Assembly (NCBI GenBank): GCA_016125275.1
Contig: WGMB01000002.1
Span: forward strand, 689,231-753,230
Source: Acidobacteriota bacterium
Lineage (GTDB): Bacteria > Acidobacteriota > Terriglobia > Bryobacterales > UBA6623
Direction of reading: 5' to 3'
DNA: 64,000 nt
Of this stretch, positions 1 to 64,000 are shown one piece after another; position 1 is the stretch's first letter; each line of letters opens with the position of its first letter. A program made the position numbers and the translations under genes. Under the pieces are notes generated by a model, which worked only from the letters and a program-made list of their open reading frames with translations, did not search any database and was not told where the DNA came from.

Positions 1-2
1 CC

Positions 3-1871
3 AAGGACCCTGATGAGCGCTACCAGAACGCCGGCGAGATGGTCTCCGATCTGCGCGCCGTGCAGCGGATGCTTCACGCCGCCGACGCGCCCACGCAGAC
101 TAACCAGGCCAGCGTCGCTCGCACGCGCTCGAAGGTTCGGCCGGGTCCGTCGCGCAAGTCCGTCTGGGCTCTCGCCGGGTTGGCGGCGGCGATGATCTCG
201 CTGGGGGGCTGGGGCGTCTGGCAGAGCCGCAACGGGGGCTCGATCTCGCTGGGCTCGACGATCCCGCACGAGAAGCACCTGGCCGTGCTGCCGTTCGAGA
301 ACATCTCGGGAGACCCTTCCGGCCGCGCCCTGTGCGACGGCTTGGTGGAGACCCTGAGCGGCAAGCTGACCGAGCTGGAGCAGTTTCGCGACGACCTGCT
401 GGTGGTGCCCTCCAGCGAGGTGCGGGCCGAGCAGGTCGCCAGCGTCTCGCAGGCCCGTTCGCTGTTCGGCGTCAACCTGGCCGTCACCGGCAGCCTCCAG
501 CGCGCCGGCAACCGCCTGCGGCTCACCGCCAACCTGGTCGACGCCCCCAGCCTGCGGCAGCTTCGCTCGGCGACGCTCGATCTGGCCGACGAGGAGATCT
601 CCTCCCTGCAGGACGGCGTGGCTCTGCGCGTGATCGAGATGCTCGAGCTCGAGCTCGACGTGGAGGTCCGCAAGGCCCTCTCCGAAGGCGCAGCCAACGC
701 TCCCCAGGCCTACGAGCGCTACCTGGAAGGACGCGGCTACCTGCAGCGCTACGACCAGCCCGGCAACGTCGAGGCGGCCATCTCGGCGCTGCAACGCGCC
801 ATCGAGGCCGACGGCGGCTATGCCCCTGCCTACGCCGCGCTCGGCGACGCCTACTGGCGACGCTTCGCCGAGACCCGCAACCAGGAATGGGCCGACAAGG
901 CGCTGCAGTCCGCGCAGCAGGCCGTGGAGCTCAACCCCCGTCTGGCGGTGGCGCGCGTCACCTTGGGCGACATTTACCGCCGCACCTCGCAGCAGGAGAA
1001 AGCGGTCGAACAGTTCGAGCGGGCCCTCGAGCTCGACCCTCTCAACGCCGACGCCCGCAGCGGCCTGGCCCGCGTGTACCTGGCGCTGGGCCGCGACCAG
1101 GAGGCCGAGGCGCTGTATCGCAAGGCGGTGCAGATGCGGCCGGACGACTGGCGCGTCTACAGCGCCCTGGGCGTCTTCTACCACCGCATGGGACGGCTGG
1201 ACGAGGCCGTGCAGGCCTTCGAGCAGGCCAGCAAGCTCACCCCGGACAATCCGCTCAACTACCGCAACCTGGGCGGCGCACTCATCTCCGCGCAGCGTTA
1301 TGACGAGGCCCGTGCGGCCTTGCAGCGCTCCATCGAGATCAAGCCCTCGGCGGCGGCCTATTCCAACCTCGGCACGGCGGAGTTCTTCCAGGGCCGCTAC
1401 GAGCAAGCCGCCAGCGCTTACCAAGAAGCCGTGCGAATGTCTCCCAAGGATTACCTGCTGTGGGGCAACCTGGGCGACGCCGAGCGGCGTAGCGAAACCG
1501 ACGTCCAGGCCGGCATCGACGCCTCCAAGCCCGCCTATCTGAAGGCCATCGAGCTGGCCACGGAAAGACTCCAGCTCCAGCCTTCGGCTGGACTCGAACG
1601 GCGCATCGCTTTGTACCAGGCCAAGATCGGCAACGCCAAAGCGGCCCAAGAGGCTTTGGACCTGCTTCCTGAATCGCAACGCGGCGATGCGGAGACCCTC
1701 TTTACGCAGGGGTTGATCTATGCGATCCTCGATCGTCCCGACCAGGCTCTGGGGATGCTGTCACGCGCCGTCGAAGCCGGCTACGCGCGGGACAGGCTCG
1801 CCGCGGCGCCGGAGCTGGACCCCTTCCGCGAAGATCCTCGTTTTCGTGAATTACTGTCTCCGGCCAAGTAG
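3..1871 (+). CDS. Serine/threonine protein kinase with TPR repeats (3' part, 5' truncated by window edge)
   Basis: The reading frame is open from the first complete codon at base 3, so the N-terminal kinase catalytic domain lies outside the window. The first visible residues (KDPDERYQ) match the end of a Hanks-type kinase domain. A membrane segment follows at about visible residues 56-78, so the kinase faces the cytoplasm and the rest is periplasmic. Next comes a TolB-N/FlgO-like region beginning AVLPFENISGD, then about eight to nine TPR units (roughly 220-510), rich in the A-Y-LG-Y/F pattern. This kinase-TM-TolB-like-TPR layout is common in Acidobacteria, where such proteins probably sense partners through the TPRs. 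The target is unknown. No catalytic residues can be checked here. Confidence 0.85.
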   Translation, partial: KDPDERYQNAGEMVSDLRAVQRMLHAADAPTQTNQASVARTRSKVRPGPSRKSVWALAGLAAAMISLGGWGVWQSRNGGSISLGSTIPHEKHLAVLPFENISGDPSGRALCDGLVETLSGKLTELEQFRDDLLVVPSSEVRAEQVASVSQARSLFGVNLAVTGSLQRAGNRLRLTANLVDAPSLRQLRSATLDLADEEISSLQDGVALRVIEMLELELDVEVRKALSEGAANAPQAYERYLEGRGYLQRYDQPGNVEAAISALQRAIEADGGYAPAYAALGDAYWRRFAETRNQEWADKALQSAQQAVELNPRLAVARVTLGDIYRRTSQQEKAVEQFERALELDPLNADARSGLARVYLALGRDQEAEALYRKAVQMRPDDWRVYSALGVFYHRMGRLDEAVQAFEQASKLTPDNPLNYRNLGGALISAQRYDEARAALQRSIEIKPSAAAYSNLGTAEFFQGRYEQAASAYQEAVRMSPKDYLLWGNLGDAERRSETDVQAGIDASKPAYLKAIELATERLQLQPSAGLERRIALYQAKIGNAKAAQEALDLLPESQRGDAETLFTQGLIYAILDRPDQALGMLSRAVEAGYARDRLAAAPELDPFREDPRFRELLSPAK

Positions 1872-1877
1872 CTGGAT

Positions 1878-1883
1878 TAGAAT
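1878..1883 (+). promoter_or_regulatory. -10-like TAGAAT upstream of the 153-aa hypothetical gene
   Basis: TAGAAT lies 46 bases before the ATG at 1930, directly after the kinase stop codon. A strong Shine-Dalgarno (AGGGGGGAGAG, about 1913-1923) lies between them, so this gene appears to have a normal leader, unlike many in the window. No convincing -35 was seen. Confidence 0.35.
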
Positions 1884-1929
1884 GGGCCCGACACTACGAA
1901 ACTGCCGCTGAGCAGGGGGGAGAGAATCC

Positions 1930-2391
1930 ATGGCCACTGACAATCCCGAACTTTATACGATCTATGTGGGCGTCAAGAGAGTCGACAGCCCCAACACCGG
2001 AAAGCGACTTTCGGCGGCCGTCACCTTTGAGATCACCCGACAGTTCTTGATGGAGAAGAGCATTCCGCGACTGGCGCCCGATCCTCAGAATCTGGTCGTG
2101 CGGCCGGGCGATGAAGTCGAATTCGAGTTCGGCAAGTTCGAGGTGGAGAGCTCCAATCCGACGCTGGCCGTCACCTGGAAGGCCTTGACCGGAAAGGAGT
2201 GGGCGGAGGCTCCGCGAACGGTGGGTAAGCGCGGTCAGATTCCGCCCAAATCCGGCTACGCCGGCCAGATGTACGCCTTCAACGCCGAGGTCGACCTGGG
2301 CGTGAACATCCACATGCCCGCGCAGACGCTGAGCCGCCAAGCGACGACGACGGTGGGCGTCGACCCGGAAGTCATCGTCGACGAGTGCTGA
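1930..2391 (+). CDS. Hypothetical protein, beta-rich, 153 aa
   Basis: I do not recognise the family. The protein has no signal peptide or membrane segment and is probably cytosolic. It alternates short hydrophobic strands with charged turns, suggesting a small beta-sandwich; a mid-segment (VVRPGDEVEFEFGKF) resembles the cupredoxin/Ig-like edge strands seen in many small beta domains, but copper-ligand residues are not apparent. A strong purine-rich ribosome-binding site supports the ATG. It follows the TPR-kinase after 58 bases and could be co-expressed with it, but it has a candidate promoter of its own. Base composition matches its neighbours. The function is unknown. Confidence 0.7.
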   Translation: MATDNPELYTIYVGVKRVDSPNTGKRLSAAVTFEITRQFLMEKSIPRLAPDPQNLVVRPGDEVEFEFGKFEVESSNPTLAVTWKALTGKEWAEAPRTVGKRGQIPPKSGYAGQMYAFNAEVDLGVNIHMPAQTLSRQATTTVGVDPEVIVDEC

Positions 2392-2450
2392 GCCCTTTCG
2401 GGCCTCCGATTCCGCCGCCCGGAGCCTATTCGGGCGAGCGGTTCCGGCCT

Positions 2451-2456
2451 TATCCT
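2451..2456 (+). promoter_or_regulatory. -10-like TATCCT eight bases before the start of the DUF2721-like gene
   Basis: TATCCT is separated from the ATG at 2465 by GGGGTGAA. The expected transcription start would fall at or next to the start codon, although GGGG could also serve as a weak ribosome-binding site. Confidence 0.4.
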
Positions 2457-2464
2457 GGGGTGAA

Positions 2465-2968
2465 ATGGAACCGCTCACCGGCGCACTCACCAGCAATCCC
2501 TTTGCGGCGCTGACGACGGTCGTGGCGCCGGCCGTTCTCACCAACGCCTGCTCGGTGCTGTGCTTGGGAACGGCCAACCGGATCGCCCGCGTGGTGGACC
2601 GTTCGCGCGAGGTGGCGGCCGAGTTCGAGGAGCTGCCGCCGGAGCAGCGCGGGCGTTGCGAGAGCCAGTTGGCGGGGCTGCGGCAACGCGCCAAGCTGCT
2701 GTTCTTCTCGCTGCGGTTGCTCTACGCCTCGCTGGGAGCGTTCGCCACGGCGGCGCTGGTATCGGTGATCGGAGCGGCCAGCGCGAGCTTCGACGTGGCT
2801 TGGGCCGCCACCGGCGCGGCGGCGGTGGCGCTACTGGCGGGCACGGCCGGGGTAGCGGGCACGGTCACCGGCTGCACGCTGATGGTCGAGGAAGTCCGGC
2901 TGGCGCTCAAGCAGATCTCCGAGGAAGCCGAAGCCGCCATGACGGCCCCCTCGCGCAAGGCGAGCTGA
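2465..2968 (+). CDS. DUF2721-like integral membrane protein
   Basis: The protein has 167 residues and three hydrophobic stretches: about 15-38 (ending in a TAN-R motif where DUF2721 proteins usually carry TNR), 78-100 and 108-135. A charged cytoplasmic hairpin (about 45-75, rich in E, R and Q) lies between the first and second. Length and topology fit the small DUF2721 inner-membrane family, whose function is unknown. The C-terminus is an Ala/Glu helix. The gene stands alone between a beta-rich hypothetical and an esterase on the same strand. The family assignment is by pattern only; the membrane topology is the firmer part of the call. Confidence 0.65.
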   Translation: MEPLTGALTSNPFAALTTVVAPAVLTNACSVLCLGTANRIARVVDRSREVAAEFEELPPEQRGRCESQLAGLRQRAKLLFFSLRLLYASLGAFATAALVSVIGAASASFDVAWAATGAAAVALLAGTAGVAGTVTGCTLMVEEVRLALKQISEEAEAAMTAPSRKAS

Positions 2969-2987
2969 GCGGCGCCGGCGCGCCTGC

Positions 2988-2993
2988 TATGCT
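2988..2993 (+). promoter_or_regulatory. -10-like TATGCT nine bases before the esterase start
   Basis: TATGCT is followed by nine bases and then the ATG at 3003. No Shine-Dalgarno sequence is present in the gap, which fits a leaderless or near-leaderless transcript. Confidence 0.45.
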
Positions 2994-3002
2994 GGGCGGC
3001 CG

Positions 3003-3854
3003 ATGCGTTCCCTGCTCTGCGTCCTGGCCGCGGCCCTCGCCGTCGGCGCTCCCCTGGCCGCGCAACGCGTGGAGAAGGATGTCGCCTACGCCTCCGCCAG
3101 CCCGGCGCAAAGGCTCGACCTCTATTTGCCCGACGCCAGCGGCGAAGCCCTCCGGCCCGCCATCGTCTTCGTCCACGGCGGCGGCTGGAAAGGCGGCGAC
3201 AAGGGCGGCGGCGCCTGGGCCTCTCTGGCGCGCGAGTACAGCCGGGCCGGCTACGTGGCGGTCTCGGTCAACTACCGCCTGCTGCAGGAAGCGCCCTTCC
3301 CCGCGCAGATCGCCGACGTGAAGGCTTCCGTGCGCTGGCTGCGAGCCCACGCCGCCCAGTACCGCATCGACCCCGAGCGCATCGGCGCCGCCGGCAACTC
3401 CGCCGGAGCCCATCTGGTGGCGCTGCTGGGCTTGACCGCCGACGCGCCGGAGCTCGAAGGCGACGGCCCGCACCGGGATCTATCGAGCGCCGTCCAGGCC
3501 GTCTGCGCCGCCGCCACGCCGACGGACCTCGAGCACTGGCCCGGCGGACCCGGCCCCAACGCGCGCGCCCTGCTGCCGGGTCCTCCGGAGTCGTTGCTCG
3601 AGCGGGCCCGCCGCGCCTCTCCCATCGCCTACGTCCGCCGCGACGCGCCGCCGTATCTATTGATCCAGGGCTCGGCCGACCCCACCGTGCCGCCTTCGCA
3701 GAGCGAGGCCTTCTTCACTGCTCTGCGCGCGGCCGGAGCGCCCGACGTGCACCTGATGCTGTTCGCCGGCGCGGATCACGGCGTGCTCGGCGCCGAGAAG
3801 CTCTTGACGCATCCGGCCATGCGGTCGTTCTTCGACCACGCGCTGCGCCGCTGA
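3003..3854 (+). CDS. Exported alpha/beta hydrolase (BD-FAE / esterase-lipase type)
   Basis: The protein has 283 residues and an N-terminal Sec signal (about 1-20, ending PLAAQR). The oxyanion-hole motif HGGGWKGGDK is at about 60, the nucleophile elbow is GNSAGAH (Ser at about 133), and the acid Asp (SADPT) and catalytic His (GADHG) lie near residues 225 and 258. This is the hormone-sensitive-lipase-like, BD-FAE/acetylxylan-esterase-like group. The likely role is hydrolysis of ester bonds in plant polysaccharides or small acyl esters in the periplasm. Exported hydrolases of this type are common in Bryobacterales and fit the neighbouring sulfatases and DUF4159 protein. The substrate cannot be read from sequence. 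Confidence 0.88.
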   Translation: MRSLLCVLAAALAVGAPLAAQRVEKDVAYASASPAQRLDLYLPDASGEALRPAIVFVHGGGWKGGDKGGGAWASLAREYSRAGYVAVSVNYRLLQEAPFPAQIADVKASVRWLRAHAAQYRIDPERIGAAGNSAGAHLVALLGLTADAPELEGDGPHRDLSSAVQAVCAAATPTDLEHWPGGPGPNARALLPGPPESLLERARRASPIAYVRRDAPPYLLIQGSADPTVPPSQSEAFFTALRAAGAPDVHLMLFAGADHGVLGAEKLLTHPAMRSFFDHALRR

Positions 3855-3864
3855 GTCCCGGGCC

Positions 3865-3870
3865 TATAAT
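3865..3870 (+). promoter_or_regulatory. Perfect -10 hexamer TATAAT seven bases before the DUF4159 start
   Basis: A consensus TATAAT is followed by CCAGAGA and then ATG at 3878. The spacing puts the predicted transcription start on or next to the ATG. This is the clearest example of the leaderless-type arrangement in the window. Confidence 0.6.
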
Positions 3871-3877
3871 CCAGAGA

Positions 3878-4651
3878 ATGAAGGCGGCCGCCCGGCTGAC
3901 CCTCGGGACGATCCTGCTGCTCGCCCTCTCCCGGGGACAACCGTCGATCCCCGAATTTGGGTTCGAACCGGTCCGCCCCGGCGAGTTCCACTTCATCCGC
4001 CTGGAGTACCGCGACCTCGCCGGCGCCGGACGGCGTTTCGGCCGCGGCTGGTGGCGCCAGGACTGGCCCGACGCCGAGGTGCACTTCGCCCAGGGCATCC
4101 GGCGGCTCACGGCCATCGACGTGGGCGACGGCCGCCACTTCTCACTCACTGACGAGCGGCTGCTGGACTACCCCTGGGCCTACGCCACCCAGGTGGGCTA
4201 CTGGGACCTGAGCGACGAGGAGGTCGCCGGACTGCGCGAGTACCTGCTGCGCGGCGGCTTTCTGATGACCGACGACTTCTACGGCGCTCCGCAATACGCC
4301 GTCTTCCGCGAGTCCATGAAGAGAGTCTTTCCGGACCGGCCGATCGTCGAGATCGACCCCTCGGACGAGATCCTGCACTCGCTCTACGACCTCGACCAGC
4401 GCATCCAGATCCCCGGCCTGCGGCACCTGCGCCGGGGCTTCGGCGGCGAAATCGAGGTCCTCCCGCAGGACACGGGCCCCCGCTGGGAAGGCATCTACGA
4501 CGACGACGGCCGGCTGCTGGTGGCCGTCAACTACAACATGGACATCGGCGACGCCTGGGAGCACGCCGACTGGCCCGAGTACCCCGAGCCCATGACCGCT
4601 CTGGCCTACCGCTTCGGCATCAACTACATCGTCTACGCCATGACACACTGA
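3878..4651 (+). CDS. DUF4159 domain-containing exported protein
   Basis: The protein has 257 residues, with a short signal sequence (about 1-21) followed by a DUF4159 domain covering nearly the whole mature chain. Recognisable elements are FHFIRLEYRD near the start, the WWRQDWPDAE stretch, the LTDERLLDYPW motif and LREYLLRGGFLMTDDF, which is the family signature with an Asp pair. DUF4159 proteins are glutamine-amidotransferase-like, flavodoxin-type alpha/beta folds of unknown activity, often in gene clusters with MoxR ATPases and DUF58 proteins. No such partners are present here, so this copy stands alone. It is probably periplasmic. The functional role is unknown. Confidence 0.82.
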   Translation: MKAAARLTLGTILLLALSRGQPSIPEFGFEPVRPGEFHFIRLEYRDLAGAGRRFGRGWWRQDWPDAEVHFAQGIRRLTAIDVGDGRHFSLTDERLLDYPWAYATQVGYWDLSDEEVAGLREYLLRGGFLMTDDFYGAPQYAVFRESMKRVFPDRPIVEIDPSDEILHSLYDLDQRIQIPGLRHLRRGFGGEIEVLPQDTGPRWEGIYDDDGRLLVAVNYNMDIGDAWEHADWPEYPEPMTALAYRFGINYIVYAMTH

Positions 4652-4660
4652 GAGCAGACC

Positions 4661-4900
4661 ATGGCGACGACGCGCTACTTCGAGGAACAGGCGCTGCGCA
4701 AACGGACCTACATCCGGCGGGAGTGGTGCGAGCAGGCCCTGCGCAGCCCCGAGCGCATCGAGCTGGCTTCGCAAAACCGCGTCCGCTACTGGATCTACAT
4801 CCCCGAGCTCGGCGCACACCTGCGGGTGGTAACGCTCGAAGACGGCAAGACGCTGCACGACGCCTACCCGGACAAAGCCTACAAGGAGGAAGCCTCGTGA
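4661..4900 (+). CDS. Small basic protein paired with DUF2283 (toxin-like, DUF4258-like fold possible)
   Basis: The protein has 79 residues and no signal peptide. Features are an aromatic/basic N-terminus (RYFEEQALRKR), a conserved-looking EW segment, an RYWIYIPEL strand, and a terminal LRVVTLEDGKTLHDAYPDK strand-turn-strand that resembles DUF4258/BrnT-like ribonuclease-fold proteins. Its stop overlaps the next start by four bases (GTGA), so translation of the pair is coupled. Small basic proteins of this shape often sit next to DUF2283 genes in Chloroflexi and Cyanobacteria, as I recall. A toxin-antitoxin role is an inference and the catalytic residues are unknown. The nine-base gap after the DUF4159 gene suggests it may be co-transcribed with that gene. 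Confidence 0.7.
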   Translation: MATTRYFEEQALRKRTYIRREWCEQALRSPERIELASQNRVRYWIYIPELGAHLRVVTLEDGKTLHDAYPDKAYKEEAS

Positions 4901-5118
4901 AGTTCTCCTACTACGACGAAACCGACTCGCTCTACATCGAGCTGTCGGATCGCGAAGGCGCCGATGCCAAGGAAGTGGCCTCCGGCGTGGTGCTGGACCT
5001 CGACGCCGACGGGCATTTGGTGGGCATCGGCATCGACCGGGCCAGTCACCTGACGGACCTGGCCCGGTTCAAATCCAAGCGGCCGCAGACGAGCCCCTTG
5101 CCTGCGCCGGCGCAATAG
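4897..5118 (+). CDS. DUF2283 family protein
   Basis: I place the start at the GTG at 4897. AAGGAGGA (4882-4889) sits the right distance upstream, and the family begins with a strand like MKFSYYDETDSLYIEL. A longer frame open further upstream would run through the 79-aa gene and is not used. The 73-residue product carries the full DUF2283 pattern: D-x-L-Y-I-x-L, then EVASGVVLDLDADG, then VGIGIDRAS. The family is a small beta-sheet domain with no known activity. It is frequently the second gene of a two-gene module with a small basic partner, as here, and could be the antitoxin-like half. The Pro/Ala-rich tail (about 60-73) is probably disordered. Confidence 0.8.
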   Translation: MKFSYYDETDSLYIELSDREGADAKEVASGVVLDLDADGHLVGIGIDRASHLTDLARFKSKRPQTSPLPAPAQ

Positions 5119-5144
5119 CGCCCCCGGCCTGCCTCGGATTCCTG

Positions 5145-5150
5145 TATCTT
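5145..5150 (+). promoter_or_regulatory. -10-like TATCTT seven bases before the sulfatase start
   Basis: TATCTT is followed by GAGGCCG and then the ATG at 5158. A TTG at 5149 in the same frame overlaps this hexamer, which argues that translation starts at 5158 and not at the TTG. Confidence 0.45.
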
Positions 5151-5157
5151 GAGGCCG

Positions 5158-6417
5158 ATGCGCTCGCTGGCACTGCTCCTGCTCTCCGTCGGCCTCGCCG
5201 CTTCCGCCCCGGCGCAAGCCCCGGCTCGGCCCAACGTCATCCTGATTCTGGCCGACGACGTGGGCCAGGAGTGTTTCGGCTTCTCCGGCTCCAAGCAGTA
5301 CTCCACGCCGAACCTCGACCGGCTGGCCGACTCGGGAGTGCGCTTCACCCGGGCCTACTCCACACCGCTATGCACGCCTAGCCGGGTGAACCTGATGACC
5401 GGCAAGAGCAACGTGCGCAACTACGTGGACTTCGGAGCCTTGAAGCCGGGCGAGCGGACCTTCGCGCACCTGTTCCGCGAAGCCGGCTACGCCACAGCCA
5501 TTGCGGGCAAGTGGCAGTTGCAGGGCAGCAAGAACGCCGCCGGGACCGCTCCGGCCGACGCCGGCTTCGACTCCTACTGCCTGTGGAACACGGCCCGCAC
5601 CCAGCGCCCGCGCTACTGGACGCCTTCGATCGAGCAGGACGGCGAGCTGCTCGACCTGCCCGCCGACGCCTACGGCCCGGACGTCTTCTCGAGCTTCCTG
5701 ATCCGCTTCATGGAGAGCCACCGCGACGAGCCCTTTTTCCTCTACTACCCCATGGCGCTCGTCCACGACCCCTTTCTGCCCACGCCCGACAGCGCCGACC
5801 GACACAGCACGGACGCGCAGCGCAACTTCGAGGACATGGTCGCCTACATGGACAAGATCGTCGGCCGCATCGACGCCGCGCTCGGCCGGCTGAATCTGCG
5901 CGACAACACCGTGCTGATCTTCACCGCCGACAACGGCACGAACAAGAAGATCGTCTCGCGGCTGGGCGACCGGCAGATTCGGGGCGAAAAGGGCCAACCC
6001 ACCGAGGCGGGCACGCACGTTCCGCTGGTGGTGCATGCGCCGGGCCTGGTCCCGGGCGGGCGCGTGCTCGACGAGCTGATCGACTTCTCCGACCACCTGC
6101 CCACCATGGCCGAAGTCATCGGGGCGCCGCCGCAGAAAGGCGTCGACGGACGCAGCTACTGGCCGCTGCTGCGCGGCGACCCCTCGTACCAGCCGCGGCC
6201 CTGGATCTACACCTGGTACTTTCCGCGCCCCTACACCGCCAAGCCCGACGCGGACTACAACCACGCCGAAGTGCGCTGGGCGCAGGACGGCCATTATCAG
6301 CTCTTCGGCGACGGCCGGCTGGTGGACCTGCTCAGCGGCCGGCCCGCCACCGAGCACCGCGAGGCGTTGCAGAAAGCGCTCGACTCGATGCCTTCCAAGA
6401 ACCCCAACACGCCCTGA
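5158..6417 (+). CDS. Exported sulfatase (arylsulfatase family)
   Basis: The protein has 419 residues with a Sec signal (about 1-21, ending ASAPAQA). The mature enzyme opens with RPNVILILADD, whose Asp pair binds the active-site calcium. The CTPSR motif (Cys near residue 76) is the Cys-type signature that must be converted to formylglycine by a sulfatase-maturing enzyme encoded elsewhere. Other visible catalytic elements are the AGKWQ motif and the late metal-binding FTADNGTN. Such enzymes remove sulfate from polysaccharides or small esters in the periplasm. The substrate is unknown. The ATG at 5158 gives a clean signal peptide; an upstream in-frame TTG adds only three residues. Confidence 0.92.
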   Translation: MRSLALLLLSVGLAASAPAQAPARPNVILILADDVGQECFGFSGSKQYSTPNLDRLADSGVRFTRAYSTPLCTPSRVNLMTGKSNVRNYVDFGALKPGERTFAHLFREAGYATAIAGKWQLQGSKNAAGTAPADAGFDSYCLWNTARTQRPRYWTPSIEQDGELLDLPADAYGPDVFSSFLIRFMESHRDEPFFLYYPMALVHDPFLPTPDSADRHSTDAQRNFEDMVAYMDKIVGRIDAALGRLNLRDNTVLIFTADNGTNKKIVSRLGDRQIRGEKGQPTEAGTHVPLVVHAPGLVPGGRVLDELIDFSDHLPTMAEVIGAPPQKGVDGRSYWPLLRGDPSYQPRPWIYTWYFPRPYTAKPDADYNHAEVRWAQDGHYQLFGDGRLVDLLSGRPATEHREALQKALDSMPSKNPNTP

Positions 6418-6434
6418 GGCCCCCGCGCTGAAGA

Positions 6435-6440
6435 CATAAT
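6435..6440 (+). promoter_or_regulatory. -10-like CATAAT five bases before the class V aminotransferase start
   Basis: CATAAT is followed by GGGGG and ATG at 6446. The G-run could be a ribosome-binding site but is only zero to one base from the ATG, too close to function. A leaderless start is the simpler reading. Confidence 0.45.
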
Positions 6441-6445
6441 GGGGG

Positions 6446-7582
6446 ATGGCCCTCGACTGGTCTTCGGTTCGCAGCGAATTCCCCGTCCTCGAAGACTGGA
6501 CCTACCTCAACGCGGCCACCTTCGGCCCGGTTCCGCAGCGCGCCGTCGAAGCGATCGAGCAGCACTTTCGGGACCGCAACGAGACCGCCTCGCTGGATTT
6601 TCTGAGTTGGTTCGACGACGCCGACGCCGTGCGCGCGCAGGCCGCGCGTCTGCTGGGCGGCGAACCGCAGGACATCGGCTTTCTGCCCAGCGCCGGCATT
6701 GGGCTGAGTTGGGTCATGGAAGGCATGGGCTGGCGGCCCGGCGACCGCATCCTCACCATCGACCACGAGTTCCCCAACAACATCTACTCGCCGCTGTCGC
6801 TCGCCGGCCGCGGCGTGGAATCGGTGACGGTTCCCGGCGGCTTGGAGTTCACGCCCGAGGCGATGATCGGCGCGATCGACGAGCGGGTGCGCGTGACGCT
6901 GGTCAGCGCCTTGAGCTATTCCAGCGGGCTGCGGCCGCCGCTGGAGCGGATCGGCCGCGCCGTGCGCGCCGCCGGCGGCCTGTTCGTGGTCGACGGGACG
7001 CAGGGGCTGGGCGCGATCGACATCAACGTCGCCCGCGACCACGCCGATGTCGTGCTGGCGCACGGCTACAAGTGGATGTGCTGTCCGCCCGGCGCGGGCT
7101 TCCTGTATATGAGCGAGCGGGCCCGTCGCGCCATCCGGCCGACGGTGGTGAGCTGGCGCAGCCACAAGGACTGGCGCAACGTGAACGCACTGCACCACGG
7201 CGCGCCGGAGCCGGCCGACGAGGGCGCGCAGTACGAGGGCGGCATCCTGAACTTCTCCGGTATCGCGGCGATGGGCGCGGTGCTCGACTTGTTTGAGCAG
7301 GTCGGCAAGGAGACTCTTTGGGCGCGCGTGGCCGAGCTGTCCGAGCGGACCCGCCAAGTCCTGCGCGAGGCCGGCGGCGAGCCGAGCTTCGACGCCAGCC
7401 CCTGGTTCGACTCGCCGGTGGTGACGGCGCGCTTTCCGGGCCGCGACGTGGGCGAGCTGGCCCTGCGGCTGCGCGAAAAGCGCATCGCGCTGGCGGCGCG
7501 TCAAGGTTTTCTCCGCGTCTCGCCGCACTTTTACAACAATGAGGAGGATCTCGCGGCGCTGCGAGACGCGCTCATGGCTTGA
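6446..7582 (+). CDS. Class V aminotransferase (cysteine desulfurase / selenocysteine lyase-like)
   Basis: The protein has 378 residues, no signal peptide, and is cytosolic. It belongs to the PLP-dependent fold-type I class V group. Visible features are the N-terminal YLNAATFGP substrate loop, the phosphate-binding region around SAGIGLSW, the PLP-ring Asp in VVDGTQGLG (about 188), and the Schiff-base lysine in AHGYKWMCC (about 211). The active-site cysteine loop expected of a true IscS/SufS desulfurase is not evident, so this is more likely a related lyase, kynureninase-like or isopenicillin-epimerase-like enzyme. It lies 15 bases before ferrochelatase and is probably co-transcribed with it. 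No pathway link is visible. Confidence 0.85.
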   Translation: MALDWSSVRSEFPVLEDWTYLNAATFGPVPQRAVEAIEQHFRDRNETASLDFLSWFDDADAVRAQAARLLGGEPQDIGFLPSAGIGLSWVMEGMGWRPGDRILTIDHEFPNNIYSPLSLAGRGVESVTVPGGLEFTPEAMIGAIDERVRVTLVSALSYSSGLRPPLERIGRAVRAAGGLFVVDGTQGLGAIDINVARDHADVVLAHGYKWMCCPPGAGFLYMSERARRAIRPTVVSWRSHKDWRNVNALHHGAPEPADEGAQYEGGILNFSGIAAMGAVLDLFEQVGKETLWARVAELSERTRQVLREAGGEPSFDASPWFDSPVVTARFPGRDVGELALRLREKRIALAARQGFLRVSPHFYNNEEDLAALRDALMA

Positions 7583-7597
7583 GTCCTTTTCTCCTCG

Positions 7598-8620
7598 ATG
7601 CAATACGACGCCATTTTGTTCACCTCGTTCGGCGGCCCGGAGAAGCCCGAAGACGTCATCCCGTTCCTCGAGAACGTGCTGCGCGGCAAGCACGTGCCGC
7701 GCGAGCGGATGCTCGAGGTCGCCGAGCACTACTACGCCTTCAACGGCCACAGCCCCATCAACGCGCAGAACCGCGCGCTGATCGCCGCCATCGAAGCCGA
7801 GCTGGCCGCCAAGGGGCCCCACCTGCCGGTCTACTGGGGCAACCGCAACTGGCATCCGCTGCTGCCGGACACGCTGCGCCGCATGCGCGACGACGGCGTG
7901 CGGCGGGCGCTGGCCTTCATGACCTCGGCCTACAGCTCCTACTCCGGCTGCCGGCAGTACCGCGAGGACATCGCTCGCGCCCAGGCCGAGATCGGCTTCG
8001 ACGAGCTCGAAGTCCACAAGATCCGCGCCTTCTTCAACCATCCCGGTTTCATTGGGCCGATGGCCCGCAACGTCCGAACGGCGATCGAGGCGTTTCCGGC
8101 CGAACGCCGCGGCGGCGTCGAGCTGCTCTTCACCGCCCATAGCGTGCCGCTGGCGATGTCCACCACGTCGCGCTACGTGGAGCAGCTCGAGGAAGCCTGC
8201 CGGCTGGTGCGCGAAGCCGTCGGCAAGCCCTCGGCGCGGCTGGTGTGGCAGAGCCGCAGCGGCCCGCCGACGCAGCCTTGGCTCGAGCCCGACATCGGCG
8301 ACGCCCTGCGCGAGCTGGCGGCCGCGGGCCGCACGCGCGACGTCGTAATCGCCCCGATCGGCTTCATCTCCGACCACATGGAAGTGCTCTACGACCTGGA
8401 CACCGAAGCGCGGGAAATCTGCGAGACGCTCGGGCTGGAGATGCAGCGGGCGGCGACGGTCGGAGTCGACCCGGAGTTCGTGTCGATGATCCGCGAGCTG
8501 ATCGTGGAGCGCATCGACGAGAGCGCCGAGCGACGCGCCCTGGGCGCCCTGCCGGCCAGCCACGACGTCTGCCCGCCCGGCTGCTGCCCCAAGCCGGAGC
8601 GCCCGGGACCGGCGCGGTAG
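7598..8620 (+). CDS. hemH: Ferrochelatase
   Basis: The protein has 340 residues and inserts Fe2+ into protoporphyrin IX or coproporphyrin III at the end of haem synthesis. Family features are the N-terminal AILFTSFGGPE, the GNRNW segment, the YSGCRQY region, the catalytic His in LLFTAHSVP (about 181) and the acidic metal-site motif GFISDHMEVLYDLD (Glu at about 262). There is no transmembrane tail. The C-terminus is cysteine-rich (CPPGCC within the last 17 residues), a possible iron-sulfur or metal site. It follows a class V aminotransferase by 15 bases. A second haem gene, hemB, lies 27 kb away. Whether the protoporphyrin or the coproporphyrin route is used cannot be told from this gene alone. 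Confidence 0.93.
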   Translation: MQYDAILFTSFGGPEKPEDVIPFLENVLRGKHVPRERMLEVAEHYYAFNGHSPINAQNRALIAAIEAELAAKGPHLPVYWGNRNWHPLLPDTLRRMRDDGVRRALAFMTSAYSSYSGCRQYREDIARAQAEIGFDELEVHKIRAFFNHPGFIGPMARNVRTAIEAFPAERRGGVELLFTAHSVPLAMSTTSRYVEQLEEACRLVREAVGKPSARLVWQSRSGPPTQPWLEPDIGDALRELAAAGRTRDVVIAPIGFISDHMEVLYDLDTEAREICETLGLEMQRAATVGVDPEFVSMIRELIVERIDESAERRALGALPASHDVCPPGCCPKPERPGPAR

Positions 8621-8781
8621 AACGGGCTCGGTCGGTCGGGGAACGTTCCGGGCCTCCGCTTACCCCCTGCTTATCGAGGATGAACAGGCTAACCCCGGTA
8701 ACCGAGAGGAGCCTGTGAGCAAACCGACCGATCTCGTTCAGGGGACCCTAGACTTTCAAGCCACAATATAAGAAATCTTAG

Positions 8782-9615
8782 GTGATTGATACTGGCAGAT
8801 TTGGAATTCTAGGTTGTCTCATGGGCCTCTTCATGATCGCCGGCTGTGGGCGGTGGGGGTCGCTGCGCTCGGACGTAATGGTCTTCGAAACGCCGGACTG
8901 GCGTAGACTCGCCGAGACCCCTTGGACTCAAGGTGGCGGACACGGGCGCCTACTCGATATTCAGTATTGCCGGAGCCAAGACGGGCACAGGATCGCCTTT
9001 TTTCTCGGCGTAAGTACGAATTCACCGCTCGGCGCGCACGCGCCCCTTCGCGGTTCGCTGCTACTCTATGATCCCCTTGAGCGCACGATCGAGGCGCTGC
9101 CCAACAGTGCAATTCCGCAGCAGTACTCTGATTCAGCTACCTCACTCTCTAAGCCGGGTTTCGACGGTGGAACGATCAGGTCCTGCCTCCTGAGCGCGGA
9201 GCCTCGTAGGTACGGGATTCAGTTCAGATCGCGATGCCACCCTCCATACGGCAGAAGCGTCGTTGGTTACTTTGGACTCAAATCGCTAGAGCTGAGTGCG
9301 GTCTTATCGGCCGATGGGAAGCAGCCTGAGCCTCAGCCCACCTTGTTTGGCCCCGGAGGCGCGGATCAATATGCATCTGGCCAACACTATGTTCAGTTAT
9401 TGTCATTGGCATCGGGAGATATCCACTTTGTGGGTCGTCCGTTGAGAGTACCGATGGAAACGATTCCCATCGCGCCGTTGGCGGCGACCGGTTGGATCGG
9501 GGACGACGGCTTGATCGCAGTCGTGCCGCACGATGGCGCATGGATCGCCTTGATTCACGTTGCTGACTTTGGAGTAGCGAGATCGAGGACAGAGATCGAG
9601 GACAGAGATCAGTGA
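8782..9615 (+). CDS. Orphan hypothetical lipoprotein
   Basis: I do not recognise the family. The 277-residue product starts at a GTG, the only in-frame start that gives a plausible lipoprotein signal (hydrophobic run then MIAGC; Cys near residue 22). The next in-frame ATG leaves only eight residues before the Cys. No domain is recognisable in the mature part, which is beta-rich with Gly/Ser turns. The base composition is clearly lower in GC and the codon choice more mixed than in the flanking genes, suggesting recent acquisition or a young gene. The last codons contain a short direct repeat (GAGATCGAGGACA twice). It sits alone between hemH and rpsO. It could be a non-functional remnant. Confidence 0.55.
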   Translation: MIDTGRFGILGCLMGLFMIAGCGRWGSLRSDVMVFETPDWRRLAETPWTQGGGHGRLLDIQYCRSQDGHRIAFFLGVSTNSPLGAHAPLRGSLLLYDPLERTIEALPNSAIPQQYSDSATSLSKPGFDGGTIRSCLLSAEPRRYGIQFRSRCHPPYGRSVVGYFGLKSLELSAVLSADGKQPEPQPTLFGPGGADQYASGQHYVQLLSLASGDIHFVGRPLRVPMETIPIAPLAATGWIGDDGLIAVVPHDGAWIALIHVADFGVARSRTEIEDRDQ

Positions 9616-9738
9616 CAGGCAGGCGCCCCGGCGACCCGCAGCCTTCTCGGCCGCTCATCTGGCGCGGCCGCCCGCCGAGCAACCGCGCCAAAACGTGCGG
9701 GCCCGGCATTGTTGCTAGCCACCGCCGGTTCTGCGTGC

Positions 9739-9744
9739 TACACT
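9739..9744 (+). promoter_or_regulatory. Probable -10 (TACACT) of rpsO, with a leader of about 50 bases
   Basis: TACACT lies 57 bases before the rpsO ATG, giving a leader from about 9751. The leader carries AAGGAAGGAG (9778-9787), unusually far (14 bases) from the ATG. S15 leaders in other bacteria bind S15 itself for autoregulation; whether this one does cannot be seen. A TTG-containing stretch near 9709-9717 is a poor -35 because its spacing is more than 20 bases. Confidence 0.45.
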
Positions 9745-9801
9745 GACTTTGATACGCAATCGAAAGAAGCGAAGTTTAAGGAAGGAGCAGCGAGTAGCTG
9801 A

Positions 9802-10071
9802 ATGCCTCTAGCACAGCAGGCCAAGAAAGAGATTTTTGAGTCCCACGGAACGCATGACAGCGACGTGGGCTCGACGCAGGTGCAGGTTGCGCTCATGTCG
9901 CGTCGCATTGCCGACTTGACCGAGCACCTCAAGGAGCACCGGCACGACTTCTCGTCCCGACGCGGCATGTTCAAGTTGGTCAGCCGTCGGCGGCGTCTCT
10001 TGCGGTACCTTCGGGGTCGTAACCCTCAAGGATACCGGGAGTTGGTGGACTCCCTCGGCCTGCGCGGCTGA
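9802..10071 (+). CDS. rpsO: 30S ribosomal protein S15
   Basis: The protein has 89 residues, the standard length. The hallmark segments are present: HGTHDSDVGSTQVQVAL, RIADLTEHLKEH-HDFSSRRG and LVSRRRRLLRYL, which bind the central domain of 16S rRNA. It assembles early into the platform of the small subunit. It is followed by pnp, the classical rpsO-pnp arrangement, with 254 bases between them that contain a stable hairpin. Regulation is probably by its own leader. The call is certain. Confidence 0.97.
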   Translation: MPLAQQAKKEIFESHGTHDSDVGSTQVQVALMSRRIADLTEHLKEHRHDFSSRRGMFKLVSRRRRLLRYLRGRNPQGYRELVDSLGLRG

Positions 10072-10184
10072 GGCGGAGGCCCGCTCTCCCGGCCCGCTTG
10101 ACGGGTCGTCGACCAGGCGGCAACGCCCCGGTCTCCACTTGTCAGAGGGCCGCACGAGTCGGCCGATTCCTCTGTCCGTTATTG

Positions 10185-10225
10185 CGAAAGGCGAAGAGCC
10201 GGTCTCGAACCCGGCTTCGCCTTCG
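10185..10225 (+). promoter_or_regulatory. Stem-loop in the rpsO-pnp intergenic region
   Basis: The arm CGAAAGGCGAAGAGCCGG pairs with CCCGGCTTCGCCTTCG across a seven-base loop (TCTCGAA), with a bulge. No T-run follows, so it is a poor intrinsic terminator. Its place between rpsO and pnp matches the RNase III-processed leader that autoregulates pnp in E. coli; by analogy it may be a processing or attenuation site. Confidence 0.5.
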
Positions 10226-10325
10226 TGACTCTCACCGCGACCCTCCTCCCGAGCTTCTACTCTGAAGCACGGCCCCCGTCTATGGCGGCGGCCCACGCGG
10301 GATTGCGTGGGATTTGGGAAGGAAT

Positions 10326-12497
<2,172 letters not shown>

Positions 12498-12529
12498 GTC
12501 GCTCGCCCGCCATCCGCTTGAACCGATCG

Positions 12530-12562
12530 AACCGGGTCCTCAGGGGCCCGGTTCTTTCTTTT
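12530..12562 (+). terminator. Intrinsic terminator after pnp
   Basis: The stem AACCGGGTCC / GGGCCCGGTT with a short CAG-type loop is followed by CTTTCTTTT. It lies 33 bases after the pnp stop codon and ends the rpsO-pnp unit. Confidence 0.85.
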
Positions 12563-12613
12563 GGGACGGCGCTCGCTTTCTTGAACAGGGTTCCCACCGA
12601 TCCAAGAGCGGAG

Positions 12614-12619
12614 TATGCT
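12614..12619 (+). promoter_or_regulatory. -10-like TATGCT before the exported aminotransferase
   Basis: TATGCT lies 13 bases before the ATG at 12633. The in-frame ATG at 12615 is inside this hexamer, which argues against that ATG being the real start. Confidence 0.4.
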
Positions 12620-12632
12620 CTTAAACAAAGCC

Positions 12633-13871
12633 ATGACTCCCACTCGCCGCACCTTCTTCCACACCCTGGCCGGCGCCGCCGCGCTGCCCCGCTTCGCTTC
12701 AGCTCTGGCCGCCAGCACCGGCGACGACGGGTACTGGCAGGCCGTGCGCCGGCAGTTCGCCTTCGCCGAGGACAAGGTCCCGATGAACGCCGCCAACCTC
12801 TGCCCTTCCCCCCGAGCCGTCGGCGAGCGGGTGGCGGAGCTGACCCGCGACATCGACGCCGATTGCTCCTTCCAGAACCGCGCCAAGTTCGCGCAGCTCA
12901 CCGAGGACGCGCGCGCCAAGGTGGCCGAGATGATGGGCGTCAGCGCCGATGAGATCGCGCTGGTGCGCAACACCAGCGAGTCCAACAACATCATCAACAA
13001 TGGGCTGCCGCTGGCCGCCGGCGACGAGGTGGTGATCTGGGAGCAGAACCACCCGACCAACAATGTGGCCTGGGACGTGCGCGCGCGGCGGTTCGGCATC
13101 GTGGTCAAGCGAGTGAAGACGCCGGCCGATCCCCAAAGCGTCGACGACCTGATCGAGCCCTTCCGCAAGGCGCTGGGCCCGAAGACGAAGGTGCTGTCGC
13201 TGACGCACGCCTCGAACACCACGGGCGTCAAGCTGCCGGTCCAGCAGCTCATCGAGATCGGCCACGCCAAGGGATTGCACGTCCACGTCGATGGGGCGCA
13301 AAGCTGGGGCGCGCTGCACGTGAACCTACGCGAGCTGGGTTGCGACTCCTACTCGGCCAGCGGACACAAGTGGTTCGTCGGGCCGAAGGAAGTGGGCCTG
13401 CTCTACGTGAAGGCTTCGAAGATCGACAAGATCTGGCCGGTGGAGGTGGCGCCGGGCTGGGGCGACACGGCCGACACGGTGCTGGTGGGCGCGCGCAAGC
13501 TCGAGTCGATGGGCCAGCGCGACGACGCGGCACTGGCCGGCGTGGGGGCCACGGCGGACTTTCACAAGACCACCGGCGGCGCGCGCATCGAGCAGCACAT
13601 GGTGAGCCTGGCGCAGCGGCTGAAGGAGGGCTTGGCCGAGGCCGGCGTGAAGTTGACCACGCCCATGAAGCCGGAGCTCAGCGCGGGCGTCTGTATCATG
13701 GAGGTCCCGGCCGCGAACCGGCAGGCGCTGATGGACGGCCTCTATCTCGAGCACGGCATCGCCGGCTCGACCGCTGGCGGTTTGCGCCTCTGCCCGCATA
13801 TGTACAACACCACCGAGCACGTGGACCGGGCTGTCGCGGGCGTCAAGGCATTGCGCAAATATTGGAGCTGA
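12633..13871 (+). CDS. Class V aminotransferase with Tat-like signal
   Basis: The protein has 412 residues from the ATG at 12633, chosen because it gives a compact twin-arginine-like leader (TPTRRTFFHTLAG) followed by a hydrophobic run and an Ala-rich cleavage region. The in-frame ATG 18 bases upstream overlaps a -10-like hexamer. The mature part is a fold-type I PLP enzyme: NTSESNN phosphate loop, EQNHPTNN, the HVDGAQSWG Asp (about 217) and the Schiff-base lysine in SASGHKWFVG (about 242). It resembles isopenicillin-N-epimerase-like / cysteine-desulfurase-like proteins. Export of a PLP enzyme would have to be of a folded, cofactor-loaded protein, as the Tat system allows. The substrate is unknown. 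Confidence 0.85.
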   Translation: MTPTRRTFFHTLAGAAALPRFASALAASTGDDGYWQAVRRQFAFAEDKVPMNAANLCPSPRAVGERVAELTRDIDADCSFQNRAKFAQLTEDARAKVAEMMGVSADEIALVRNTSESNNIINNGLPLAAGDEVVIWEQNHPTNNVAWDVRARRFGIVVKRVKTPADPQSVDDLIEPFRKALGPKTKVLSLTHASNTTGVKLPVQQLIEIGHAKGLHVHVDGAQSWGALHVNLRELGCDSYSASGHKWFVGPKEVGLLYVKASKIDKIWPVEVAPGWGDTADTVLVGARKLESMGQRDDAALAGVGATADFHKTTGGARIEQHMVSLAQRLKEGLAEAGVKLTTPMKPELSAGVCIMEVPAANRQALMDGLYLEHGIAGSTAGGLRLCPHMYNTTEHVDRAVAGVKALRKYWS

Positions 13872-13881
13872 ACGGATTCAG

Positions 13882-14157
13882 ATGGGTATTCAAGATTGGT
13901 TCTCCGGAGCCGGAAAGAACAAGAGAAAGAGCGCGCGATTACCGGCTTTGGGGCAGGTCCTGATCTGCCGGGGCGAGACCCCGAGCTTCGACGCCAGCGA
14001 GGGCGCCGACCTGATGGACTACTCCGCCGGCGGCCTGAAAGTGCGCGTGCACGCCTCCGTGGAGGAAGGCCAGACGGTCTGGGTCCGAACCAAGGTTCTG
14101 CACTCGGACAAGGACGGCGCGGAGTCGCTGATCGGCGTGAGCTGGGAGACCAAGTAG
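13882..14157 (+). CDS. PilZ domain protein, probable c-di-GMP receptor
   Basis: The protein has 91 residues and is cytosolic. It carries both PilZ c-di-GMP-binding signatures: RxxxR (RKSAR, about residues 15-19) and DxSxxG (DYSAGG, about 47-52), followed by the strand LKVRVH and the EEGQTVWVRTKV strand pair. It is close to a single minimal PilZ domain with no output domain, so it would act by binding a partner protein. It follows the exported aminotransferase by ten bases and converges on the methyltransferase. PilZ proteins usually control motility, exopolysaccharide or adhesion, and no such genes are adjacent. Confidence 0.72.
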   Translation: MGIQDWFSGAGKNKRKSARLPALGQVLICRGETPSFDASEGADLMDYSAGGLKVRVHASVEEGQTVWVRTKVLHSDKDGAESLIGVSWETK

Positions 14158-14161
14158 GCGC

Positions 14162-14848
14162 CTAGCGCGCCCGGGCGAAGAACATCAGGTGCTGCCAAGG
14201 GAGCTGGTCGAATTGCCCGACCAGCCGCAGCCCGTTCGACTCGTACTCCTTGCGCATCTGCGCCTTGGACATTTTGTGCAGCGGCTTGATGGGGACGCTG
14301 AGGTCCTCTTCGCGGTACTCGGCCAGCGCGATCCGCCCGTCCGGGCTCAGCCCGCGCCGCATACCGGCCAGCATCTGCTCCGGGTAGGCCAGCTCGTGGT
14401 AGACGTCCACGAGCAGGATCAGGTCCACGGCGCCTTCGGGCAGCTTGGGATCGGCCGGCGTCGACAGGACCGGGACGATGTTGGTTACGCCGGCCTCCGC
14501 CGCCCTCTGTTGCAACAGCTCGAGCATCTCCGGCTGGATGTCGACGGCGTAGACCTTGCCGGTCGGCCCCACGCGCTGGGCGATCTGCAAGGAGTAAAAG
14601 CCGTTGCCGCAGCCGATGTCGGCTACTGTCTGGCCGGGACGCAGGTCGAGCGCTTCGAGCAGCTTGGAGGGCGCCTCTTCCTGCTCGCGGGTCTCGCGGA
14701 TCAGCCAAGGGGCGCCGTGCCAGCTCATGGTTTGCGCGATGGCGCGCCCCATGTAGCTCTCGAGCGGCGGCGGCAGCTCGTCGGCCCAGCCCAGCCCGCA
14801 GAACAAGACGGCCGCCAGGCCCGACGCGAGAATCCCGAGGCGCCGCAT
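14162..14848 (-). CDS. Class I SAM-dependent methyltransferase with N-terminal signal peptide
   Basis: The protein has 228 residues. The N-terminus (about 1-22, MRRLGILASGLAAVLFCGLG, ending WA-DE) looks like a cleavable Sec signal. The mature part has a Rossmann methyltransferase core: motif I VADIGCGNGFYS (about 75-86), motif II VYAVDIQPEM, and motif IV DLILLVDVYHEL. It resembles predicted methyltransferases of the COG4798 type found in Proteobacteria and Acidobacteria, several of which also have signal peptides. The presence of SAM in the periplasm is unproven, so the leader may anchor the protein with the catalytic part in the cytoplasm. The stop is two bases from the start of the enolase-superfamily gene's 3' end, so the two are probably co-transcribed. 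Confidence 0.82.
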   Translation of the reverse strand: MRRLGILASGLAAVLFCGLGWADELPPPLESYMGRAIAQTMSWHGAPWLIRETREQEEAPSKLLEALDLRPGQTVADIGCGNGFYSLQIAQRVGPTGKVYAVDIQPEMLELLQQRAAEAGVTNIVPVLSTPADPKLPEGAVDLILLVDVYHELAYPEQMLAGMRRGLSPDGRIALAEYREEDLSVPIKPLHKMSKAQMRKEYESNGLRLVGQFDQLPWQHLMFFARAR

Positions 14849-14850
14849 GG

Positions 14851-16095
14851 CTAGCTCACCGGCTCCAGATCCCAGCCGAAGCCGGGCCCGTCGGACGGCC
14901 GGGTGTAGATCCCTTCCGGTCCGCGCGTGAGGTTGTTGTCCTCGGCGTAGCGCTCGTACACCACATCCGGCCCGCCGGGGGGCGGCATGAACATCTCGGC
15001 CCAGGGCGCATTCTGCGTGGCGTAGATGAAGTGCACGGCGTCGCGCCCGCCGCCGCTGTGAGGGATGACCGGGATGTCATGCGCGGCCGCCATGTGGGAG
15101 ATCTTGATCAGCTCACTCATGCCGCCGCACCATTTGATGTCCGGCTGCCAGATCTCGGCGCCGTTCACGCGCAGCAGTTGCCGAAAGTCGTAGCGCGTGT
15201 AGAGGTGCTCTCCGGTGACGATACGGGTGGACTTGATGGCCTCACGCAGGCGTCCGAAGCCCTCGAAGTCGTCCGGCGGCAGAGCCTCCTCGATCCAGTA
15301 CACGCCGTAAGGGGAGAAGGCTTCGGCAAGCTCCAGCGTGTAGCGCTCGGTGAGAGCCATCCAGCAGTCGATCATGATGTCGCCGTCGGGGCCCAGCGCG
15401 GCGCGCGCTCGCTTGACCAGCTCGACGTTCTTGCGCATTCCGGCCTTGCCGTCCACGGGGCCGTGGGGCAGCGCCAGCTTCAGCCGCTTGTAGCCGTACT
15501 CCACGTGCTGCTCGATGTCGTTGCCGGTGCAGTAGCAGGGGATGCGGGGGTGGATACGTCCGCCGATCAGCCGCCAAACGGGCAGATCGTAGACCTTTCC
15601 GGCGATGTCCCACAGCGCAATGTCGACGGCGGAGATGGCGTTGACGGTGACGCCCTTGCGGCCGTAAGACATCGTGGCGCGCCAGAGGATGTCCCACAGG
15701 CGTTCGACGTCGAGCGGATTCTCGCCCAGCAGCAGGCCCTTGAGGTGATCTTCGACGATGACCGCCCCGCCGGGGCCGCCCGAGCCGTAACCCTTGATGC
15801 CCTGGCTGGTCTCGATCTCGACCCAGAAGTCGCCCACGCGCGGCCCGGCCGGGCGGAACAGGCTGCGGGTCGGTTTGTACTTGGGATAGATCGAGACCGG
15901 GTTGGCAACCTCGACGCTGTTGGTGGACCAGGAGCCTGGAGCCGGCTCGTAGCTCGGCGTCGGGCGCTTGGGCCGCATCTGGACGACGCGAACGTCCTTG
16001 ATCGTGATGTCGTCGTGGACGGCCGGAAAGAGCGGGCGGGTCGCGGCTCCGGCGGCCGCCAGCGCTCCGAGGCGCAGGAATTCGCGGCGATGCAT
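14851..16095 (-). CDS. Enolase-superfamily enzyme (mandelate racemase / muconate lactonizing type) with Tat-like signal
   Basis: The protein has 414 residues from the ATG at 16095, which starts a MHRREFLRLGAL twin-arginine-like leader. The upstream in-frame ATG adds 12 residues with no signal character and is rejected. The enzyme has a capping N-terminal domain and then a TIM barrel with the superfamily metal ligands: Asp in IMIDCW, Glu in YWIEEAL, and Glu in VTGEHL. The barrel lysine is in YKRLKL and the general-base histidine in VIPHSGGG. Members dehydrate or racemise sugar acids such as rhamnonate and galactarate. It shares an operon with the methyltransferase downstream. The substrate cannot be determined here. 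Confidence 0.86.
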   Translation of the reverse strand: MHRREFLRLGALAAAGAATRPLFPAVHDDITIKDVRVVQMRPKRPTPSYEPAPGSWSTNSVEVANPVSIYPKYKPTRSLFRPAGPRVGDFWVEIETSQGIKGYGSGGPGGAVIVEDHLKGLLLGENPLDVERLWDILWRATMSYGRKGVTVNAISAVDIALWDIAGKVYDLPVWRLIGGRIHPRIPCYCTGNDIEQHVEYGYKRLKLALPHGPVDGKAGMRKNVELVKRARAALGPDGDIMIDCWMALTERYTLELAEAFSPYGVYWIEEALPPDDFEGFGRLREAIKSTRIVTGEHLYTRYDFRQLLRVNGAEIWQPDIKWCGGMSELIKISHMAAAHDIPVIPHSGGGRDAVHFIYATQNAPWAEMFMPPPGGPDVVYERYAEDNNLTRGPEGIYTRPSDGPGFGWDLEPVS

Positions 16096-16101
16096 GGACT
16101 G

Positions 16102-16107
16102 GGTGTA
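16102..16107 (-). promoter_or_regulatory. -10-like TACACC six bases before the enolase-superfamily start
   Basis: On the minus strand TACACC is followed by CAGTCC and the ATG at 16095. It supports the shorter start and a leaderless-type transcript. Confidence 0.4.
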
Positions 16108-16136
16108 CCGCCGGGGAAGCTGCGAAGTCAAGCGGC

Positions 16137-18476
16137 TCAGCCCGATGCGCCCGAGGGCGGCTGCATGGGGCGCGTCGCCAGAATGTGATCGAAGGTCTCG
16201 AACAGCCGCTCCCGCTTGAACGGCTTTTGCAAAAACCCCGCGCCGTAGCGCCCTTCCAGACGCTCATCGAGAGACTCCTTGCTGTAGCCGCTCGCCAGCA
16301 ACACGGGCGTGAGCGGGCTCAGCTGCTTGAGCTTCGCCAGGGCTTCGGTCGCCGCCATGCCCGGCATGGTCAGGTCGAACACGATCAGGTCAAAGGCGTT
16401 GGGAGCCTTCTCCACCACCCGCAGGGCTTCGGCGCGATCCGAGACGGCCCGCACGCGGTACCCGCGGCGGCGCAGCATGGTCTTGAGCGTATCGAGCACG
16501 GCCGGCTCGTCGTCCACGACCAGGATGCCCGCTCCCCGCCCGGGGTAGCCGTCGGTGCGCAGGCCGAGCACGGGGGCGGCATTCTCGACCTGGGGCGCGT
16601 CGAGCGGCAGGTAGACCCGGAAGCGCGAGCCCTCGCCCAGCCTCGAAGCGACCTCGATGCCGCCCTTGTGTGCGCGCAAGATGCCCAGTACGGACGCCAG
16701 CCCCAGCCCTCGACCCGTCGTCTTGGTCGTGAAGAACGGCTCGAAGATCTTACGCTGCGTCTCCTCGCTCATACCGCAGCCCCCGTCGCTGACCTCGAGG
16801 CAGACATACTTGCCGCCCCGGGGAGCGAGGGGAAGACCGAGGCGCCGCGTCGGTTCGTCTTCGATCTCGACCGGATATAGACGGATGGTGACGGCGCCGC
16901 CGAGCTCGCTCACCGCGTCCGCCGCGTTGAGCAGCAGATTCATCACGACCTGGCGCACCTGGGGGGGGTCGGCGGCGACGGCCGGAACCTCCGGCGGCAC
17001 CTCCACGCGCAGCCGGGCCTTGTCCGGCAGACCGGCCTCCAGCAGTTGCAGCATCTCCAGCAGCAGGTCCCGCAGGTTCACAGACGTCCGGTTGGCGCGC
17101 GCACGGCCGGAGAACGTCAGGATCTGTTGGGTCAGCTCGGCGGCCCGGCGGGCGGCAATCTCCACTTGTTGAATGCTGGTTCGCGAGGGGCTGTCGGCGG
17201 GCAGGTCGTCCATCGCCAGTTCGGCGAAGCCCAGGATGGAGACGAGCAGATTGTTGAAGTCGTGCGCGATGCCGCCGGCCAGCACGCCCAGGCTCTCCAG
17301 CCGCTGCGCGCTCTGCACGCGCGAGTCCAGGCGGCGACGCTCTTCCTCGGCCCGCCGGATGTCCGTGATGTCGGTCGACGAGCCGACGAAACCGCGGAAG
17401 GTCGCGCCTCGCCCCAGCGGAGCGCCGTGCATCAGCACCACCCGCTCCTCGCCGCTCGAGTCGATCATCTGGAACTCTACGTGAAACGCCCCGCGCGCAC
17501 GTGTCGCGGACTCGAGCACCTCTTCGACGCGGGCTCGATCCGACACCGCCACGCGGCTGCGCCAATAGCCGGCGCGGGCGTCCTTGGCGTCCAATCCCCA
17601 CTGGCGGCGCCAAGCTGCGTTGACGTACTCGAAGTTGCCTTCGATGTCGAGCGTCCACACCATCACCGGCGCCGCCTCCGCCATCGAGCGGAAGGTCTGC
17701 TCGCGCTCGCGCAACGCGTACTCGGTCCGCTTGCGCTCGGTGATGTCCTGCAAGACCCAAATCCAGCCCACTTCGGCCCGAATCGGAGCCTTACCGATCG
17801 AGACCGAACAAGGGAAGACTTGGCCATTGAGGCGGCGGGACTCCAGGTCCCCGGTCCAGTCCTCGCCGCCGTCGAGCGTCTCCCCGATCGAAGCCATCAA
17901 GGCGGACCGCTCGTCCTCGTCGCTGACTTCCAGCAGCGACTGGATCGTGGAATCGACGAGCGCCGCCTCCGTGCCGCCGAAAAGGCGGCCGGAGGCCGGG
18001 TTGGCATAGAGCACTCGGCCTTCGCGATCGGTCAGGAAGACCGCCTCGCACATCCGGTCCAGCACTTCGGACTGAAGCCGCAGTTCGGATTCCTGCTCGA
18101 CGCGCCGCGTCACGTCGTGCGAGCAACTGACGATGCCGATGGGAGCGCCCTTCTGGTTGCGCAGCACCGCCAGGCGCACCTCCGCATGCAGCGTCACTCC
18201 GCTGCGATGCCGGAAGCGCCCCACGAAATCGTGCGCGCCCGAGGCCAACGCCGCCGCCCGCATGTGCCCATCCAAGGGCACGCGGTCCGCGGGGAGATAG
18301 AGAAGGTCGATGGGCTGGCCCAGGGCTTCGGCCTGGGAGTACCCGAACAGGCGCTCGGCGGCCCTGTTCCAACTCAAGATTTGCCCATCAAGATCCGTAG
18401 CAACGACGGCATCGTGGATCTGCGCAAGGACCTGCGACTGCCACAGCAGCTCGGGTTCCGCAAACTGTTGAGCCAT
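16137..18476 (-). CDS. PAS-containing hybrid sensor histidine kinase with receiver domain
   Basis: The 779-residue cytoplasmic protein has no transmembrane segment. It has three PAS domains: about 10-125 (IHDAVVATDLDGQILSWN), about 135-250, and about 260-375 (MVWTLDIEGNFEYVNAAW). The HisKA dimerisation helix has the phosphoacceptor histidine in GGIAHDFNN (about 404), and the HATPase domain is at about 480-620 (DGGCGM, then GRGLGLAS). The C-terminal receiver (about 640-760) has its acceptor Asp in IVFDLTMPGM. With no membrane segment, signals must come from cytosolic ligands such as oxygen, redox state or small aromatics bound by the PAS domains. No dedicated response regulator lies beside it, so the partner is unknown. 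Confidence 0.92.
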   Translation of the reverse strand: MAQQFAEPELLWQSQVLAQIHDAVVATDLDGQILSWNRAAERLFGYSQAEALGQPIDLLYLPADRVPLDGHMRAAALASGAHDFVGRFRHRSGVTLHAEVRLAVLRNQKGAPIGIVSCSHDVTRRVEQESELRLQSEVLDRMCEAVFLTDREGRVLYANPASGRLFGGTEAALVDSTIQSLLEVSDEDERSALMASIGETLDGGEDWTGDLESRRLNGQVFPCSVSIGKAPIRAEVGWIWVLQDITERKRTEYALREREQTFRSMAEAAPVMVWTLDIEGNFEYVNAAWRRQWGLDAKDARAGYWRSRVAVSDRARVEEVLESATRARGAFHVEFQMIDSSGEERVVLMHGAPLGRGATFRGFVGSSTDITDIRRAEEERRRLDSRVQSAQRLESLGVLAGGIAHDFNNLLVSILGFAELAMDDLPADSPSRTSIQQVEIAARRAAELTQQILTFSGRARANRTSVNLRDLLLEMLQLLEAGLPDKARLRVEVPPEVPAVAADPPQVRQVVMNLLLNAADAVSELGGAVTIRLYPVEIEDEPTRRLGLPLAPRGGKYVCLEVSDGGCGMSEETQRKIFEPFFTTKTTGRGLGLASVLGILRAHKGGIEVASRLGEGSRFRVYLPLDAPQVENAAPVLGLRTDGYPGRGAGILVVDDEPAVLDTLKTMLRRRGYRVRAVSDRAEALRVVEKAPNAFDLIVFDLTMPGMAATEALAKLKQLSPLTPVLLASGYSKESLDERLEGRYGAGFLQKPFKRERLFETFDHILATRPMQPPSGASG

Positions 18477-18688
18477 CCCGAAACATTCCTTGTTCCCGTC
18501 GAGTCTTGCGCTCGACTCGCTCTTATCGACCGTTTTGGATCGGATTCCTCAGTTCGTGGAAAAAGTCTATCAGATATTCCTTGGAAACAACGGAGTTTTC
18601 CGGGTGGGATCCGACATCCGTCGAGAAGGGGGCCGCGAGGCCCGGCGACCGGGGTTCGCTATACTCGGGGGTTATCCCCTCTAGACCT

Positions 18689-19981
18689 ATGGCTACCTCT
18701 TCGCTCCCGGCAAGCTCGGTGGATCGCCCCCAGCAGGCGGACCTGGATCGTTGCGTCCACTGCGGGTTGTGCCTGAACGCCTGCCCCACCTATCGCCAGC
18801 TCGGAGTCGAGATGGACTCGCCCCGCGGCCGCATCTATCAGATGAACCAGGTCGCGGCCGGCAATCTCGCCATCAACGACGAGTACGTCGAACACATCGA
18901 CCTTTGCCTGGCCTGCCGGGCGTGCGAGACGGCCTGCCCGTCCGGGGTCGAGTACGGCAAGCTGGTAGAGGCCGCCCGGGCGCAGATCGCCGAGCAGCGT
19001 CCGCTGGGCTTCGTGGAGCGGTTCCTGTATGAGAAGGTACTGCTGAGCCCGTCGCTGCTCAAGCTGGCCGGCTACAACACCTGGTTCTACCAGCGCAGCG
19101 GCCTGCAGTGGCTCGCGCGCCAAACCGGCGTGCTCAAGCTCCTCGGCCACTTGGGAGAGATCGAGGCGCTCGCCCCTCCGGCGCAAACGCCGTTCTACTT
19201 CGACAAGATCGGAAAGACGTTCCCGGCCGAAGGCGAACGTCGCTACCGTGTGGCCTTCTTGGCCGGCTGCATCGCCAACGTTTCGTTCGCCCGGATGAAC
19301 GAAGCGACCGTGCGCGTTCTGCAGAAGAACGGCTGCGAGGTCGTGCTGCCGGGCGAACAGGCTTGCTGCGGCGCGCTGCACGTCCACAGAGGTCTGCGTG
19401 ACGTCGGGCGGCGGCAGGCCATGCAGAACATCGCCGCCGTCGAGTACGGCGCCTTCGACGCGGTCATCACCAACGCCGCCGGCTGCGGCTCGGTCCTCAA
19501 GGAGTACCCCGAGCTGTTCGAGGACGGCTCGGAGTGGAAGGAGCGCGCCGAGAAGTTCGCGGCCAACCTCAAGGACATCACTGAGTTCCTGGCCTCGATC
19601 GAGCTCAATCGGGACTTTGCCGAGACTCCGTTGACGGTGACCTACCAGGACTCCTGCCACCTGCTGCACGGCCAGAAGGTGCGGACGCCGCCGCGGCAAT
19701 TGCTGGCCGCCATCCCGGGGCTGCGGTTCAAGGAGCTGCCGCTGACCGAGATCTGCTGCGGCTCGGCCGGCGTCTACAACATCCAGCACACGGAGATGTC
19801 GATGCGGCTGCTGGAGGACAAGATGCGCATGGTGGACTCCACCGGCGCCGAGGTCATTGTTACGGCCAACCCCGGCTGCATGCTCCAGTTGCAGGCCGGA
19901 GACCGCAAGTTCGGCAAGGGCGAGCGGCGCGTGCTGCACGTGGTCGAACTGCTGGACGAAGCCTACCGGCGGGCCTCCTAA
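18689..19981 (+). CDS. glcF: Glycolate oxidase iron-sulfur subunit
   Basis: The protein has 430 residues. The start is the ATG at 18689, preceded by TATACT at 18660-18665 and about 23 bases of leader. The frame is open further upstream but that part has no family match. Two 4Fe-4S motifs of the ferredoxin type occur near residues 22 and 75 (CVHCGLCLNACP and CLACRACETACP). Two cysteine-rich CCG motifs (ACCGALH, ICCGSAG) mark the C-terminal half. GlcF passes electrons from the flavin subunits GlcD/GlcE, which are not in this window, to the membrane quinone pool. A shared terminator lies just downstream. LutA/heterodisulfide-reductase-like alternatives are less likely given the length and both ferredoxin motifs. 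Confidence 0.88.
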   Translation: MATSSLPASSVDRPQQADLDRCVHCGLCLNACPTYRQLGVEMDSPRGRIYQMNQVAAGNLAINDEYVEHIDLCLACRACETACPSGVEYGKLVEAARAQIAEQRPLGFVERFLYEKVLLSPSLLKLAGYNTWFYQRSGLQWLARQTGVLKLLGHLGEIEALAPPAQTPFYFDKIGKTFPAEGERRYRVAFLAGCIANVSFARMNEATVRVLQKNGCEVVLPGEQACCGALHVHRGLRDVGRRQAMQNIAAVEYGAFDAVITNAAGCGSVLKEYPELFEDGSEWKERAEKFAANLKDITEFLASIELNRDFAETPLTVTYQDSCHLLHGQKVRTPPRQLLAAIPGLRFKELPLTEICCGSAGVYNIQHTEMSMRLLEDKMRMVDSTGAEVIVTANPGCMLQLQAGDRKFGKGERRVLHVVELLDEAYRRAS

Positions 19982-20046
19982 GGTCGGTCCCCTCGATCGC
20001 TCGACAGTCACTCGGCCGCGGCAATCGTCGGGCCACGGAAACGAAG

Positions 20047-20081
20047 AAAGGGCGGACCCGAAGGTCCGCCCTTTGTTGTTT
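20047..20081. terminator. Bidirectional terminator between glcF and the OmpA-type gene
   Basis: AAAGGGCGGACC pairs perfectly with GGTCCGCCCTTT around a CGAA tetraloop, followed on the plus strand by GTTGTTT and on the minus strand by CTTTCTT. It sits between the convergent glcF and OmpA-type genes and can serve both. Confidence 0.85.
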
Positions 20082-20099
20082 CAGCGGTGGGGCCGGTCT

Positions 20100-23099
20100 C
20101 TACGGATCGACCCAGAACACCACGCCCGTATCGAAGCTCATCGCTCCCTTGTCGTCCATCACCATCAGCTCGAACTCGTAGCGACCGTAGCCGCCTTCGA
20201 ACGTGACCGTCGGGCTGACCGCCGTCGGGTTCTTGATGGTGGCCTTCAAGGGGCCGATGTTCCGCCACTGGTAGGTGATGGGGTCGCCGTCCGGATCGTA
20301 GGACTTCGATCCGTCGAGCGTCCCGGTGCCGATCGTCGTCCCGGCCGGAACCAGGATGGCGGTCGGAACCTCAGCCACGGCGATCGGGCCGCGGTTCTTG
20401 TTCTCGACGTCCAGGGTCACCGTCGCCGAGACTTGGCTGTTCTCGCCGTACGCGATCAGCGTGTAGACCGTCTCGCCGAGCGGGTTGACCGTCGCCGAAC
20501 CGTTCGGATCGACATCGCCCACGTTCACCAAGGTGACGCGCGTGGCGTTCTCGGTCTTCCAAGTCAGCGTCGCGGGCTCGCCCGGATTCTGCACCGTGGT
20601 CTTCATCGAGCGGAACTCGATGATGCGGACCTGCTTGCGAACCGAGACGATCGCCGTCGCCGACACCGAGCCGACTTCGTTGGTCGCCGTCAGGGTGTAG
20701 GTGGTGGTGTCGCTCGGCTGCACGTCCGACGTGCCGGTCAAGTCGACCTTGCCGGGCGCCGGGCTGATGGTTACGTCCGTGGCGTCTTCCACTTCCCAAG
20801 AGAGCGTCGAGAATTCACCCGGATCGATCTCCTGCGGCGTGGACACGAAGTTGAGGATGCGCGGCATGCCGGGCTGCGTGACTTGGACGGTCACCGTCCG
20901 CGCCACCGAGCCGTAGGAGTTGGAGGCGGTGATCTTGTAGGTCGTCGTCTCCGCCGGCGAAACCGTCGCCGTGCCGCTGGCGCCCACCGAGCCCAGGCTG
21001 GCGCCCGAACCCTGCTGGACGTCGATCGTCACGTTGTCGGCGTTCTCGGTCTCCCAAGCCAGCACCGAAGCCTGACCCTTCTCGATCGTCACCGGCGTGG
21101 CGACGAAGCTGATCACACGGGCGGCCAAGGCGTTGACCGTGACCGTGCGCGTTTCGGTGATCGTCTTGTCACCCTTCTTGGCGGTCAGGGTGTACGTGGT
21201 CGTCTCGTTGACCACCACGGTCGACGTACCGGAGAGGTCCACCGAGCCCAGGCCCGGGTTGATCTCGACCGAATCAGCGTTCTTCACCTGCCAGACGATC
21301 GTCGCCGAGTCGCCGCGCTTCACCGTCGACGGATCGACGCTGAACCGGGTGAGCTGGATGTCATTGCTCTCGGCCGCAACCGTCGTGCGGTCGGTGCCGA
21401 CGCCGCCGTGATCATCACGCACGGTCAAGCGGAAGTGGTAGGTCTGGCCTTCCTCGGCGGTGAAGGTCGGGGTGGCCGTATCGGCGCCGTTCAGGCTGAC
21501 CGAGGGACCGCCGACCTGCGTCCACGCGTAGGTGATCGGGTCGCCGTCCGGGTCATACGAACCCGTACCGTTGAGGGTGATCAGGCCCTTCTGGATGCCG
21601 GTCTGATCCGGACCCGCGTCGGCCACGGGCACGTCGTTGCCGGTGCGAAGCTGACGCGTCAGCACCTCGTAGCGAACCCGCGGAACGTCCACTGGGACCG
21701 GCGTCTTGTTGCCGTCGGCGTCCACCTGATCCTTGTAGCGATCCGGCGACAGCCAGTGACCGAACTGCAGGCCGACCACGAAGCGGCCGGTGTTGCCGCT
21801 GGTCTTGACGAAGGTCTCGTTGAGGCCGCCTTCGAGCGTCAGAGCCACGCCCTTGGTGAGCGGGTGGATGTAGCGAATCGTGCCGCCGGGGCGGTTGCCG
21901 CCCTGCTGCCGGAACAACGCGCCCATGTTGCCCTCGAACCAAGCCTTGCGGCCTTCGCCCACGCCCCAAGCCGCGATCGCGGCCGAGACGCCGGCCTGGT
22001 CGACGACATTTACGTAGGTCTGCTCGAGCACGTTGCGGCGAATCAGCGCCTCGTTCACGATGGCTCCGTCGTGGAAGGCCTTCGTGCCGAAGAAGCCGAC
22101 CCGGCCGCTGCCGAACACGTAGTCGAGGGTGAAGGCGCCCTGGCCCAAGGCCGCGGTGCCCTGCCAATCGTCAAACTTCACGTACTTGAAGCTCGAGAAG
22201 CCGCCGACCTGCACCGGGCCGTAGCGGCTCACGATACCGGCGTCGAACTGACCCTCGTCGCGGCCCAAGTAGTGCATGAACTCGCCCTGGCCCTGGAAGG
22301 CGTTGCGCTTGGCGAACGGGATGAAGGCGCGGCCTTGACCCGTGACGCTCAGGCTGCCGTCGGGCGAACCCGGGCCGGCGTTGATGGCGAAGCTGCCCCA
22401 CTGGTTGCCCTGGCCCTTGCGGACTTCCGTGGCGACTTCAGCCGCCGTCGGAACCACCGGCATCTCGGGCATCTTGGGCTCAGGACGATTCTTGAGCGCG
22501 TCGACATCGGCCTTGAGCCGGTCGTTCTCACGCTTCAGGTCGCCGAGCAGATCCAGAATTTCGTCGAGCTTGGCGAGCTTTTCGAGGATCTGGTTGCAGC
22601 AGTCTTCCTGCGCCTTCACCAGCTTCTCGATGCCCTCGATGGCGTCGCCCACGCCGCCGTCGCTGACCATGCCGCCCGAACCGTCGCGAACCATCATCAC
22701 GACGCGGCGGTTCATGAACCGGCCTTCGTCGGTCTCATTTCCCACCTTCGGTTCCGCTTCGCCGCGGGTCGCGATCGTAATCTGGCCGTCTCGGGCGCCG
22801 TATTTCAGCAGGAATGCCTTGACCGTCTCGGATCGGCGGCGGCCCAAATCCACGTTATATGCGTCGGCTCCCCGGAAATCGGTGTGACCCACGAGCTCGA
22901 CTTTGTAGTCCGAATTGGAGCTCAACAGGTCAGCCAGCCGGAGCAGGCTGGGATAACCGTCACTGAGGATCGACGAATCAAACTCGAAGTTGATCTCCTC
23001 CCAGTCGTCCTTCTGTGCGGTGGTGTCCAGTCCCTGGGCGAAAATCGACGCTGCGCCGAAACATACCAGGGCTGGCAATAGGGCAAATTTACTCGCCAT
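20100..23099 (-). CDS. OmpA-family surface protein with beta-barrel-like region, PKD and Ig-like repeats
   Basis: The protein has 999 residues from the ATG at 23099, with GAGGAG eight bases upstream; a GTG 18 bases further up is not needed. Order of parts: a Sec signal (1-23); an N-terminal OmpA-C peptidoglycan-binding domain (about 30-135, with the ELVGHTDFRG Asp and the LGRRRSETV Arg that bind diaminopimelate); a coiled coil (about 150-205); a glycine/aromatic beta-rich stretch (about 225-440) that could be an outer-membrane barrel; a PKD domain (about 470-560, SYDPDGDPITYAW); four Ig-like repeats of about 80 residues (570-900); and a second PKD domain (about 910-999). OmpA-C is usually C-terminal, so the order is reversed. 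The likely role is anchoring the envelope and displaying adhesive domains. Confidence 0.85.
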   Translation of the reverse strand: MASKFALLPALVCFGAASIFAQGLDTTAQKDDWEEINFEFDSSILSDGYPSLLRLADLLSSNSDYKVELVGHTDFRGADAYNVDLGRRRSETVKAFLLKYGARDGQITIATRGEAEPKVGNETDEGRFMNRRVVMMVRDGSGGMVSDGGVGDAIEGIEKLVKAQEDCCNQILEKLAKLDEILDLLGDLKRENDRLKADVDALKNRPEPKMPEMPVVPTAAEVATEVRKGQGNQWGSFAINAGPGSPDGSLSVTGQGRAFIPFAKRNAFQGQGEFMHYLGRDEGQFDAGIVSRYGPVQVGGFSSFKYVKFDDWQGTAALGQGAFTLDYVFGSGRVGFFGTKAFHDGAIVNEALIRRNVLEQTYVNVVDQAGVSAAIAAWGVGEGRKAWFEGNMGALFRQQGGNRPGGTIRYIHPLTKGVALTLEGGLNETFVKTSGNTGRFVVGLQFGHWLSPDRYKDQVDADGNKTPVPVDVPRVRYEVLTRQLRTGNDVPVADAGPDQTGIQKGLITLNGTGSYDPDGDPITYAWTQVGGPSVSLNGADTATPTFTAEEGQTYHFRLTVRDDHGGVGTDRTTVAAESNDIQLTRFSVDPSTVKRGDSATIVWQVKNADSVEINPGLGSVDLSGTSTVVVNETTTYTLTAKKGDKTITETRTVTVNALAARVISFVATPVTIEKGQASVLAWETENADNVTIDVQQGSGASLGSVGASGTATVSPAETTTYKITASNSYGSVARTVTVQVTQPGMPRILNFVSTPQEIDPGEFSTLSWEVEDATDVTISPAPGKVDLTGTSDVQPSDTTTYTLTATNEVGSVSATAIVSVRKQVRIIEFRSMKTTVQNPGEPATLTWKTENATRVTLVNVGDVDPNGSATVNPLGETVYTLIAYGENSQVSATVTLDVENKNRGPIAVAEVPTAILVPAGTTIGTGTLDGSKSYDPDGDPITYQWRNIGPLKATIKNPTAVSPTVTFEGGYGRYEFELMVMDDKGAMSFDTGVVFWVDP

Positions 23100-23363
23100 A
23101 CGGCAGCTCCTCTTCACGTTGCTCGAACAGAACTCTTATCAAATGTTGCATCGGCACGACCCCCCGATCCCAAGAGATCACGAAGCCCTGCAAAGCGTTA
23201 CAGGCGGTTCCAGATTTGCGAAGCGGGCGCGAACCTAGAGCCTAACATAGATTGCGGCCGGAGCAGACCTCCGGGAAAGCGGAACATATCCGTTCTCAAT
23301 GTTTTACACGACCGACCCGCCGGTTGCAATACGGCCTCGATCGAGAATCGAGAATAGCGGCAG
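23100..23363 (-). other. 264-bp intergenic upstream of the OmpA-type gene
   Basis: This gap is read on the minus strand. It holds a clear ribosome-binding site near 23107-23112 and AT-rich runs near 23135-23145 and 23285-23310. Several hexamers (TTGAGA, TATGTT, TTTGATAAG) could be promoter parts, but no pair has ideal spacing. No RNA gene, repeat or terminator was recognised. Confidence 0.4.
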
Positions 23364-24752
23364 TCAGGCAGTAGCTGGTGCAACGGCCCGCGCGGCGACG
23401 GCCTCTTGAACGGCCTGTTCGAAAGCGCCCATCGACTCGTCGGCGGCCTCGGCGGTCAGGCAGAGCGGCGGCGCGATCTTGACCGTTCCGCCGCCAAATC
23501 CGACGGGCGAGAACATCAGTACGCCCTTTTGCAGGGCTCGCCAGACGATGTCCGCGGCCAAGGCTCCGTCGGGGCGGCCCGTCTCCGGATCCGCCATCAC
23601 CACCCCGGCGACGAGCCCTTTGCCCATCACCGCCGCGATGCTATCGTGTTCAGCCGCCAAGGCTTGCAGCCCCTCGTGCATCCGATTGCCGATGCGCTCG
23701 GCGTTGCCGACCAAGTCTTCGCTGAGAATCGCTTCCAGGCTGGCCAGAGCGGCCGCGCAGCAGACCGGATTGCCGCTATGGGTGGAGGTCATCGAGCCCG
23801 GCGCGTGCAGGTCCATCACATCGGCCCGACCGGCCACGGCGGCGATCGGCAGAGAGCTGGAAATCCCTTTGCCCCAAGTGGTTAGGTCTGGAACGATCCC
23901 GTAGTGTTCGAATCCCCAGAGCTTGCCGGTCCGACCGAAACCTGCTTGGACTTCGTCGCACACCAGCAGCGCCTGGTGCTGGTCGCACCAGCGGCGCAGG
24001 GCCTGCATGTACTCGACCGGAGCGAAGGCCGCGTCGCCGCCCTGGTAGGTCTCCAAAATCACGCCGGCGACCTGCGAGGGCTGCACGCCGGCCTCCCGCA
24101 AGCAGCGCTCGAACACATCGAAAGATACGTCTTCACAACGATATCCATCGGGAAAAGGGATCTGAACGAACCCCGGATCGAGGTTGACGATCCAGTCCTT
24201 CAGCGCCGGGATTCCGCCAGCCTGCTGCGAGCCCAGCGTCCGCCCGTGGAAGGCGTTCTGGTAGGAGACGATGACGTTCTTGCGCGGGCCGCCCGCCTTG
24301 ACGCCGTGCGTGCGGCAGAGCTTGATGGCGCACTCGACGGTCTCGGACCCGGTAGTCAGCAGAAAGATCTTCTCGAGCGGCGCCGGCATCACGGTCTGCA
24401 GCCTCTCCACCAGAGCCAGGCGCGCCTCGTTGGCGAAGCAGTACGTCGTCAGCAGCTTGCGGTCGACCTCGGCGCGGATGGCTTCGAGGATGCGGGGGTG
24501 CGAGTGCCCGGCGTTGGTGATGAGGACGCCGGAAGACCAATCGATCCAGCAGTTTCCCCAAGCATCATAGACCTGAAAACCCTCGGCGCGATCCCACACG
24601 ATCGGCGGCTGCCCCTGCATGGCGACCGGCTCGGCGCGGTAGAGGCGCTGCAGCAGCGGCACCGATTCGGGCACCGGGAGAGCGGTCACGATGCGGCGCA
24701 GGGCCGTATCCACACGCGGCGTGGGGCGAGGTTCCAGGGAATAGGTCGGCAT
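23364..24752 (-). CDS. Class III aminotransferase (4-aminobutyrate aminotransferase-like)
   Basis: The cytosolic protein has 462 residues and is a PLP fold-type I, class III (omega) aminotransferase. Visible features are the substrate-entry segment WIDWSSGV, the phosphate loop TTGSETVE (about 142-149), the SYQNAFHGRTLG segment, the PLP-ring Asp in LLVCDEVQAG (about 264), and the catalytic lysine in LTTWGKGIS (about 292). Likely substrates are omega-amino acids such as GABA, ornithine or beta-alanine, or an acetylornithine-like compound; which one cannot be read. A TACACT box lies ten bases before the start. It is upstream of the OmpA-type gene on the same strand but separated by 264 bases. 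Confidence 0.85.
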   Translation of the reverse strand: MPTYSLEPRPTPRVDTALRRIVTALPVPESVPLLQRLYRAEPVAMQGQPPIVWDRAEGFQVYDAWGNCWIDWSSGVLITNAGHSHPRILEAIRAEVDRKLLTTYCFANEARLALVERLQTVMPAPLEKIFLLTTGSETVECAIKLCRTHGVKAGGPRKNVIVSYQNAFHGRTLGSQQAGGIPALKDWIVNLDPGFVQIPFPDGYRCEDVSFDVFERCLREAGVQPSQVAGVILETYQGGDAAFAPVEYMQALRRWCDQHQALLVCDEVQAGFGRTGKLWGFEHYGIVPDLTTWGKGISSSLPIAAVAGRADVMDLHAPGSMTSTHSGNPVCCAAALASLEAILSEDLVGNAERIGNRMHEGLQALAAEHDSIAAVMGKGLVAGVVMADPETGRPDGALAADIVWRALQKGVLMFSPVGFGGGTVKIAPPLCLTAEAADESMGAFEQAVQEAVAARAVAPATA

Positions 24753-24762
24753 CGATTCTTCG

Positions 24763-24768
24763 AGTGTA
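24763..24768 (-). promoter_or_regulatory. -10-like TACACT ten bases before the class III aminotransferase start
   Basis: On the minus strand TACACT is followed by CGAAGAATCG and the ATG at 24752. No Shine-Dalgarno is present in the ten bases. The hexamer falls between the two convergently read genes of this strand. Confidence 0.4.
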
Positions 24769-24775
24769 TCGCGGC

Positions 24776-25708
24776 TCAGGCGTCGAACCCGAACAGCCGC
24801 CGCGCGGTGAGGCCGCGGATCTTGGCGCGGTCGGATTCCGGAGCGAAATCGAAGAGCTGATCGAGCATCTGCAGGTTGGCCTCGAGATCTTTCGCCGTTG
24901 CGCCCAAACCGCCGGCGATCAGGCGGTCCGCGCCGAAGGCCTGGTAGGCCGGCTGCAGGTACTTCTTGGCGTCAAGGTACGGATAATCCTGCTGGGAGGA
25001 ATACCTCACGCCGGACACCTTGAGGTAGCACCTCGGATCTTGGGACAGGGCCAGAACGGCCTGAAAGTCCTCCCAAGTCCCCATGCCGGCGCGGCCGATG
25101 TGGTCCAGGATGACCGTGGAACCCGGGACTTTGGACTGGAGCTCGGCGATCTCCGGGGCGTGGTGCGGGCGGAAGTGCATCTGGATCGCCAAGCCCAGGT
25201 CGCGAGCCGCTTCCCACATGGCCTTCATCCGCGGGTCGCGCAGGTCACGACTGGTGATGGCGCCGCTGGTCGTTGGCGGCTCGCCGGGCGCGTTCATGGC
25301 ATGGACGCGCAGGGCGACGATGCGGCCTTTGTTGCGCTCGACGAGCTTGCTCATCCGCTCGGGGGTGTCCTTGGCGAAAGCGTCGAGCAGGATCGTGCCC
25401 TTGAAACAGCCGGGCGAGGGCTCGTGAGCGAAGCAGTACTCTAGGTAGCGATGGTCGTCTTGGTAGGGTTCCGGGTGGACGATGATCGTGTGGCTCAAGC
25501 CGCTTGCCTGGACGAACTTGGAGTAGTCCGCGAGGTCTTGCGGGGCGGGCTGGTAAGGCGCGTTCGGGTGGTAGGGGAAGCGCTCCCGGTCTTTGGCGAA
25601 CAGGTGGATATGCGTGTCGATAAGCACGCCGCGGTCGGCGGCCGGAGAGGCCAGCGGCAGGGCGAGCGCCGCGCCGAGAAAGCTGCGGCGGGTAAGGCGG
25701 ACGGGCAT
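24776..25708 (-). CDS. Exported amidohydrolase (Amidohydro_2 / TIM-barrel metal-dependent hydrolase)
   Basis: The protein has 310 residues with a Tat-like leader (LTRRSFLGAALAL). The mature part starts with the metal-binding DTHIHLF motif (about 30) and ends with the usual ARRLFGFD segment of Amidohydro_2 proteins. Other barrel-end ligands are IQMHFRPHHA (about 170), VILDHIGRAG (about 195) and a late Asp. The family hydrolyses lactones or decarboxylates aromatic acids such as 2-pyrone-4,6-dicarboxylate and gamma-resorcylate. The Tat-like leader suggests export of a folded, metal-loaded enzyme. It is divergent from an exported M20 peptidase, with which it shares a 34-base promoter region. Confidence 0.85.
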   Translation of the reverse strand: MPVRLTRRSFLGAALALPLASPAADRGVLIDTHIHLFAKDRERFPYHPNAPYQPAPQDLADYSKFVQASGLSHTIIVHPEPYQDDHRYLEYCFAHEPSPGCFKGTILLDAFAKDTPERMSKLVERNKGRIVALRVHAMNAPGEPPTTSGAITSRDLRDPRMKAMWEAARDLGLAIQMHFRPHHAPEIAELQSKVPGSTVILDHIGRAGMGTWEDFQAVLALSQDPRCYLKVSGVRYSSQQDYPYLDAKKYLQPAYQAFGADRLIAGGLGATAKDLEANLQMLDQLFDFAPESDRAKIRGLTARRLFGFDA

Positions 25709-25717
25709 GGCGGCGTC

Positions 25718-25723
25718 AGTCTA
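25718..25723 (-). promoter_or_regulatory. -10-like TAGACT nine bases before the amidohydrolase start
   Basis: On the minus strand TAGACT is followed by nine bases (GACGCCGCC) and the ATG at 25708. It lies in the short divergent region shared with the peptidase gene. Confidence 0.4.
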
Positions 25724-25730
25724 TCACGTC

Positions 25731-25736
25731 TAGAAT
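25731..25736 (+). promoter_or_regulatory. -10-like TAGAAT six bases before the M20 peptidase start
   Basis: TAGAAT is followed by CGGGAG and the ATG at 25743. The two divergent -10-like boxes at 25718-25723 and 25731-25736 are only seven bases apart, too close for RNA polymerase to occupy both at once. Confidence 0.45.
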
Positions 25737-25742
25737 CGGGAG

Positions 25743-26990
25743 ATGCTCCGACTCTGGGCCCTTGGATTGCTTCTACTTACGCCGCTGGCGGCCGGCCCGC
25801 GGGAGGTCGTGAATGCGCTGCTGGCGGACCCTTCGGTGCGCAAGGCGCTCGACTTCATCCAGGCGAACGAGCCGGCGATGATCGAGCAGCAGATCGCGCT
25901 GACGGAGCTCCCGGCGCCGCCGTTCGCGGAGCAGGCGCGGGGGCTGGCCTACAAGAAGCTGTTCGAAGAACGGGGGCTTCGTGACGTCCGCATCGATGAA
26001 GCTGGCAACGTGATCGGCGAGCGGCCGGGCCGCTTCGCCGGTCCTCGGGTAGCTTTCACGGCGCATCTGGACACAGTGTTCCCCGCGGAGACCGAGGTCA
26101 AGGTCCGACGCGAGGGGACTATGCTGCATGCTCCCGGCATCGGCGACGACGGGCGCGGGCTGGCGGTAGTGCTGGCGGTGATCGAAGCGCTCGGCCATGC
26201 CGGCATCGAGACCGACGGCCCGATCACCTTCGTCGGCACGGTGGGCGAGGAAGGGTTGGGCGACCTGCGCGGCGTGAAGCACCTGTTCGAGACGGAGCTG
26301 GCCGGCAAGATCGACCGCTTCGTGTCGGTGGATGGAACGCGCTACGGCATCACCGACGCGGGCGTGGGCAGCTATCGCTACCGGGTGACGTTCTCCGGGC
26401 CGGGCGGACACAGCTACGGTTCGTTCGGGATGACGAACCCGATCCATGCGATGGGGCGGCTGATCGCGAAGATCGCCGATTTCGAGGTCCCGGCGGAGCC
26501 GAAGACGACCTTCAGCGTGGGACGCGTGGGAGGCGGCACGTCCGTGAACTCGATCGCTTATGAAGCCTGGTTCGAGGTGGACATGCGGTCGCCGGACAAG
26601 GACTCGCTGGAGACGGTGCACGGCAAGTTCCAGTCGGCGGCGCGGGCGGCGCTGGCCGAGGAAAAGGCTCGCTGGGCCGACCGGGGAGGGCTGGCGATGG
26701 ACCTGGAGCGGGTTGGTTTCCGGCCGGCGGGGGCGAACCCGGCGGGTTCGGCGGTGGTGGAGGCGGCGGTGGAGGCGACGCGGGCGCTGGGCCTGGAGGC
26801 GGACTTGCGGGCGGGCTCGACGGACGCCAATGTGGGGATGGCGGCGGGGGTTCCGTCGATTACGATCGGCGGCGGCGGCTCCGGAGAGGGGGCGCACTCG
26901 CCGGGCGAGTCGTTCGACACGACGGACTCCTGGAAGGGGTCGCAGCGAGCGTTGCTGGTGGCGCTGGCGTTGGCGTCTCGGCTGGAGTAG
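25743..26990 (+). CDS. Exported M20-family metallopeptidase
   Basis: The protein has 415 residues with a Sec signal (about 1-18, ending LAAG). Metal ligands are visible: AHLDTVFP (His and Asp, near residues 102-104), GIGDDGRGL (bridging Asp, about 137), the catalytic Glu pair in TVGEEGLGD, and a late His. The dimerisation (lid) domain occupies about 205-320 and contains SGPGGHSYGSF. The family includes carboxypeptidase G2, succinyl-diaminopimelate desuccinylase and dipeptidases. Given the signal it probably trims peptides or acylated amino acids in the periplasm. The substrate is undetermined. It diverges from an exported amidohydrolase. Confidence 0.88.
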   Translation: MLRLWALGLLLLTPLAAGPREVVNALLADPSVRKALDFIQANEPAMIEQQIALTELPAPPFAEQARGLAYKKLFEERGLRDVRIDEAGNVIGERPGRFAGPRVAFTAHLDTVFPAETEVKVRREGTMLHAPGIGDDGRGLAVVLAVIEALGHAGIETDGPITFVGTVGEEGLGDLRGVKHLFETELAGKIDRFVSVDGTRYGITDAGVGSYRYRVTFSGPGGHSYGSFGMTNPIHAMGRLIAKIADFEVPAEPKTTFSVGRVGGGTSVNSIAYEAWFEVDMRSPDKDSLETVHGKFQSAARAALAEEKARWADRGGLAMDLERVGFRPAGANPAGSAVVEAAVEATRALGLEADLRAGSTDANVGMAAGVPSITIGGGGSGEGAHSPGESFDTTDSWKGSQRALLVALALASRLE

Positions 26991-27013
26991 AGCGGCGGGC
27001 CTCTCCCTCGCCC

Positions 27014-27019
27014 TAAGAT
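27014..27019 (+). promoter_or_regulatory. -10-like TAAGAT five bases before the GT2 start
   Basis: TAAGAT is followed by ATGGC and the ATG at 27025. The ATG at 27020 is out of frame. No ribosome-binding site fits between the hexamer and the start. Confidence 0.35.
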
Positions 27020-27024
27020 ATGGC

Positions 27025-27873
27025 ATGGTCCGCGTCGAGCCGCCCTCCTATCGTGCGGCCGAGCTCGCCCCCAGGCGAACTCGCTACGCGTTCCTCGTCG
27101 TGGCTCTGAATGAAGGCGACCGGCTCCGCCTGCAGCTTCGCCGGATGCAGGCGCAATCGGCGCTCGCCGACATCCTGATCGCTGACGGGGGCAGCTCCGA
27201 TGGTTCGACGGACGAGGATTTTCTCCGCTCGTGCGGCGTGCGGGGACTCCTGGTCACTCATGAGGCCGGCTTGGGGACGGCGCTGCGCATGGGATTCCAC
27301 TACGCGCTCGAGCAAGGCTACGAGGGCGTGGTGACCGTGGACGGCAACGGGAAGGACAGCGTGGAGAGCCTGCCCGATTTCTTGCGGCTGCTCGACGACG
27401 GGGTCGACTTCATCCAGGGCTCTCGATTCCTGCCCGGCGGACACCACGCGCATACGCCGCTCGAACGCCACTTCGGAGTCCGTTGCGTCGTCGCTCCCTT
27501 GATTCTGCTCGGCGGCGGACGCTGGTACAGCGACCCAACCAATGGGTTCAAGGGCTTGAGCCGACGCTTTCTGCTGGACCCGCGGGTGCAGCCGCTGCGC
27601 CGCGAGCTGGCGCGGTTCAACATGCAGTTCTACCTGAACTGCCGAGCGGCCCGCCTCGGGTTCCGCGTCGTCGAAACGCCTGTTTCGCGGGTCTACCCCA
27701 GCGACGGCGAGGTCCCCACCAAGATCAACACCCTGCGCGCCAAACTCTCCCTCGTTCGGGAGCTCGTGATGACCGCCGTGGGCGGCTACAATCCTCCACC
27801 GCAAAGCTCCTGGGCGGAGAGTGAGGCGGGGGGAGCCTGCGAGGTACAGTCTGAGCCCGGGAAGCCTCATTAG
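27025..27873 (+). CDS. Family 2 glycosyltransferase (DPM1/GtrB-like)
   Basis: The protein has 282 residues. Start at ATG 27025, where the conserved region begins; the frame is open upstream through the peptidase gene but that is a shadow. GT-A features are the VVALNEGDRL nucleotide-binding strand, the DGGSSDGS loop (about 55) and the acidic VDGNGKD metal site (about 105). GPRIG-like QGSRF and DPTNGFK motifs support a polyprenyl-phosphate sugar transferase. It would load a sugar such as glucose, mannose or aminoarabinose onto undecaprenyl phosphate at the inner face of the membrane. Its 3' end overlaps the next gene by 53 bases; the two likely act in sequence. Confidence 0.85.
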   Translation: MVRVEPPSYRAAELAPRRTRYAFLVVALNEGDRLRLQLRRMQAQSALADILIADGGSSDGSTDEDFLRSCGVRGLLVTHEAGLGTALRMGFHYALEQGYEGVVTVDGNGKDSVESLPDFLRLLDDGVDFIQGSRFLPGGHHAHTPLERHFGVRCVVAPLILLGGGRWYSDPTNGFKGLSRRFLLDPRVQPLRRELARFNMQFYLNCRAARLGFRVVETPVSRVYPSDGEVPTKINTLRAKLSLVRELVMTAVGGYNPPPQSSWAESEAGGACEVQSEPGKPH

Positions 27874-29371
27874 GGCTGAGCGACTGCGCACGGTTTTGCA
27901 GCGTCCGGCGGTCGCCGATTGGGCTCCGCTTGCAACGCTGGCGCTTGTGCTGGGGGCTTTCCTCGTCCTCCACATTTCCTCGTTCGAGATGTTGGTGTGG
28001 GACGAAGCCGAGTACGCCTCGATCGGCCGGTCGCTCGCACGCGGCGAAGGCTACCGCGTTGGCGACCAAGTCGAGTACTTGCGGCCGCCCGTGCTGCCGT
28101 TCAGCATCGCGGCATCCCTGCTGGCGTTCGGCGAAAACGGCGACGCCATCGCGAAGCTGCCGTCCGTTGCGTACACGCTGTTGCTGGTGGCGGCGGTCTA
28201 TGCGTTCCTGCTGCGCGATGGCGGCCGGGTCGCCGCCTTGGCGGGGGCTGTGGCGGTCGCTGTTTCGCCGGAGCTGGCGGTGTGCGGCGTCAGGCTGTTG
28301 AGCGAGATGCCGTTCATGGTCTTCTACTCCACGGCCGTCCTGGCGTTCGCGTTCGGATTCGAGCGGCATCCGCGCTGGTTCTACGTCTCTTGGCTCGCTT
28401 TCGCGCTCGCCTTGTCCACCCGCTACACGGCGCTGCTGTTTGCTCCGACCGTGGCCATCGCGATCGGGTTCGAGCTGATGCGGGACCGCCGCCATGCCCT
28501 TGCACTGCTGCGGAGCCGGCGCTTTCTGGTCGCGCCGTTCGTGGCGGCTCTGCCGCTGTTGACTCCCTGGTATCTGAGGCAGTGGCTGGGGACGGGCGAT
28601 CCGCTCAGCGGCATCCGCTACGCGTCGAACCAGATTCCCTCTTATGTGTCCGCGTCCATGCCGTGGCACTTCTATCTCAGCGCGCTGCCCAAGGCGCTGA
28701 CCTGGCCCATCCTGGCGGTCGGCGTGGCAGGGCTCCTCCATGCGCTCGCGACGCGCCGCAGGCTTGGCGTCTACTCGGCCGCCGCTGCGTTCGTGGTCAT
28801 CGCCTGGCACTCGCAGTACGACTACAAGGAGGTCCGATTGATGTTGCCGGCCTTGCCGTTCTTCGCCGTCGGCGTGGGCTTCGCGACGGCGGCGTGGCGG
28901 ACCGGCCGAGCGTCGGCGTGGGAACGGAGGGCCCTGCCGGCGACGCTGCTGGCGGCGGCCGCGCTGCTCGGGTATCGCGATATCCACGCCACGCTCGAAG
29001 GCGAGATCGCGCTGGGGGAGCCGTCGTTCTTGAATGCGATGGAGTATGTCCGCAACCGCTTGCCCGCGGACGACGCGCTGATCGCGGCAGCGTTTCCGCA
29101 GACGAACTGGTATGCGGATCGCCCGACCCGCAGGACGCCGCCGACCGTCGATCTGCTCCTGGAGGAGCTGGACTCTGTCGAGTGGGTGGTGATCACGAAC
29201 TTCGAGCGCTCGGAGCCGGACTACCTGCGGGCGATCTACGAGGACCTTCGCTGGTCCGATCGCTTCCGGGAAGAGGTGCAGATCTTTGCGACGAGCCCCT
29301 TCCAGACCGTGCTGGCGCGGAGCGACTGGGTGCGCCGGAAGCTGCGGCCCGCGGCGAGCGGAGAGCGCTAG
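27821..29371 (+). CDS. GT39-like integral membrane glycosyltransferase (ArnT / PMT_2 type)
   Basis: The protein has 516 residues. The GTG at 27821 with GGCGGAGA before it is the most plausible start, and it overlaps the GT2 gene by 53 bases. A first membrane segment (about 33-55) is followed by the family acidic motif in VWDEAEYASIG, the signature periplasmic loop of PMT_2/ArnT enzymes. About ten to eleven further membrane segments follow, then a periplasmic tail with ERSEPDY. Such enzymes take a sugar from an undecaprenyl-phosphate donor and transfer it to lipid, glycan or protein outside the inner membrane. The overlapping GT2 probably makes that donor. The acceptor is unknown. Confidence 0.82.
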   Translation: MRRGEPARYSLSPGSLIRAERLRTVLQRPAVADWAPLATLALVLGAFLVLHISSFEMLVWDEAEYASIGRSLARGEGYRVGDQVEYLRPPVLPFSIAASLLAFGENGDAIAKLPSVAYTLLLVAAVYAFLLRDGGRVAALAGAVAVAVSPELAVCGVRLLSEMPFMVFYSTAVLAFAFGFERHPRWFYVSWLAFALALSTRYTALLFAPTVAIAIGFELMRDRRHALALLRSRRFLVAPFVAALPLLTPWYLRQWLGTGDPLSGIRYASNQIPSYVSASMPWHFYLSALPKALTWPILAVGVAGLLHALATRRRLGVYSAAAAFVVIAWHSQYDYKEVRLMLPALPFFAVGVGFATAAWRTGRASAWERRALPATLLAAAALLGYRDIHATLEGEIALGEPSFLNAMEYVRNRLPADDALIAAAFPQTNWYADRPTRRTPPTVDLLLEELDSVEWVVITNFERSEPDYLRAIYEDLRWSDRFREEVQIFATSPFQTVLARSDWVRRKLRPAASGER

Positions 29372-29540
29372 GGCCGGAAGGGGGCCGGGGGCGGGGCGGA
29401 TGGCCTTTCAGAACCATCCGTTTCATTTGTTTTCAGTGAGTTCGCGGGCGAATGTCGCGAAATGTCGCGATTCGTTTTTTTGTGGGCCTGGGGATGTGGC
29501 GGGCTTCTCGATTCCAGGATACGGGCGGCGTCAAGTTGCG

Positions 29541-29546
29541 TATGCT
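29541..29546 (+). promoter_or_regulatory. -10-like TATGCT six bases before the WD40-GTPase start
   Basis: TATGCT is followed by AGGGCC and the GTG at 29553, the same spacing as at other leaderless-type starts in the window. It is the main reason for choosing 29553 over the ATG at 29400. Confidence 0.45.
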
Positions 29547-29552
29547 AGGGCC

Positions 29553-32500
29553 GTGCCCAAACCTGCTATTCCTCCTGATTTGGTGATCCGCCGGGGAATC
29601 TCCTGGAGGGCCTCGCGTTTCCAATCAGTCGCATGGTCGCCGGATGGAGGTCGACTCGCGGCCGGCGGAGCGGACGGGTGCATTTGGCTCTGGGACGCGC
29701 TCGAAAGCCCACCCCGCCTCATGGAAGGGCACCAAGATAGAGTACGAAGCGTGGTCTGGAGCCCCGACGGCCGTCGCCTCGCCTCCGCCGGGGATGACCG
29801 CACCGTGCGGCTGTGGGACCCCGACGGAGGCTTCCCCCTGGGTACTCTAGGGGGGCACCAGGACGCAGTCCTGAGCGTAGCGTGGAGCCTCGACGGCCGC
29901 CTCCTTGCTTCCGGCGGACGCGACGGTGTCGTCCGGTTGTGGAGATCCCACAACGCCACGTTCTCATCTGACCTGGCGGCGGGTCAAGACGGGCTCCTGA
30001 GCGTGGCCTGGAGCCCCGACAGCCGCTGCCTCGCCTCAGCCGGGAAGGACAACACAATCCGGCTGTGGGATCCCGACAGCGGCTCGGCATTGCGGATACT
30101 GGGGGGCCACCAGGACTGGGTCCGGAGCGTGGTCTGGAGCCCCGACGGTCGCCTCCTCGCCTCCGCCGGGTACGACAGTACGGTGCGGCTGTGGGCCCCC
30201 GACAGCAGCTTGGCCCTGAGGACCCTGGAGGGCCACCAGCAACGGGTCCTGAGCGTGGCCTGGAGCGCCGACGGCCGCCGCCTCGCCTCCGCTGGGAAAG
30301 ATGGAACGGTCCGGGTGTGGGATCTCGACAGCGGCTCCGCACTGCGAACTTTGGAGGGACACCAAGGTTGGGTCCGGGGCGTGGCCTGGAATCCCGACAA
30401 CCGCCGCCTTGTTTCCACCGGGGAGGACAGCACCGTGCGGGTGTGGGATGCCGACAGCGGCTCCCCCCTCCGGACTCTCATGGGCCACCAACACTGGACC
30501 CTGAGCGCCGCCTGGAGCCCCGACGGCCACCACCTCGCCTCCGCTGGATATGACGGTGGCGTCCGCCTACTGGACCCAGAGAGTGGTTCCGACCTCAGGA
30601 CTCTGGAGGGCCACCTCAACTGGGTTTTGAGCGTGGCCTGGAGCCCTGACGGCCGCCGCCTCGCCTCCGCCGGGGAAGATAGCAGCGTCCGGCTTTGGGA
30701 CCCCAACAGCGGGTCCGCCCTCCGGACTCTAGCGGGCCACCAACACGGGGCTGCGGGCGTGGCCTGGAGCGCCGACGGCCGCCGCCTCGCCTCCGGCGGG
30801 GAGGACCGCAGCATCCGGCTTTGGGACCCCGACAGCGGCGCCGTTCTCCAGACTCTGGTGGGCCACCTCAACTGGGTCCTGAGCGTCGCCTGGAGCCCAG
30901 ACGGGCGCCACCTCGCCTCCGCCGGATATGACGGTATCGTCCGCCTGTGGGATCTTGATAGCGGCTCTTCCCTGTTTACCTTGGAGGGCCATTCCGATTC
31001 GGTTCGGCAGTTGGCCTTCTCGGAGGACAATCGTTACCTCGTCGCGGTCCAGAGTGACTGCGCAGCAAGACTGTGGCGATTAGAGGACGGCGCGCTGGTG
31101 GCGGAGTGCGACAGCCTTCCCTTCCGGAATTGGCCCTGCGAAGTCGGTTGGGGACCGGCGCCTCGGGCAATCTTGCTGGGAGGCGCCCTGCAATTCTTGG
31201 AGTGGCGCCCGGGGGCCGCGGCCGCAGCGCCGAGAAAGAGCATCGTCTCGACGACGGCCAAGGTCGCACTCACGGGCGACAGCAAGGCGGGCAAGTCCTG
31301 CCTGGCCTTGCGGCTCGCGGAGGATCGCTACGAGGAACGCGGGTCCACCCACGGGATGCAGATCTGGACGCTGCCGGCGGAAAAGCTGGACCCGACCGCC
31401 AGGGCGCCTGACGGGGAGCTACGGGAGATCTTCCTGTGGGATCTGGGGGGGCAGGACGAGTACAAGCTAGTGCATCAGCTCTTTCTGCACGACACCACCG
31501 TCGCGCTGACATTGTTTGACCCGGACCGGGGCGGCGTGGGGCTCAGTTCGGCAGCCGAGTGGAGCCGACGGCTCGAACAGCAACTGCGCGGAGGAGTTCT
31601 AAAGAAGCTGCTCGTCCGCAGCAAGCTCGACGAACCGACCGTTGCACCCGACGCGTCGGCCGTGGAGGCGTTGCGTGGTGAGCATCGGTTCCACCGCTAT
31701 CTGGAAGTGAGTGCACGCGACCCCCAGCTTGGCGACGGAATTGACGAGCTGCGGCGGGAGCTGAGTGCGTTGATCGACTGGGCGAGGCTGGGCCGGGTGA
31801 GCCGGGATGCCGTATTCCAGGCGATCCGAGATCAGATCCAGGCCCGCCGACAAGCCGAGGCGATTGTTTACTACCGGCGCGACCTGGAGAGCGACCTTCG
31901 GGCCGCCGGTGTCGAGGCCGACCGAAAACAGATTCAGATGGTGATCGATCAGCTCCGGCCTCAGGGCCAACTGGTGGATGCAACCGTCGACTCGGGCGAC
32001 GAAGTCTTGGTGCTTCGGACGGACGTGGTGTCTCGGTACGCCTCCTCGTTGGTGAAGGCGGTGAAGGAACAAAAGAACCGGTCTGTCCCTGCGATGGAGC
32101 TCCGGCGCGTGCTTTCGCCCGAGATGGAGTTTCCAGGATTACGAGCCGATGATCGCGCGGCGCGGGCGGACGAGCGGATCGTTCTGGAGTGCGTGGTCGG
32201 CTTGATGCTCCGTAGAGGGCTGTGTCTGAACCACGCCGGGCTGCTCGTCTTTCCGTCACTCTACCCGGAGCCCGCCGGCGAGGAACCGGAGAAGCCACCA
32301 CACCGGGTGCCGCTCTATTACGAGATGACCGGAGCGGTGGAGAACTTGTACGCCGGGTTGGTGGCTTGGCTGGACTACGCCCGCGAGTTTGGGCGAGTGC
32401 GGCTCTGGCCGGACCGGGCCGAGTACGAACAGGCCGAGCAAGGAGTATTCGGTGTGCTGCGACAACGGAAGCTAGGCGGGCGCGGCCGGCTGGACCTGTA

Positions 32501-33809
32501 CTTCAGCGACAAGACCGACGAAGAGCGACGGCTACGCTTCCGGGAAGCCGTGGAAGCCTACTTCGCCGAAGAAGGAGTGAAGGTCCGGCCGGGCGACATC
32601 TTCCGGTGCCCTTGCGGGGACTGGCAACTCGACGAAGGGGAGGTCCAGAAAGTCTTGGACAAGGGCCACGATTCGGTGCTCTGCCCGTTCTGCCAGGAGC
32701 GCTCGGATCTGCTGTTGGCGAAGGGTTCGGTGGGCCACGCCGATGCGACACAGGCGATCCGGTATGAGGTCGAGCGGCGCAAAGACCGGGAGGTTCGGGA
32801 AGCGAAACGGACGATGGCGCGTGAGACGCCCCCCGTCGACGAGCCCATTCGCATTCTGCACCTGAGCGACCTGCACCTGACAGGCGAACAAGGACGCAAT
32901 GAGATGTTCCAGCCGCTGTCGGCGGACTTGTGCGAGATGAAGGCGGAGCGGATCGAGTATCTGGTGGTGTCGGGCGATCTGGCCGACCGTTGCAGCCCGA
33001 AGGGTCTACAGGCCGCCCAAGAGCTGATCATCCAAGTGATCGAGGAGTTTGGGATCTCTGCGGAGCGGCTGGTGATGATTCCCGGGAACCACGACTACGA
33101 CCAGGAGGTCGAGGTCTACCAGATGTCGCGGGAGAAGCCGAAGGGGGGCCGCTATTCCCAAGAAGGGCGGATCTACTTGGTGGAGGACGCGCCGAAGTAC
33201 CCGACGCGGTTCGAGCCCTTTCGCAAGATCTTCAAAACGATTACGCAGCGCGACTATCCGCTGTCGCACGACGAGCAGGCTACGGTGCAGTTCTTCCCGG
33301 AGACGGGGATTGAGTTTCTGTCGTTGAACTCCGCCTGGGAGGTGGACCGAGATCACCGCGAGCGGATCACGTTGAATATGGAGGCGCTGAGCCGGGGATT
33401 GCTGGCATCCGCGAAAAATCACGCCGGATTGCGAATCGTGGTTTGGCATCACGCGGTGACGGGAGATCGCAAGGTAGCGAACCCGGAGGCGATCGAGAGG
33501 TTGACGAAGGCGGGGTACCGGCTTTGCCTGCATGGGGACGTGCATGAGGATCGGGCCGATTTGCTGTGCCACTACGATCAGGACCGGAGGTTCTATGTAG
33601 CGGGGGCGGGTTCGTTCGGGTCGGCGGCGGAGGGCCGTCCGGAGTCGACGCCGCGACTATACAACCTGCTGGAGGTGGACCGAGGGCTGAAGAAGATTCG
33701 GGTGCGGACGCGGGCCCAGAAGAAGGCGGGCGGGGCCTTTGACGAGCATGCGGTTTGGCCGAACCCGGAGGGGAAGGGGAAGTTGGGGGAGTACTGGATT
33801 GAGTTGTGA
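29553..33809 (+). CDS. WD40-repeat / Roc-like GTPase / COR-like / zinc-ribbon / metallophosphoesterase multidomain protein (NLR-Roco-type sensor-effector)
   Basis: The 1,418-residue product starts at a GTG six bases after a -10-like hexamer; the ATG at 29400 is an alternative. Residues about 20-550 carry 12 clear WD40 units plus one degenerate unit. A Ras/Roc-type GTPase follows: P-loop GDSKAGKS (about 573-580), switch II DLGGQ (about 630), G4 RSKLD (about 688) and G5 EVSAR. After it come a winged-helix-like stretch and a COR-like region (YYEMTGAVENLYAGLV, about 925). A CPC...CPFC zinc ribbon sits at about 1017-1050. The C-terminal calcineurin-like phosphoesterase shows LSDLHLTG (about 1105), SGDLADR, GNHDYD (about 1178), WHHAVTG and HGDVHE. 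Roco proteins pair Roc with COR; the WD40 sensor and enzymatic tail suggest a regulated effector, perhaps in antiviral defence. No partner gene is visible. The role is inferred. Confidence 0.85.
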   Translation: MPKPAIPPDLVIRRGISWRASRFQSVAWSPDGGRLAAGGADGCIWLWDALESPPRLMEGHQDRVRSVVWSPDGRRLASAGDDRTVRLWDPDGGFPLGTLGGHQDAVLSVAWSLDGRLLASGGRDGVVRLWRSHNATFSSDLAAGQDGLLSVAWSPDSRCLASAGKDNTIRLWDPDSGSALRILGGHQDWVRSVVWSPDGRLLASAGYDSTVRLWAPDSSLALRTLEGHQQRVLSVAWSADGRRLASAGKDGTVRVWDLDSGSALRTLEGHQGWVRGVAWNPDNRRLVSTGEDSTVRVWDADSGSPLRTLMGHQHWTLSAAWSPDGHHLASAGYDGGVRLLDPESGSDLRTLEGHLNWVLSVAWSPDGRRLASAGEDSSVRLWDPNSGSALRTLAGHQHGAAGVAWSADGRRLASGGEDRSIRLWDPDSGAVLQTLVGHLNWVLSVAWSPDGRHLASAGYDGIVRLWDLDSGSSLFTLEGHSDSVRQLAFSEDNRYLVAVQSDCAARLWRLEDGALVAECDSLPFRNWPCEVGWGPAPRAILLGGALQFLEWRPGAAAAAPRKSIVSTTAKVALTGDSKAGKSCLALRLAEDRYEERGSTHGMQIWTLPAEKLDPTARAPDGELREIFLWDLGGQDEYKLVHQLFLHDTTVALTLFDPDRGGVGLSSAAEWSRRLEQQLRGGVLKKLLVRSKLDEPTVAPDASAVEALRGEHRFHRYLEVSARDPQLGDGIDELRRELSALIDWARLGRVSRDAVFQAIRDQIQARRQAEAIVYYRRDLESDLRAAGVEADRKQIQMVIDQLRPQGQLVDATVDSGDEVLVLRTDVVSRYASSLVKAVKEQKNRSVPAMELRRVLSPEMEFPGLRADDRAARADERIVLECVVGLMLRRGLCLNHAGLLVFPSLYPEPAGEEPEKPPHRVPLYYEMTGAVENLYAGLVAWLDYAREFGRVRLWPDRAEYEQAEQGVFGVLRQRKLGGRGRLDLYFSDKTDEERRLRFREAVEAYFAEEGVKVRPGDIFRCPCGDWQLDEGEVQKVLDKGHDSVLCPFCQERSDLLLAKGSVGHADATQAIRYEVERRKDREVREAKRTMARETPPVDEPIRILHLSDLHLTGEQGRNEMFQPLSADLCEMKAERIEYLVVSGDLADRCSPKGLQAAQELIIQVIEEFGISAERLVMIPGNHDYDQEVEVYQMSREKPKGGRYSQEGRIYLVEDAPKYPTRFEPFRKIFKTITQRDYPLSHDEQATVQFFPETGIEFLSLNSAWEVDRDHRERITLNMEALSRGLLASAKNHAGLRIVVWHHAVTGDRKVANPEAIERLTKAGYRLCLHGDVHEDRADLLCHYDQDRRFYVAGAGSFGSAAEGRPESTPRLYNLLEVDRGLKKIRVRTRAQKKAGGAFDEHAVWPNPEGKGKLGEYWIEL
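29736..30995 (+). repeat. Ten tandem 126-bp WD40-coding repeats with no indels
   Basis: Ten units of exactly 126 bp start at 29736, 29862, 29988, 30114, 30240, 30366, 30492, 30618, 30744 and 30870; each codes 42 residues. A 41-residue unit precedes them (29613-29735) and a diverged 42-residue unit follows (from 30996). Core columns (SVAWSPDGRRLASAG, VRLWD, LRTLEGHQ) are near constant in DNA and protein. Variation concentrates in columns 1, 2, 4, 20, 22 and the last column. This is a coding repeat, not a CRISPR or intergenic array. Confidence 0.92.
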
Positions 33810-33888
33810 AAGGGGCCGGAGCTCCAGATCCCAGGACTGAAGGTCTGGGCTTGGGGATGGGGCTGAAGCCTTGGACGATGGGGCGCGG

Positions 33889-33894
33889 TACACT
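33889..33894 (+). promoter_or_regulatory. -10-like TACACT seven bases before dihydroorotase
   Basis: TACACT is followed by CGACCGC and the ATG at 33902. An in-frame upstream extension (from about 33806) passes through this box and has no family match, so it is not used. Confidence 0.45.
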
Positions 33895-33901
33895 CGACCG
33901 C

Positions 33902-35275
33902 ATGTCCGCCTTTGATCTGATTCTTGCCGGCGGGGAGGTTTTGACTCCTGCCGGGCTCGTCTCCGCCAACGTCGGCGTTCGCAATGGGCGGGTCGCCGCG
34001 CTGGGCGATTTGGCCGGGGCCGAGGCGCCCGAGATTCTGGACGTCATCGGGTTGACCGTGATGCCCGGCGTGATCGATACGCAGGTGCACTTTCGCGAGC
34101 CGGGGCTGGAGCACAAGGAGGATCTCGAAAGCGGGTCGCGCGCGGCGGCGTTGGGCGGCGTGACGGCGTTCTTCGAGATGCCCAACACCAAGCCGGCCAC
34201 CACCACCCGCCAGGCGCTGGAGGACAAGCTGCGGCGGGCGGCCGGGCGGGCCTGGGTGGACCACGCCTTTTTTGTGGGCGCGACGGCTTCCAACATTTCG
34301 CGGCTGGGGATGCTGGAGATGCTGCCCGGGTGCGCCGGGGTGAAGCTCTTTATGGGCAGCTCGACCGGCGACCTGCTGGTGCATGAGACGGCGGCGGTGG
34401 CCGGCGTGCTGGGCAACGGGTTTCGGCGGGTATCGGTCCACAGCGAGGACGAGGAGCGGCTGCGCGAGCGGCGCGGCTTGGTGGAAGGCGGGGCGCCGGT
34501 GACGATGCATCCGGAGTGGCGCGACGCCGAGGCGGCCATCATGAACACGCGCCGGCTGCTGGAGCTGGCCGCCGACGCCCGCCGGCGAGTGCACGTACTG
34601 CACGTGACGACGCTGGAAGAGATGCAGTTGCTGGCCGACGCGCGGGAGTTTGCCACGGTGGAGGTGACGCCGCAGCACCTGACGCTCTCGGCGCCGGAGT
34701 GCTACGAGGCGCTCGGCAGCCGGGCGCAAATGAATCCGCCGGTGCGCGAGGAGAGGCATCGGCTGGCTCTGTGGCGGGCGCTGGAGCAGGGTTTGGTGGA
34801 CGTGCTGGGGTCGGACCACGCGCCGCATACGCTCGAGGAGAAGAAGCAGGCGTATCCGGCCTCTCCCTCGGGAATGACGGGGGTGCAGACGCTGCTGCCG
34901 ATCATGCTGGACCATGTGAACGACGGGCTGCTGAGCTTGGAGAGGCTGGCGGACCTGACCAGCGCCGGGCCGGCGCGCATCTTCAACATCGCCGGCAAGG
35001 GGCGCATCGCCATCGGCTACGACGCCGATTTCGCTGTGGTCGACCGGAAGGCCGAGTGGACGATCACCGACAAGTGGATCGCCTCGAAGTCCGCCTGGAC
35101 GCCGTACCAGGGCCGGCTGGTGAAGGGAAAACCCATCCACACGCTGGTGAGGGGCAACGTGGTGGTGCGCGACGGAGCGATCGAGGGGCGTCCGCTGGGT
35201 GAGCCCGTACGGTTCCTGGAGACGCTGGTGAGCCGGGATGAGCTGCCCGGTCTTGGGCTGCGCTACGATTTGTGA
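33902..35275 (+). CDS. pyrC: Dihydroorotase (class I type)
   Basis: The protein has 457 residues. It closes N-carbamoyl-aspartate to dihydroorotate in pyrimidine synthesis. Visible barrel ligands are the carbamylated lysine in GVKLFMGSS (about 152), His in VSVHSEDE (about 181), His in VLHVTT (about 236) and Asp in LGSDHAPH (about 305). The first metal motif is DTQVHFREPG instead of the usual DxHxH, so one histidine is Gln; I recall the same change in an alphaproteobacterial clade of dihydroorotases. An allantoinase or hydantoinase relative is the alternative. It heads a tight group with hemB (three bases downstream) and a permease. Confidence 0.85.
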   Translation: MSAFDLILAGGEVLTPAGLVSANVGVRNGRVAALGDLAGAEAPEILDVIGLTVMPGVIDTQVHFREPGLEHKEDLESGSRAAALGGVTAFFEMPNTKPATTTRQALEDKLRRAAGRAWVDHAFFVGATASNISRLGMLEMLPGCAGVKLFMGSSTGDLLVHETAAVAGVLGNGFRRVSVHSEDEERLRERRGLVEGGAPVTMHPEWRDAEAAIMNTRRLLELAADARRRVHVLHVTTLEEMQLLADAREFATVEVTPQHLTLSAPECYEALGSRAQMNPPVREERHRLALWRALEQGLVDVLGSDHAPHTLEEKKQAYPASPSGMTGVQTLLPIMLDHVNDGLLSLERLADLTSAGPARIFNIAGKGRIAIGYDADFAVVDRKAEWTITDKWIASKSAWTPYQGRLVKGKPIHTLVRGNVVVRDGAIEGRPLGEPVRFLETLVSRDELPGLGLRYDL

Positions 35276-35278
35276 GGT

Positions 35279-36250
35279 ATGCTCGAACGCCCTCGCAGGA
35301 ATCGTCGAACGGCCTCGATGCGGGCGCTGGTGCGCGAGACGACGCTGACGGCGTCGGACTTCGTGCTGCCGGCGTTCGTGGAAGAGGGCGTGAATCGGCG
35401 GACGGAGATCGGCTCGATGCCCGGGGTGTCGCGGGTCTCGGTGGATGAGCTGGTGCGGGACGCGACGGAGGCTTACGGGCTGGGCGTGAAGGGCCTGGCG
35501 CTGTTCCCCGCCCTGGACGAGTCGCTGAAGGATGCGACCGGGCGGGAGTCGCTGAACCCGGACGGGCTGCTGCAGCGAGCGATTCGGGCGCTGAAGCGGG
35601 AGGTTCCGGAGCTGCTGGTGATTACCGACGTGGCGCTGGACCCATACTCGAGCGACGGCCACGACGGGCTGGTGCGCGACGGCCGGATTCTGAACGACGA
35701 GACGCTGCCGCTGCTGGCCTCGATGGCGGTGGCCCAGGCCGAGGCGGGGGCCGACGTGGTGGCTCCGTCGGACATGATGGACGGCCGGGTGGAAGCGATT
35801 CGCGAAGCCCTGGATGACGAGGGTTTTACGGACGTGGCGATTTGCAGCTACTGCGCCAAGTACGCCTCGTCGTTCTACGGACCGTTTCGCGAGGCGCTGG
35901 ATTCGGCGCCGAAGTCCGGAGACAAGAAGACCTACCAGATGGACCCGGCCAACCGGCGCGAGGCGGTTCGGGAGATCGAGCTCGACGAGGCAGAGGGCGC
36001 GGACTGGATCCTGATCAAGCCGGGGCTGCCGTACCTGGACGTGGTGCGGCTGGCGCGCGAGCAGACGCATCTGCCGGTGGCGGTGTACCAGGTGTCGGGC
36101 GAGTTCGCGATGCTGAAGGCGGCCTTCAGAAACGGCTGGCTGGACTATGAGGCTTGTCTGCTGGAGACGCTGACGGCCTTCAAGCGGGCCGGCGCGGACA
36201 TCATCTTCACCTACGGCGCCGTGGACGCGGCGCGACTGTTGGCGCGCTAG
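35279..36250 (+). CDS. hemB: Delta-aminolevulinic acid dehydratase (porphobilinogen synthase)
   Basis: The protein has 323 residues and condenses two 5-aminolevulinate molecules into porphobilinogen in haem synthesis. The TIM barrel carries the two active-site lysines in YCAKYASSFYG (about 196) and in IKPGLPYLD (about 249). The metal-site loop reads DVALDPYSSDGHDG, with Asp/Ala in place of the three cysteines of zinc enzymes, so this is the magnesium-type or metal-independent subgroup. The segment around VAPSDMMDGR is standard. It starts three bases after pyrC and four bases before the permease, so the three are probably one transcript. Confidence 0.95.
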   Translation: MLERPRRNRRTASMRALVRETTLTASDFVLPAFVEEGVNRRTEIGSMPGVSRVSVDELVRDATEAYGLGVKGLALFPALDESLKDATGRESLNPDGLLQRAIRALKREVPELLVITDVALDPYSSDGHDGLVRDGRILNDETLPLLASMAVAQAEAGADVVAPSDMMDGRVEAIREALDDEGFTDVAICSYCAKYASSFYGPFREALDSAPKSGDKKTYQMDPANRREAVREIELDEAEGADWILIKPGLPYLDVVRLAREQTHLPVAVYQVSGEFAMLKAAFRNGWLDYEACLLETLTAFKRAGADIIFTYGAVDAARLLAR

Positions 36251-36254
36251 TCCG

Positions 36255-37619
36255 ATGGCTCCGCAACCGCCGGGCTGGAGGTGGGGCCCGTTCACCGCGC
36301 GGCTCCCGCTGATTCACTTCCGCCCGGAGTGGCCGGAGCTGCTGCAAGGGCTGTTCGTGGCCGCGACCACGGGCCTGGCCGTCACGCCGATCTACGCGGA
36401 CCTGTTTGGGATGGGGTTCGAAACGGCCGTGGCGCTGGTGGTCGTCCAGAGTCTCATCATCTATTCGGCGTTTCTGCTGTTCGGCGAGCCGTTTTGCCCG
36501 GGCTGGCTGACGCCGGCGCTGCCGCTGGTGCTGGCGCGGACGGCGGCGTTCCCCACGGCGGATGAGCGCATCGACTTTGTGAACGCGGTGGTGCTGGCGA
36601 CGGCGGGCCTGTTCCTGCTGTTCGGGCTGACGGGCTTGGGGCGCAGGTTCTTCCAGGCGATACCGCGCGTGGTGCGGGCGGGCATTATTTTGGGCGCGGG
36701 GCTGAGCGCGTTCCTGGGAGAGACGCTGCCGCGGTCGGGGGGGCGTCCGCCGCGGCTGGAGGCGTACCCTGCGTCGATCGCGCTGGCGACGGGGGTGACG
36801 CTGCTGCTCCTGTTTTCGAGGCCGCTGGCGCGGTGGAAGGAGCGTTCGCCGGCGGCGGCGTTCGTGGCGTCGCTGGGCGTGGCGCCGGGGTTTTTCCTGG
36901 CGATGCTGCTGGGACCGCTGTTTGGGGAGATCCGCTACGGCGGGCTGTTCGAGAACGGCTTGGTGTTCAAGCCGGACTTTGCGGGGCTGGCGGCGTTCAA
37001 CGCGCTGGGTCGCGGATTGCCGGCGGGCGGCTATTGGCTGGAAGCTCTGCCGCTGGCGCTGACGGCCTACCTGGTGGGCGTGGGCGACTTGATTACCGGC
37101 GAGGCCATTGTGGGGGACGCGGCGCGGCAGCGGCCGGACGAGTCGATCGTGTTCGACCGGCGGCGCTCGCACCTCACGCTGGGGCTGCGGAACCTGTCCG
37201 TCGGGCTGCTGGGCGGGCCGTTCTTCCCTTTGCAGGGGCCGCTATGGGCGGGCGCCACGGTGATCGTGGCCGAGCGCTACCGGCGGGGGCGGGCGCAGAT
37301 GCAGACGCTGTTCAGCGGGATCGCGAGCTACTACCTGTTCGGACTGCCGATCCTGTACTTTTGCGGGCCGGCGCTGGCGCTGTTCCGGCCGGCGCTGGAC
37401 GTGGCGTTTTCGCTGACTTTGCTGCTGACGGGCTTTGCCTGCGGCGCGTTGGCGATGGCCGAAGCGCGGGATCGGCTGGAGCGAGGGATCGCGCTGAGCG
37501 TGGCGGCAGCGATCGCCTTCGGGTCGTTGGCGGCGGGCGTGGCGCTGGGATTTGCGCTGGCGGCGACGCTGCTGGGCCGGGAGGCTTGGCGCGATCCGCA
37601 GAATCTGACGAGCTCTTAA
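36255..37619 (+). CDS. Multi-pass permease, xanthine/uracil or SulP-like fold (unassigned substrate)
   Basis: The protein has 454 residues and about 12 hydrophobic segments. Conserved-looking elements are the N-terminal LPLIHFRPEWPELLQGLF, the second segment around LAVTPIYADLFGM, and a mid-protein GVGDLITGEAIVGDA motif followed by LTLGLRNLSVGLLGGPFFPLQGP, which resembles the scaffold helices of NCS2/SLC26 transporters. The exact family could not be named. It starts four bases after hemB and ends the pyrC-hemB-permease group. Placement next to dihydroorotase makes a nucleobase substrate tempting, but this is guilt by association only. A GC-rich hairpin (37620-37638) follows the stop codon with no T-run. 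Confidence 0.6.
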   Translation: MAPQPPGWRWGPFTARLPLIHFRPEWPELLQGLFVAATTGLAVTPIYADLFGMGFETAVALVVVQSLIIYSAFLLFGEPFCPGWLTPALPLVLARTAAFPTADERIDFVNAVVLATAGLFLLFGLTGLGRRFFQAIPRVVRAGIILGAGLSAFLGETLPRSGGRPPRLEAYPASIALATGVTLLLLFSRPLARWKERSPAAAFVASLGVAPGFFLAMLLGPLFGEIRYGGLFENGLVFKPDFAGLAAFNALGRGLPAGGYWLEALPLALTAYLVGVGDLITGEAIVGDAARQRPDESIVFDRRRSHLTLGLRNLSVGLLGGPFFPLQGPLWAGATVIVAERYRRGRAQMQTLFSGIASYYLFGLPILYFCGPALALFRPALDVAFSLTLLLTGFACGALAMAEARDRLERGIALSVAAAIAFGSLAAGVALGFALAATLLGREAWRDPQNLTSS

Positions 37620-37712
37620 CGAGGCGGCAACGCCCTCGTGACGACATCCCTGTAAGCCTATGTTTCAGGCGGCGGTTGCTGCGCCTGTTCCTGTCCGAAA
37701 AGGAGGTGCGGG

Positions 37713-38441
37713 ATGCGAGCCATGGTTCCGTTTCGAGTTGCCGTCGCCTTGGCCGGCCTGCTGGTCGCCGGACGCCCGGGCGTTCCCGCGATGGAGAGCG
37801 GAGAAGGCGACGATCGCGTGGTGAGGATCGTCGCCGGGATGGTCGCCCGGAACGAGCAGCGACTGGAGGACTTGCGAGAGTACACCGCCAGGCGGCGCTA
37901 CCAAGCGTCCAACGAGCGCTTTGGGCAGTGCGCCACGGTGGAGGTCTTGGAGCGGTACGAATACCCGGGCCGGAAGCGGCTGGAGATCGAGCGCGAGGAG
38001 GGCTCGGACTACATTCGGAAGAAGGTGATCCAACGGCTGCTGGACTCCGAGATGGAGTCGTCGGAAGACGACCGGCGGGACCAGACCCAGATCACGCCCC
38101 GCTACTACACGTTCGCGCTGCTCGGGGAGATCGAGCGGAAGGGGCGGGCGACGTACGTGATCGAGATCGAGCCGCGCGAGAAGAAGGAGCTGCTGATCCG
38201 GGGCCGCATTTGGGTGGACGCCGAAGAGCTGGCGATCGTCCGCATGGAGGGCTCGCCGGTCAAGAAGCCTTCATTTTGGGTGACTCACGCGGAGGTCGTG
38301 CGGGAGTACGAAAAGCACGGACCCTTCTGGCTGCCGTCGTCGATGGAGTCCACCTCGCAGATTCTTCTGGCGGGACCTAGCAGGCTCAGGGTGGAGTACA
38401 GCGACTACGAGATCGTGCGTAGCGCCGTGACGACGGACTAA
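37713..38441 (+). CDS. Outer-membrane lipoprotein-sorting (LolA-like) fold protein
   Basis: The protein has 242 residues. It is preceded by the strongest Shine-Dalgarno in the window (AAAAGGAGGTG at 37698-37708), so the ATG at 37713 is secure. It has a Sec signal (about 1-27, ending VPAME) and a mature beta-rich part with a LolA/LppX-like half-barrel pattern: LREYTARRRY, the YEYPGRKRLEIER strands, VIEIEPRE and RIWVDAEELAIVRMEG. Such domains bind lipid or lipid-anchored proteins in the periplasm. Its stop codon overlaps the stop of the convergent beta-lactamase/VanX gene by four bases. The ligand is unknown. Confidence 0.72.
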   Translation: MRAMVPFRVAVALAGLLVAGRPGVPAMESGEGDDRVVRIVAGMVARNEQRLEDLREYTARRRYQASNERFGQCATVEVLERYEYPGRKRLEIEREEGSDYIRKKVIQRLLDSEMESSEDDRRDQTQITPRYYTFALLGEIERKGRATYVIEIEPREKKELLIRGRIWVDAEELAIVRMEGSPVKKPSFWVTHAEVVREYEKHGPFWLPSSMESTSQILLAGPSRLRVEYSDYEIVRSAVTTD

Positions 38442-40693
38442 GGGGCCGTCAGCGGTTCGTTGAGGATGGGGTACTTCTCTGCATCGGCGTAGTTGAAGTG
38501 CCACCACTCGTAGGGATAGACTGAGAAGCCCTCGGCTTCCATGGCGGCGCGCAGCAGCTCGCGCAGCCAGCGTCGGCGGGAGGTTCCGCCGGGGTACTCG
38601 GGGAAGGCCCGCGAGGAGAACTCGTCGTAGCCGCTCGGCAGCAGCGCGGGCTTGCCGGTTTGCAGGTCGTAGAGAGAGATGTCGGCGGCGGCGCCGCGGT
38701 TGTGGATGGAGCCGTTGGCCGGGTTCGCCACGAAGTCCCTCATGGCTTCCGGCGTCGCTTCCCAGAACATTTTTGTGACGCGCCAGGGCCGGTAGGCGTC
38801 GTGCACGAGGATGCCGTAGCCCCTGGGACGCAGGCGTAGGTGGGCGCGGACGAGGGCTTCGGCGGCGGGCCGCTGCATGCGGGCGCGGGCGACGGGGTAG
38901 AAGCGTTCGCCCATGAAGTTGTTGGTGGTGGCGTAGCGGATGTCGAAGCGCAGAGTCGGATCGAGGGGCGCCAGGTCGACGAGGTCGGGCTCGAGCAGGC
39001 CCTCGGGCCGGGCGGGAGGCTCGGCGGCGTCAGCGATCGCGCGGAGCTCGGCGATGGGTTTCAGGGGTTCGATGCGGAAGGTCCGGCCGTCCTCGGCGCC
39101 GGGGCGACGTGGGAACTCGATGCCGGCCATGACGGCGGCGGTCACGCGCCCGGAAGAGTCTCGGCGGAAGCGGATCTGCTCGTCATGGTAGAGACCGAAA
39201 TCCGGAAAGGCCCAGTCGTCCGGCCCGCGCTCGACGAGCGGGTACATCGGCAGCCACTCGACCAGGGCGCACAGCCTGCCCTGGCGCTCCAGGATGAAGA
39301 GAATGTTGTGGTCGAAGCCGTACTCGCCGATCAGCTCGCCCCAGGCCTCCTTGGCGGCGGGCGGTTCGTCGTCGGGAACCCGCTGGTAGCGCGTTTCGCC
39401 GATCGTGACGGCGGAATCCTCGATCGTCACGGGCGTCCCTGAGGTCAGGCGGCCGTCGGTGACGAAGCCTTCGCCGTCGCGGCGGATCAGGACGCGATGG
39501 TAGGGGATGCCTTCGCTCCAGAGCTCGCCGTCGCGGTCGACCAAGCGGACGGTCCCGGATTCGGAGGCGTAGAGGCCGGCGGCGGCTTGGCGCGTTGCGG
39601 CGTCGACGGGCTGCGGCGGAGTCCACGGCGGAATCTCTTCGCCGGCTTTCCAGGCCAGGGTGAGCTCCAGGGCGCGGTTGGCGATGCGCCCGACCACGTC
39701 GTTGGTGAAGTCTCGGGAAGCAGCGGCGACGACGCCGATCTTCTCGTCGGGCAAGGCGGCCAACTCGGTCGAAAAGCCGTAGACGGCGCCGCCGTGGCCG
39801 ATGCGCTTGTGGCCCTGGAACGTCCCCATGGCAAAGCCGAGGCCGAAGCGGGCTTGCGGGTCGAACTGCGGCTCGAGCATCTTGGCGAAGGTTTCCGGTT
39901 CGAGCAGCGGCGCGCCCCGCCGAAAGATCGCCTGCAGCAGGCGGGCCTGATCGGGCATGGAGGAGTAGAGATTGCCGGCCGGGACGAGAACATCGAAAGT
40001 CGGCGCGGGGAATTCGCGGTCGTAGGTCCACATCAGCGCCTTGGGGATGCGCGCTTCGAGAGCGGGCAACCGGCCGTAGGAGGAGCTGGTCATCCCCAGC
40101 GGCGCCAGGATCTGCTCCCGCATGTGGTCGGCGAAAGGCTTGCCGGCAGCGGCCTCGACGACGCCACCCACTACCACGAGCGCGGCGTTGGAGTACTTGG
40201 TTTTGGACCCTGGCTCGAGGATGGCGCGGGTGGCTTTGAGGCTTTCGACGATGGCGGCGATGGACGGCTCGGAGGCGTCGAAGTAGCTGCCGACCGGCGG
40301 CTCGCGAACCAGGCCCGAGCGGTGCGCCATCAGATGCCGCAGCGTGATGTCCTGCGGGAAGTCGTTTTGCGGATGGAAGGCCGGCAGGGCGTCGGCAACC
40401 GGAGCGTCGAGGTCGAGGAGCCCCTGTTCGACCAGCCGCATCACCGCAATGTCGGTGTAGAGCTTGGAGACCGAGCCGACGCGGTAGACCGAATCCGCCG
40501 AGGCTTCGCCGAAGCCTTCCGAAAAGATGGTCTCCTGGTCGTCGACCACGGCAATGGAAACGGCTGGGAGCTGCTTGTCAGCGACCTGGTATTCGATGAA
40601 GGCGCGAAGCTGGTCGGCGGGGAAGGGTTTGGAGCCACAGCCGAGCCAAAGGCCGCAGACGAGAACGACGGGCAGCGAGCGGCGGCGGAACAT
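38438..40693 (-). CDS. Beta-lactamase-type serine hydrolase fused to a VanX-like D-Ala-D-Ala dipeptidase
   Basis: The protein has 751 residues with a lipoprotein signal (GLWLGCGS, Cys 19). The N-terminal part (about 25-370) is a class C/penicillin-binding-like hydrolase: SVSK (Ser 74, Lys 77), KYSN at about 165 and HGG at about 297. A linker of beta-strands (about 375-560) resembles the C-terminal lipocalin-like domain of such enzymes. The C-terminal 180 residues match VanX/DdpX zinc dipeptidases: SIHNRGAAADIS (His 664, Asp 671) and EWWH (Glu 729, His 732). Together they could cut D-Ala-containing stem peptides and then the free D-Ala-D-Ala, in cell-wall recycling or glycopeptide self-protection. 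Confidence 0.85.
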   Translation of the reverse strand: MFRRRSLPVVLVCGLWLGCGSKPFPADQLRAFIEYQVADKQLPAVSIAVVDDQETIFSEGFGEASADSVYRVGSVSKLYTDIAVMRLVEQGLLDLDAPVADALPAFHPQNDFPQDITLRHLMAHRSGLVREPPVGSYFDASEPSIAAIVESLKATRAILEPGSKTKYSNAALVVVGGVVEAAAGKPFADHMREQILAPLGMTSSSYGRLPALEARIPKALMWTYDREFPAPTFDVLVPAGNLYSSMPDQARLLQAIFRRGAPLLEPETFAKMLEPQFDPQARFGLGFAMGTFQGHKRIGHGGAVYGFSTELAALPDEKIGVVAAASRDFTNDVVGRIANRALELTLAWKAGEEIPPWTPPQPVDAATRQAAAGLYASESGTVRLVDRDGELWSEGIPYHRVLIRRDGEGFVTDGRLTSGTPVTIEDSAVTIGETRYQRVPDDEPPAAKEAWGELIGEYGFDHNILFILERQGRLCALVEWLPMYPLVERGPDDWAFPDFGLYHDEQIRFRRDSSGRVTAAVMAGIEFPRRPGAEDGRTFRIEPLKPIAELRAIADAAEPPARPEGLLEPDLVDLAPLDPTLRFDIRYATTNNFMGERFYPVARARMQRPAAEALVRAHLRLRPRGYGILVHDAYRPWRVTKMFWEATPEAMRDFVANPANGSIHNRGAAADISLYDLQTGKPALLPSGYDEFSSRAFPEYPGGTSRRRWLRELLRAAMEAEGFSVYPYEWWHFNYADAEKYPILNEPLTAP

Positions 40694-40702
40694 GGAGCCG
40701 CC

Positions 40703-40708
40703 ATCATA
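40703..40708 (-). promoter_or_regulatory. -10-like TATGAT nine bases before the beta-lactamase/VanX start
   Basis: On the minus strand TATGAT is followed by GGCGGCTCC and the ATG at 40693. No Shine-Dalgarno is present in the spacer. Confidence 0.45.
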
Positions 40709-40763
40709 TCAGCCAGACGGCGGCGGAGCGCCCTGGATCGTGCGATGGTAGGGGCTGCCGACG

Positions 40764-41204
40764 ATGCGCGTAAGCGAAGATCCCCGGCGGAGGGTTCCGG
40801 AGCTGGCCGCGGCCCTGGAGCGCCGAGGGCTGCCGCACCGCTGGCTGCCGTCCGGCGGCGCGGAAGACGCGGCGGTCACCGCCTGGATCAACACGCATTT
40901 CCGGTTTCGCGGCTCGCAGGCGGACTGGTCCGCGGTTCCTGACCATCGCAGCGTCGCTTGGTCCAACGAAGCCGAAGCCGCCGAAGCGCTGGCCCAGGCC
41001 GTGGCCGGCCTGGAGCCGCGGTCGCTGGTGACCGTGACCTGGGGCGACGCCGGGCTGCCTTCGCTGGAGATCGCGTTGGAAGACGCGCTGGCGGTGGCGG
41101 AGGCGATTTTCGAGGCCTCGTTCGACACTTGGATCCTCGAACGCTTTCGCGGCTGGGCGCTGGAGCTTTACCACGAGGGATCGATGAGCTGGGGATTTCT
41201 CTAG
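40764..41204 (+). CDS. Hypothetical protein, 146 aa
   Basis: I do not recognise the family. The protein is soluble with no signal peptide. It is rich in Ala, Glu, Arg and Trp, and predicted mostly helical with a short strand region (LVTVTWGD). Trp residues recur (HRWLP, AWINTH, ADWSAV, SVAWS, RGWALE, SWGFL). Base composition and codon use match its neighbours, so it is probably real, but no family or catalytic motif was found. It lies between the divergent beta-lactamase/VanX gene and the convergent DUF1501 gene. Confidence 0.58.
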   Translation: MRVSEDPRRRVPELAAALERRGLPHRWLPSGGAEDAAVTAWINTHFRFRGSQADWSAVPDHRSVAWSNEAEAAEALAQAVAGLEPRSLVTVTWGDAGLPSLEIALEDALAVAEAIFEASFDTWILERFRGWALELYHEGSMSWGFL

Positions 41205-41239
41205 GCTCCAGGCCGGGCGCGAATGTACGGCCCGCCGTC

Positions 41240-42682
41240 TTATGACAGCATGGGCTCGATGAGCTTGCCGCCGACGTCGGTCAGGCGGAAGTTACGGCCT
41301 TGGAACTTGAAGGTCAGCCGGGTGTGGTCCAGGCCGAGCAGGTGCAGGATCGTCGCCTGGATGTCGTGGATGTCGATCTCGGTATCGACCGGCGCGAAGC
41401 CGAAGTCGTCGGTCCGGCCGACGGTTTGGCCCGGCCGGACGCCCGCGCCAGCGAACCACATCGTATAGGCGTCAATGTGGTGGTTGCGGCCCACTGACTC
41501 GCGCTCCTCGCCCATGGGGGTGCGGCCGAACTCGCCGCCGAAAACCACGAGGGTGTCTTCGAGCATCCCGCGCTCCTTGAGGTCGCGGATCAGCGCCGCC
41601 GTGGGCTGGTCGATCTCGCGGCAACGGTCGGTGAAGGGTTTTCCCAGGTTGTGAGGGCCGCCGTGGTGGTCCCAGTCCGTATGGTAGAGCTGCACGAAGC
41701 GCACGCCCCGCTCGACCAAGCGGCGCGCCAGCAGGCAGTTGTTGGCGTAGGACTTGGCTCCGGGCTCGGCGCCGTACAGCGCCAGCGTCTTGGGGTCTTC
41801 GCCGCCGAGGTCGATCAGCTCCGGAGCGCTCGACTGCATGCGGTAGGCCATCTCGTAGCTGGCGATGCGGGTGGAGATCTCGGGGTCGCCGGTCTCGGCC
41901 AGCCGCCGCAGGTTGAGCGCACGCAGGGTCTCGAGCGTGCGTCCTTGGCGGTCGTGATCGAAGCCCTCGGGGTTGGAAAGGTTCAAGATGGGGTCGCCGC
42001 CGGACTGGAACGGCACGCCCTGGTAGGCCGTGGGCAAAAAGCCCGCGCCCCAGTTGAGCGCCCCGCCGCGGGGTCCGCGCGGACCGGATTGCAGCACCAC
42101 GAAGCCCGGCAGGTTCTCTGACTCGCTGCCGATGCCATAGGTCACCCAGGCGCCGATCGACGGCCGGCCGAACCGCGGCGAGCCGGTGTTGACCATGATC
42201 TTGGCCGGGGCGTGGTTGAAGTTTTCGGTGGCGATGCCGGAGACGAACGCCAAATCGTCGACGACGCCGCCCAGATGCGGCAAGGTGTCGGAGATCCACT
42301 TGCCCGACTTGCCGTACTGCGTGAAGGTGCGCCGCGGCCCCAGCAGCTTGGGCGTCTCCTTGCTGAAGGAGTCCATGAAGGCGAAGCGCTTGCCTTCCAG
42401 GAACGACGGCGGCGTGTTCTCGCCGTCGCGCCGGGCCAGCTCCGGCTTGTAGTCAAACATTTCGAGCTGGCTCGGGCCGCCCGCCATGAACAGGAAGATG
42501 ATGTTCTTGGCCTTGGCCGGAAAGTGCGGCTGCTTGGGCGCCATGGGGTTCTCCGGCGCAGCCTCGCGGCCGAACAGAGACCCGCCCGACAACAGGCCCG
42601 CCAGGGCAGCCTGCCCCAGACCGACGCCGCACTGCGAGAAGAAATGGCGGCGGGTGACGTCAGCGAGCGTGGGCTTCTTCAT
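41240..42682 (-). CDS. DUF1501 domain-containing exported protein
   Basis: The protein has 480 residues with a Tat-like leader (DVTRRHFFSQCG). DUF1501 is a sulfatase/alkaline-phosphatase-like fold. Typical segments are NIIFLFMAGGPSQLEMFDYKP, GRPSIGAWVTYG, the HHGGPHNL stretch and the VVFGGEFGRTP metal-site loop. These proteins are abundant in Planctomycetes and Bryobacterales and nearly always follow a DUF1553/PSCyt gene, as here (two bases apart). The pair is thought to work on sulfated or phosphorylated polysaccharide in the periplasm, but no member is biochemically characterised to my knowledge. Confidence 0.9.
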   Translation of the reverse strand: MKKPTLADVTRRHFFSQCGVGLGQAALAGLLSGGSLFGREAAPENPMAPKQPHFPAKAKNIIFLFMAGGPSQLEMFDYKPELARRDGENTPPSFLEGKRFAFMDSFSKETPKLLGPRRTFTQYGKSGKWISDTLPHLGGVVDDLAFVSGIATENFNHAPAKIMVNTGSPRFGRPSIGAWVTYGIGSESENLPGFVVLQSGPRGPRGGALNWGAGFLPTAYQGVPFQSGGDPILNLSNPEGFDHDRQGRTLETLRALNLRRLAETGDPEISTRIASYEMAYRMQSSAPELIDLGGEDPKTLALYGAEPGAKSYANNCLLARRLVERGVRFVQLYHTDWDHHGGPHNLGKPFTDRCREIDQPTAALIRDLKERGMLEDTLVVFGGEFGRTPMGEERESVGRNHHIDAYTMWFAGAGVRPGQTVGRTDDFGFAPVDTEIDIHDIQATILHLLGLDHTRLTFKFQGRNFRLTDVGGKLIEPMLS

Positions 42683-42684
42683 GG

Positions 42685-45189
<2,505 letters not shown>

Positions 45190-45315
45190 GAACGTGCGAA
45201 AGAGCCAAGCCTCTTGGGGCGGTATTGTAGCAGCAACAATCGGTTGCGGCCGGGCGTTGCGCATCGCCGGTGCGCTGCCCTACGCTGGCCCTGCGGGGCG
45301 GAGCCGCAAATTTTC

Positions 45316-46524
45316 ATGAGCGAACGACGACGCGAGTTCCTGAAGACGCTGTCGAGCTTGCCGCTGATCGGCGGTTTGTTCGCATGCGGAGAGGCCGCTC
45401 CCACCGCAGCCCCTATGCGCAACTACCTAGCCGAGCTCGGCGTCAAGCCCATCATCAACGGCGCCGGCGCCTACACCATGTTCACCGGTTCGCTGATGCA
45501 GCGGGAGGTGATCGATGTGATCGCCGAAACCTCCAAGCATTTCGTGCGGCTCGACGAGTTGCACGACCGCGTCGGCGAGAAGATCGCGGCGCTGGTGGGA
45601 GCCGAGGCGGCGATGGTCTCCTCGGGCTGCTTCGGCGCGATGGTCTGCGGCACGGCCGCCTGCCTGACCGGGACGGACCCGGCGCGGATCGTGCAGATTC
45701 CGGACCTGACCGGGATGAAGAGCGAGGTGATCACGCAGAAGTCGCACCGCTTTCTCTATGACCACGCCGTGCGTGACTGCGGGGTGAAGATCGTGGAGAT
45801 CGAGACCTTGGCGGAGTTCGAGGCGGCCGTCAGCGAGAAGACGGCGATGCTGTGGTTTCTGAACAAGCGCAATCCCGACGGCCAGATCAAGCACGAGCAG
45901 TGGGTGGAGTTGGGCCGCAAGCACGGCATCCCGACCATGAACGACTGCGCCGCCGACCTGCCGCCGGTGGAGAACCTCACCAAGTACAACAAGATGGGCT
46001 TCGACCTGGTGGCCTTCTCGGGCGGCAAGGGCATCTGCGGCCCCCAGAGCGCCGGCTTGTTGTTCGGCCGCAAGGATCTGATCCGGGCGGCGCGGCTCAA
46101 CACCTATCCCAACAGCGATGCGCTGGGCCGCGGGCTGAAGGTGAACAAGGAAGAGATGATCGGCATGTGGGTGGCGCTCGAGAACTACATGAAGCGCGAC
46201 CACGAGGCGGACTGGAAGGAGTGGGAGCGGCGGGTGGCCGTGATGGCCGAGAAGGCCTCGGCGGTCTCCGGCGTGACGACGGAGCCGTTCATTCCGCCGA
46301 TCGCCAACGAGACGCCCCACCTGCGCATCCGCTGGGATCAGAGCGCGATCGCGCTCGAACCGGAGGCCGTGAAGCAGAAGCTGCGCGACGGCGACCCGAC
46401 GATCGAGGTGATTCCGGGCGAGGGCTACGTGACGGAGAGCGTGGAAATCGCCGCCTGGATGCTGCAGCCGGGCGAAGCCGAGATCATCGGCGACCGTATC
46501 GCCGAGATCCTGCGCGCCGGCTGA
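45316..46524 (+). CDS. SelA-like PLP-dependent enzyme with lipoprotein/Tat-like leader
   Basis: The protein has 402 residues. The start at ATG 45316 gives a leader (SERRREFLKTLSSLPLIGGLFACGEA) with an arginine cluster followed by a lipobox-like FACG. The frame runs far upstream but that part is an antisense shadow. The mature enzyme is a fold-type I PLP protein of the L-seryl-tRNA(Sec) selenium transferase-like group: NGAGAYTMFTG, MVSSGCFGAMV, the MNDCAADLPP Asp region (about 211) and the lysine in AFSGGKGICG (about 236). Relatives include D-glucosaminate-6-phosphate ammonia-lyase, a sugar-amine enzyme, and this is more likely than a tRNA enzyme, which has no reason to be exported. Confidence 0.82.
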   Translation: MSERRREFLKTLSSLPLIGGLFACGEAAPTAAPMRNYLAELGVKPIINGAGAYTMFTGSLMQREVIDVIAETSKHFVRLDELHDRVGEKIAALVGAEAAMVSSGCFGAMVCGTAACLTGTDPARIVQIPDLTGMKSEVITQKSHRFLYDHAVRDCGVKIVEIETLAEFEAAVSEKTAMLWFLNKRNPDGQIKHEQWVELGRKHGIPTMNDCAADLPPVENLTKYNKMGFDLVAFSGGKGICGPQSAGLLFGRKDLIRAARLNTYPNSDALGRGLKVNKEEMIGMWVALENYMKRDHEADWKEWERRVAVMAEKASAVSGVTTEPFIPPIANETPHLRIRWDQSAIALEPEAVKQKLRDGDPTIEVIPGEGYVTESVEIAAWMLQPGEAEIIGDRIAEILRAG

Positions 46525-46570
46525 CGCTCTCCGGCTCGGCCGCACTGCGGTACACTGAATTCGCGCAACG

Positions 46571-47281
46571 ATGAGACAGCTAACGCTGCCCTTCGACACG
46601 CTCGAAGACGCTTTCGCGCGGGCCTTTCGGGAGGTTCAGCCGCGGCTTCCGCAGCCCTCCTTCGAGATTCGTTTCTATCCTTACGCGAACCTCGACTCGA
46701 AGATCCGCCTCGAGGAAGGCCACCGCAAGATCCGGGTCCGGCTGAGCGATCAGCTCGAGCAGGCGCCGCGCGCGGTGCAAGAGGCTCTGGCGCACGTTCT
46801 GCTGTGCAAGCTCTACCGCAAGCCGACGCCGGCGGAGAAGGAGCGCGCCTACCGCAGCTTCATCAACCGCGCCGACGTGCGTCGCAGGGCCTTGGAGGTG
46901 CGCCGCAACCGGGGGCGCAAGCTGCTCAAGCCGCCCGAGGGAGGCTCCTACAACCTCGACGCGATCTTCGATTCGCTCAACGAGATCTACTTCGACGGCT
47001 CGATGCGCAAGCCCCGGCTGGGCTGGAGCGTGAGGGCCTCGCGGCGCTTGCTGGGGCACTATGACCCGGCGCACGATGCCATCGTGATCAGCCGAATCTT
47101 CGACACGCCGAAGATTCCCAGCTTCGTCCTGGAATATGTGGTGTATCACGAGATGCTGCACTTGAAGCATCCGGTGCAGTACGGGGCCGAGCGGCGCTGC
47201 GTCCACTCGGCGGCCTTCCGGGCCGACGAACGCCGCTTTCCGCGCTTCGCCGAAGCCAACCGATTCCTGCAAGGGCTCTAA
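46571..47281 (+). CDS. SprT-like / M48-type metallopeptidase with degenerate duplicated N-terminal half
   Basis: The protein has 236 residues and is cytosolic. The C-terminal half (about 130-236) is a SprT-like / YgjP-like zincin with VVYHEMLHLKHP (about 193-204: HExxH with a further His), followed by a His in CVHSAAF. The N-terminal half repeats the same secondary structure (LNEIYFD matches the earlier FREVQPR region) and contains ALAHVLLCKLYRKP where the zinc motif should be; the Glu and second His are lost. It therefore appears to be a tandem duplication with an inactivated copy. The function is unknown; relatives act on DNA-protein cross-links (Spartan) or as metal-dependent hydrolases. 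It precedes trigger factor by 44 bases. Confidence 0.8.
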   Translation: MRQLTLPFDTLEDAFARAFREVQPRLPQPSFEIRFYPYANLDSKIRLEEGHRKIRVRLSDQLEQAPRAVQEALAHVLLCKLYRKPTPAEKERAYRSFINRADVRRRALEVRRNRGRKLLKPPEGGSYNLDAIFDSLNEIYFDGSMRKPRLGWSVRASRRLLGHYDPAHDAIVISRIFDTPKIPSFVLEYVVYHEMLHLKHPVQYGAERRCVHSAAFRADERRFPRFAEANRFLQGL

Positions 47282-47325
47282 GTCGGCCCCAAGACATCCG
47301 TTGCATTGCGATAAGATGAGAGGTC

Positions 47326-48702
47326 TTGGGCGCAAGCCCTTGCGCGAGGCCCACAGCATTGGAAGCATCGGATATCTGCCGCGGCGAGCTTGACATCGTC
47401 GTTCCCTGGGACGAAGTCCACGAAGAGTCGGAGAAGGTTCTCAAGTCGTTCCGCAAACAAGTTCGGATCCCCGGATTCCGTCCCGGCAAGGCGCCGGATT
47501 CGGTGATTCGGATGCGCTACGCCCAGGAGTTGCGCTCGGAGGTGATCGAGAAGCTCATCGACCGGCACTTCTGGAAGGAAGCCAAGGAACAGGACTACCA
47601 GGTCATCGGCACGCCGAAGATTCGGGACATCGAGTTCACCGACGATCAGCCGTTCAAGTTCCACGCCGAGTTCGAGATCATCCCCGACTTCGAGCTCAAG
47701 GAGTACCGTCGGCTGCAGGTGCCCTTCGTCCAACCGGAGGTCTCCGACGAGGAAGTCGAGGCCGAGATCGAGCGCTTGCGCGATCAGCATTCGAGCTTCA
47801 AGAACCTCGACCCGCGCCCGCTCGAAGACGGCGACATCGCGGTGGTGGCGTTGAAGAGCGAGCCCGTCGAAGGTGCGCCGGCGATCGACCAGGCGGAGAC
47901 GACGCTCGAGATCGGCTCGGAAGAGACGCTCGAAGGCTTCTCCAACGCTTTGCGCGGCAAGGCACCGGGCGAGGAAGTGGATTTCTCGGTGACCTACCCG
48001 GAGGATTTCGGCAACGAGAGCCTGGCGGGCAAGTCGATCTCGTTCCACGCCGAGGTCAAGGGCATTCGCGTGAAGGAGCTGCCCGAGGTCGATGACGATT
48101 TCGCCGCCGACGTGGGCGACTTTCAGACCGTCGACGAGCTCAAGACGAAGATCCGCGAGGAGATCGGCGCGCACAAGCGACGGCATGCGATGGAGCATGC
48201 CAAGGACAAGATCGTCGACCTGCTGGTGGAGAAGCACGAGTTCCCGGTGCCGGACCTGCTGGTGAATCAGCAGTTGCGGTCGCGGTTGGAGCGCACGGCG
48301 CGGATGTTCGCGCAGCAGGGCGTGGACCTGGAGAACATCCAGCTCGACTGGAAGCGGCTGGCCGACGAGCAGCGTCCGCGGGCGATCCGCGACGTCAAGG
48401 CCGGCCTGCTGCTGGAGCGCATCGCCGAGGTCGAGTCGATCGAAGCGGACGCCGCCGAGGTCGATGCGGAAGTGCAGCGCTATGCGCAGCGCAACCGCCT
48501 AACGATTGCCGCCGCGCGCAAACAGCTTGCTGATGACGGCGCGCTCGAGAACATCGAGTCGCACCTGACCAACGAAAAGGTCATGGCCTTCCTGTTCGAC
48601 GAGGCCGAAAAGATCGATCCTCCCGTTGAGGAGCCGAGTTCCGAGCCCGCAGAGGCGCCGGCGTCCGAAGAGGCGACCGCGCCCGCAGAGTCCGCGGAGT
48701 AG
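47326..48702 (+). CDS. tig: Trigger factor (ribosome-bound chaperone / prolyl isomerase)
   Basis: The protein has 458 residues. The start codon is uncertain: a TTG at 47326 lies nine bases after TAAGAT (47312-47317), and a second in-frame TTG at 47359 is possible. No ATG fits. The N-terminal domain carries the ribosome-binding signature (VRIPGFRPGKAPDSVI, about 47-62). The middle FKBP-type isomerase domain (about 155-245) includes EDGDIAVV and GFSNALRGKAPGEE. The C-terminal helical cradle follows, and the tail is rich in Glu, Pro, Ala. It cradles nascent chains at the ribosome exit. It is followed by clpP after 33 bases, the classic tig-clpP(-clpX) order; clpX is not next here. Confidence 0.93.
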   Translation: MGASPCARPTALEASDICRGELDIVVPWDEVHEESEKVLKSFRKQVRIPGFRPGKAPDSVIRMRYAQELRSEVIEKLIDRHFWKEAKEQDYQVIGTPKIRDIEFTDDQPFKFHAEFEIIPDFELKEYRRLQVPFVQPEVSDEEVEAEIERLRDQHSSFKNLDPRPLEDGDIAVVALKSEPVEGAPAIDQAETTLEIGSEETLEGFSNALRGKAPGEEVDFSVTYPEDFGNESLAGKSISFHAEVKGIRVKELPEVDDDFAADVGDFQTVDELKTKIREEIGAHKRRHAMEHAKDKIVDLLVEKHEFPVPDLLVNQQLRSRLERTARMFAQQGVDLENIQLDWKRLADEQRPRAIRDVKAGLLLERIAEVESIEADAAEVDAEVQRYAQRNRLTIAAARKQLADDGALENIESHLTNEKVMAFLFDEAEKIDPPVEEPSSEPAEAPASEEATAPAESAE

Positions 48703-48735
48703 AGCATTCCGACAGGACGCCCCAAGGAGATCCCT

Positions 48736-49362
48736 ATGCCCCAGCACTCAGAGCCGCCGATCCCGTACGCCCAGCTAGTGCCGATGGTGGTCGAGCAGAC
48801 CAGCCGCGGCGAGCGCGCCTACGACATCTACTCGCGCCTGCTGCGCGACAACATCATCTTCGTCGGCTATCCGATCGACGACACGATCGCGAACCTGATC
48901 ACGGCCCAGTTGCTGTTTTTGGAGGCCGAGAACCCCGAGCGCGACATCTGGCTGTACATCAATTCGCCGGGCGGGTCGATCACGGCCGGCATGGCGATCT
49001 ACGACACGATGCAGTTCGTGCGGCCCGACATCACGACGGTCTGCATTGGGCAGGCCGCCTCGATGGCCGCCGTGCTGATGGCCGCCGGCGCCAAGGGGAA
49101 GCGCTACGCGCTGCCGAACTCGCGCTTTCTGCTGCACCAGCCCTCGATGAGCGGCTTGGCCGGCCAGGCGACGGACATCATGATCCACGCCACCGAGATC
49201 CTGCGCATGCGCGAGCGCCTGAACAAGATCCTGGCGGACGCGACCGGGCAGACCATCGAGAAGATCAACGCCGACGTCGAGCGTGACTTCATTCTGGAAG
49301 CCGACCAAGCCAAGGAGTACGGGCTGGTCGACGAGATCATCCACAAGAAGGAACAGAGCTAG
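48736..49362 (+). CDS. clpP: ATP-dependent Clp protease proteolytic subunit
   Basis: The protein has 208 residues, the usual length. The catalytic triad is visible: Ser 109 in GQAASMAA, His 134 in FLLHQP, and Asp about 184 in VERDF. It assembles as a 14-mer barrel served by ClpX or ClpA. The ATG at 48736 is preceded by AAGGAG (48724-48729), so the start is secure. It follows tig by 33 bases, a widely conserved order; clpX, usually next, is absent, and the sdh genes follow instead. Confidence 0.96.
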
Positions 49363-49478
49363 GCGAGGCCTGGTTCGGCTCAGCCGGTTCGACTGTCGGG
49401 GATTCCAAGTGGAAATTCCTGAACGGCGGGGGTGCATTCGGCCCCATCGCTAGAATACGGGAGGTCAGCGCAAAGACG

Positions 49479-50174
49479 ATGAACGGCTTGAACAAGGCTC
49501 TATCGTCCACGATCGGCACCAAAGCCGTGGTCGCGGTCACGGGCGCGATTTTGGCGTTTTTCGTGCTCGGGCACATGGCGGGGAATCTGCAATTATTCCT
49601 CGGCCAAGACGCCGTGAACACCTACGCCGCCACTCTGAAGGGGATGCAGGGGCCGCTGTGGCTGGCGCGCGTGGTGCTGCTGGCCTCGCTGATCGCCCAC
49701 ATCATGGGCAACCTCAAGCTGCGGGCCCGCAACCAGGCGGCCCGCCCGCAGGCCTACGCCCAGAAGAAGCCGCTCGAGTCGACGCTGTTCTCGCGCACGA
49801 TGCTGGTGAGCGGGCTGGTTCTGCTGGCCTTCATCGTCTTCCACCTGGCGCACTTCACGCTGGGGATGGTCGAGCCGGGGTTCTATGAGCTGCACGACGC
49901 CGAGGGCCGCCATGACGTCTTCTCGATGACGGTGCTGAGCTTCCAGCAGCCGTTGATCGCGATTCCCTACTTGATCGCCATGGCGCTGCTGTTCATGCAC
50001 TTGGCGCACGGCGTGGCGAGCCTGTTCCAGACGTTCGGGCTGCGCACGCCGAAGTGGCGGGACGGCATCGATCTGGGCGGTCGGCTGTTCGCCATCGCCG
50101 TGGTCGTGGGCAATATCGCCATCGTGCTGGCGTGCTTCGTCGGGCTGATCCATCCGGCGCAGGGGGCTTTTTAG
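49479..50174 (+). CDS. sdhC: Succinate dehydrogenase cytochrome b subunit (fused-type membrane anchor)
   Basis: The protein has 231 residues and five membrane segments (about 13-35, 58-78, 104-124, 150-170, 198-222). It is the single-anchor type that fuses the two small subunits of the E. coli enzyme, as in Bacteroidetes and Bacillus B-type complexes. Histidines in FVLGHMAGN, LIAHIMGN, FHLAHFTLG and MHLAHGV are candidate haem b ligands. A GGGAGG ribosome-binding site (about 49459-49464) lies after TAGAAT (49451-49456), giving an ordinary leader. It is immediately followed by sdhA and sdhB, and hands electrons to the quinone pool. Confidence 0.92.
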   Translation: MNGLNKALSSTIGTKAVVAVTGAILAFFVLGHMAGNLQLFLGQDAVNTYAATLKGMQGPLWLARVVLLASLIAHIMGNLKLRARNQAARPQAYAQKKPLESTLFSRTMLVSGLVLLAFIVFHLAHFTLGMVEPGFYELHDAEGRHDVFSMTVLSFQQPLIAIPYLIAMALLFMHLAHGVASLFQTFGLRTPKWRDGIDLGGRLFAIAVVVGNIAIVLACFVGLIHPAQGAF

Positions 50175-52097
50175 ATGGTCGACGTGAAGCTCGATTCCAA
50201 GATTCCCGCCGGGCCGCTCGAGTCGAAGTGGGACCGGCACCGCCGGGAGATGAAGCTCGTCAACCCGGCCAACAAGCGCAAGTTCAAGGTTCTGGTGGTG
50301 GGCACGGGACTGGCGGGGGCCTCGGCCGCGGCCACGCTTTCCGAGCTCGGCTATGAAGTCGACGCCTTCTGCTTCCAGGACAGCCCGCGCCGGGCGCACT
50401 CCATCGCCGCACAGGGCGGCATCAACGCCGCCAAGAACTATCCCAACGACGGCGATTCGGTCGGCAGGCTCTTCTACGACACCATCAAGGGCGGCGACTT
50501 TCGCAGCCGTGAGGCGAACGTCTACCGCCTGGCGCAAGTGTCGAACAACATCATCGACCAGTGCGCGGCGCAGGGCGTGCCGTTCGCCCGCGAGTACGGC
50601 GGGCTGCTGACGAACCGCTCGTTCGGCGGCGCGCAGGTCTCCCGCACGTTCTACGCTCGGGGTCAGACGGGCCAGCAGTTGCTGCTGGGCGCCTATCAGG
50701 CGCTGGAGAAGCAGGTCCGCCGCGGCGCGGTGCGAATGCACGCGCGGCACGAGATGCTGGACCTGGTGGTGAAGAACGGCAAGGCCGCCGGCATCGTCAC
50801 CCGCGACTTGGTCAGCGGCAAGATCGAGCGCTGGGCCGGCCACGCCGTGCTGCTGTGCACCGGCGGCTACGGCAACGTGTTCTTCCTGTCGACGAACGCG
50901 ATGGGCTGTAACGTGACCGCGGCCTGGAAGGCGCACAAGCGCGGCGCGGCGTTCGCCAACCCCTGCTATACGCAGATCCACCCGACCTGCATTCCGGTCT
51001 CAGGCGATCACCAGTCGAAGCTGACGCTGATGTCGGAGTCGCTGCGCAACGACGGCCGCTGCTGGGCCCCGAAGAAGGCCGGCGACAAGCGTCCTCCGAG
51101 CGAGATTCCCGACGAGGAGCGCGACTACTACCTGGAGCGCAAGTACCCGAGCTTCGGCAACCTGGCCCCGCGCGACATCGCCTCGCGGGCGGCCAAGGAA
51201 GTCTGTGACGAGGGCCGCGGCGTCGGCCCCGGCGGCAAGGGCGTCTACCTGGACTTTTCGGCCGCCATCCAGCGGCTCGGCGCCGACGTCATCGAACAGC
51301 GCTACGGCAACCTGTTCCAGATGTACGAGAAGATCACCGACGAGAACCCCTACAAGGTTCCGATGCGGATCTATCCGGCGGTGCACTACACGATGGGCGG
51401 GCTGTGGGTGGACTACAACCTGATGTCCACCATCCCGGGCCTGCACGTGCTGGGCGAAGCGAACTTCTCCGACCACGGCGCGAACCGCCTGGGCGCGAGC
51501 GCGCTGATGCAAGGGCTGGCCGACGGCTACTTCGTAATCCCCTACACGCTGGGCCACTACCTGGCGACCGAGAAACCGGAGCTGGTTTCGACCGACGCGC
51601 CGGAGTTCCAGGCCGCCGAAGCCGACGTGACCGGGCGCATCGACAAGCTGTTCAACGTGAAGGGCGACCGCTCGGCCTTCGCGATGCACAAGGAGCTGGG
51701 CAAGATCGTCTGGGAGAAGTGCGGCATGGCGCGCGACCGCGCCGGCCTGCAGCAGGCCCTCCAGGAGATTCCTGCCTTGCGCGAGGAGTTCTGGCAGAGC
51801 GTTCGCGTGCCGGGCTCGAACGCGGAATTCAACCAATCGCTCGAATACGCCTTGCGGACGGCGGACTTCCTGGAGTTCGCCGAGCTGATGTGCCTGGACG
51901 CGCTGCATCGCGAGGAGTCCTGCGGCGGCCACTTCCGGACCGAGTACCAGACCGACGACGGCGAGGCCAAGCGCAACGACGCGGACTTCGCCTACGTGGC
52001 CGGCTGGGAGTACACCGGCGACTTCGGCAAGCCGAAGCTGCACAAGGAGCCGCTCGAGTTCGAGAATGTCGCGCTCGCCACGCGCAGCTACAAGTAG
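50175..52097 (+). CDS. sdhA: Succinate dehydrogenase / fumarate reductase flavoprotein subunit
   Basis: The protein has 640 residues and starts on the codon after the sdhC stop. The Rossmann FAD motif [12 protein letters not shown] is at about 39-50. The FAD-linked His lies in [11 protein letters not shown] (about 75-85). Substrate-binding His/Arg residues lie in the mid-region (VHYTMGGLW, about 404) and the catalytic Arg in the NRLGASAL segment (about 438). It oxidises succinate to fumarate on the inner face of the membrane. It works with sdhB (21 bases downstream) and sdhC. The direction (SDH versus FRD) is not decided by sequence alone; the fused anchor and order sdhCAB are common to aerobic bacteria. 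Confidence 0.96.
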
Positions 52098-52118
52098 CGA
52101 GAAGGAGACGACAGAGCC

Positions 52119-52865
52119 ATGGAACTCACACTCAACGTCTGGCGCCAAAAAAACGCCTCCGACAAAGGGCAATTCGTCACCTACAAAGCGACCGACGTGA
52201 CTCCGGACATGAGCTTTCTGGAGATGCTCGACGTCGTCAACGAAGACCTGATCGCCAAGGGCGAGGAGCCGATCGCCTTCGACCATGATTGCCGCGAAGG
52301 CATTTGCGGGATGTGCTCGCTGGTGATCGACGGCGTCCCCCACGGCCCCGACCGCTCGACTACGACCTGCCAGTTACACATGCGGCGCTTCAAGAACGGC
52401 GAGACGATCACAATCGAGCCGTTCCGGGCGTCCGCCTTCCCGGTCGTCCGCGACTTGGTGGTGGATCGCTCCTCGTTCGACCGCATCATCCAGGCCGGCG
52501 GCTACGTCACGGTCAACACCGGCGGCGCGCCGGACGCGAACCTGATCCCGGTCCCCAAGGTGGAGGCCGATCAGGCCTTTGACGCGGCCGCCTGCATCGG
52601 CTGCGGGGCCTGCGTGGCGGCCTGCAAGAACGCCTCGGCGTCACTGTTCACTTCGGCCAAGCTCGCCCACATGGCGCACGTGCCGCAGGGCCAGGCCGAG
52701 CGCAAGCGGCGCGTGACGGCGATGGTCGAGGCGATGGACGCCGAAGGCTTTGGAAGCTGCACGAACACCTACGACTGCGAGGCGGCCTGCCCGAAGGACA
52801 TCTCGGTGAAGTACATCGCCGAGATGAACCGGGACTACCGCGTGGCGGTCCTGTCGAGCGAGTAG
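52119..52865 (+). CDS. sdhB: Succinate dehydrogenase iron-sulfur subunit
   Basis: The protein has 248 residues. The N-terminal 2Fe-2S domain has cysteines in [12 protein letters not shown] and a late Cys (TTTCQ). The C-terminal part carries [11 protein letters not shown] (4Fe-4S, near residue 153) and a second cluster in [12 protein letters not shown] (about 213). These carry electrons from the FAD of SdhA to the quinone site. AAGGAG (about 52102-52107) precedes the ATG. It ends the sdhCAB operon, followed by mutY after 18 bases, which may be read through. Confidence 0.95.
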
Positions 52866-52883
52866 GGTCGTGAACCGCAAGCC

Positions 52884-53909
52884 GTGAACCGTGAGCCGTG
52901 GAGTCGGCTGCTGCGCTGGTACGCCCGCGCCAAACGCGACCTGCCCTGGCGCCGGACGCGCGATCCCTACCGCATCTGGATCTCGGAGATCATGCTCCAG
53001 CAGACCCGTGTGGAAGCGGTTCTGGGCTACTACCAGCGATTTCTGGAACGCTTTCCCACCGTGGAAGCCCTGGCCGTGGCGCCCGAGCCGGAGCTGCTCG
53101 ACGCCTGGGCAGGGCTGGGCTACTACCGCCGCGCCCGCATGGTGCAGACCGCGGCCCGGTCAATCGTGGAACAGGGCGGCTTTCCCACCGACTACGAGGG
53201 CATCCGGGTGCTCTCCGGCATTGGAGATTACACCGCGGCGGCCGTCGCCTCGATCGCCTTCGAGCTGCCGCACGCCGTGCTGGACGGCAACGTGGCGCGG
53301 GTCGGCGCGAGGCTCACCAACGAAGCTCGCGACGTAACGCGCGCGCCGGTTCGCCGCGCACTCCAGGCGCTGGTGCAGGGCTGGATCGAGCAGACCCGGC
53401 CGGGCGAGCGCGGCGACCTCAACCAAGCCCTGATGGAGCTCGGCGCGACGGTCTGCACGCCCAAGAGCCCGCGCTGCCTGCTGTGCCCCATCAGCGCCGA
53501 CTGCGCCGCTCGCAAGGAAGGGGTCCAGGAGCAGCGGCCCGTCAAGCGCGCCAAGGCGCCGCAGCAGAAGCTCTTCCTCATCGTGGCGCTGGTGGAAAAG
53601 AACGGCCGGCTGCTGATGCGGCAGAGGCCGGCCGACGAGGCCATCATGCCGGGTTTCTGGGAGCTGCCCCAGGCCATGGGTCCTCGCTTCGACCCCGATT
53701 GCCTGGCCGGATTGGGCCTCGAAGTCGGAGAAATGCAGGGTGAATTCCGGCACGGCATCACGACCCGAGACTTTCGTGGCCAAGTCCACGCCGCCGCCCT
53801 GCGGGGCGAGCGTGACCCCGATTACGTCTGGCTCGGCCCCTCCGAGCGCGAAAGTCTGCCCCTGACGACCATCACAAAAAAAGCCCTGCGCGCCGCCAAA
53901 ATCTTGTAA
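52884..53909 (+). CDS. mutY: A/G-specific adenine glycosylase
   Basis: The protein has 341 residues. The GTG at 52884 is the start. It removes adenine paired with 8-oxoguanine. Features: the EIMLQQTRV catalytic-Glu segment (about 36), the HhH motif LSGIGDYTAAAV, the catalytic Asp in VLDGNVARV (about 136), and the C-x6-C-x2-C-x5-C iron-sulfur motif (CTPKSPRCLLCPISADC, about 193-209). The C-terminal NUDIX-like (MutT-related) domain (about 230-340) reads the oxidised base. It follows sdhB by 18 bases. The AAAAAAAG run near the 3' end is within the coding sequence. Confidence 0.95.
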   Translation: MNREPWSRLLRWYARAKRDLPWRRTRDPYRIWISEIMLQQTRVEAVLGYYQRFLERFPTVEALAVAPEPELLDAWAGLGYYRRARMVQTAARSIVEQGGFPTDYEGIRVLSGIGDYTAAAVASIAFELPHAVLDGNVARVGARLTNEARDVTRAPVRRALQALVQGWIEQTRPGERGDLNQALMELGATVCTPKSPRCLLCPISADCAARKEGVQEQRPVKRAKAPQQKLFLIVALVEKNGRLLMRQRPADEAIMPGFWELPQAMGPRFDPDCLAGLGLEVGEMQGEFRHGITTRDFRGQVHAAALRGERDPDYVWLGPSERESLPLTTITKKALRAAKIL

Positions 53910-53967
53910 CGCGATTCAACGCGCCGCGTCGAAACCCCAACGTTCGTTTCAGGGTTAGGGAAAAATC

Positions 53968-55380
53968 ATGCTGCAACTTCGCCTGGATCGGGCGGCTGTG
54001 GCCGCCGTCGTTGGTCTTTTCTTCGGATTTCCTCTCTATCTGGTCTCCGAGCCTACCGGCCCGGAGAGCCGTTCGACGGGAGGCAATTTCCCCAATGAGA
54101 GCAGTTGCGCCCGTGGCGACTGCCACGGAGGGACGCTCAATAGCGGGCCGGGCTCGGTGTCGATCACGATCGACGGCCAGCCCGCCTCGCAGTATCGCTA
54201 CCAGCCGGGCGCGACCGTGCCGGTGGTGGTGACGGTCAGCGATCCGACCAAGGTTCGCTGGGGGTTTCAAGCGACGGCGCGATCCGCCGACGGCTGCCTG
54301 CAGGCCGGGACGTTCGGCGTCTCTCCGAATGAGCAGAACGTCCAGATCATCACCGACGTCGCCACGCCGCAGGGCTGCTCGGGCTCGACGATCGAGTTTC
54401 CGGAGCACAACTTCCCCAAGGCCGGCGGGACCGAGGCGAGCTTCGAGTTCCGCTGGACAGCGCCGGCCGACGGCTTCGGCCTGGTGCGCTTCGCGGCCGC
54501 GGGCAACGCCGCCAACGGCAACAACCAGAAGACCGGCGACAACATCTACTCGGTAGAAGCGAGCATCGAGCCGCAGGGAGGGCTGCCTCCCCAGCCGGCC
54601 ATCAGCGCTGGCGGCGTGGTGCTGGCCAACCTGTCGCCCCAGATCGCCAAGGTGTCCCCGCGCGCCATCGCCTCGGTCTTCGGGGCCGACTTCACCGACC
54701 AGACCGCGCTGGCGCCGGAGGTGGACGCTAACGGAAACGTCGCGAAGAAGCTGGGAGGAAGCTGCGTGGAGGTCGACGGGGAGCGCGCACCGCTGTTCGC
54801 AATGGTGCCGACGCAGGCAAACTTCCAGACGCCGGAGAACGTGGCGGCCAACGGCGAATCGGTGCAGGTGGTCGTGATCCGCAACTGCGACGCGGCCCTG
54901 GAGACGCGCAGCGAGCCCCAGTTGGTGGAGTCGCAGCTCTGGGCGCCCGGCTTCTTCGTGTTTCCGCAGTTCGGCGGAGCCGAGGGGGCGAACCCGATCG
55001 CGGCGTTGCACGGCGGCGGACCGAACGTAGTGGCGCCGCAGGGGCTCTTTGCGGATACGCCGACGCAGACGTTCTCACCGGCCGCCGAGGGCGAGTTCGT
55101 GAGCCTGTTCCTGACCGGGCTGGGACCGACCGATCCGCCCTTCGCGGCCGGGGAAATTCCGGGCGAAGTAGCGAGCGTCACCTTCCCGGTGGAGGTCTCG
55201 ATCGGCGGCGTCGCCTTGGCGCCGGCGGACATCTTCTACGTGGGCGTTGCGCCGTGCTGCGCCGGGTTGTATCAGGCCGTGGTGAAGATTCCCGAAGGCG
55301 TCGGCGCCGGCAATCACGAGGTGGTCTTTCGCATCAATGACGTGGAGACGCCGCCGGGGCCGTTCGTGACGGTCCAGTAG
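53968..55380 (+). CDS. Exported choice-of-anchor / TIGR03437-type protein
   Basis: The protein has 470 residues with an N-terminal hydrophobic leader (about 8-28). The next part resembles the choice-of-anchor V / Reeler-like domain: STGGNFPNESSCARGDCHGGT (Cys 47, Cys 52, His 53) followed by a beta-sandwich. The second half (about 205-470) matches the TIGR03437 domain of Solibacter, with VVLANLSPQIAKVSPRAI, VFGADF and FLTGLGPTDPP. The CX4CH motif is a possible haem or metal site; it is not a classic CXXCH. TIGR03437 proteins are exported and highly expanded in this lineage, with unknown function. The gene stands alone after mutY, before a convergent sulfatase. Confidence 0.75.
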   Translation: MLQLRLDRAAVAAVVGLFFGFPLYLVSEPTGPESRSTGGNFPNESSCARGDCHGGTLNSGPGSVSITIDGQPASQYRYQPGATVPVVVTVSDPTKVRWGFQATARSADGCLQAGTFGVSPNEQNVQIITDVATPQGCSGSTIEFPEHNFPKAGGTEASFEFRWTAPADGFGLVRFAAAGNAANGNNQKTGDNIYSVEASIEPQGGLPPQPAISAGGVVLANLSPQIAKVSPRAIASVFGADFTDQTALAPEVDANGNVAKKLGGSCVEVDGERAPLFAMVPTQANFQTPENVAANGESVQVVVIRNCDAALETRSEPQLVESQLWAPGFFVFPQFGGAEGANPIAALHGGGPNVVAPQGLFADTPTQTFSPAAEGEFVSLFLTGLGPTDPPFAAGEIPGEVASVTFPVEVSIGGVALAPADIFYVGVAPCCAGLYQAVVKIPEGVGAGNHEVVFRINDVETPPGPFVTVQ

Positions 55381-55388
55381 CGGCATCA

Positions 55389-55414
55389 GAGGCCGGACAG
55401 AAATGTCCGGCCTC
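55389..55414. terminator. Stem-loop terminator between convergent genes at 55.4 kb
   Basis: GAGGCCGGACA pairs perfectly with TGTCCGGCCTC around a GAAA loop, between the stop of the TIGR03437-type gene and that of the convergent sulfatase. T-runs are weak on both sides (ACTTAG on plus), so termination may be partial. Confidence 0.55.
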
Positions 55415-55416
55415 AC

Positions 55417-56871
55417 TTAGCGGATTGCTTTGTCCGGGGGCTCCATGCGCAGCACGGCGTCCACGGGCATGTCCGCGCCGGTATCGCCGGTCTCTTTCAG
55501 CAATCGGTCCAGCTCGGCTTTCAGCTCCTCCAGCTTGGACTGCGAGCCCGGGTCGTCGATCAGGTTGTTCTTCTCGAGCGGATCGACGGCCAAGTGGTAG
55601 AGCTCGGCCTTGTGGGTCTCCGGACGGCCGGGCCCGTTGGGGTAGTGCACATACTTCCAGTCGTCGGTGCGCACGCCGCGGACGTTCGGCGTGTAGGGAA
55701 ACTGCGTCTCGAAGTTGTACTCATAGAGCCAGCTCTTGCGCCAATCCGGGTCCTCGCCGGTGGAGACCAAGCGCTTGAAGCTGTGTCCCTGCGCGCCCGG
55801 CAGCGGAGGCAGGCCGCAGATGTCGACCACCGACGGGGCCACGTCGATGTTGAGAACCTGCTGCTCGATCACCCGCGGCTGCGCGATCAGCGGCGGGTAG
55901 CGCGCCAGCAGGGGGACGCGAATGGACTCCTCCCACATGGTCCGCTTGTCGATGGAGGCGTGCTCGCCCAGCAGAAAGCCGTTGTCCCCGGCGAAGATGA
56001 TCAACGTGTCGTCGAGCCGTCCCGCCTTCGCCAGCGCCTCGTAGACGCGGCCCACGGAATCGTCCACCGAAAGGATCGTGGCGTAGTAGTTGCGGATGAA
56101 CTTGCCGAAGTCCTCGAGACCGTAGAGGTTGCCGTCGATGCCGTGCCAGGTGGCGATGCGGTCTTCTACCCACTGCGGCAAGGGATCGAGCAGGCGGGCC
56201 GTTTCGGGTTCGGTGGCGGGAATGTCGTCGAAGGCGTGCTCGTAGGGCTTGTCGGGAATCCAGACCCCGTGCGGCGCTTTGTGGCCCAGGCAAAGCAGAA
56301 AGGGCTTGTCGTGCGGCTGCGAGAGCCAGTCGACCGCGAAGTCCGTGACCACGTTGGTGTAGTAGCCGGGGACCTCGCGGCGCTCGCCGTTGACGTTGAA
56401 GGTCGTATCCCAGTAGGTTCCCTGCCCTTTGTGGCTGATCCAGTAGTCGAAGCCCGGGCGCTTCTCGTCGTTGTCCTCGCCCATGTGCCACTTGCCGATA
56501 TAGGCGGTCTCGTAGCCGGCGTCGTGCAGCGCCACCGGAAAGCTCGGCAGGTCGACCGGGTACTCGGTGAAGTTGTTGAGCACGCCGTGGCTGTGGGCGT
56601 AGCGTCCGGAGAGAAAGCTGGCGCGCGACGGCGAGCACAGCGAGGTGGTCACGAAGGCGTTGGCGAAACGCACGCCTTCATTGGCGATGCGGTCGAGGTT
56701 GGGCGTCTTGAGAAAGGGATGCCCAGCCGCCGAGAGCGCGTCCCAGCGCTGGTCGTCGGTGAGGATGAAGACGACGTTGGGACGAGCGGCGGTCTCCGGC
56801 TGGGGCGACGAGCAGGCCGCGGCGGTCAGCGACGCGGCGCCGATGCGGAGAAAGTCTCTACGGTTGATCAT
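55417..56871 (-). CDS. Exported sulfatase (arylsulfatase family)
   Basis: The protein has 484 residues with a Tat-like leader (INRRDFLRIGAASLTAAAC, Cys at about 21 lipobox-like). The mature part has NVVFILTDDQRWD (calcium Asp pair), CSPSR (Cys for formylglycine, near residue 79) and the later GDNGFLLGEH motif. The segment YIGKWHMGED supplies the other metal/sulfate ligands. It is a second Cys-type sulfatase in the window, and it too depends on a maturing enzyme. The substrate is unknown; a late KAELYHLAVDPLEKNNL segment is typical of sulfatases from heparan/iduronate-like groups, but not specific. It converges with the TIGR03437-type gene. Confidence 0.92.
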   Translation of the reverse strand: MINRRDFLRIGAASLTAAACSSPQPETAARPNVVFILTDDQRWDALSAAGHPFLKTPNLDRIANEGVRFANAFVTTSLCSPSRASFLSGRYAHSHGVLNNFTEYPVDLPSFPVALHDAGYETAYIGKWHMGEDNDEKRPGFDYWISHKGQGTYWDTTFNVNGERREVPGYYTNVVTDFAVDWLSQPHDKPFLLCLGHKAPHGVWIPDKPYEHAFDDIPATEPETARLLDPLPQWVEDRIATWHGIDGNLYGLEDFGKFIRNYYATILSVDDSVGRVYEALAKAGRLDDTLIIFAGDNGFLLGEHASIDKRTMWEESIRVPLLARYPPLIAQPRVIEQQVLNIDVAPSVVDICGLPPLPGAQGHSFKRLVSTGEDPDWRKSWLYEYNFETQFPYTPNVRGVRTDDWKYVHYPNGPGRPETHKAELYHLAVDPLEKNNLIDDPGSQSKLEELKAELDRLLKETGDTGADMPVDAVLRMEPPDKAIR

Positions 56872-56949
56872 GGGCTGCGGGGACAGCCGTCACGGTATCA
56901 CCGCAGCCGAATCGATGGCAATTCGCGCTCGGGACCCCCAACACACTGC

Positions 56950-57741
56950 TTAGTTGGAGGCGCCGAACGGAATCGGGAGCCCCAGCGGCCCGGTGGTGGT
57001 CGAGTTGGTGTTTTGGTTCGTCGACGGCCGCCGTTGGGGCGCGGTGCGCGTGGGACGCGACAGGGCGTTGTCGAAGGTCAGCTCTTCGGGCGTGAAGTCC
57101 ATGTCGCGGTCGAGCACCATCTCGAGCTGGGTGCCCTGCTCGAGCACCGCGTCCGGCCCGCGCGTCAGCAGCACGCCAGCCAAGCCCGCCGCTGCGCCGA
57201 CAGCCGAGCCCATGCCCAGGCCGCGGATGGGGTTGCCGCCGGCCGCGCCCGCGATCACGCCGACGCCTGCTCCGGTGGAGGCGGCTCCGGCCACGGTCTT
57301 GGCGTCATCGCCCTTGCCGCCTTGCCCCTTGATCTCGCCGCTCTCGCGGTCGAGGGTCTCCTCGGAGGTCCCTTCCAAAGCGCCCAGGCTGCCGCGGAAG
57401 TCGCGGATCACGCCGTTGGGCAGGATCATCTGCTCGAAGACGATGTGCATCTCGGCCTTGCCCTTCACGCGTCCGGCGCGTTTGACCTCGGTCACCTGGC
57501 CGGTGACGTAAGCCCCTGCGGGAATGACGATGCGGCCGTCGAGGGCAACGGGAAAGACGCTCTCCAGATAGATCCGGTCCCCCGGAGCGGAGTTCTTGGT
57601 GCTGACGGAGTTGATCAGAGCCAGGGGGATGCGGGTGCCGCGCGGGATGACGATGTCGCCCTCGGGCGGCTCGGTCCGTTCGATGAGCTGCGCAGGAAGC
57701 GCGGGGAACAGCAGCAGAAAACAGAGAGCGAAGCGGCGCAT
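56950..57741 (-). CDS. VirB10/TrbI C-terminal-like exported protein
   Basis: The protein has 263 residues from the ATG at 57741, which starts a Sec signal (MRRFALCFLLLFPALPAQ). A beta-rich domain (about 25-125) is followed by a Gly/Ala-rich stretch (about 140-190, TGAGVGVIAGAAGG) and a short strand region (QLEMVLDRDMDF). The first domain (VIPRGTRIPLALINSVSTKN) matches the C-terminal beta-barrel domain of VirB10/TrbI, as found in many stand-alone envelope proteins of Acidobacteria. There are no secretion-system neighbours, so a conjugation role is unlikely. The Thr/Asn-rich tail (NQNTNSTTTG) is probably disordered. Confidence 0.68.
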   Translation of the reverse strand: MRRFALCFLLLFPALPAQLIERTEPPEGDIVIPRGTRIPLALINSVSTKNSAPGDRIYLESVFPVALDGRIVIPAGAYVTGQVTEVKRAGRVKGKAEMHIVFEQMILPNGVIRDFRGSLGALEGTSEETLDRESGEIKGQGGKGDDAKTVAGAASTGAGVGVIAGAAGGNPIRGLGMGSAVGAAAGLAGVLLTRGPDAVLEQGTQLEMVLDRDMDFTPEELTFDNALSRPTRTAPQRRPSTNQNTNSTTTGPLGLPIPFGASN

Positions 57742-57846
57742 GGCGGTCGACCTTGTTCGGTTGGACCTAGAATACTCCCGGTCGGTTCCGACGCAGCCCG
57801 TTAAATCCGTGTAAAAGCGAACAGAAGGGCGCACTTGGGGCTTCGC

Positions 57847-59088
57847 TCACATCGCGTCGTCGAGGTCTCCGGTCAGCAGCATCCCTTCGATGACCACCGC
57901 CGCCTGCCAGACGCGGTTGAGGGCTCGGACGTAGTCGCGCTGCAGCTCGAACCAGCCGCGCTGCGCAATCAGGGCCTGGGGATAGGCCGCGGCCATGCGC
58001 TGAAAGCCGGCCATCTGCAGCCGGTAAGCCTCTTCGGCGCGGGGCAGCATCTCCTCCCGATAGCGCTTGGCCAGGATGGCGGAGGAGGCGAACTCGGCGT
58101 AGACGGCGGCCAAGCGTTCGTGCAGTGAGAGCTTCACCCACTCGGCTTCGGCGCGGGCGCCCTCGAGCTCAGCCTTGGCGGCGGCGATGCCGGCCCGGTT
58201 GCGGTTGAACAGGGGCAGGTCGACGCCGACCTGAAAGAAGGCCTCCCGGCCGATGGGCTGGCCGCGGATGAAGATGGCGGGGTTGTGGCGAAAGCCGCCC
58301 TCGGCCTTGATGTCGGGCACGACCTGGGCCCGCTCGCGATCCACGCGCGCTTCGGCGCGGGCGATCTCGGCGGCGGCGTGGTCGAGCTCGGGGCTCTCGG
58401 CGAGGATTCTCTCGATAGCGTCCTGGTGGGTCAGGACCGGCAGCTCCTCGAGCGCCCCGGCGAGATCGCGCCGAGCCATGGCAGGGTCTCCCATGGCGGC
58501 GGCCAGTTGACGCCAAAGCGACTCCTGCTCCAGGCGGGCCTGCTCGAGAGCCATCTCCGCGCCCTGCGCCTCGATCTCGGCCTGCAACAAGTCCGGCCGG
58601 TCCGCTTGGCCGACATTGGCGAGCTGCCGGGTCACCGTCACGGCTTCGCGGGCCACGCCGGCCAGGCGGGTCTGCACCTCCACCAAGCGTCCGGCGGCCA
58701 GGGCGGCGTAGAACAGGGCCCGCATGTGGTTGAGGGCCCGCTGCCGCTGCGCGTCGAGATCAGCCTCTGCGGCGCTGCGCTCGTGCTCGCGGACGCGCTG
58801 TTCGAGGCTGAGCTTGCCGCCGGTGACGATGCGTTGCTCGATGAAGGCGCCGAACTCGCCGCCGCGCAGCTCGGGGACGCGGCTGAGCTCGTCGCCGGTG
58901 GCCCCGATGGTGGGGTTGGGATAGCGGCCGGCCTGCTTGCGGCGCGCCTCGGCGGCGTCCACGGCGGCGGCGACCTTGCGCAACGAGGGGTGCCTTTCGA
59001 GCGTGATGGCCTCGGCGTCGGCGAGGGTGAGCGGCTCTTGCGCCGGGCAGAGGGCGGCTGCGCAGAGAAGCAGGAGGAGGCCTCTCAT
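57847..59088 (-). CDS. TolC-family outer-membrane efflux channel (CusC/CzcC type)
   Basis: The protein has 413 residues with a Sec signal (about 1-17). Two TolC-repeat halves are seen, each with the LADAEAITLERHPSL-type opening, long amphipathic helices rich in Ala, Glu, Arg, and beta-strand segments near 60-80 and 260-280 (GGFRHNPAIF, VGVDLPLFNRN). Three copies would form a channel-tunnel through the outer membrane that links to an inner-membrane pump and a periplasmic adaptor; neither pump nor adaptor gene is in this window. It overlaps the upstream multicopper oxidase by four bases (59085-59088), so the pair is translated together and metal (copper) export is the likely job. Confidence 0.87.
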   Translation of the reverse strand: MRGLLLLLCAAALCPAQEPLTLADAEAITLERHPSLRKVAAAVDAAEARRKQAGRYPNPTIGATGDELSRVPELRGGEFGAFIEQRIVTGGKLSLEQRVREHERSAAEADLDAQRQRALNHMRALFYAALAAGRLVEVQTRLAGVAREAVTVTRQLANVGQADRPDLLQAEIEAQGAEMALEQARLEQESLWRQLAAAMGDPAMARRDLAGALEELPVLTHQDAIERILAESPELDHAAAEIARAEARVDRERAQVVPDIKAEGGFRHNPAIFIRGQPIGREAFFQVGVDLPLFNRNRAGIAAAKAELEGARAEAEWVKLSLHERLAAVYAEFASSAILAKRYREEMLPRAEEAYRLQMAGFQRMAAAYPQALIAQRGWFELQRDYVRALNRVWQAAVVIEGMLLTGDLDDAM

Positions 59089-60464
59089 GCCTTTTCCCGG
59101 CGCTCCCGCTCGAGCTGCGCGATGTGGTCGAAGCCGGCGTCGTCGAGCACCCGCAGGTAAGTCATCATGCCCATCGTGGCGGCCGTCCAGCCCTGGCGCA
59201 GCCCGTGGTTGCGCGGCTCGTCGGCGTAGTCCTCATCCATGGGCATCCACATATCCTGGGGAAAGCCCGGGGTGAGCCCGGCGTCCGGCGCCGGCGCGAC
59301 CGTCGCGCCATGGTGGGCGTGCTCCGGCGGGTGGTGGGCGGAGTGATCCGTCGCGGGATTCGCGGCCTGCTCCGGGCGGGCGACCATGGTCGAAGTCGGC
59401 CGTTCGGCGTCGGCGGCCATCCCCAGGCCGCGGCCCAGGGCCGGACCGTTGTGGTCGGCCAGGGCGGCGCCGCCCACGATGCCCATGCCGTGCTCCATGC
59501 TGCCGCCAGAGATCATGCCGGCGCCGCCGTGGGACATCGGTCCGACCATCGAGACCATCTGGTTCATACCGTGGTGCGGCAAGTGGCAGTGCAGCATCCA
59601 GTCGCCGGGGTTGGTCGCCTCGACCTCCACGGTGCGGACCTGCGCCACGCCCACCAGAGTGGTGTTGCCGCGAATCCAGGCCGTCTCGGGAACCCGGCCG
59701 CCCTCGGTGCCGGTCATCGTCCACTGGTAGCCGTGCAGATGCATCGGGTGGTGGTCCATGCCGAGGTTCACGAAGCGAAACCGCACGCGCTCGCCCACCC
59801 GGCAGACGGCCGGAATGATGTGCGGACCGGAGCGGCCGTTCATGGTCAGCCAGTTGAACTCCATCGACAGCGTGTTGGGCACGGTGTTGTTGGGCAGCAG
59901 CGCGAACTCCTGCAGGATGTAGCCGTAATCCCTGTCCACCGCCGGCAGGTAGTTCTGTTTGGGATGGATGATGAACCAGCCGATCATCCCGAACATCTGC
60001 TGCATGGCCATGTGGGAGTGGTAGAAGAACGAGCCGTGCTGGTGCAGGGTGAACTCGTAGGTGAACCGGCCGCCGGGCGGCACCGGATCTTGCGAGATGC
60101 CGGGCACGCCGTCCATCTCGATCGGCACCTCGAGGCCGTGCCAGTGCACCGTCGTCATCTCGGGCAAACGGTTCTCGAAGACGATGCGGACGCGGTCGCC
60201 CTGGTGGACCTCGATGGTCGGTCCCGGCATGGAGCCGTTGTAGCCCCACAGGTCCATCACGCGCCCCTTGACGAGCTCCACACGCACGGGTTCGGCGACC
60301 AGGTGGAACTCCTTGGCGCCGTCGACGACCTCGAAGGGCAGTTTGGGGACGCCGGGAACCTCGACCGGGACGGGCGGAGGCTGCGCCCGCAGAACGTCGC
60401 GGCCGGCCCAAGCTCCGCCGCCCCAGGCGGCCAGCTTCCGAAAGAAGTCGCGTCGCTGTTTCAT
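59085..60464 (-). CDS. Exported multicopper oxidase (CopA-like) with His/Met-rich tail
   Basis: The protein has 459 residues with a leader (RRDFFRKLAAWGGGAWAG) of Tat type. All four copper motifs of the family are present: HWHGL (about 106), HSHMAM (about 149), HPMHLHGYQW (about 242) and HCHLPHHGMNQM (about 294). These hold the type 1 blue copper and the type 2/3 trinuclear cluster that reduces oxygen to water. Residues about 305-410 form a His/Met/Gly-rich segment (GGSMEHGMG, DHSAHHPPEHAHHG) likely to sequester Cu(I). Its 3' end overlaps the TolC gene's start. CopA relatives oxidise periplasmic Cu(I) and confer copper tolerance. Confidence 0.9.
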   Translation of the reverse strand: MKQRRDFFRKLAAWGGGAWAGRDVLRAQPPPVPVEVPGVPKLPFEVVDGAKEFHLVAEPVRVELVKGRVMDLWGYNGSMPGPTIEVHQGDRVRIVFENRLPEMTTVHWHGLEVPIEMDGVPGISQDPVPPGGRFTYEFTLHQHGSFFYHSHMAMQQMFGMIGWFIIHPKQNYLPAVDRDYGYILQEFALLPNNTVPNTLSMEFNWLTMNGRSGPHIIPAVCRVGERVRFRFVNLGMDHHPMHLHGYQWTMTGTEGGRVPETAWIRGNTTLVGVAQVRTVEVEATNPGDWMLHCHLPHHGMNQMVSMVGPMSHGGAGMISGGSMEHGMGIVGGAALADHNGPALGRGLGMAADAERPTSTMVARPEQAANPATDHSAHHPPEHAHHGATVAPAPDAGLTPGFPQDMWMPMDEDYADEPRNHGLRQGWTAATMGMMTYLRVLDDAGFDHIAQLERERREKA

Positions 60465-60506
60465 CGCTCGCCTCTACTTTGGCGCCATTGCGGCTCGTCC
60501 AGGTAG

Positions 60507-62189
60507 TCAGCGCACGGTCACGGGCTTGCCCCGCAGGGCGAAGGCGGTGAAGAAGCCCGCGTCGAGCCCCTCGGCTGCGAAGGCCCCCCGCGCGGGCAGG
60601 CTCGCCAAGCCCACGAACAGCGCCGCCGTGGAGGAGACGCCGCTGCCGGCGCTGGCGGGAACGTTCGCCAGATAGTCGGCGTGGATCGTGAAGCGACCCG
60701 CGTCTGCAGGGGCCGTGCAAAACAGCGTGGAGGTCACGTTGTTGTTGTTATTGGCCGCGTCGGAGCTGATCAGCAGGATGCGGACGTAGTCCGCGGCGGC
60801 ATCGGCCGGCGTCCACTCGACGGTCAGCCCGGCGGAGCGGTCGACGGCGGAGCCCCCGCCCTGGATCGTCCAAGCCGGCGGCGCGGGCGTCTCCGCCCCG
60901 GCCTGAAAGGTCCCGACAGCCGCCGTTCCCTTGCCTTCGAGGGTGTAGCCGCCCGGCTCCAGATAGTGCTCTTGCGGGGAGCTGAACAGCGTCTCGTACA
61001 GCCCCGTGCCCGGCGTGGTGGTGAGAAAGCGCGAGCCGCCGGGCCCGCGCACGATGAGTTGCCCCGCGTCGAGCGGAGAGGAGAAGCGGAGGTCCGGGCC
61101 GACGTTGCGGATGCCGCCGGCGGAGTCCCGCTCGGTGTAGACGGCGCAGGAGCCCAGCGGCGGCAGCGAGAAGGCCGGGTTGAAGTGCCAGCCGCGCTGG
61201 TTGAGGGCCTCGAACGAGCCGGCGCCAGTGTCCTGCGTATCGCTGACCGAGCCGGCCTCGAAGAGCACGCGGGAGAGCAGCGCCAGGCCGATGCGATCGG
61301 CTCCGGCGGGCCCCACGTGCGGCGCCAGGGGATCGTCGCAGCGGCCTCCGTCCGCGTCGATCGAAAGCGTCGCGACGTTGCTGACCACGCCGCCGGCGAC
61401 GCGAAACCAAAGCGGCGCGTAGCAGCCTTCGGAGGCGTCGGAGGGAACCTCGACGACGATCTGGTCCAAGCCGGCGAACTCAGGACTGCGGCCGGCGTAG
61501 AGCACATTGGTCGCCTTGGCTCCGCCGACAAAGACTTCGAGACCGGCCTGGGCGCTCAGGTCGACCACTGCACCGGCGTCGAGCGGCCGCAGGTTGTCCG
61601 CGCCGGCGATGGCGCCGAGCCCGGTGGCCCACAGCGTGATCACCTGCCCCGGCCGGGCGCTGCGCTCGGTGGAGTTGAGCGGTTGATCGGCGGCTGAGAC
61701 GTAGTTGTTGGCGATGGCCGGCCCGCGGCCGGAGGCGTTTACGGTGAACAGGCCCACGGCCGACGGCGCGATGGTGACGTCGACCGGCACCGAGTTGGCG
61801 TTGCCGTCGCGGTCATCGAAGCGGATGCGCAGAGTCGCCGGGCCGATGGGCGCGTTGGACGGCATGATGGCGTTGACCTGCGCTTCGCTGACGAACAAAG
61901 GGATGACGGCGATGTCCGGGAAGCCCGCCCGCGACACCGTAATCGTCACCCCGCCCAGCGACGGCGACAGGGGGAACGTGGTCGCCTGCACGGCCGTGAG
62001 CGGACCCACGGCCTTGCCGAATACCGAGAAGATCGAGCCCTGCGCGATGGCGCCGCTGGCGAACTCCGGCGGCTGGTAGCTGGCGGCGTTGACGACGCTG
62101 CTGGAAACGAACACCGGGTGGGCTCGCGCATCGAAACAAAACCCCAGAATCCACGCCGCGCACACCACCCCCGCCCAGGCCCTAACCAT
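60507..62189 (-). CDS. TIGR03437-family exported protein
   Basis: The protein has 560 residues with a Sec signal (about 1-23, ending ARA). The Solibacter signature VNAASYQPPEFASGAIAQGS (about 34-53) is followed by VFGKAVGP and VSEAQVNAIMPSNAP, and a WATGLG segment with the rest of the TIGR03437 C-terminal domain (about 130-280). The second half (about 290-560) is a beta-rich region with no recognised domain; QGGGSAVDR and a run of Asn (DAANNNNN) are visible. The start at 62189 has TAGAAT seven bases upstream. Function unknown; the family is exported and hugely expanded in Bryobacterales. Confidence 0.8.
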   Translation of the reverse strand: MVRAWAGVVCAAWILGFCFDARAHPVFVSSSVVNAASYQPPEFASGAIAQGSIFSVFGKAVGPLTAVQATTFPLSPSLGGVTITVSRAGFPDIAVIPLFVSEAQVNAIMPSNAPIGPATLRIRFDDRDGNANSVPVDVTIAPSAVGLFTVNASGRGPAIANNYVSAADQPLNSTERSARPGQVITLWATGLGAIAGADNLRPLDAGAVVDLSAQAGLEVFVGGAKATNVLYAGRSPEFAGLDQIVVEVPSDASEGCYAPLWFRVAGGVVSNVATLSIDADGGRCDDPLAPHVGPAGADRIGLALLSRVLFEAGSVSDTQDTGAGSFEALNQRGWHFNPAFSLPPLGSCAVYTERDSAGGIRNVGPDLRFSSPLDAGQLIVRGPGGSRFLTTTPGTGLYETLFSSPQEHYLEPGGYTLEGKGTAAVGTFQAGAETPAPPAWTIQGGGSAVDRSAGLTVEWTPADAAADYVRILLISSDAANNNNNVTSTLFCTAPADAGRFTIHADYLANVPASAGSGVSSTAALFVGLASLPARGAFAAEGLDAGFFTAFALRGKPVTVR

Positions 62190-62196
62190 GCCTCTG

Positions 62197-62202
62197 ATTC
62201 TA
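62197..62202 (-). promoter_or_regulatory. -10-like TAGAAT seven bases before the TIGR03437 protein start
   Basis: On the minus strand TAGAAT is followed by CAGAGGC and the ATG at 62189. The AGAGG could be a short ribosome-binding site but is only about two bases from the start. Confidence 0.45.
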
Positions 62203-62240
62203 CGAGGCCGTGCTATCCTCAGACCTTGGTCCGGCCTACA

Positions 62241-62834
62241 ATGCGGTTGCCAATCGCACTTTTTTCGCTCGCATTGCTACTGAATTCGCCGGTCCGAGGC
62301 CAACTGATCGAGGCTTCCGTGTATGGCGGATCGACTCGGGCTCACGGCGAGGATTTAGGGCGTTTCGGCTTCGCGCAGCAACCGATTACTCTCGAGAACG
62401 GCTTCAAGACGGGCGTGCGGCTGAGCCTCAACAGCGGTCCGCTGACCGGCCACGAGCTCAGCTACGGTTACGAGCGCTACAACCTGGAGATCGGCGGGCA
62501 GACCGAGTCGAAGGCGAGCGTGCAGCAGTTCTTCTACGACTTCGTGGTGCACTTTACGCCGCGCTCGGTTTCGATCCGTCCGTTCGTGCTGGCCGGCGCC
62601 GGCTACGCCAACTTTTCGCCCGGCGACGGTGGGGTTTTTGCCGGAGCGGGCGGAACCAACGAGTTCGGCGTGAACTTCGGCGGCGGGTTGAAGATCAAGA
62701 TGCACCGCTTCTTCGGCATCCGCTTCGACGTCCGAGATCACTTGACGCGCAAACCGAACTTCCTGGATCTTTCCGGCCTCAGCGGTGGATTGCACCGCAT
62801 GGAGTACTCCGCCGGCGCCTCGTTCCTGTTCTGA
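62241..62834 (+). CDS. Outer-membrane beta-barrel protein (OMP_b-brl type)
   Basis: The protein has 197 residues from the ATG at 62241, where a Sec signal (LPIALFSLALLLNSPVRGQ) begins; the frame upstream is a shadow of the divergent gene. The mature part is about eight alternating amphipathic strands (IEASVYGGSTRA, HELSYGYERYNLEI, FYDFVVHFT, IRPFVLAGAGYANF, NFGGGLKIKM, FGIRFDVRDHL, RMEYSAGASFLF) ending in Phe, the outer-membrane assembly signal. It resembles small OmpX/OmpW-like eight-strand barrels. It stands alone; function unknown. TACAAT overlaps the ATG itself, so the promoter cannot be placed. Confidence 0.8.
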   Translation: MRLPIALFSLALLLNSPVRGQLIEASVYGGSTRAHGEDLGRFGFAQQPITLENGFKTGVRLSLNSGPLTGHELSYGYERYNLEIGGQTESKASVQQFFYDFVVHFTPRSVSIRPFVLAGAGYANFSPGDGGVFAGAGGTNEFGVNFGGGLKIKMHRFFGIRFDVRDHLTRKPNFLDLSGLSGGLHRMEYSAGASFLF

Positions 62835-62870
62835 GCCCCGCCCCGAAGGATGCGCGGCGCGCGGATCGGC

Positions 62871-62876
62871 TACACT
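62871..62876 (+). promoter_or_regulatory. -10-like TACACT ten bases before the SGNH hydrolase start
   Basis: TACACT is followed by AGCCAACGCC and the GTG at 62887. No Shine-Dalgarno is present. Confidence 0.4.
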
Positions 62877-62886
62877 AGCCAACGCC

Positions 62887-64000
62887 GTGACCAGCCCCCT
62901 TACCCGCCGCTCCCTTCTCGCCGCCGCCGCTGCCGCTTGGGCCGCGCCGAGTCCGTCGTCCGCCGCCGCATCCGCTCTGGCGCCACGGCAGGCCGACGGC
63001 ATCGACTGGTATGACGTCACCCAATGGGGCGTCGAAGGCAAGGGCTGGGACGACACTGCGCGCTACTTCGACCGGCTGCCGGCCCGCGCCGAGAAGACCG
63101 TGCGCAAGGCGGTGTGGGACCTCAGCCGGCACTCCGCCGGCATGCTCGTCCGCTTCGAGACCGACGCGCCGGCCATCCACTGCCGTTACGACCTCTACCT
63201 CGACCGCATCGCCATGCCGCACATGCCGGCCACCGGCGTCAGCGGCATCGACCTCTACGCCCGCGACCGGACCGGGAGAGACCGCTGGCTGGGCGTCTCG
63301 AAACCGACCGAGAAGCACGTGATGGCGGCGCTGGCGGACCCGATCGACAAGCCTGTTCATGGGACTCGCCTCTACACGGCTTATCTGCCGCTGTACAACG
63401 GCGTGGACGCGCTGGAGATCGGCGTGCCGTCGGGCTCGGCGTTCCAGCCCGTGGCGCCGCGCAAGAAAGGGGCGATCCTGTTCTACGGCACCTCGATCAT
63501 GCACGGCGCTTGCGCCTCGCGCCCCGGCATGTCGATCAGCGGCATCGTCGGCCGGCGTCTCGATCGGCCGGTCCTCAATCTGGGCTTTTCCGGCAACGGA
63601 CAGCTCGAGATGGAGGTCGCCGAATTCTTGGCGGAGCTCGACCCGGCGGTCTACGCCATCGACTGTCTACCGAACCTGCAAGGCGAGCAGGTCGCGGAGA
63701 GGACCGAGCCGCTGGTGCGGCGGCTACGCGAAGCCCGCCCGAAGACCCCGATTCTGCTGGTGGAGGACCGTACCTACGCTTACGCCTGGCTACGCGAATC
63801 GGCCCGCAAACGCCACGAAGGCAGCCGCGCGGCCTTCCACAAGGCCTATCAGAACCTGCTGCAGGCGGGCGTGAAGGGACTCGCCTATCTGCCCGGCGAC
63901 GGCCTGCTGGGCCAAGACGACGAAGCCGCCACCGACGGCTCGCATCCGAATGATCTGGGCATGACGCGGTACGCCGACGCCTACGTGAAGGCCCTGAATC
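62887..64000 (+). CDS. Exported SGNH/GDSL-family hydrolase (3' end cut by window edge)
   Basis: The frame from the GTG at 62887 stays open to the last base (371 codons), so the stop lies outside the window. A Tat-like leader (TSPLTRRSLLAAAAAAW) is followed by an N-terminal jelly-roll domain (about 40-190) with YDVTQWGVEGKGW and SGIDLYARD, the SGNH_hydro_N signature. The catalytic domain starts with ILFYGTSIMHG (block I, nucleophile Ser), then SGNGQLEMEVAE (block III, oxyanion) and ends with DGSHPNDLGM (block V, catalytic Asp and His). Family members deacetylate sugars or hydrolyse short esters on carbohydrates. It fits the other exported carbohydrate-active hydrolases in the window. Confidence 0.87.
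   Translation, partial: MTSPLTRRSLLAAAAAAWAAPSPSSAAASALAPRQADGIDWYDVTQWGVEGKGWDDTARYFDRLPARAEKTVRKAVWDLSRHSAGMLVRFETDAPAIHCRYDLYLDRIAMPHMPATGVSGIDLYARDRTGRDRWLGVSKPTEKHVMAALADPIDKPVHGTRLYTAYLPLYNGVDALEIGVPSGSAFQPVAPRKKGAILFYGTSIMHGACASRPGMSISGIVGRRLDRPVLNLGFSGNGQLEMEVAEFLAELDPAVYAIDCLPNLQGEQVAERTEPLVRRLREARPKTPILLVEDRTYAYAWLRESARKRHEGSRAAFHKAYQNLLQAGVKGLAYLPGDGLLGQDDEAATDGSHPNDLGMTRYADAYVKALN

Follow-up and report, generated by a model that had tools for sequence, protein, structure and literature searches.

How might a protein that begins with a peptidoglycan-binding domain carry its other end to the outside of the cell? The question is raised by a 999-residue gene product encoded in the window, by which we mean the whole 64,000-nucleotide stretch of Acidobacteriota DNA analysed here. 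In OmpA an eight-stranded barrel comes first and the peptidoglycan-binding OmpA-C domain follows it. Here OmpA-C stands at the N-terminus, and a β-rich region and a series of PKD and immunoglobulin-like (Ig) domains come after it. We evaluated the parts of this protein, its predicted structure and its relatives, and weighed the ways in which the chain could be placed in the cell envelope.

Results

Domain order of the 999-residue protein

The features of the gene are collected in Table 1, in which residues are counted from the ATG, so that gene residue numbers equal open reading frame numbers minus 12. A GTG 18 bases upstream of the ATG is also possible as the start. As read from the sequence, the signal peptide has a hydrophobic core followed by IFA/QG, which resembles a signal peptidase I site. 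The OmpA match (PF00691) has an E-value of 1e-13 and scores 51.9 bits against a curated cut-off of 27.2, and the TpgA model of NCBIfam matches the same region of the protein. D74 and R89, which we take to be the Asp/Arg pair that contacts diaminopimelate in OmpA, are both retained in all 36 OmpA-bearing proteins examined, the window protein included. The 3.5-residue periodicity of the coil that follows was equalled by 3 of 10,000 shuffles. Inside this coil lie Cys167 and Cys168, the sole cysteines of the window protein beyond the signal peptide, and a Cys-Cys pair is found between OmpA and barrel in 23 of the 36 OmpA-bearing proteins.

Table 1 Features of the 999-residue protein and their positions in the window
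Feature	Residues	Positions	Strand	Basis
Whole gene	999 aa	20100..23099	minus	ATG start 23099, stop 20100
Signal peptide	1-21	23037..23099	minus	Read from sequence
OmpA-C peptidoglycan-binding domain	38-131	22707..22988	minus	Pfam PF00691
Coiled coil	154-205	22485..22640	minus	Heptad periodicity
Predicted 12-stranded outer-membrane β-barrel	234-447	21759..22400	minus	AlphaFold model, fold matches, strand alternation, loop/turn lengths
Conserved linker PVPVDVPRVRYEVLTRQLRTGN	467-488	21636..21701	minus	Window and L011 models, conservation in 22 barrels
PKD domain 1	488-575	21375..21638	minus	Pfam, model, family-specific scan
Ig-like repeat 1	581-656	21132..21359	minus	Family-specific scan
Ig-like repeat 2	657-743	20871..21131	minus	Family-specific scan
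Ig-like repeat 3	746-821	20637..20864	minus	Family-specific scan; Pfam I-set
Ig-like repeat 4	823-899	20403..20633	minus	Family-specific scan
PKD domain 2	902-994	20118..20396	minus	Second PF22352 stretch, family-specific scan

The C-terminal stalk contains both PKD domains and Ig-fold repeats. Pfam matches the PKD family PF22352 in two stretches, the better of them at residues 495-574 (E 6e-25), and the Ig repeats are identified by a repeat scan, by one Pfam I-set stretch (residues 791-820) and by a weak match to titin Ig domains. Among 43 genes of the family the same scan counts 0 to 8 Ig repeats per protein. An earlier note on this DNA had placed OmpA-C first with its Asp and Arg intact, then a coiled coil, and after the β-rich region a PKD domain, four Ig repeats and a second PKD domain. 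Pfam, a periodicity above chance and the family-specific scan, respectively, return the same order.

A twelve-stranded barrel is predicted between coil and stalk

Residues 205-580 of the window protein were modelled with AlphaFold2 from five sequences. Of the five models the best has a mean pLDDT of 75.6 and a pTM of 0.57 and is the only usable one, the other four being poor (pLDDT 37-49). A replicate was made on the relative L011, which is 46% identical; its pLDDT is 61.3, with 125 of 373 residues below 50 and several barrel stretches poor; the models overall are of middling to low confidence. DSSP assigns 14 strand segments before the linker in the window model. We read these as 12 strands, two segments probably being outward extensions of strands 7 and 8 in a long outer hairpin. 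The L011 replicate has exactly 12 strands before the linker.

When compared with known folds by VIA-align, the window model is nearest to invasin (4e1t; Z 17.3, rmsd 3.1, 206 residues aligned), intimin (4e1s; Z 16.9) and 5g26 (Z 16.8), which we take to be intimin as well, its residue numbers being the same. KdgM (Z 15.9), NanC (15.8) and NalP (15.0) come next. Plain Foldseek on the same model ranks 5g26 second, 4e1t third and 4e1s ninth, and its top row, 2yhg, matches the PKD domain. For the L011 replicate KdgM and NanC, both at Z 17.0, tie with 5g26 (16.6) and 4e1s (16.2), and 4e1t follows at 14.7. Both models match many outer-membrane barrels, with Z from about 11 to 17. Over 22 barrels of the family, strand hydrophobicity alternates with a mean face difference of 1.06 against a shuffled mean of 0.56, and none of 5000 shuffles reached the observed value.

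The lengths of the connections between strands bear on orientation. Across the 22 barrels, loops far from the N-terminus have a mean of 9.9 residues (mean SD 2.7), a figure driven largely by the 26-residue loop 7-8 and by the insert of one family in loop 3-4, whose median is only 2, and the near-side turns have a mean of 2.6 (SD 0.5). The medians are 6, 2, 6, 26, 5 and 8 on the far side and 3, 2, 2, 1 and 4 on the near side. Intimin and invasin are described as having six outer loops and five turns, the short turns being periplasmic (PMC3467248). Because the short turns of the present family lie on the N-terminal side, as they do on the periplasmic side of intimin and invasin, OmpA-C is placed in the periplasm. 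The barrel suspected by the earlier note at residues 220-440 is thus predicted at 234-447, with best Z scores of 17.3 and 17.0 for the window and L011 models, and turn and loop lengths agree with its proposal that the OmpA end is periplasmic. Twelve strands also bring the end of the barrel back to the periplasmic side, so that the stalk would reach the outside only if the linker re-enters the pore.

The linker is predicted to enter the pore

Linker residues P473, Y477 and R482 are invariant in all 22 barrels. In the window model a helical turn (model residues 248-250) precedes a linker strand at 272-281, which corresponds to residues 476-485 and has a pLDDT of 77-79. The alignments to intimin and invasin reach model residue 276, paired with the final residue of those chains (390 or 449); the other barrel matches listed end at 240-248, except for one, 8gl6_F, at 259. 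In the L011 model only 5g26, 4e1s and 4e1t, among the barrel matches listed, extend into the linker (273-275), which is poor in that replicate (pLDDT 40-54 over residues 261-280). Threading is deduced here from where the alignments begin and stop, and so from end points alone; on this basis the linker is predicted to run into the pore of the barrel and on outward. Pore threading in the models could be remembered, because the AlphaFold training set includes solved intimin.

Published descriptions of intimin and invasin give an N-terminal periplasmic part, 12 strands, a periplasmic helical turn and an extended linker in the pore (PMC3467248, PMC13078405). The window protein is predicted to have the same order of barrel, helical turn and linker. 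The linker motif is also retained in proteins that have no passenger, namely five short paralogs together with L031 and L037, and its conservation alone is therefore no proof of export.

The barrel family is common in one order

A search with the barrel segment found relatives in 5 of 18 genomes of the same family and in 16 of 396 of the phylum. One of the 16 phylum matches (L032, genome G349) was set aside: its E-value is 4e-5, it contains internal stops, it is absent from the profile search, and the larger locus L047 has no barrel match. A profile of the 22 barrels matched at least 120 of the 200 order genomes, at least 95 of the 159 among them that are ≥90% complete and ≤5% contaminated, and at least 15 of 396 genomes of the phylum. 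The source genome is part of these counts, which are lower bounds, at most 12 (order) or 6 (phylum) candidates having been scored per genome. When one genome per species was scanned (84,980 species), 12 pattern matches yielded four loci, close relatives that are all labelled Acidobacteria or Terriglobia. The family is widespread in one order and sporadic in the rest of the phylum; beyond the phylum the searches covered close relatives only. Four pattern matches in viral contigs gave no confirmed relative, and plasmids gave none at E up to 0.01. No shared neighbourhood was found: at E 1e-10, five flanking proteins had only two matches, both to histidine kinases, in 28 loci that differed in length.

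Anchor and stalk vary around the barrel

Architecture was compared in 44 open reading frames representing 43 genes, the window gene among them, which were picked partly by score and contig position and, for the short forms, deliberately; they cover part of the 120 order genomes with a match. One gene split by a TAG (L017) was read as two pieces and left out of the tree, and its N-terminus was not counted; L036 and L053 are incomplete, the stretch ending before the gene does. In 36 of the 43 genes, the window gene included, there is an OmpA-C domain, and in each of these it lies on the N-terminal side of the barrel. The earlier note had proposed a search for its domain order in other Acidobacteria; in 31 of 43 genes, counting the window gene, OmpA is followed by the barrel and the barrel by a PKD or PKD/Ig part. 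Among these 31 is L052, whose passenger is masked in its first part by a spurious barrel-tail match; it is probably the 37th gene with PKD straight after the barrel, an arrangement seen directly in 36 of 43.

The exceptions fall at both ends of the protein. L034, L035, L036 and L042 carry another N-terminal part of about 350-560 residues before the barrel, for which Pfam (three of the four proteins scanned) and NCBIfam (all four) gave no match, and L043 has no recognised N-terminal part. In L037 the same barrel is C-terminal, after a sortilin-like propeller and ASH/HYDIN domains, and the protein ends at the linker. Four genomes together contribute five short genes that terminate just past the linker, and the 600 nucleotides downstream of them contain no frame for a passenger. 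A tree of 42 barrels, unrooted and with a weak backbone (12 of 39 inner branches open), gathers these five short forms in one group (100/98) and the four proteins with the other N-terminus in another (100/100). The existence of the short paralogs suggests a use for the reversed-OmpA core even with no stalk attached.

Kinship with known barrel families

No family listed by Pfam for the window protein has its best stretch between residues 131 and 488, and the barrel has no match among the best 25 of 36 NCBIfam matches. With all 22 barrels and E up to 10, Pfam returned no PF11924 and a single chance match in one member. A search of the source genome for PF11924, in which E. coli was the positive among 14 control genomes, gave 0 matches. 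Alignment by hhalign to seven inverse autotransporter (IAT) barrels gave a probability of 0.4% and an E-value of 0.14, a weak test in that the seven all come from Enterobacterales and it has no positive control at this distance. The barrel profile met only one weak match among PDB sequences, an unrelated oxidase (E 0.15).

Set against the features of type Ve secretion, a 12-stranded barrel N-terminal to the passenger is predicted, the barrels give no match to the IAT_beta sequence family (PF11924), and the N-terminal periplasmic peptidoglycan-binding domain appears to be represented in kind, by OmpA-C and not by LysM. Nor does the protein have the layout of an OmpA-type porin, with the barrel first and OmpA-C last. 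By sequence it is not an inverse autotransporter; by predicted layout it is like one.

Discussion

Together these data favour, with a probability of roughly 0.7, a wall-anchored, inverse-autotransporter-like (type Ve-like) stalk protein that probably serves attachment or cell contact; the confidence attached to this reading and to those below is not mutually exclusive. The signal peptide would take the chain into the periplasm, where OmpA-C would bind peptidoglycan and the coil would span the periplasm, perhaps dimerising via Cys167-Cys168. The barrel region is predicted to insert as 12 strands with both ends periplasmic, and after strand 12 the helical turn and linker would fold back up the pore, as predicted in both models, weakly in the second. 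By analogy with the published hairpin model of intimin, the first PKD domain and then each Ig repeat may fold outside and pull the next one through. Wall and exterior would then be joined by one covalent chain, whose most likely role is that of a stalk for adhesion or cell contact. Export of the stalk, and with it surface exposure, is a prediction drawn from the models.

Other readings place the same parts differently. That the β-rich region is a soluble β-domain and forms no membrane barrel is very improbable: four of five window models are poor and alternating strands occur in β-sandwiches too, yet both models match outer-membrane barrels in number and the loops and turns differ in length between the two sides. 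The main rival accepts the barrel as an ordinary 12-stranded pore, with the linker staying at the periplasmic opening and the PKD/Ig part forming a second periplasmic arm beside OmpA-C. Twelve strands end in the periplasm and an unthreaded stalk would remain there; the poorly defined L011 linker, the tie of KdgM and NanC for best match and the linker kept even in passenger-less forms all speak for such a tether. We nevertheless consider it improbable, given that in both models intimin and invasin are the only barrel matches listed that align into the linker, and that up to eight Ig repeats plus PKD would need much room in a periplasm whose width the coil would already cover.

Two further proposals concern purpose and descent. 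The main job of the protein could be mechanical, tying outer membrane to wall, with the stalk a dispensable add-on and the linker a pore plug. The five short genes that end after the linker and form one supported group, the like ending of L037 and the presence of OmpA-C in 36 of 43 genes are what would be cited for it, whereas 31 of the 36 OmpA-bearing proteins do have a stalk, and the short forms are one divergent group on an unrooted tree, where a single loss fits as well as an ancestral state. We regard this as somewhat unlikely, and it is compatible with the wall-anchored stalk protein that we prefer, not exclusive of it. It is likewise doubtful that the barrel is a true, very diverged member of IAT_beta (PF11924) sharing descent with intimin and invasin: it is predicted to agree with them in its number of strands, its orientation, its helical turn and the path of the linker, but the 22 barrels lack PF11924 at E up to 10, and the hhalign result, itself a weak test, is far from a match.

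To our knowledge inverse autotransporters rest on a single barrel family, known mainly from proteobacteria. If the predicted path of the wall-anchored stalk protein is true without detectable sequence kinship, the design either has two separate origins or has an age and a spread well beyond what the Pfam model captures. Tentatively, and at less than even odds, we suggest that an inverse-autotransporter system evolved independently a second time and is now common in one Acidobacteriota order: OmpA would have been reversed and its barrel turned into a self-secretion pore, leaving a single covalent chain that reaches from peptidoglycan across the outer membrane to the exterior, and the passenger-less and anchor-swapped versions would show module exchange. 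Natural versions without passenger, with OmpA-C or with another N-terminal part allow the roles of linker and wall anchor in self-secretion to be asked. In addition, the analysis provides a candidate surface stalk for a bacterial group whose surface proteins are, in our impression, little studied.

Comparison with known systems

The 12-stranded porins KdgM and NanC match the barrel at Z 15.7-17.0, the matches ending at the last strand; we know of no anchor, linker or stalk in these porins. With OmpA the window protein has in common a wall-binding domain with the Asp/Arg pair and the combination of barrel and periplasmic anchor. It differs in its reversed order, its 12 predicted strands, the intervening coil and a C-terminal stalk that is apparently exported.

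The union of OmpA domain and autotransporter is already known in the trimeric class, from proteins of Streptobacillus and from AtaA/TpgA, in which a surface fibre is likewise joined to an OmpA-type domain. The trimeric autotransporters of Streptobacillus are reported with an OmpA domain at the C-terminus (PMC7549365), and TpgA is described as a separate periplasmic partner that strengthens the anchoring of AtaA (PMC13082670). The anchor in that class is thus a separate protein or lies at the extreme C-terminus, whereas in the window protein it is the N-terminus of a single chain. No example of an inverse layout with OmpA as its N-terminal anchor was found in the titles and abstract openings searched, a coverage outside which most subscription journals lie.

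The inverse autotransporters, in some of which LysM serves as an N-terminal wall anchor, are a known parallel in function that the earlier note overlooked. LysM is reported in 19 Int/Inv proteins, gammaproteobacterial only, by Tsai et al. 2010 (PMC3008723), in whose main text the words OmpA and Acidobacter do not appear. The LysM domain of YeeJ is reported to bind peptidoglycan, and its loss to leave less YeeJ at the surface (PMC5595812). Inverse autotransporters such as intimin, invasin and YeeJ (PF11924) share with the predicted layout of the window protein an N-terminal periplasmic part, 12 strands, a helical turn, an extended linker and an Ig-rich C-terminal passenger. The window protein differs from them in a barrel without recognisable sequence kinship, in OmpA-C and a coil that stand in place of LysM, and in the PKD domains that flank its Ig stalk.

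Possible shuffling of the barrel and the stalk

The Ig-like repeats of the 999-aa protein are matched at 32-44% identity by three other open frames in its own genome, against a single copy of the barrel found there with the barrel profile. On these counts, the stalk module seems to be common to this protein and others. Four relatives (L034, L035, L036 and L042) share the barrel, followed by a PKD domain and, wherever the stretch extends far enough, by Ig repeats. Their N-terminal part (350-560 aa) gave no match to a known family, and in their barrels the outer loop joining strands 3 and 4 holds a long insert. In a further locus, L037, a barrel of the same kind is C-terminal, preceded by a sortilin/BNR propeller and ASH/HYDIN Ig domains, and the frame terminates at the linker motif.

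Coordinates of frames, repeat matches and short paralogs
Feature	Location	Strand	Detail
Frame with C-terminal barrel	L037: 4953-9311	minus	1453 aa
Short paralog gene	L083: 2494-4071		
Short paralog gene	L084: 2166-3728		
Short paralog gene	L085: 2856-4376		
Short paralog gene	L086: 2855-4429		
Short paralog gene	L087: 1602-3173		
Ig-repeat match	C19: 28960-29676		open frame, 619 aa
Ig-repeat match	C10: 619072-620313		open frame, 1179 aa
Ig-repeat match	C14: 760807-761475		open frame, 905 aa
Apparent dispersed repeat	L090: upstream part of frame 3278-6724		by eye
Apparent dispersed repeat	L094: upstream part of frame 2492-6340		by eye

By eye, an apparent dispersed intergenic repeat recurs on the downstream side of the family genes of L083, L085 and L086; its translation resembles a spurious ORF ('...SPIWSCSxWGLPC...GALLPHHFTLT...').

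Five short paralogs of ~520 aa each (L083-L087), spread over four genomes, cluster as one group in the barrel tree. Each runs from OmpA-C through an inter-domain part and the barrel to the linker and then stops, and no passenger frame was found within 600 nt after these genes. The short paralogs are a natural 'OmpA in reverse'.
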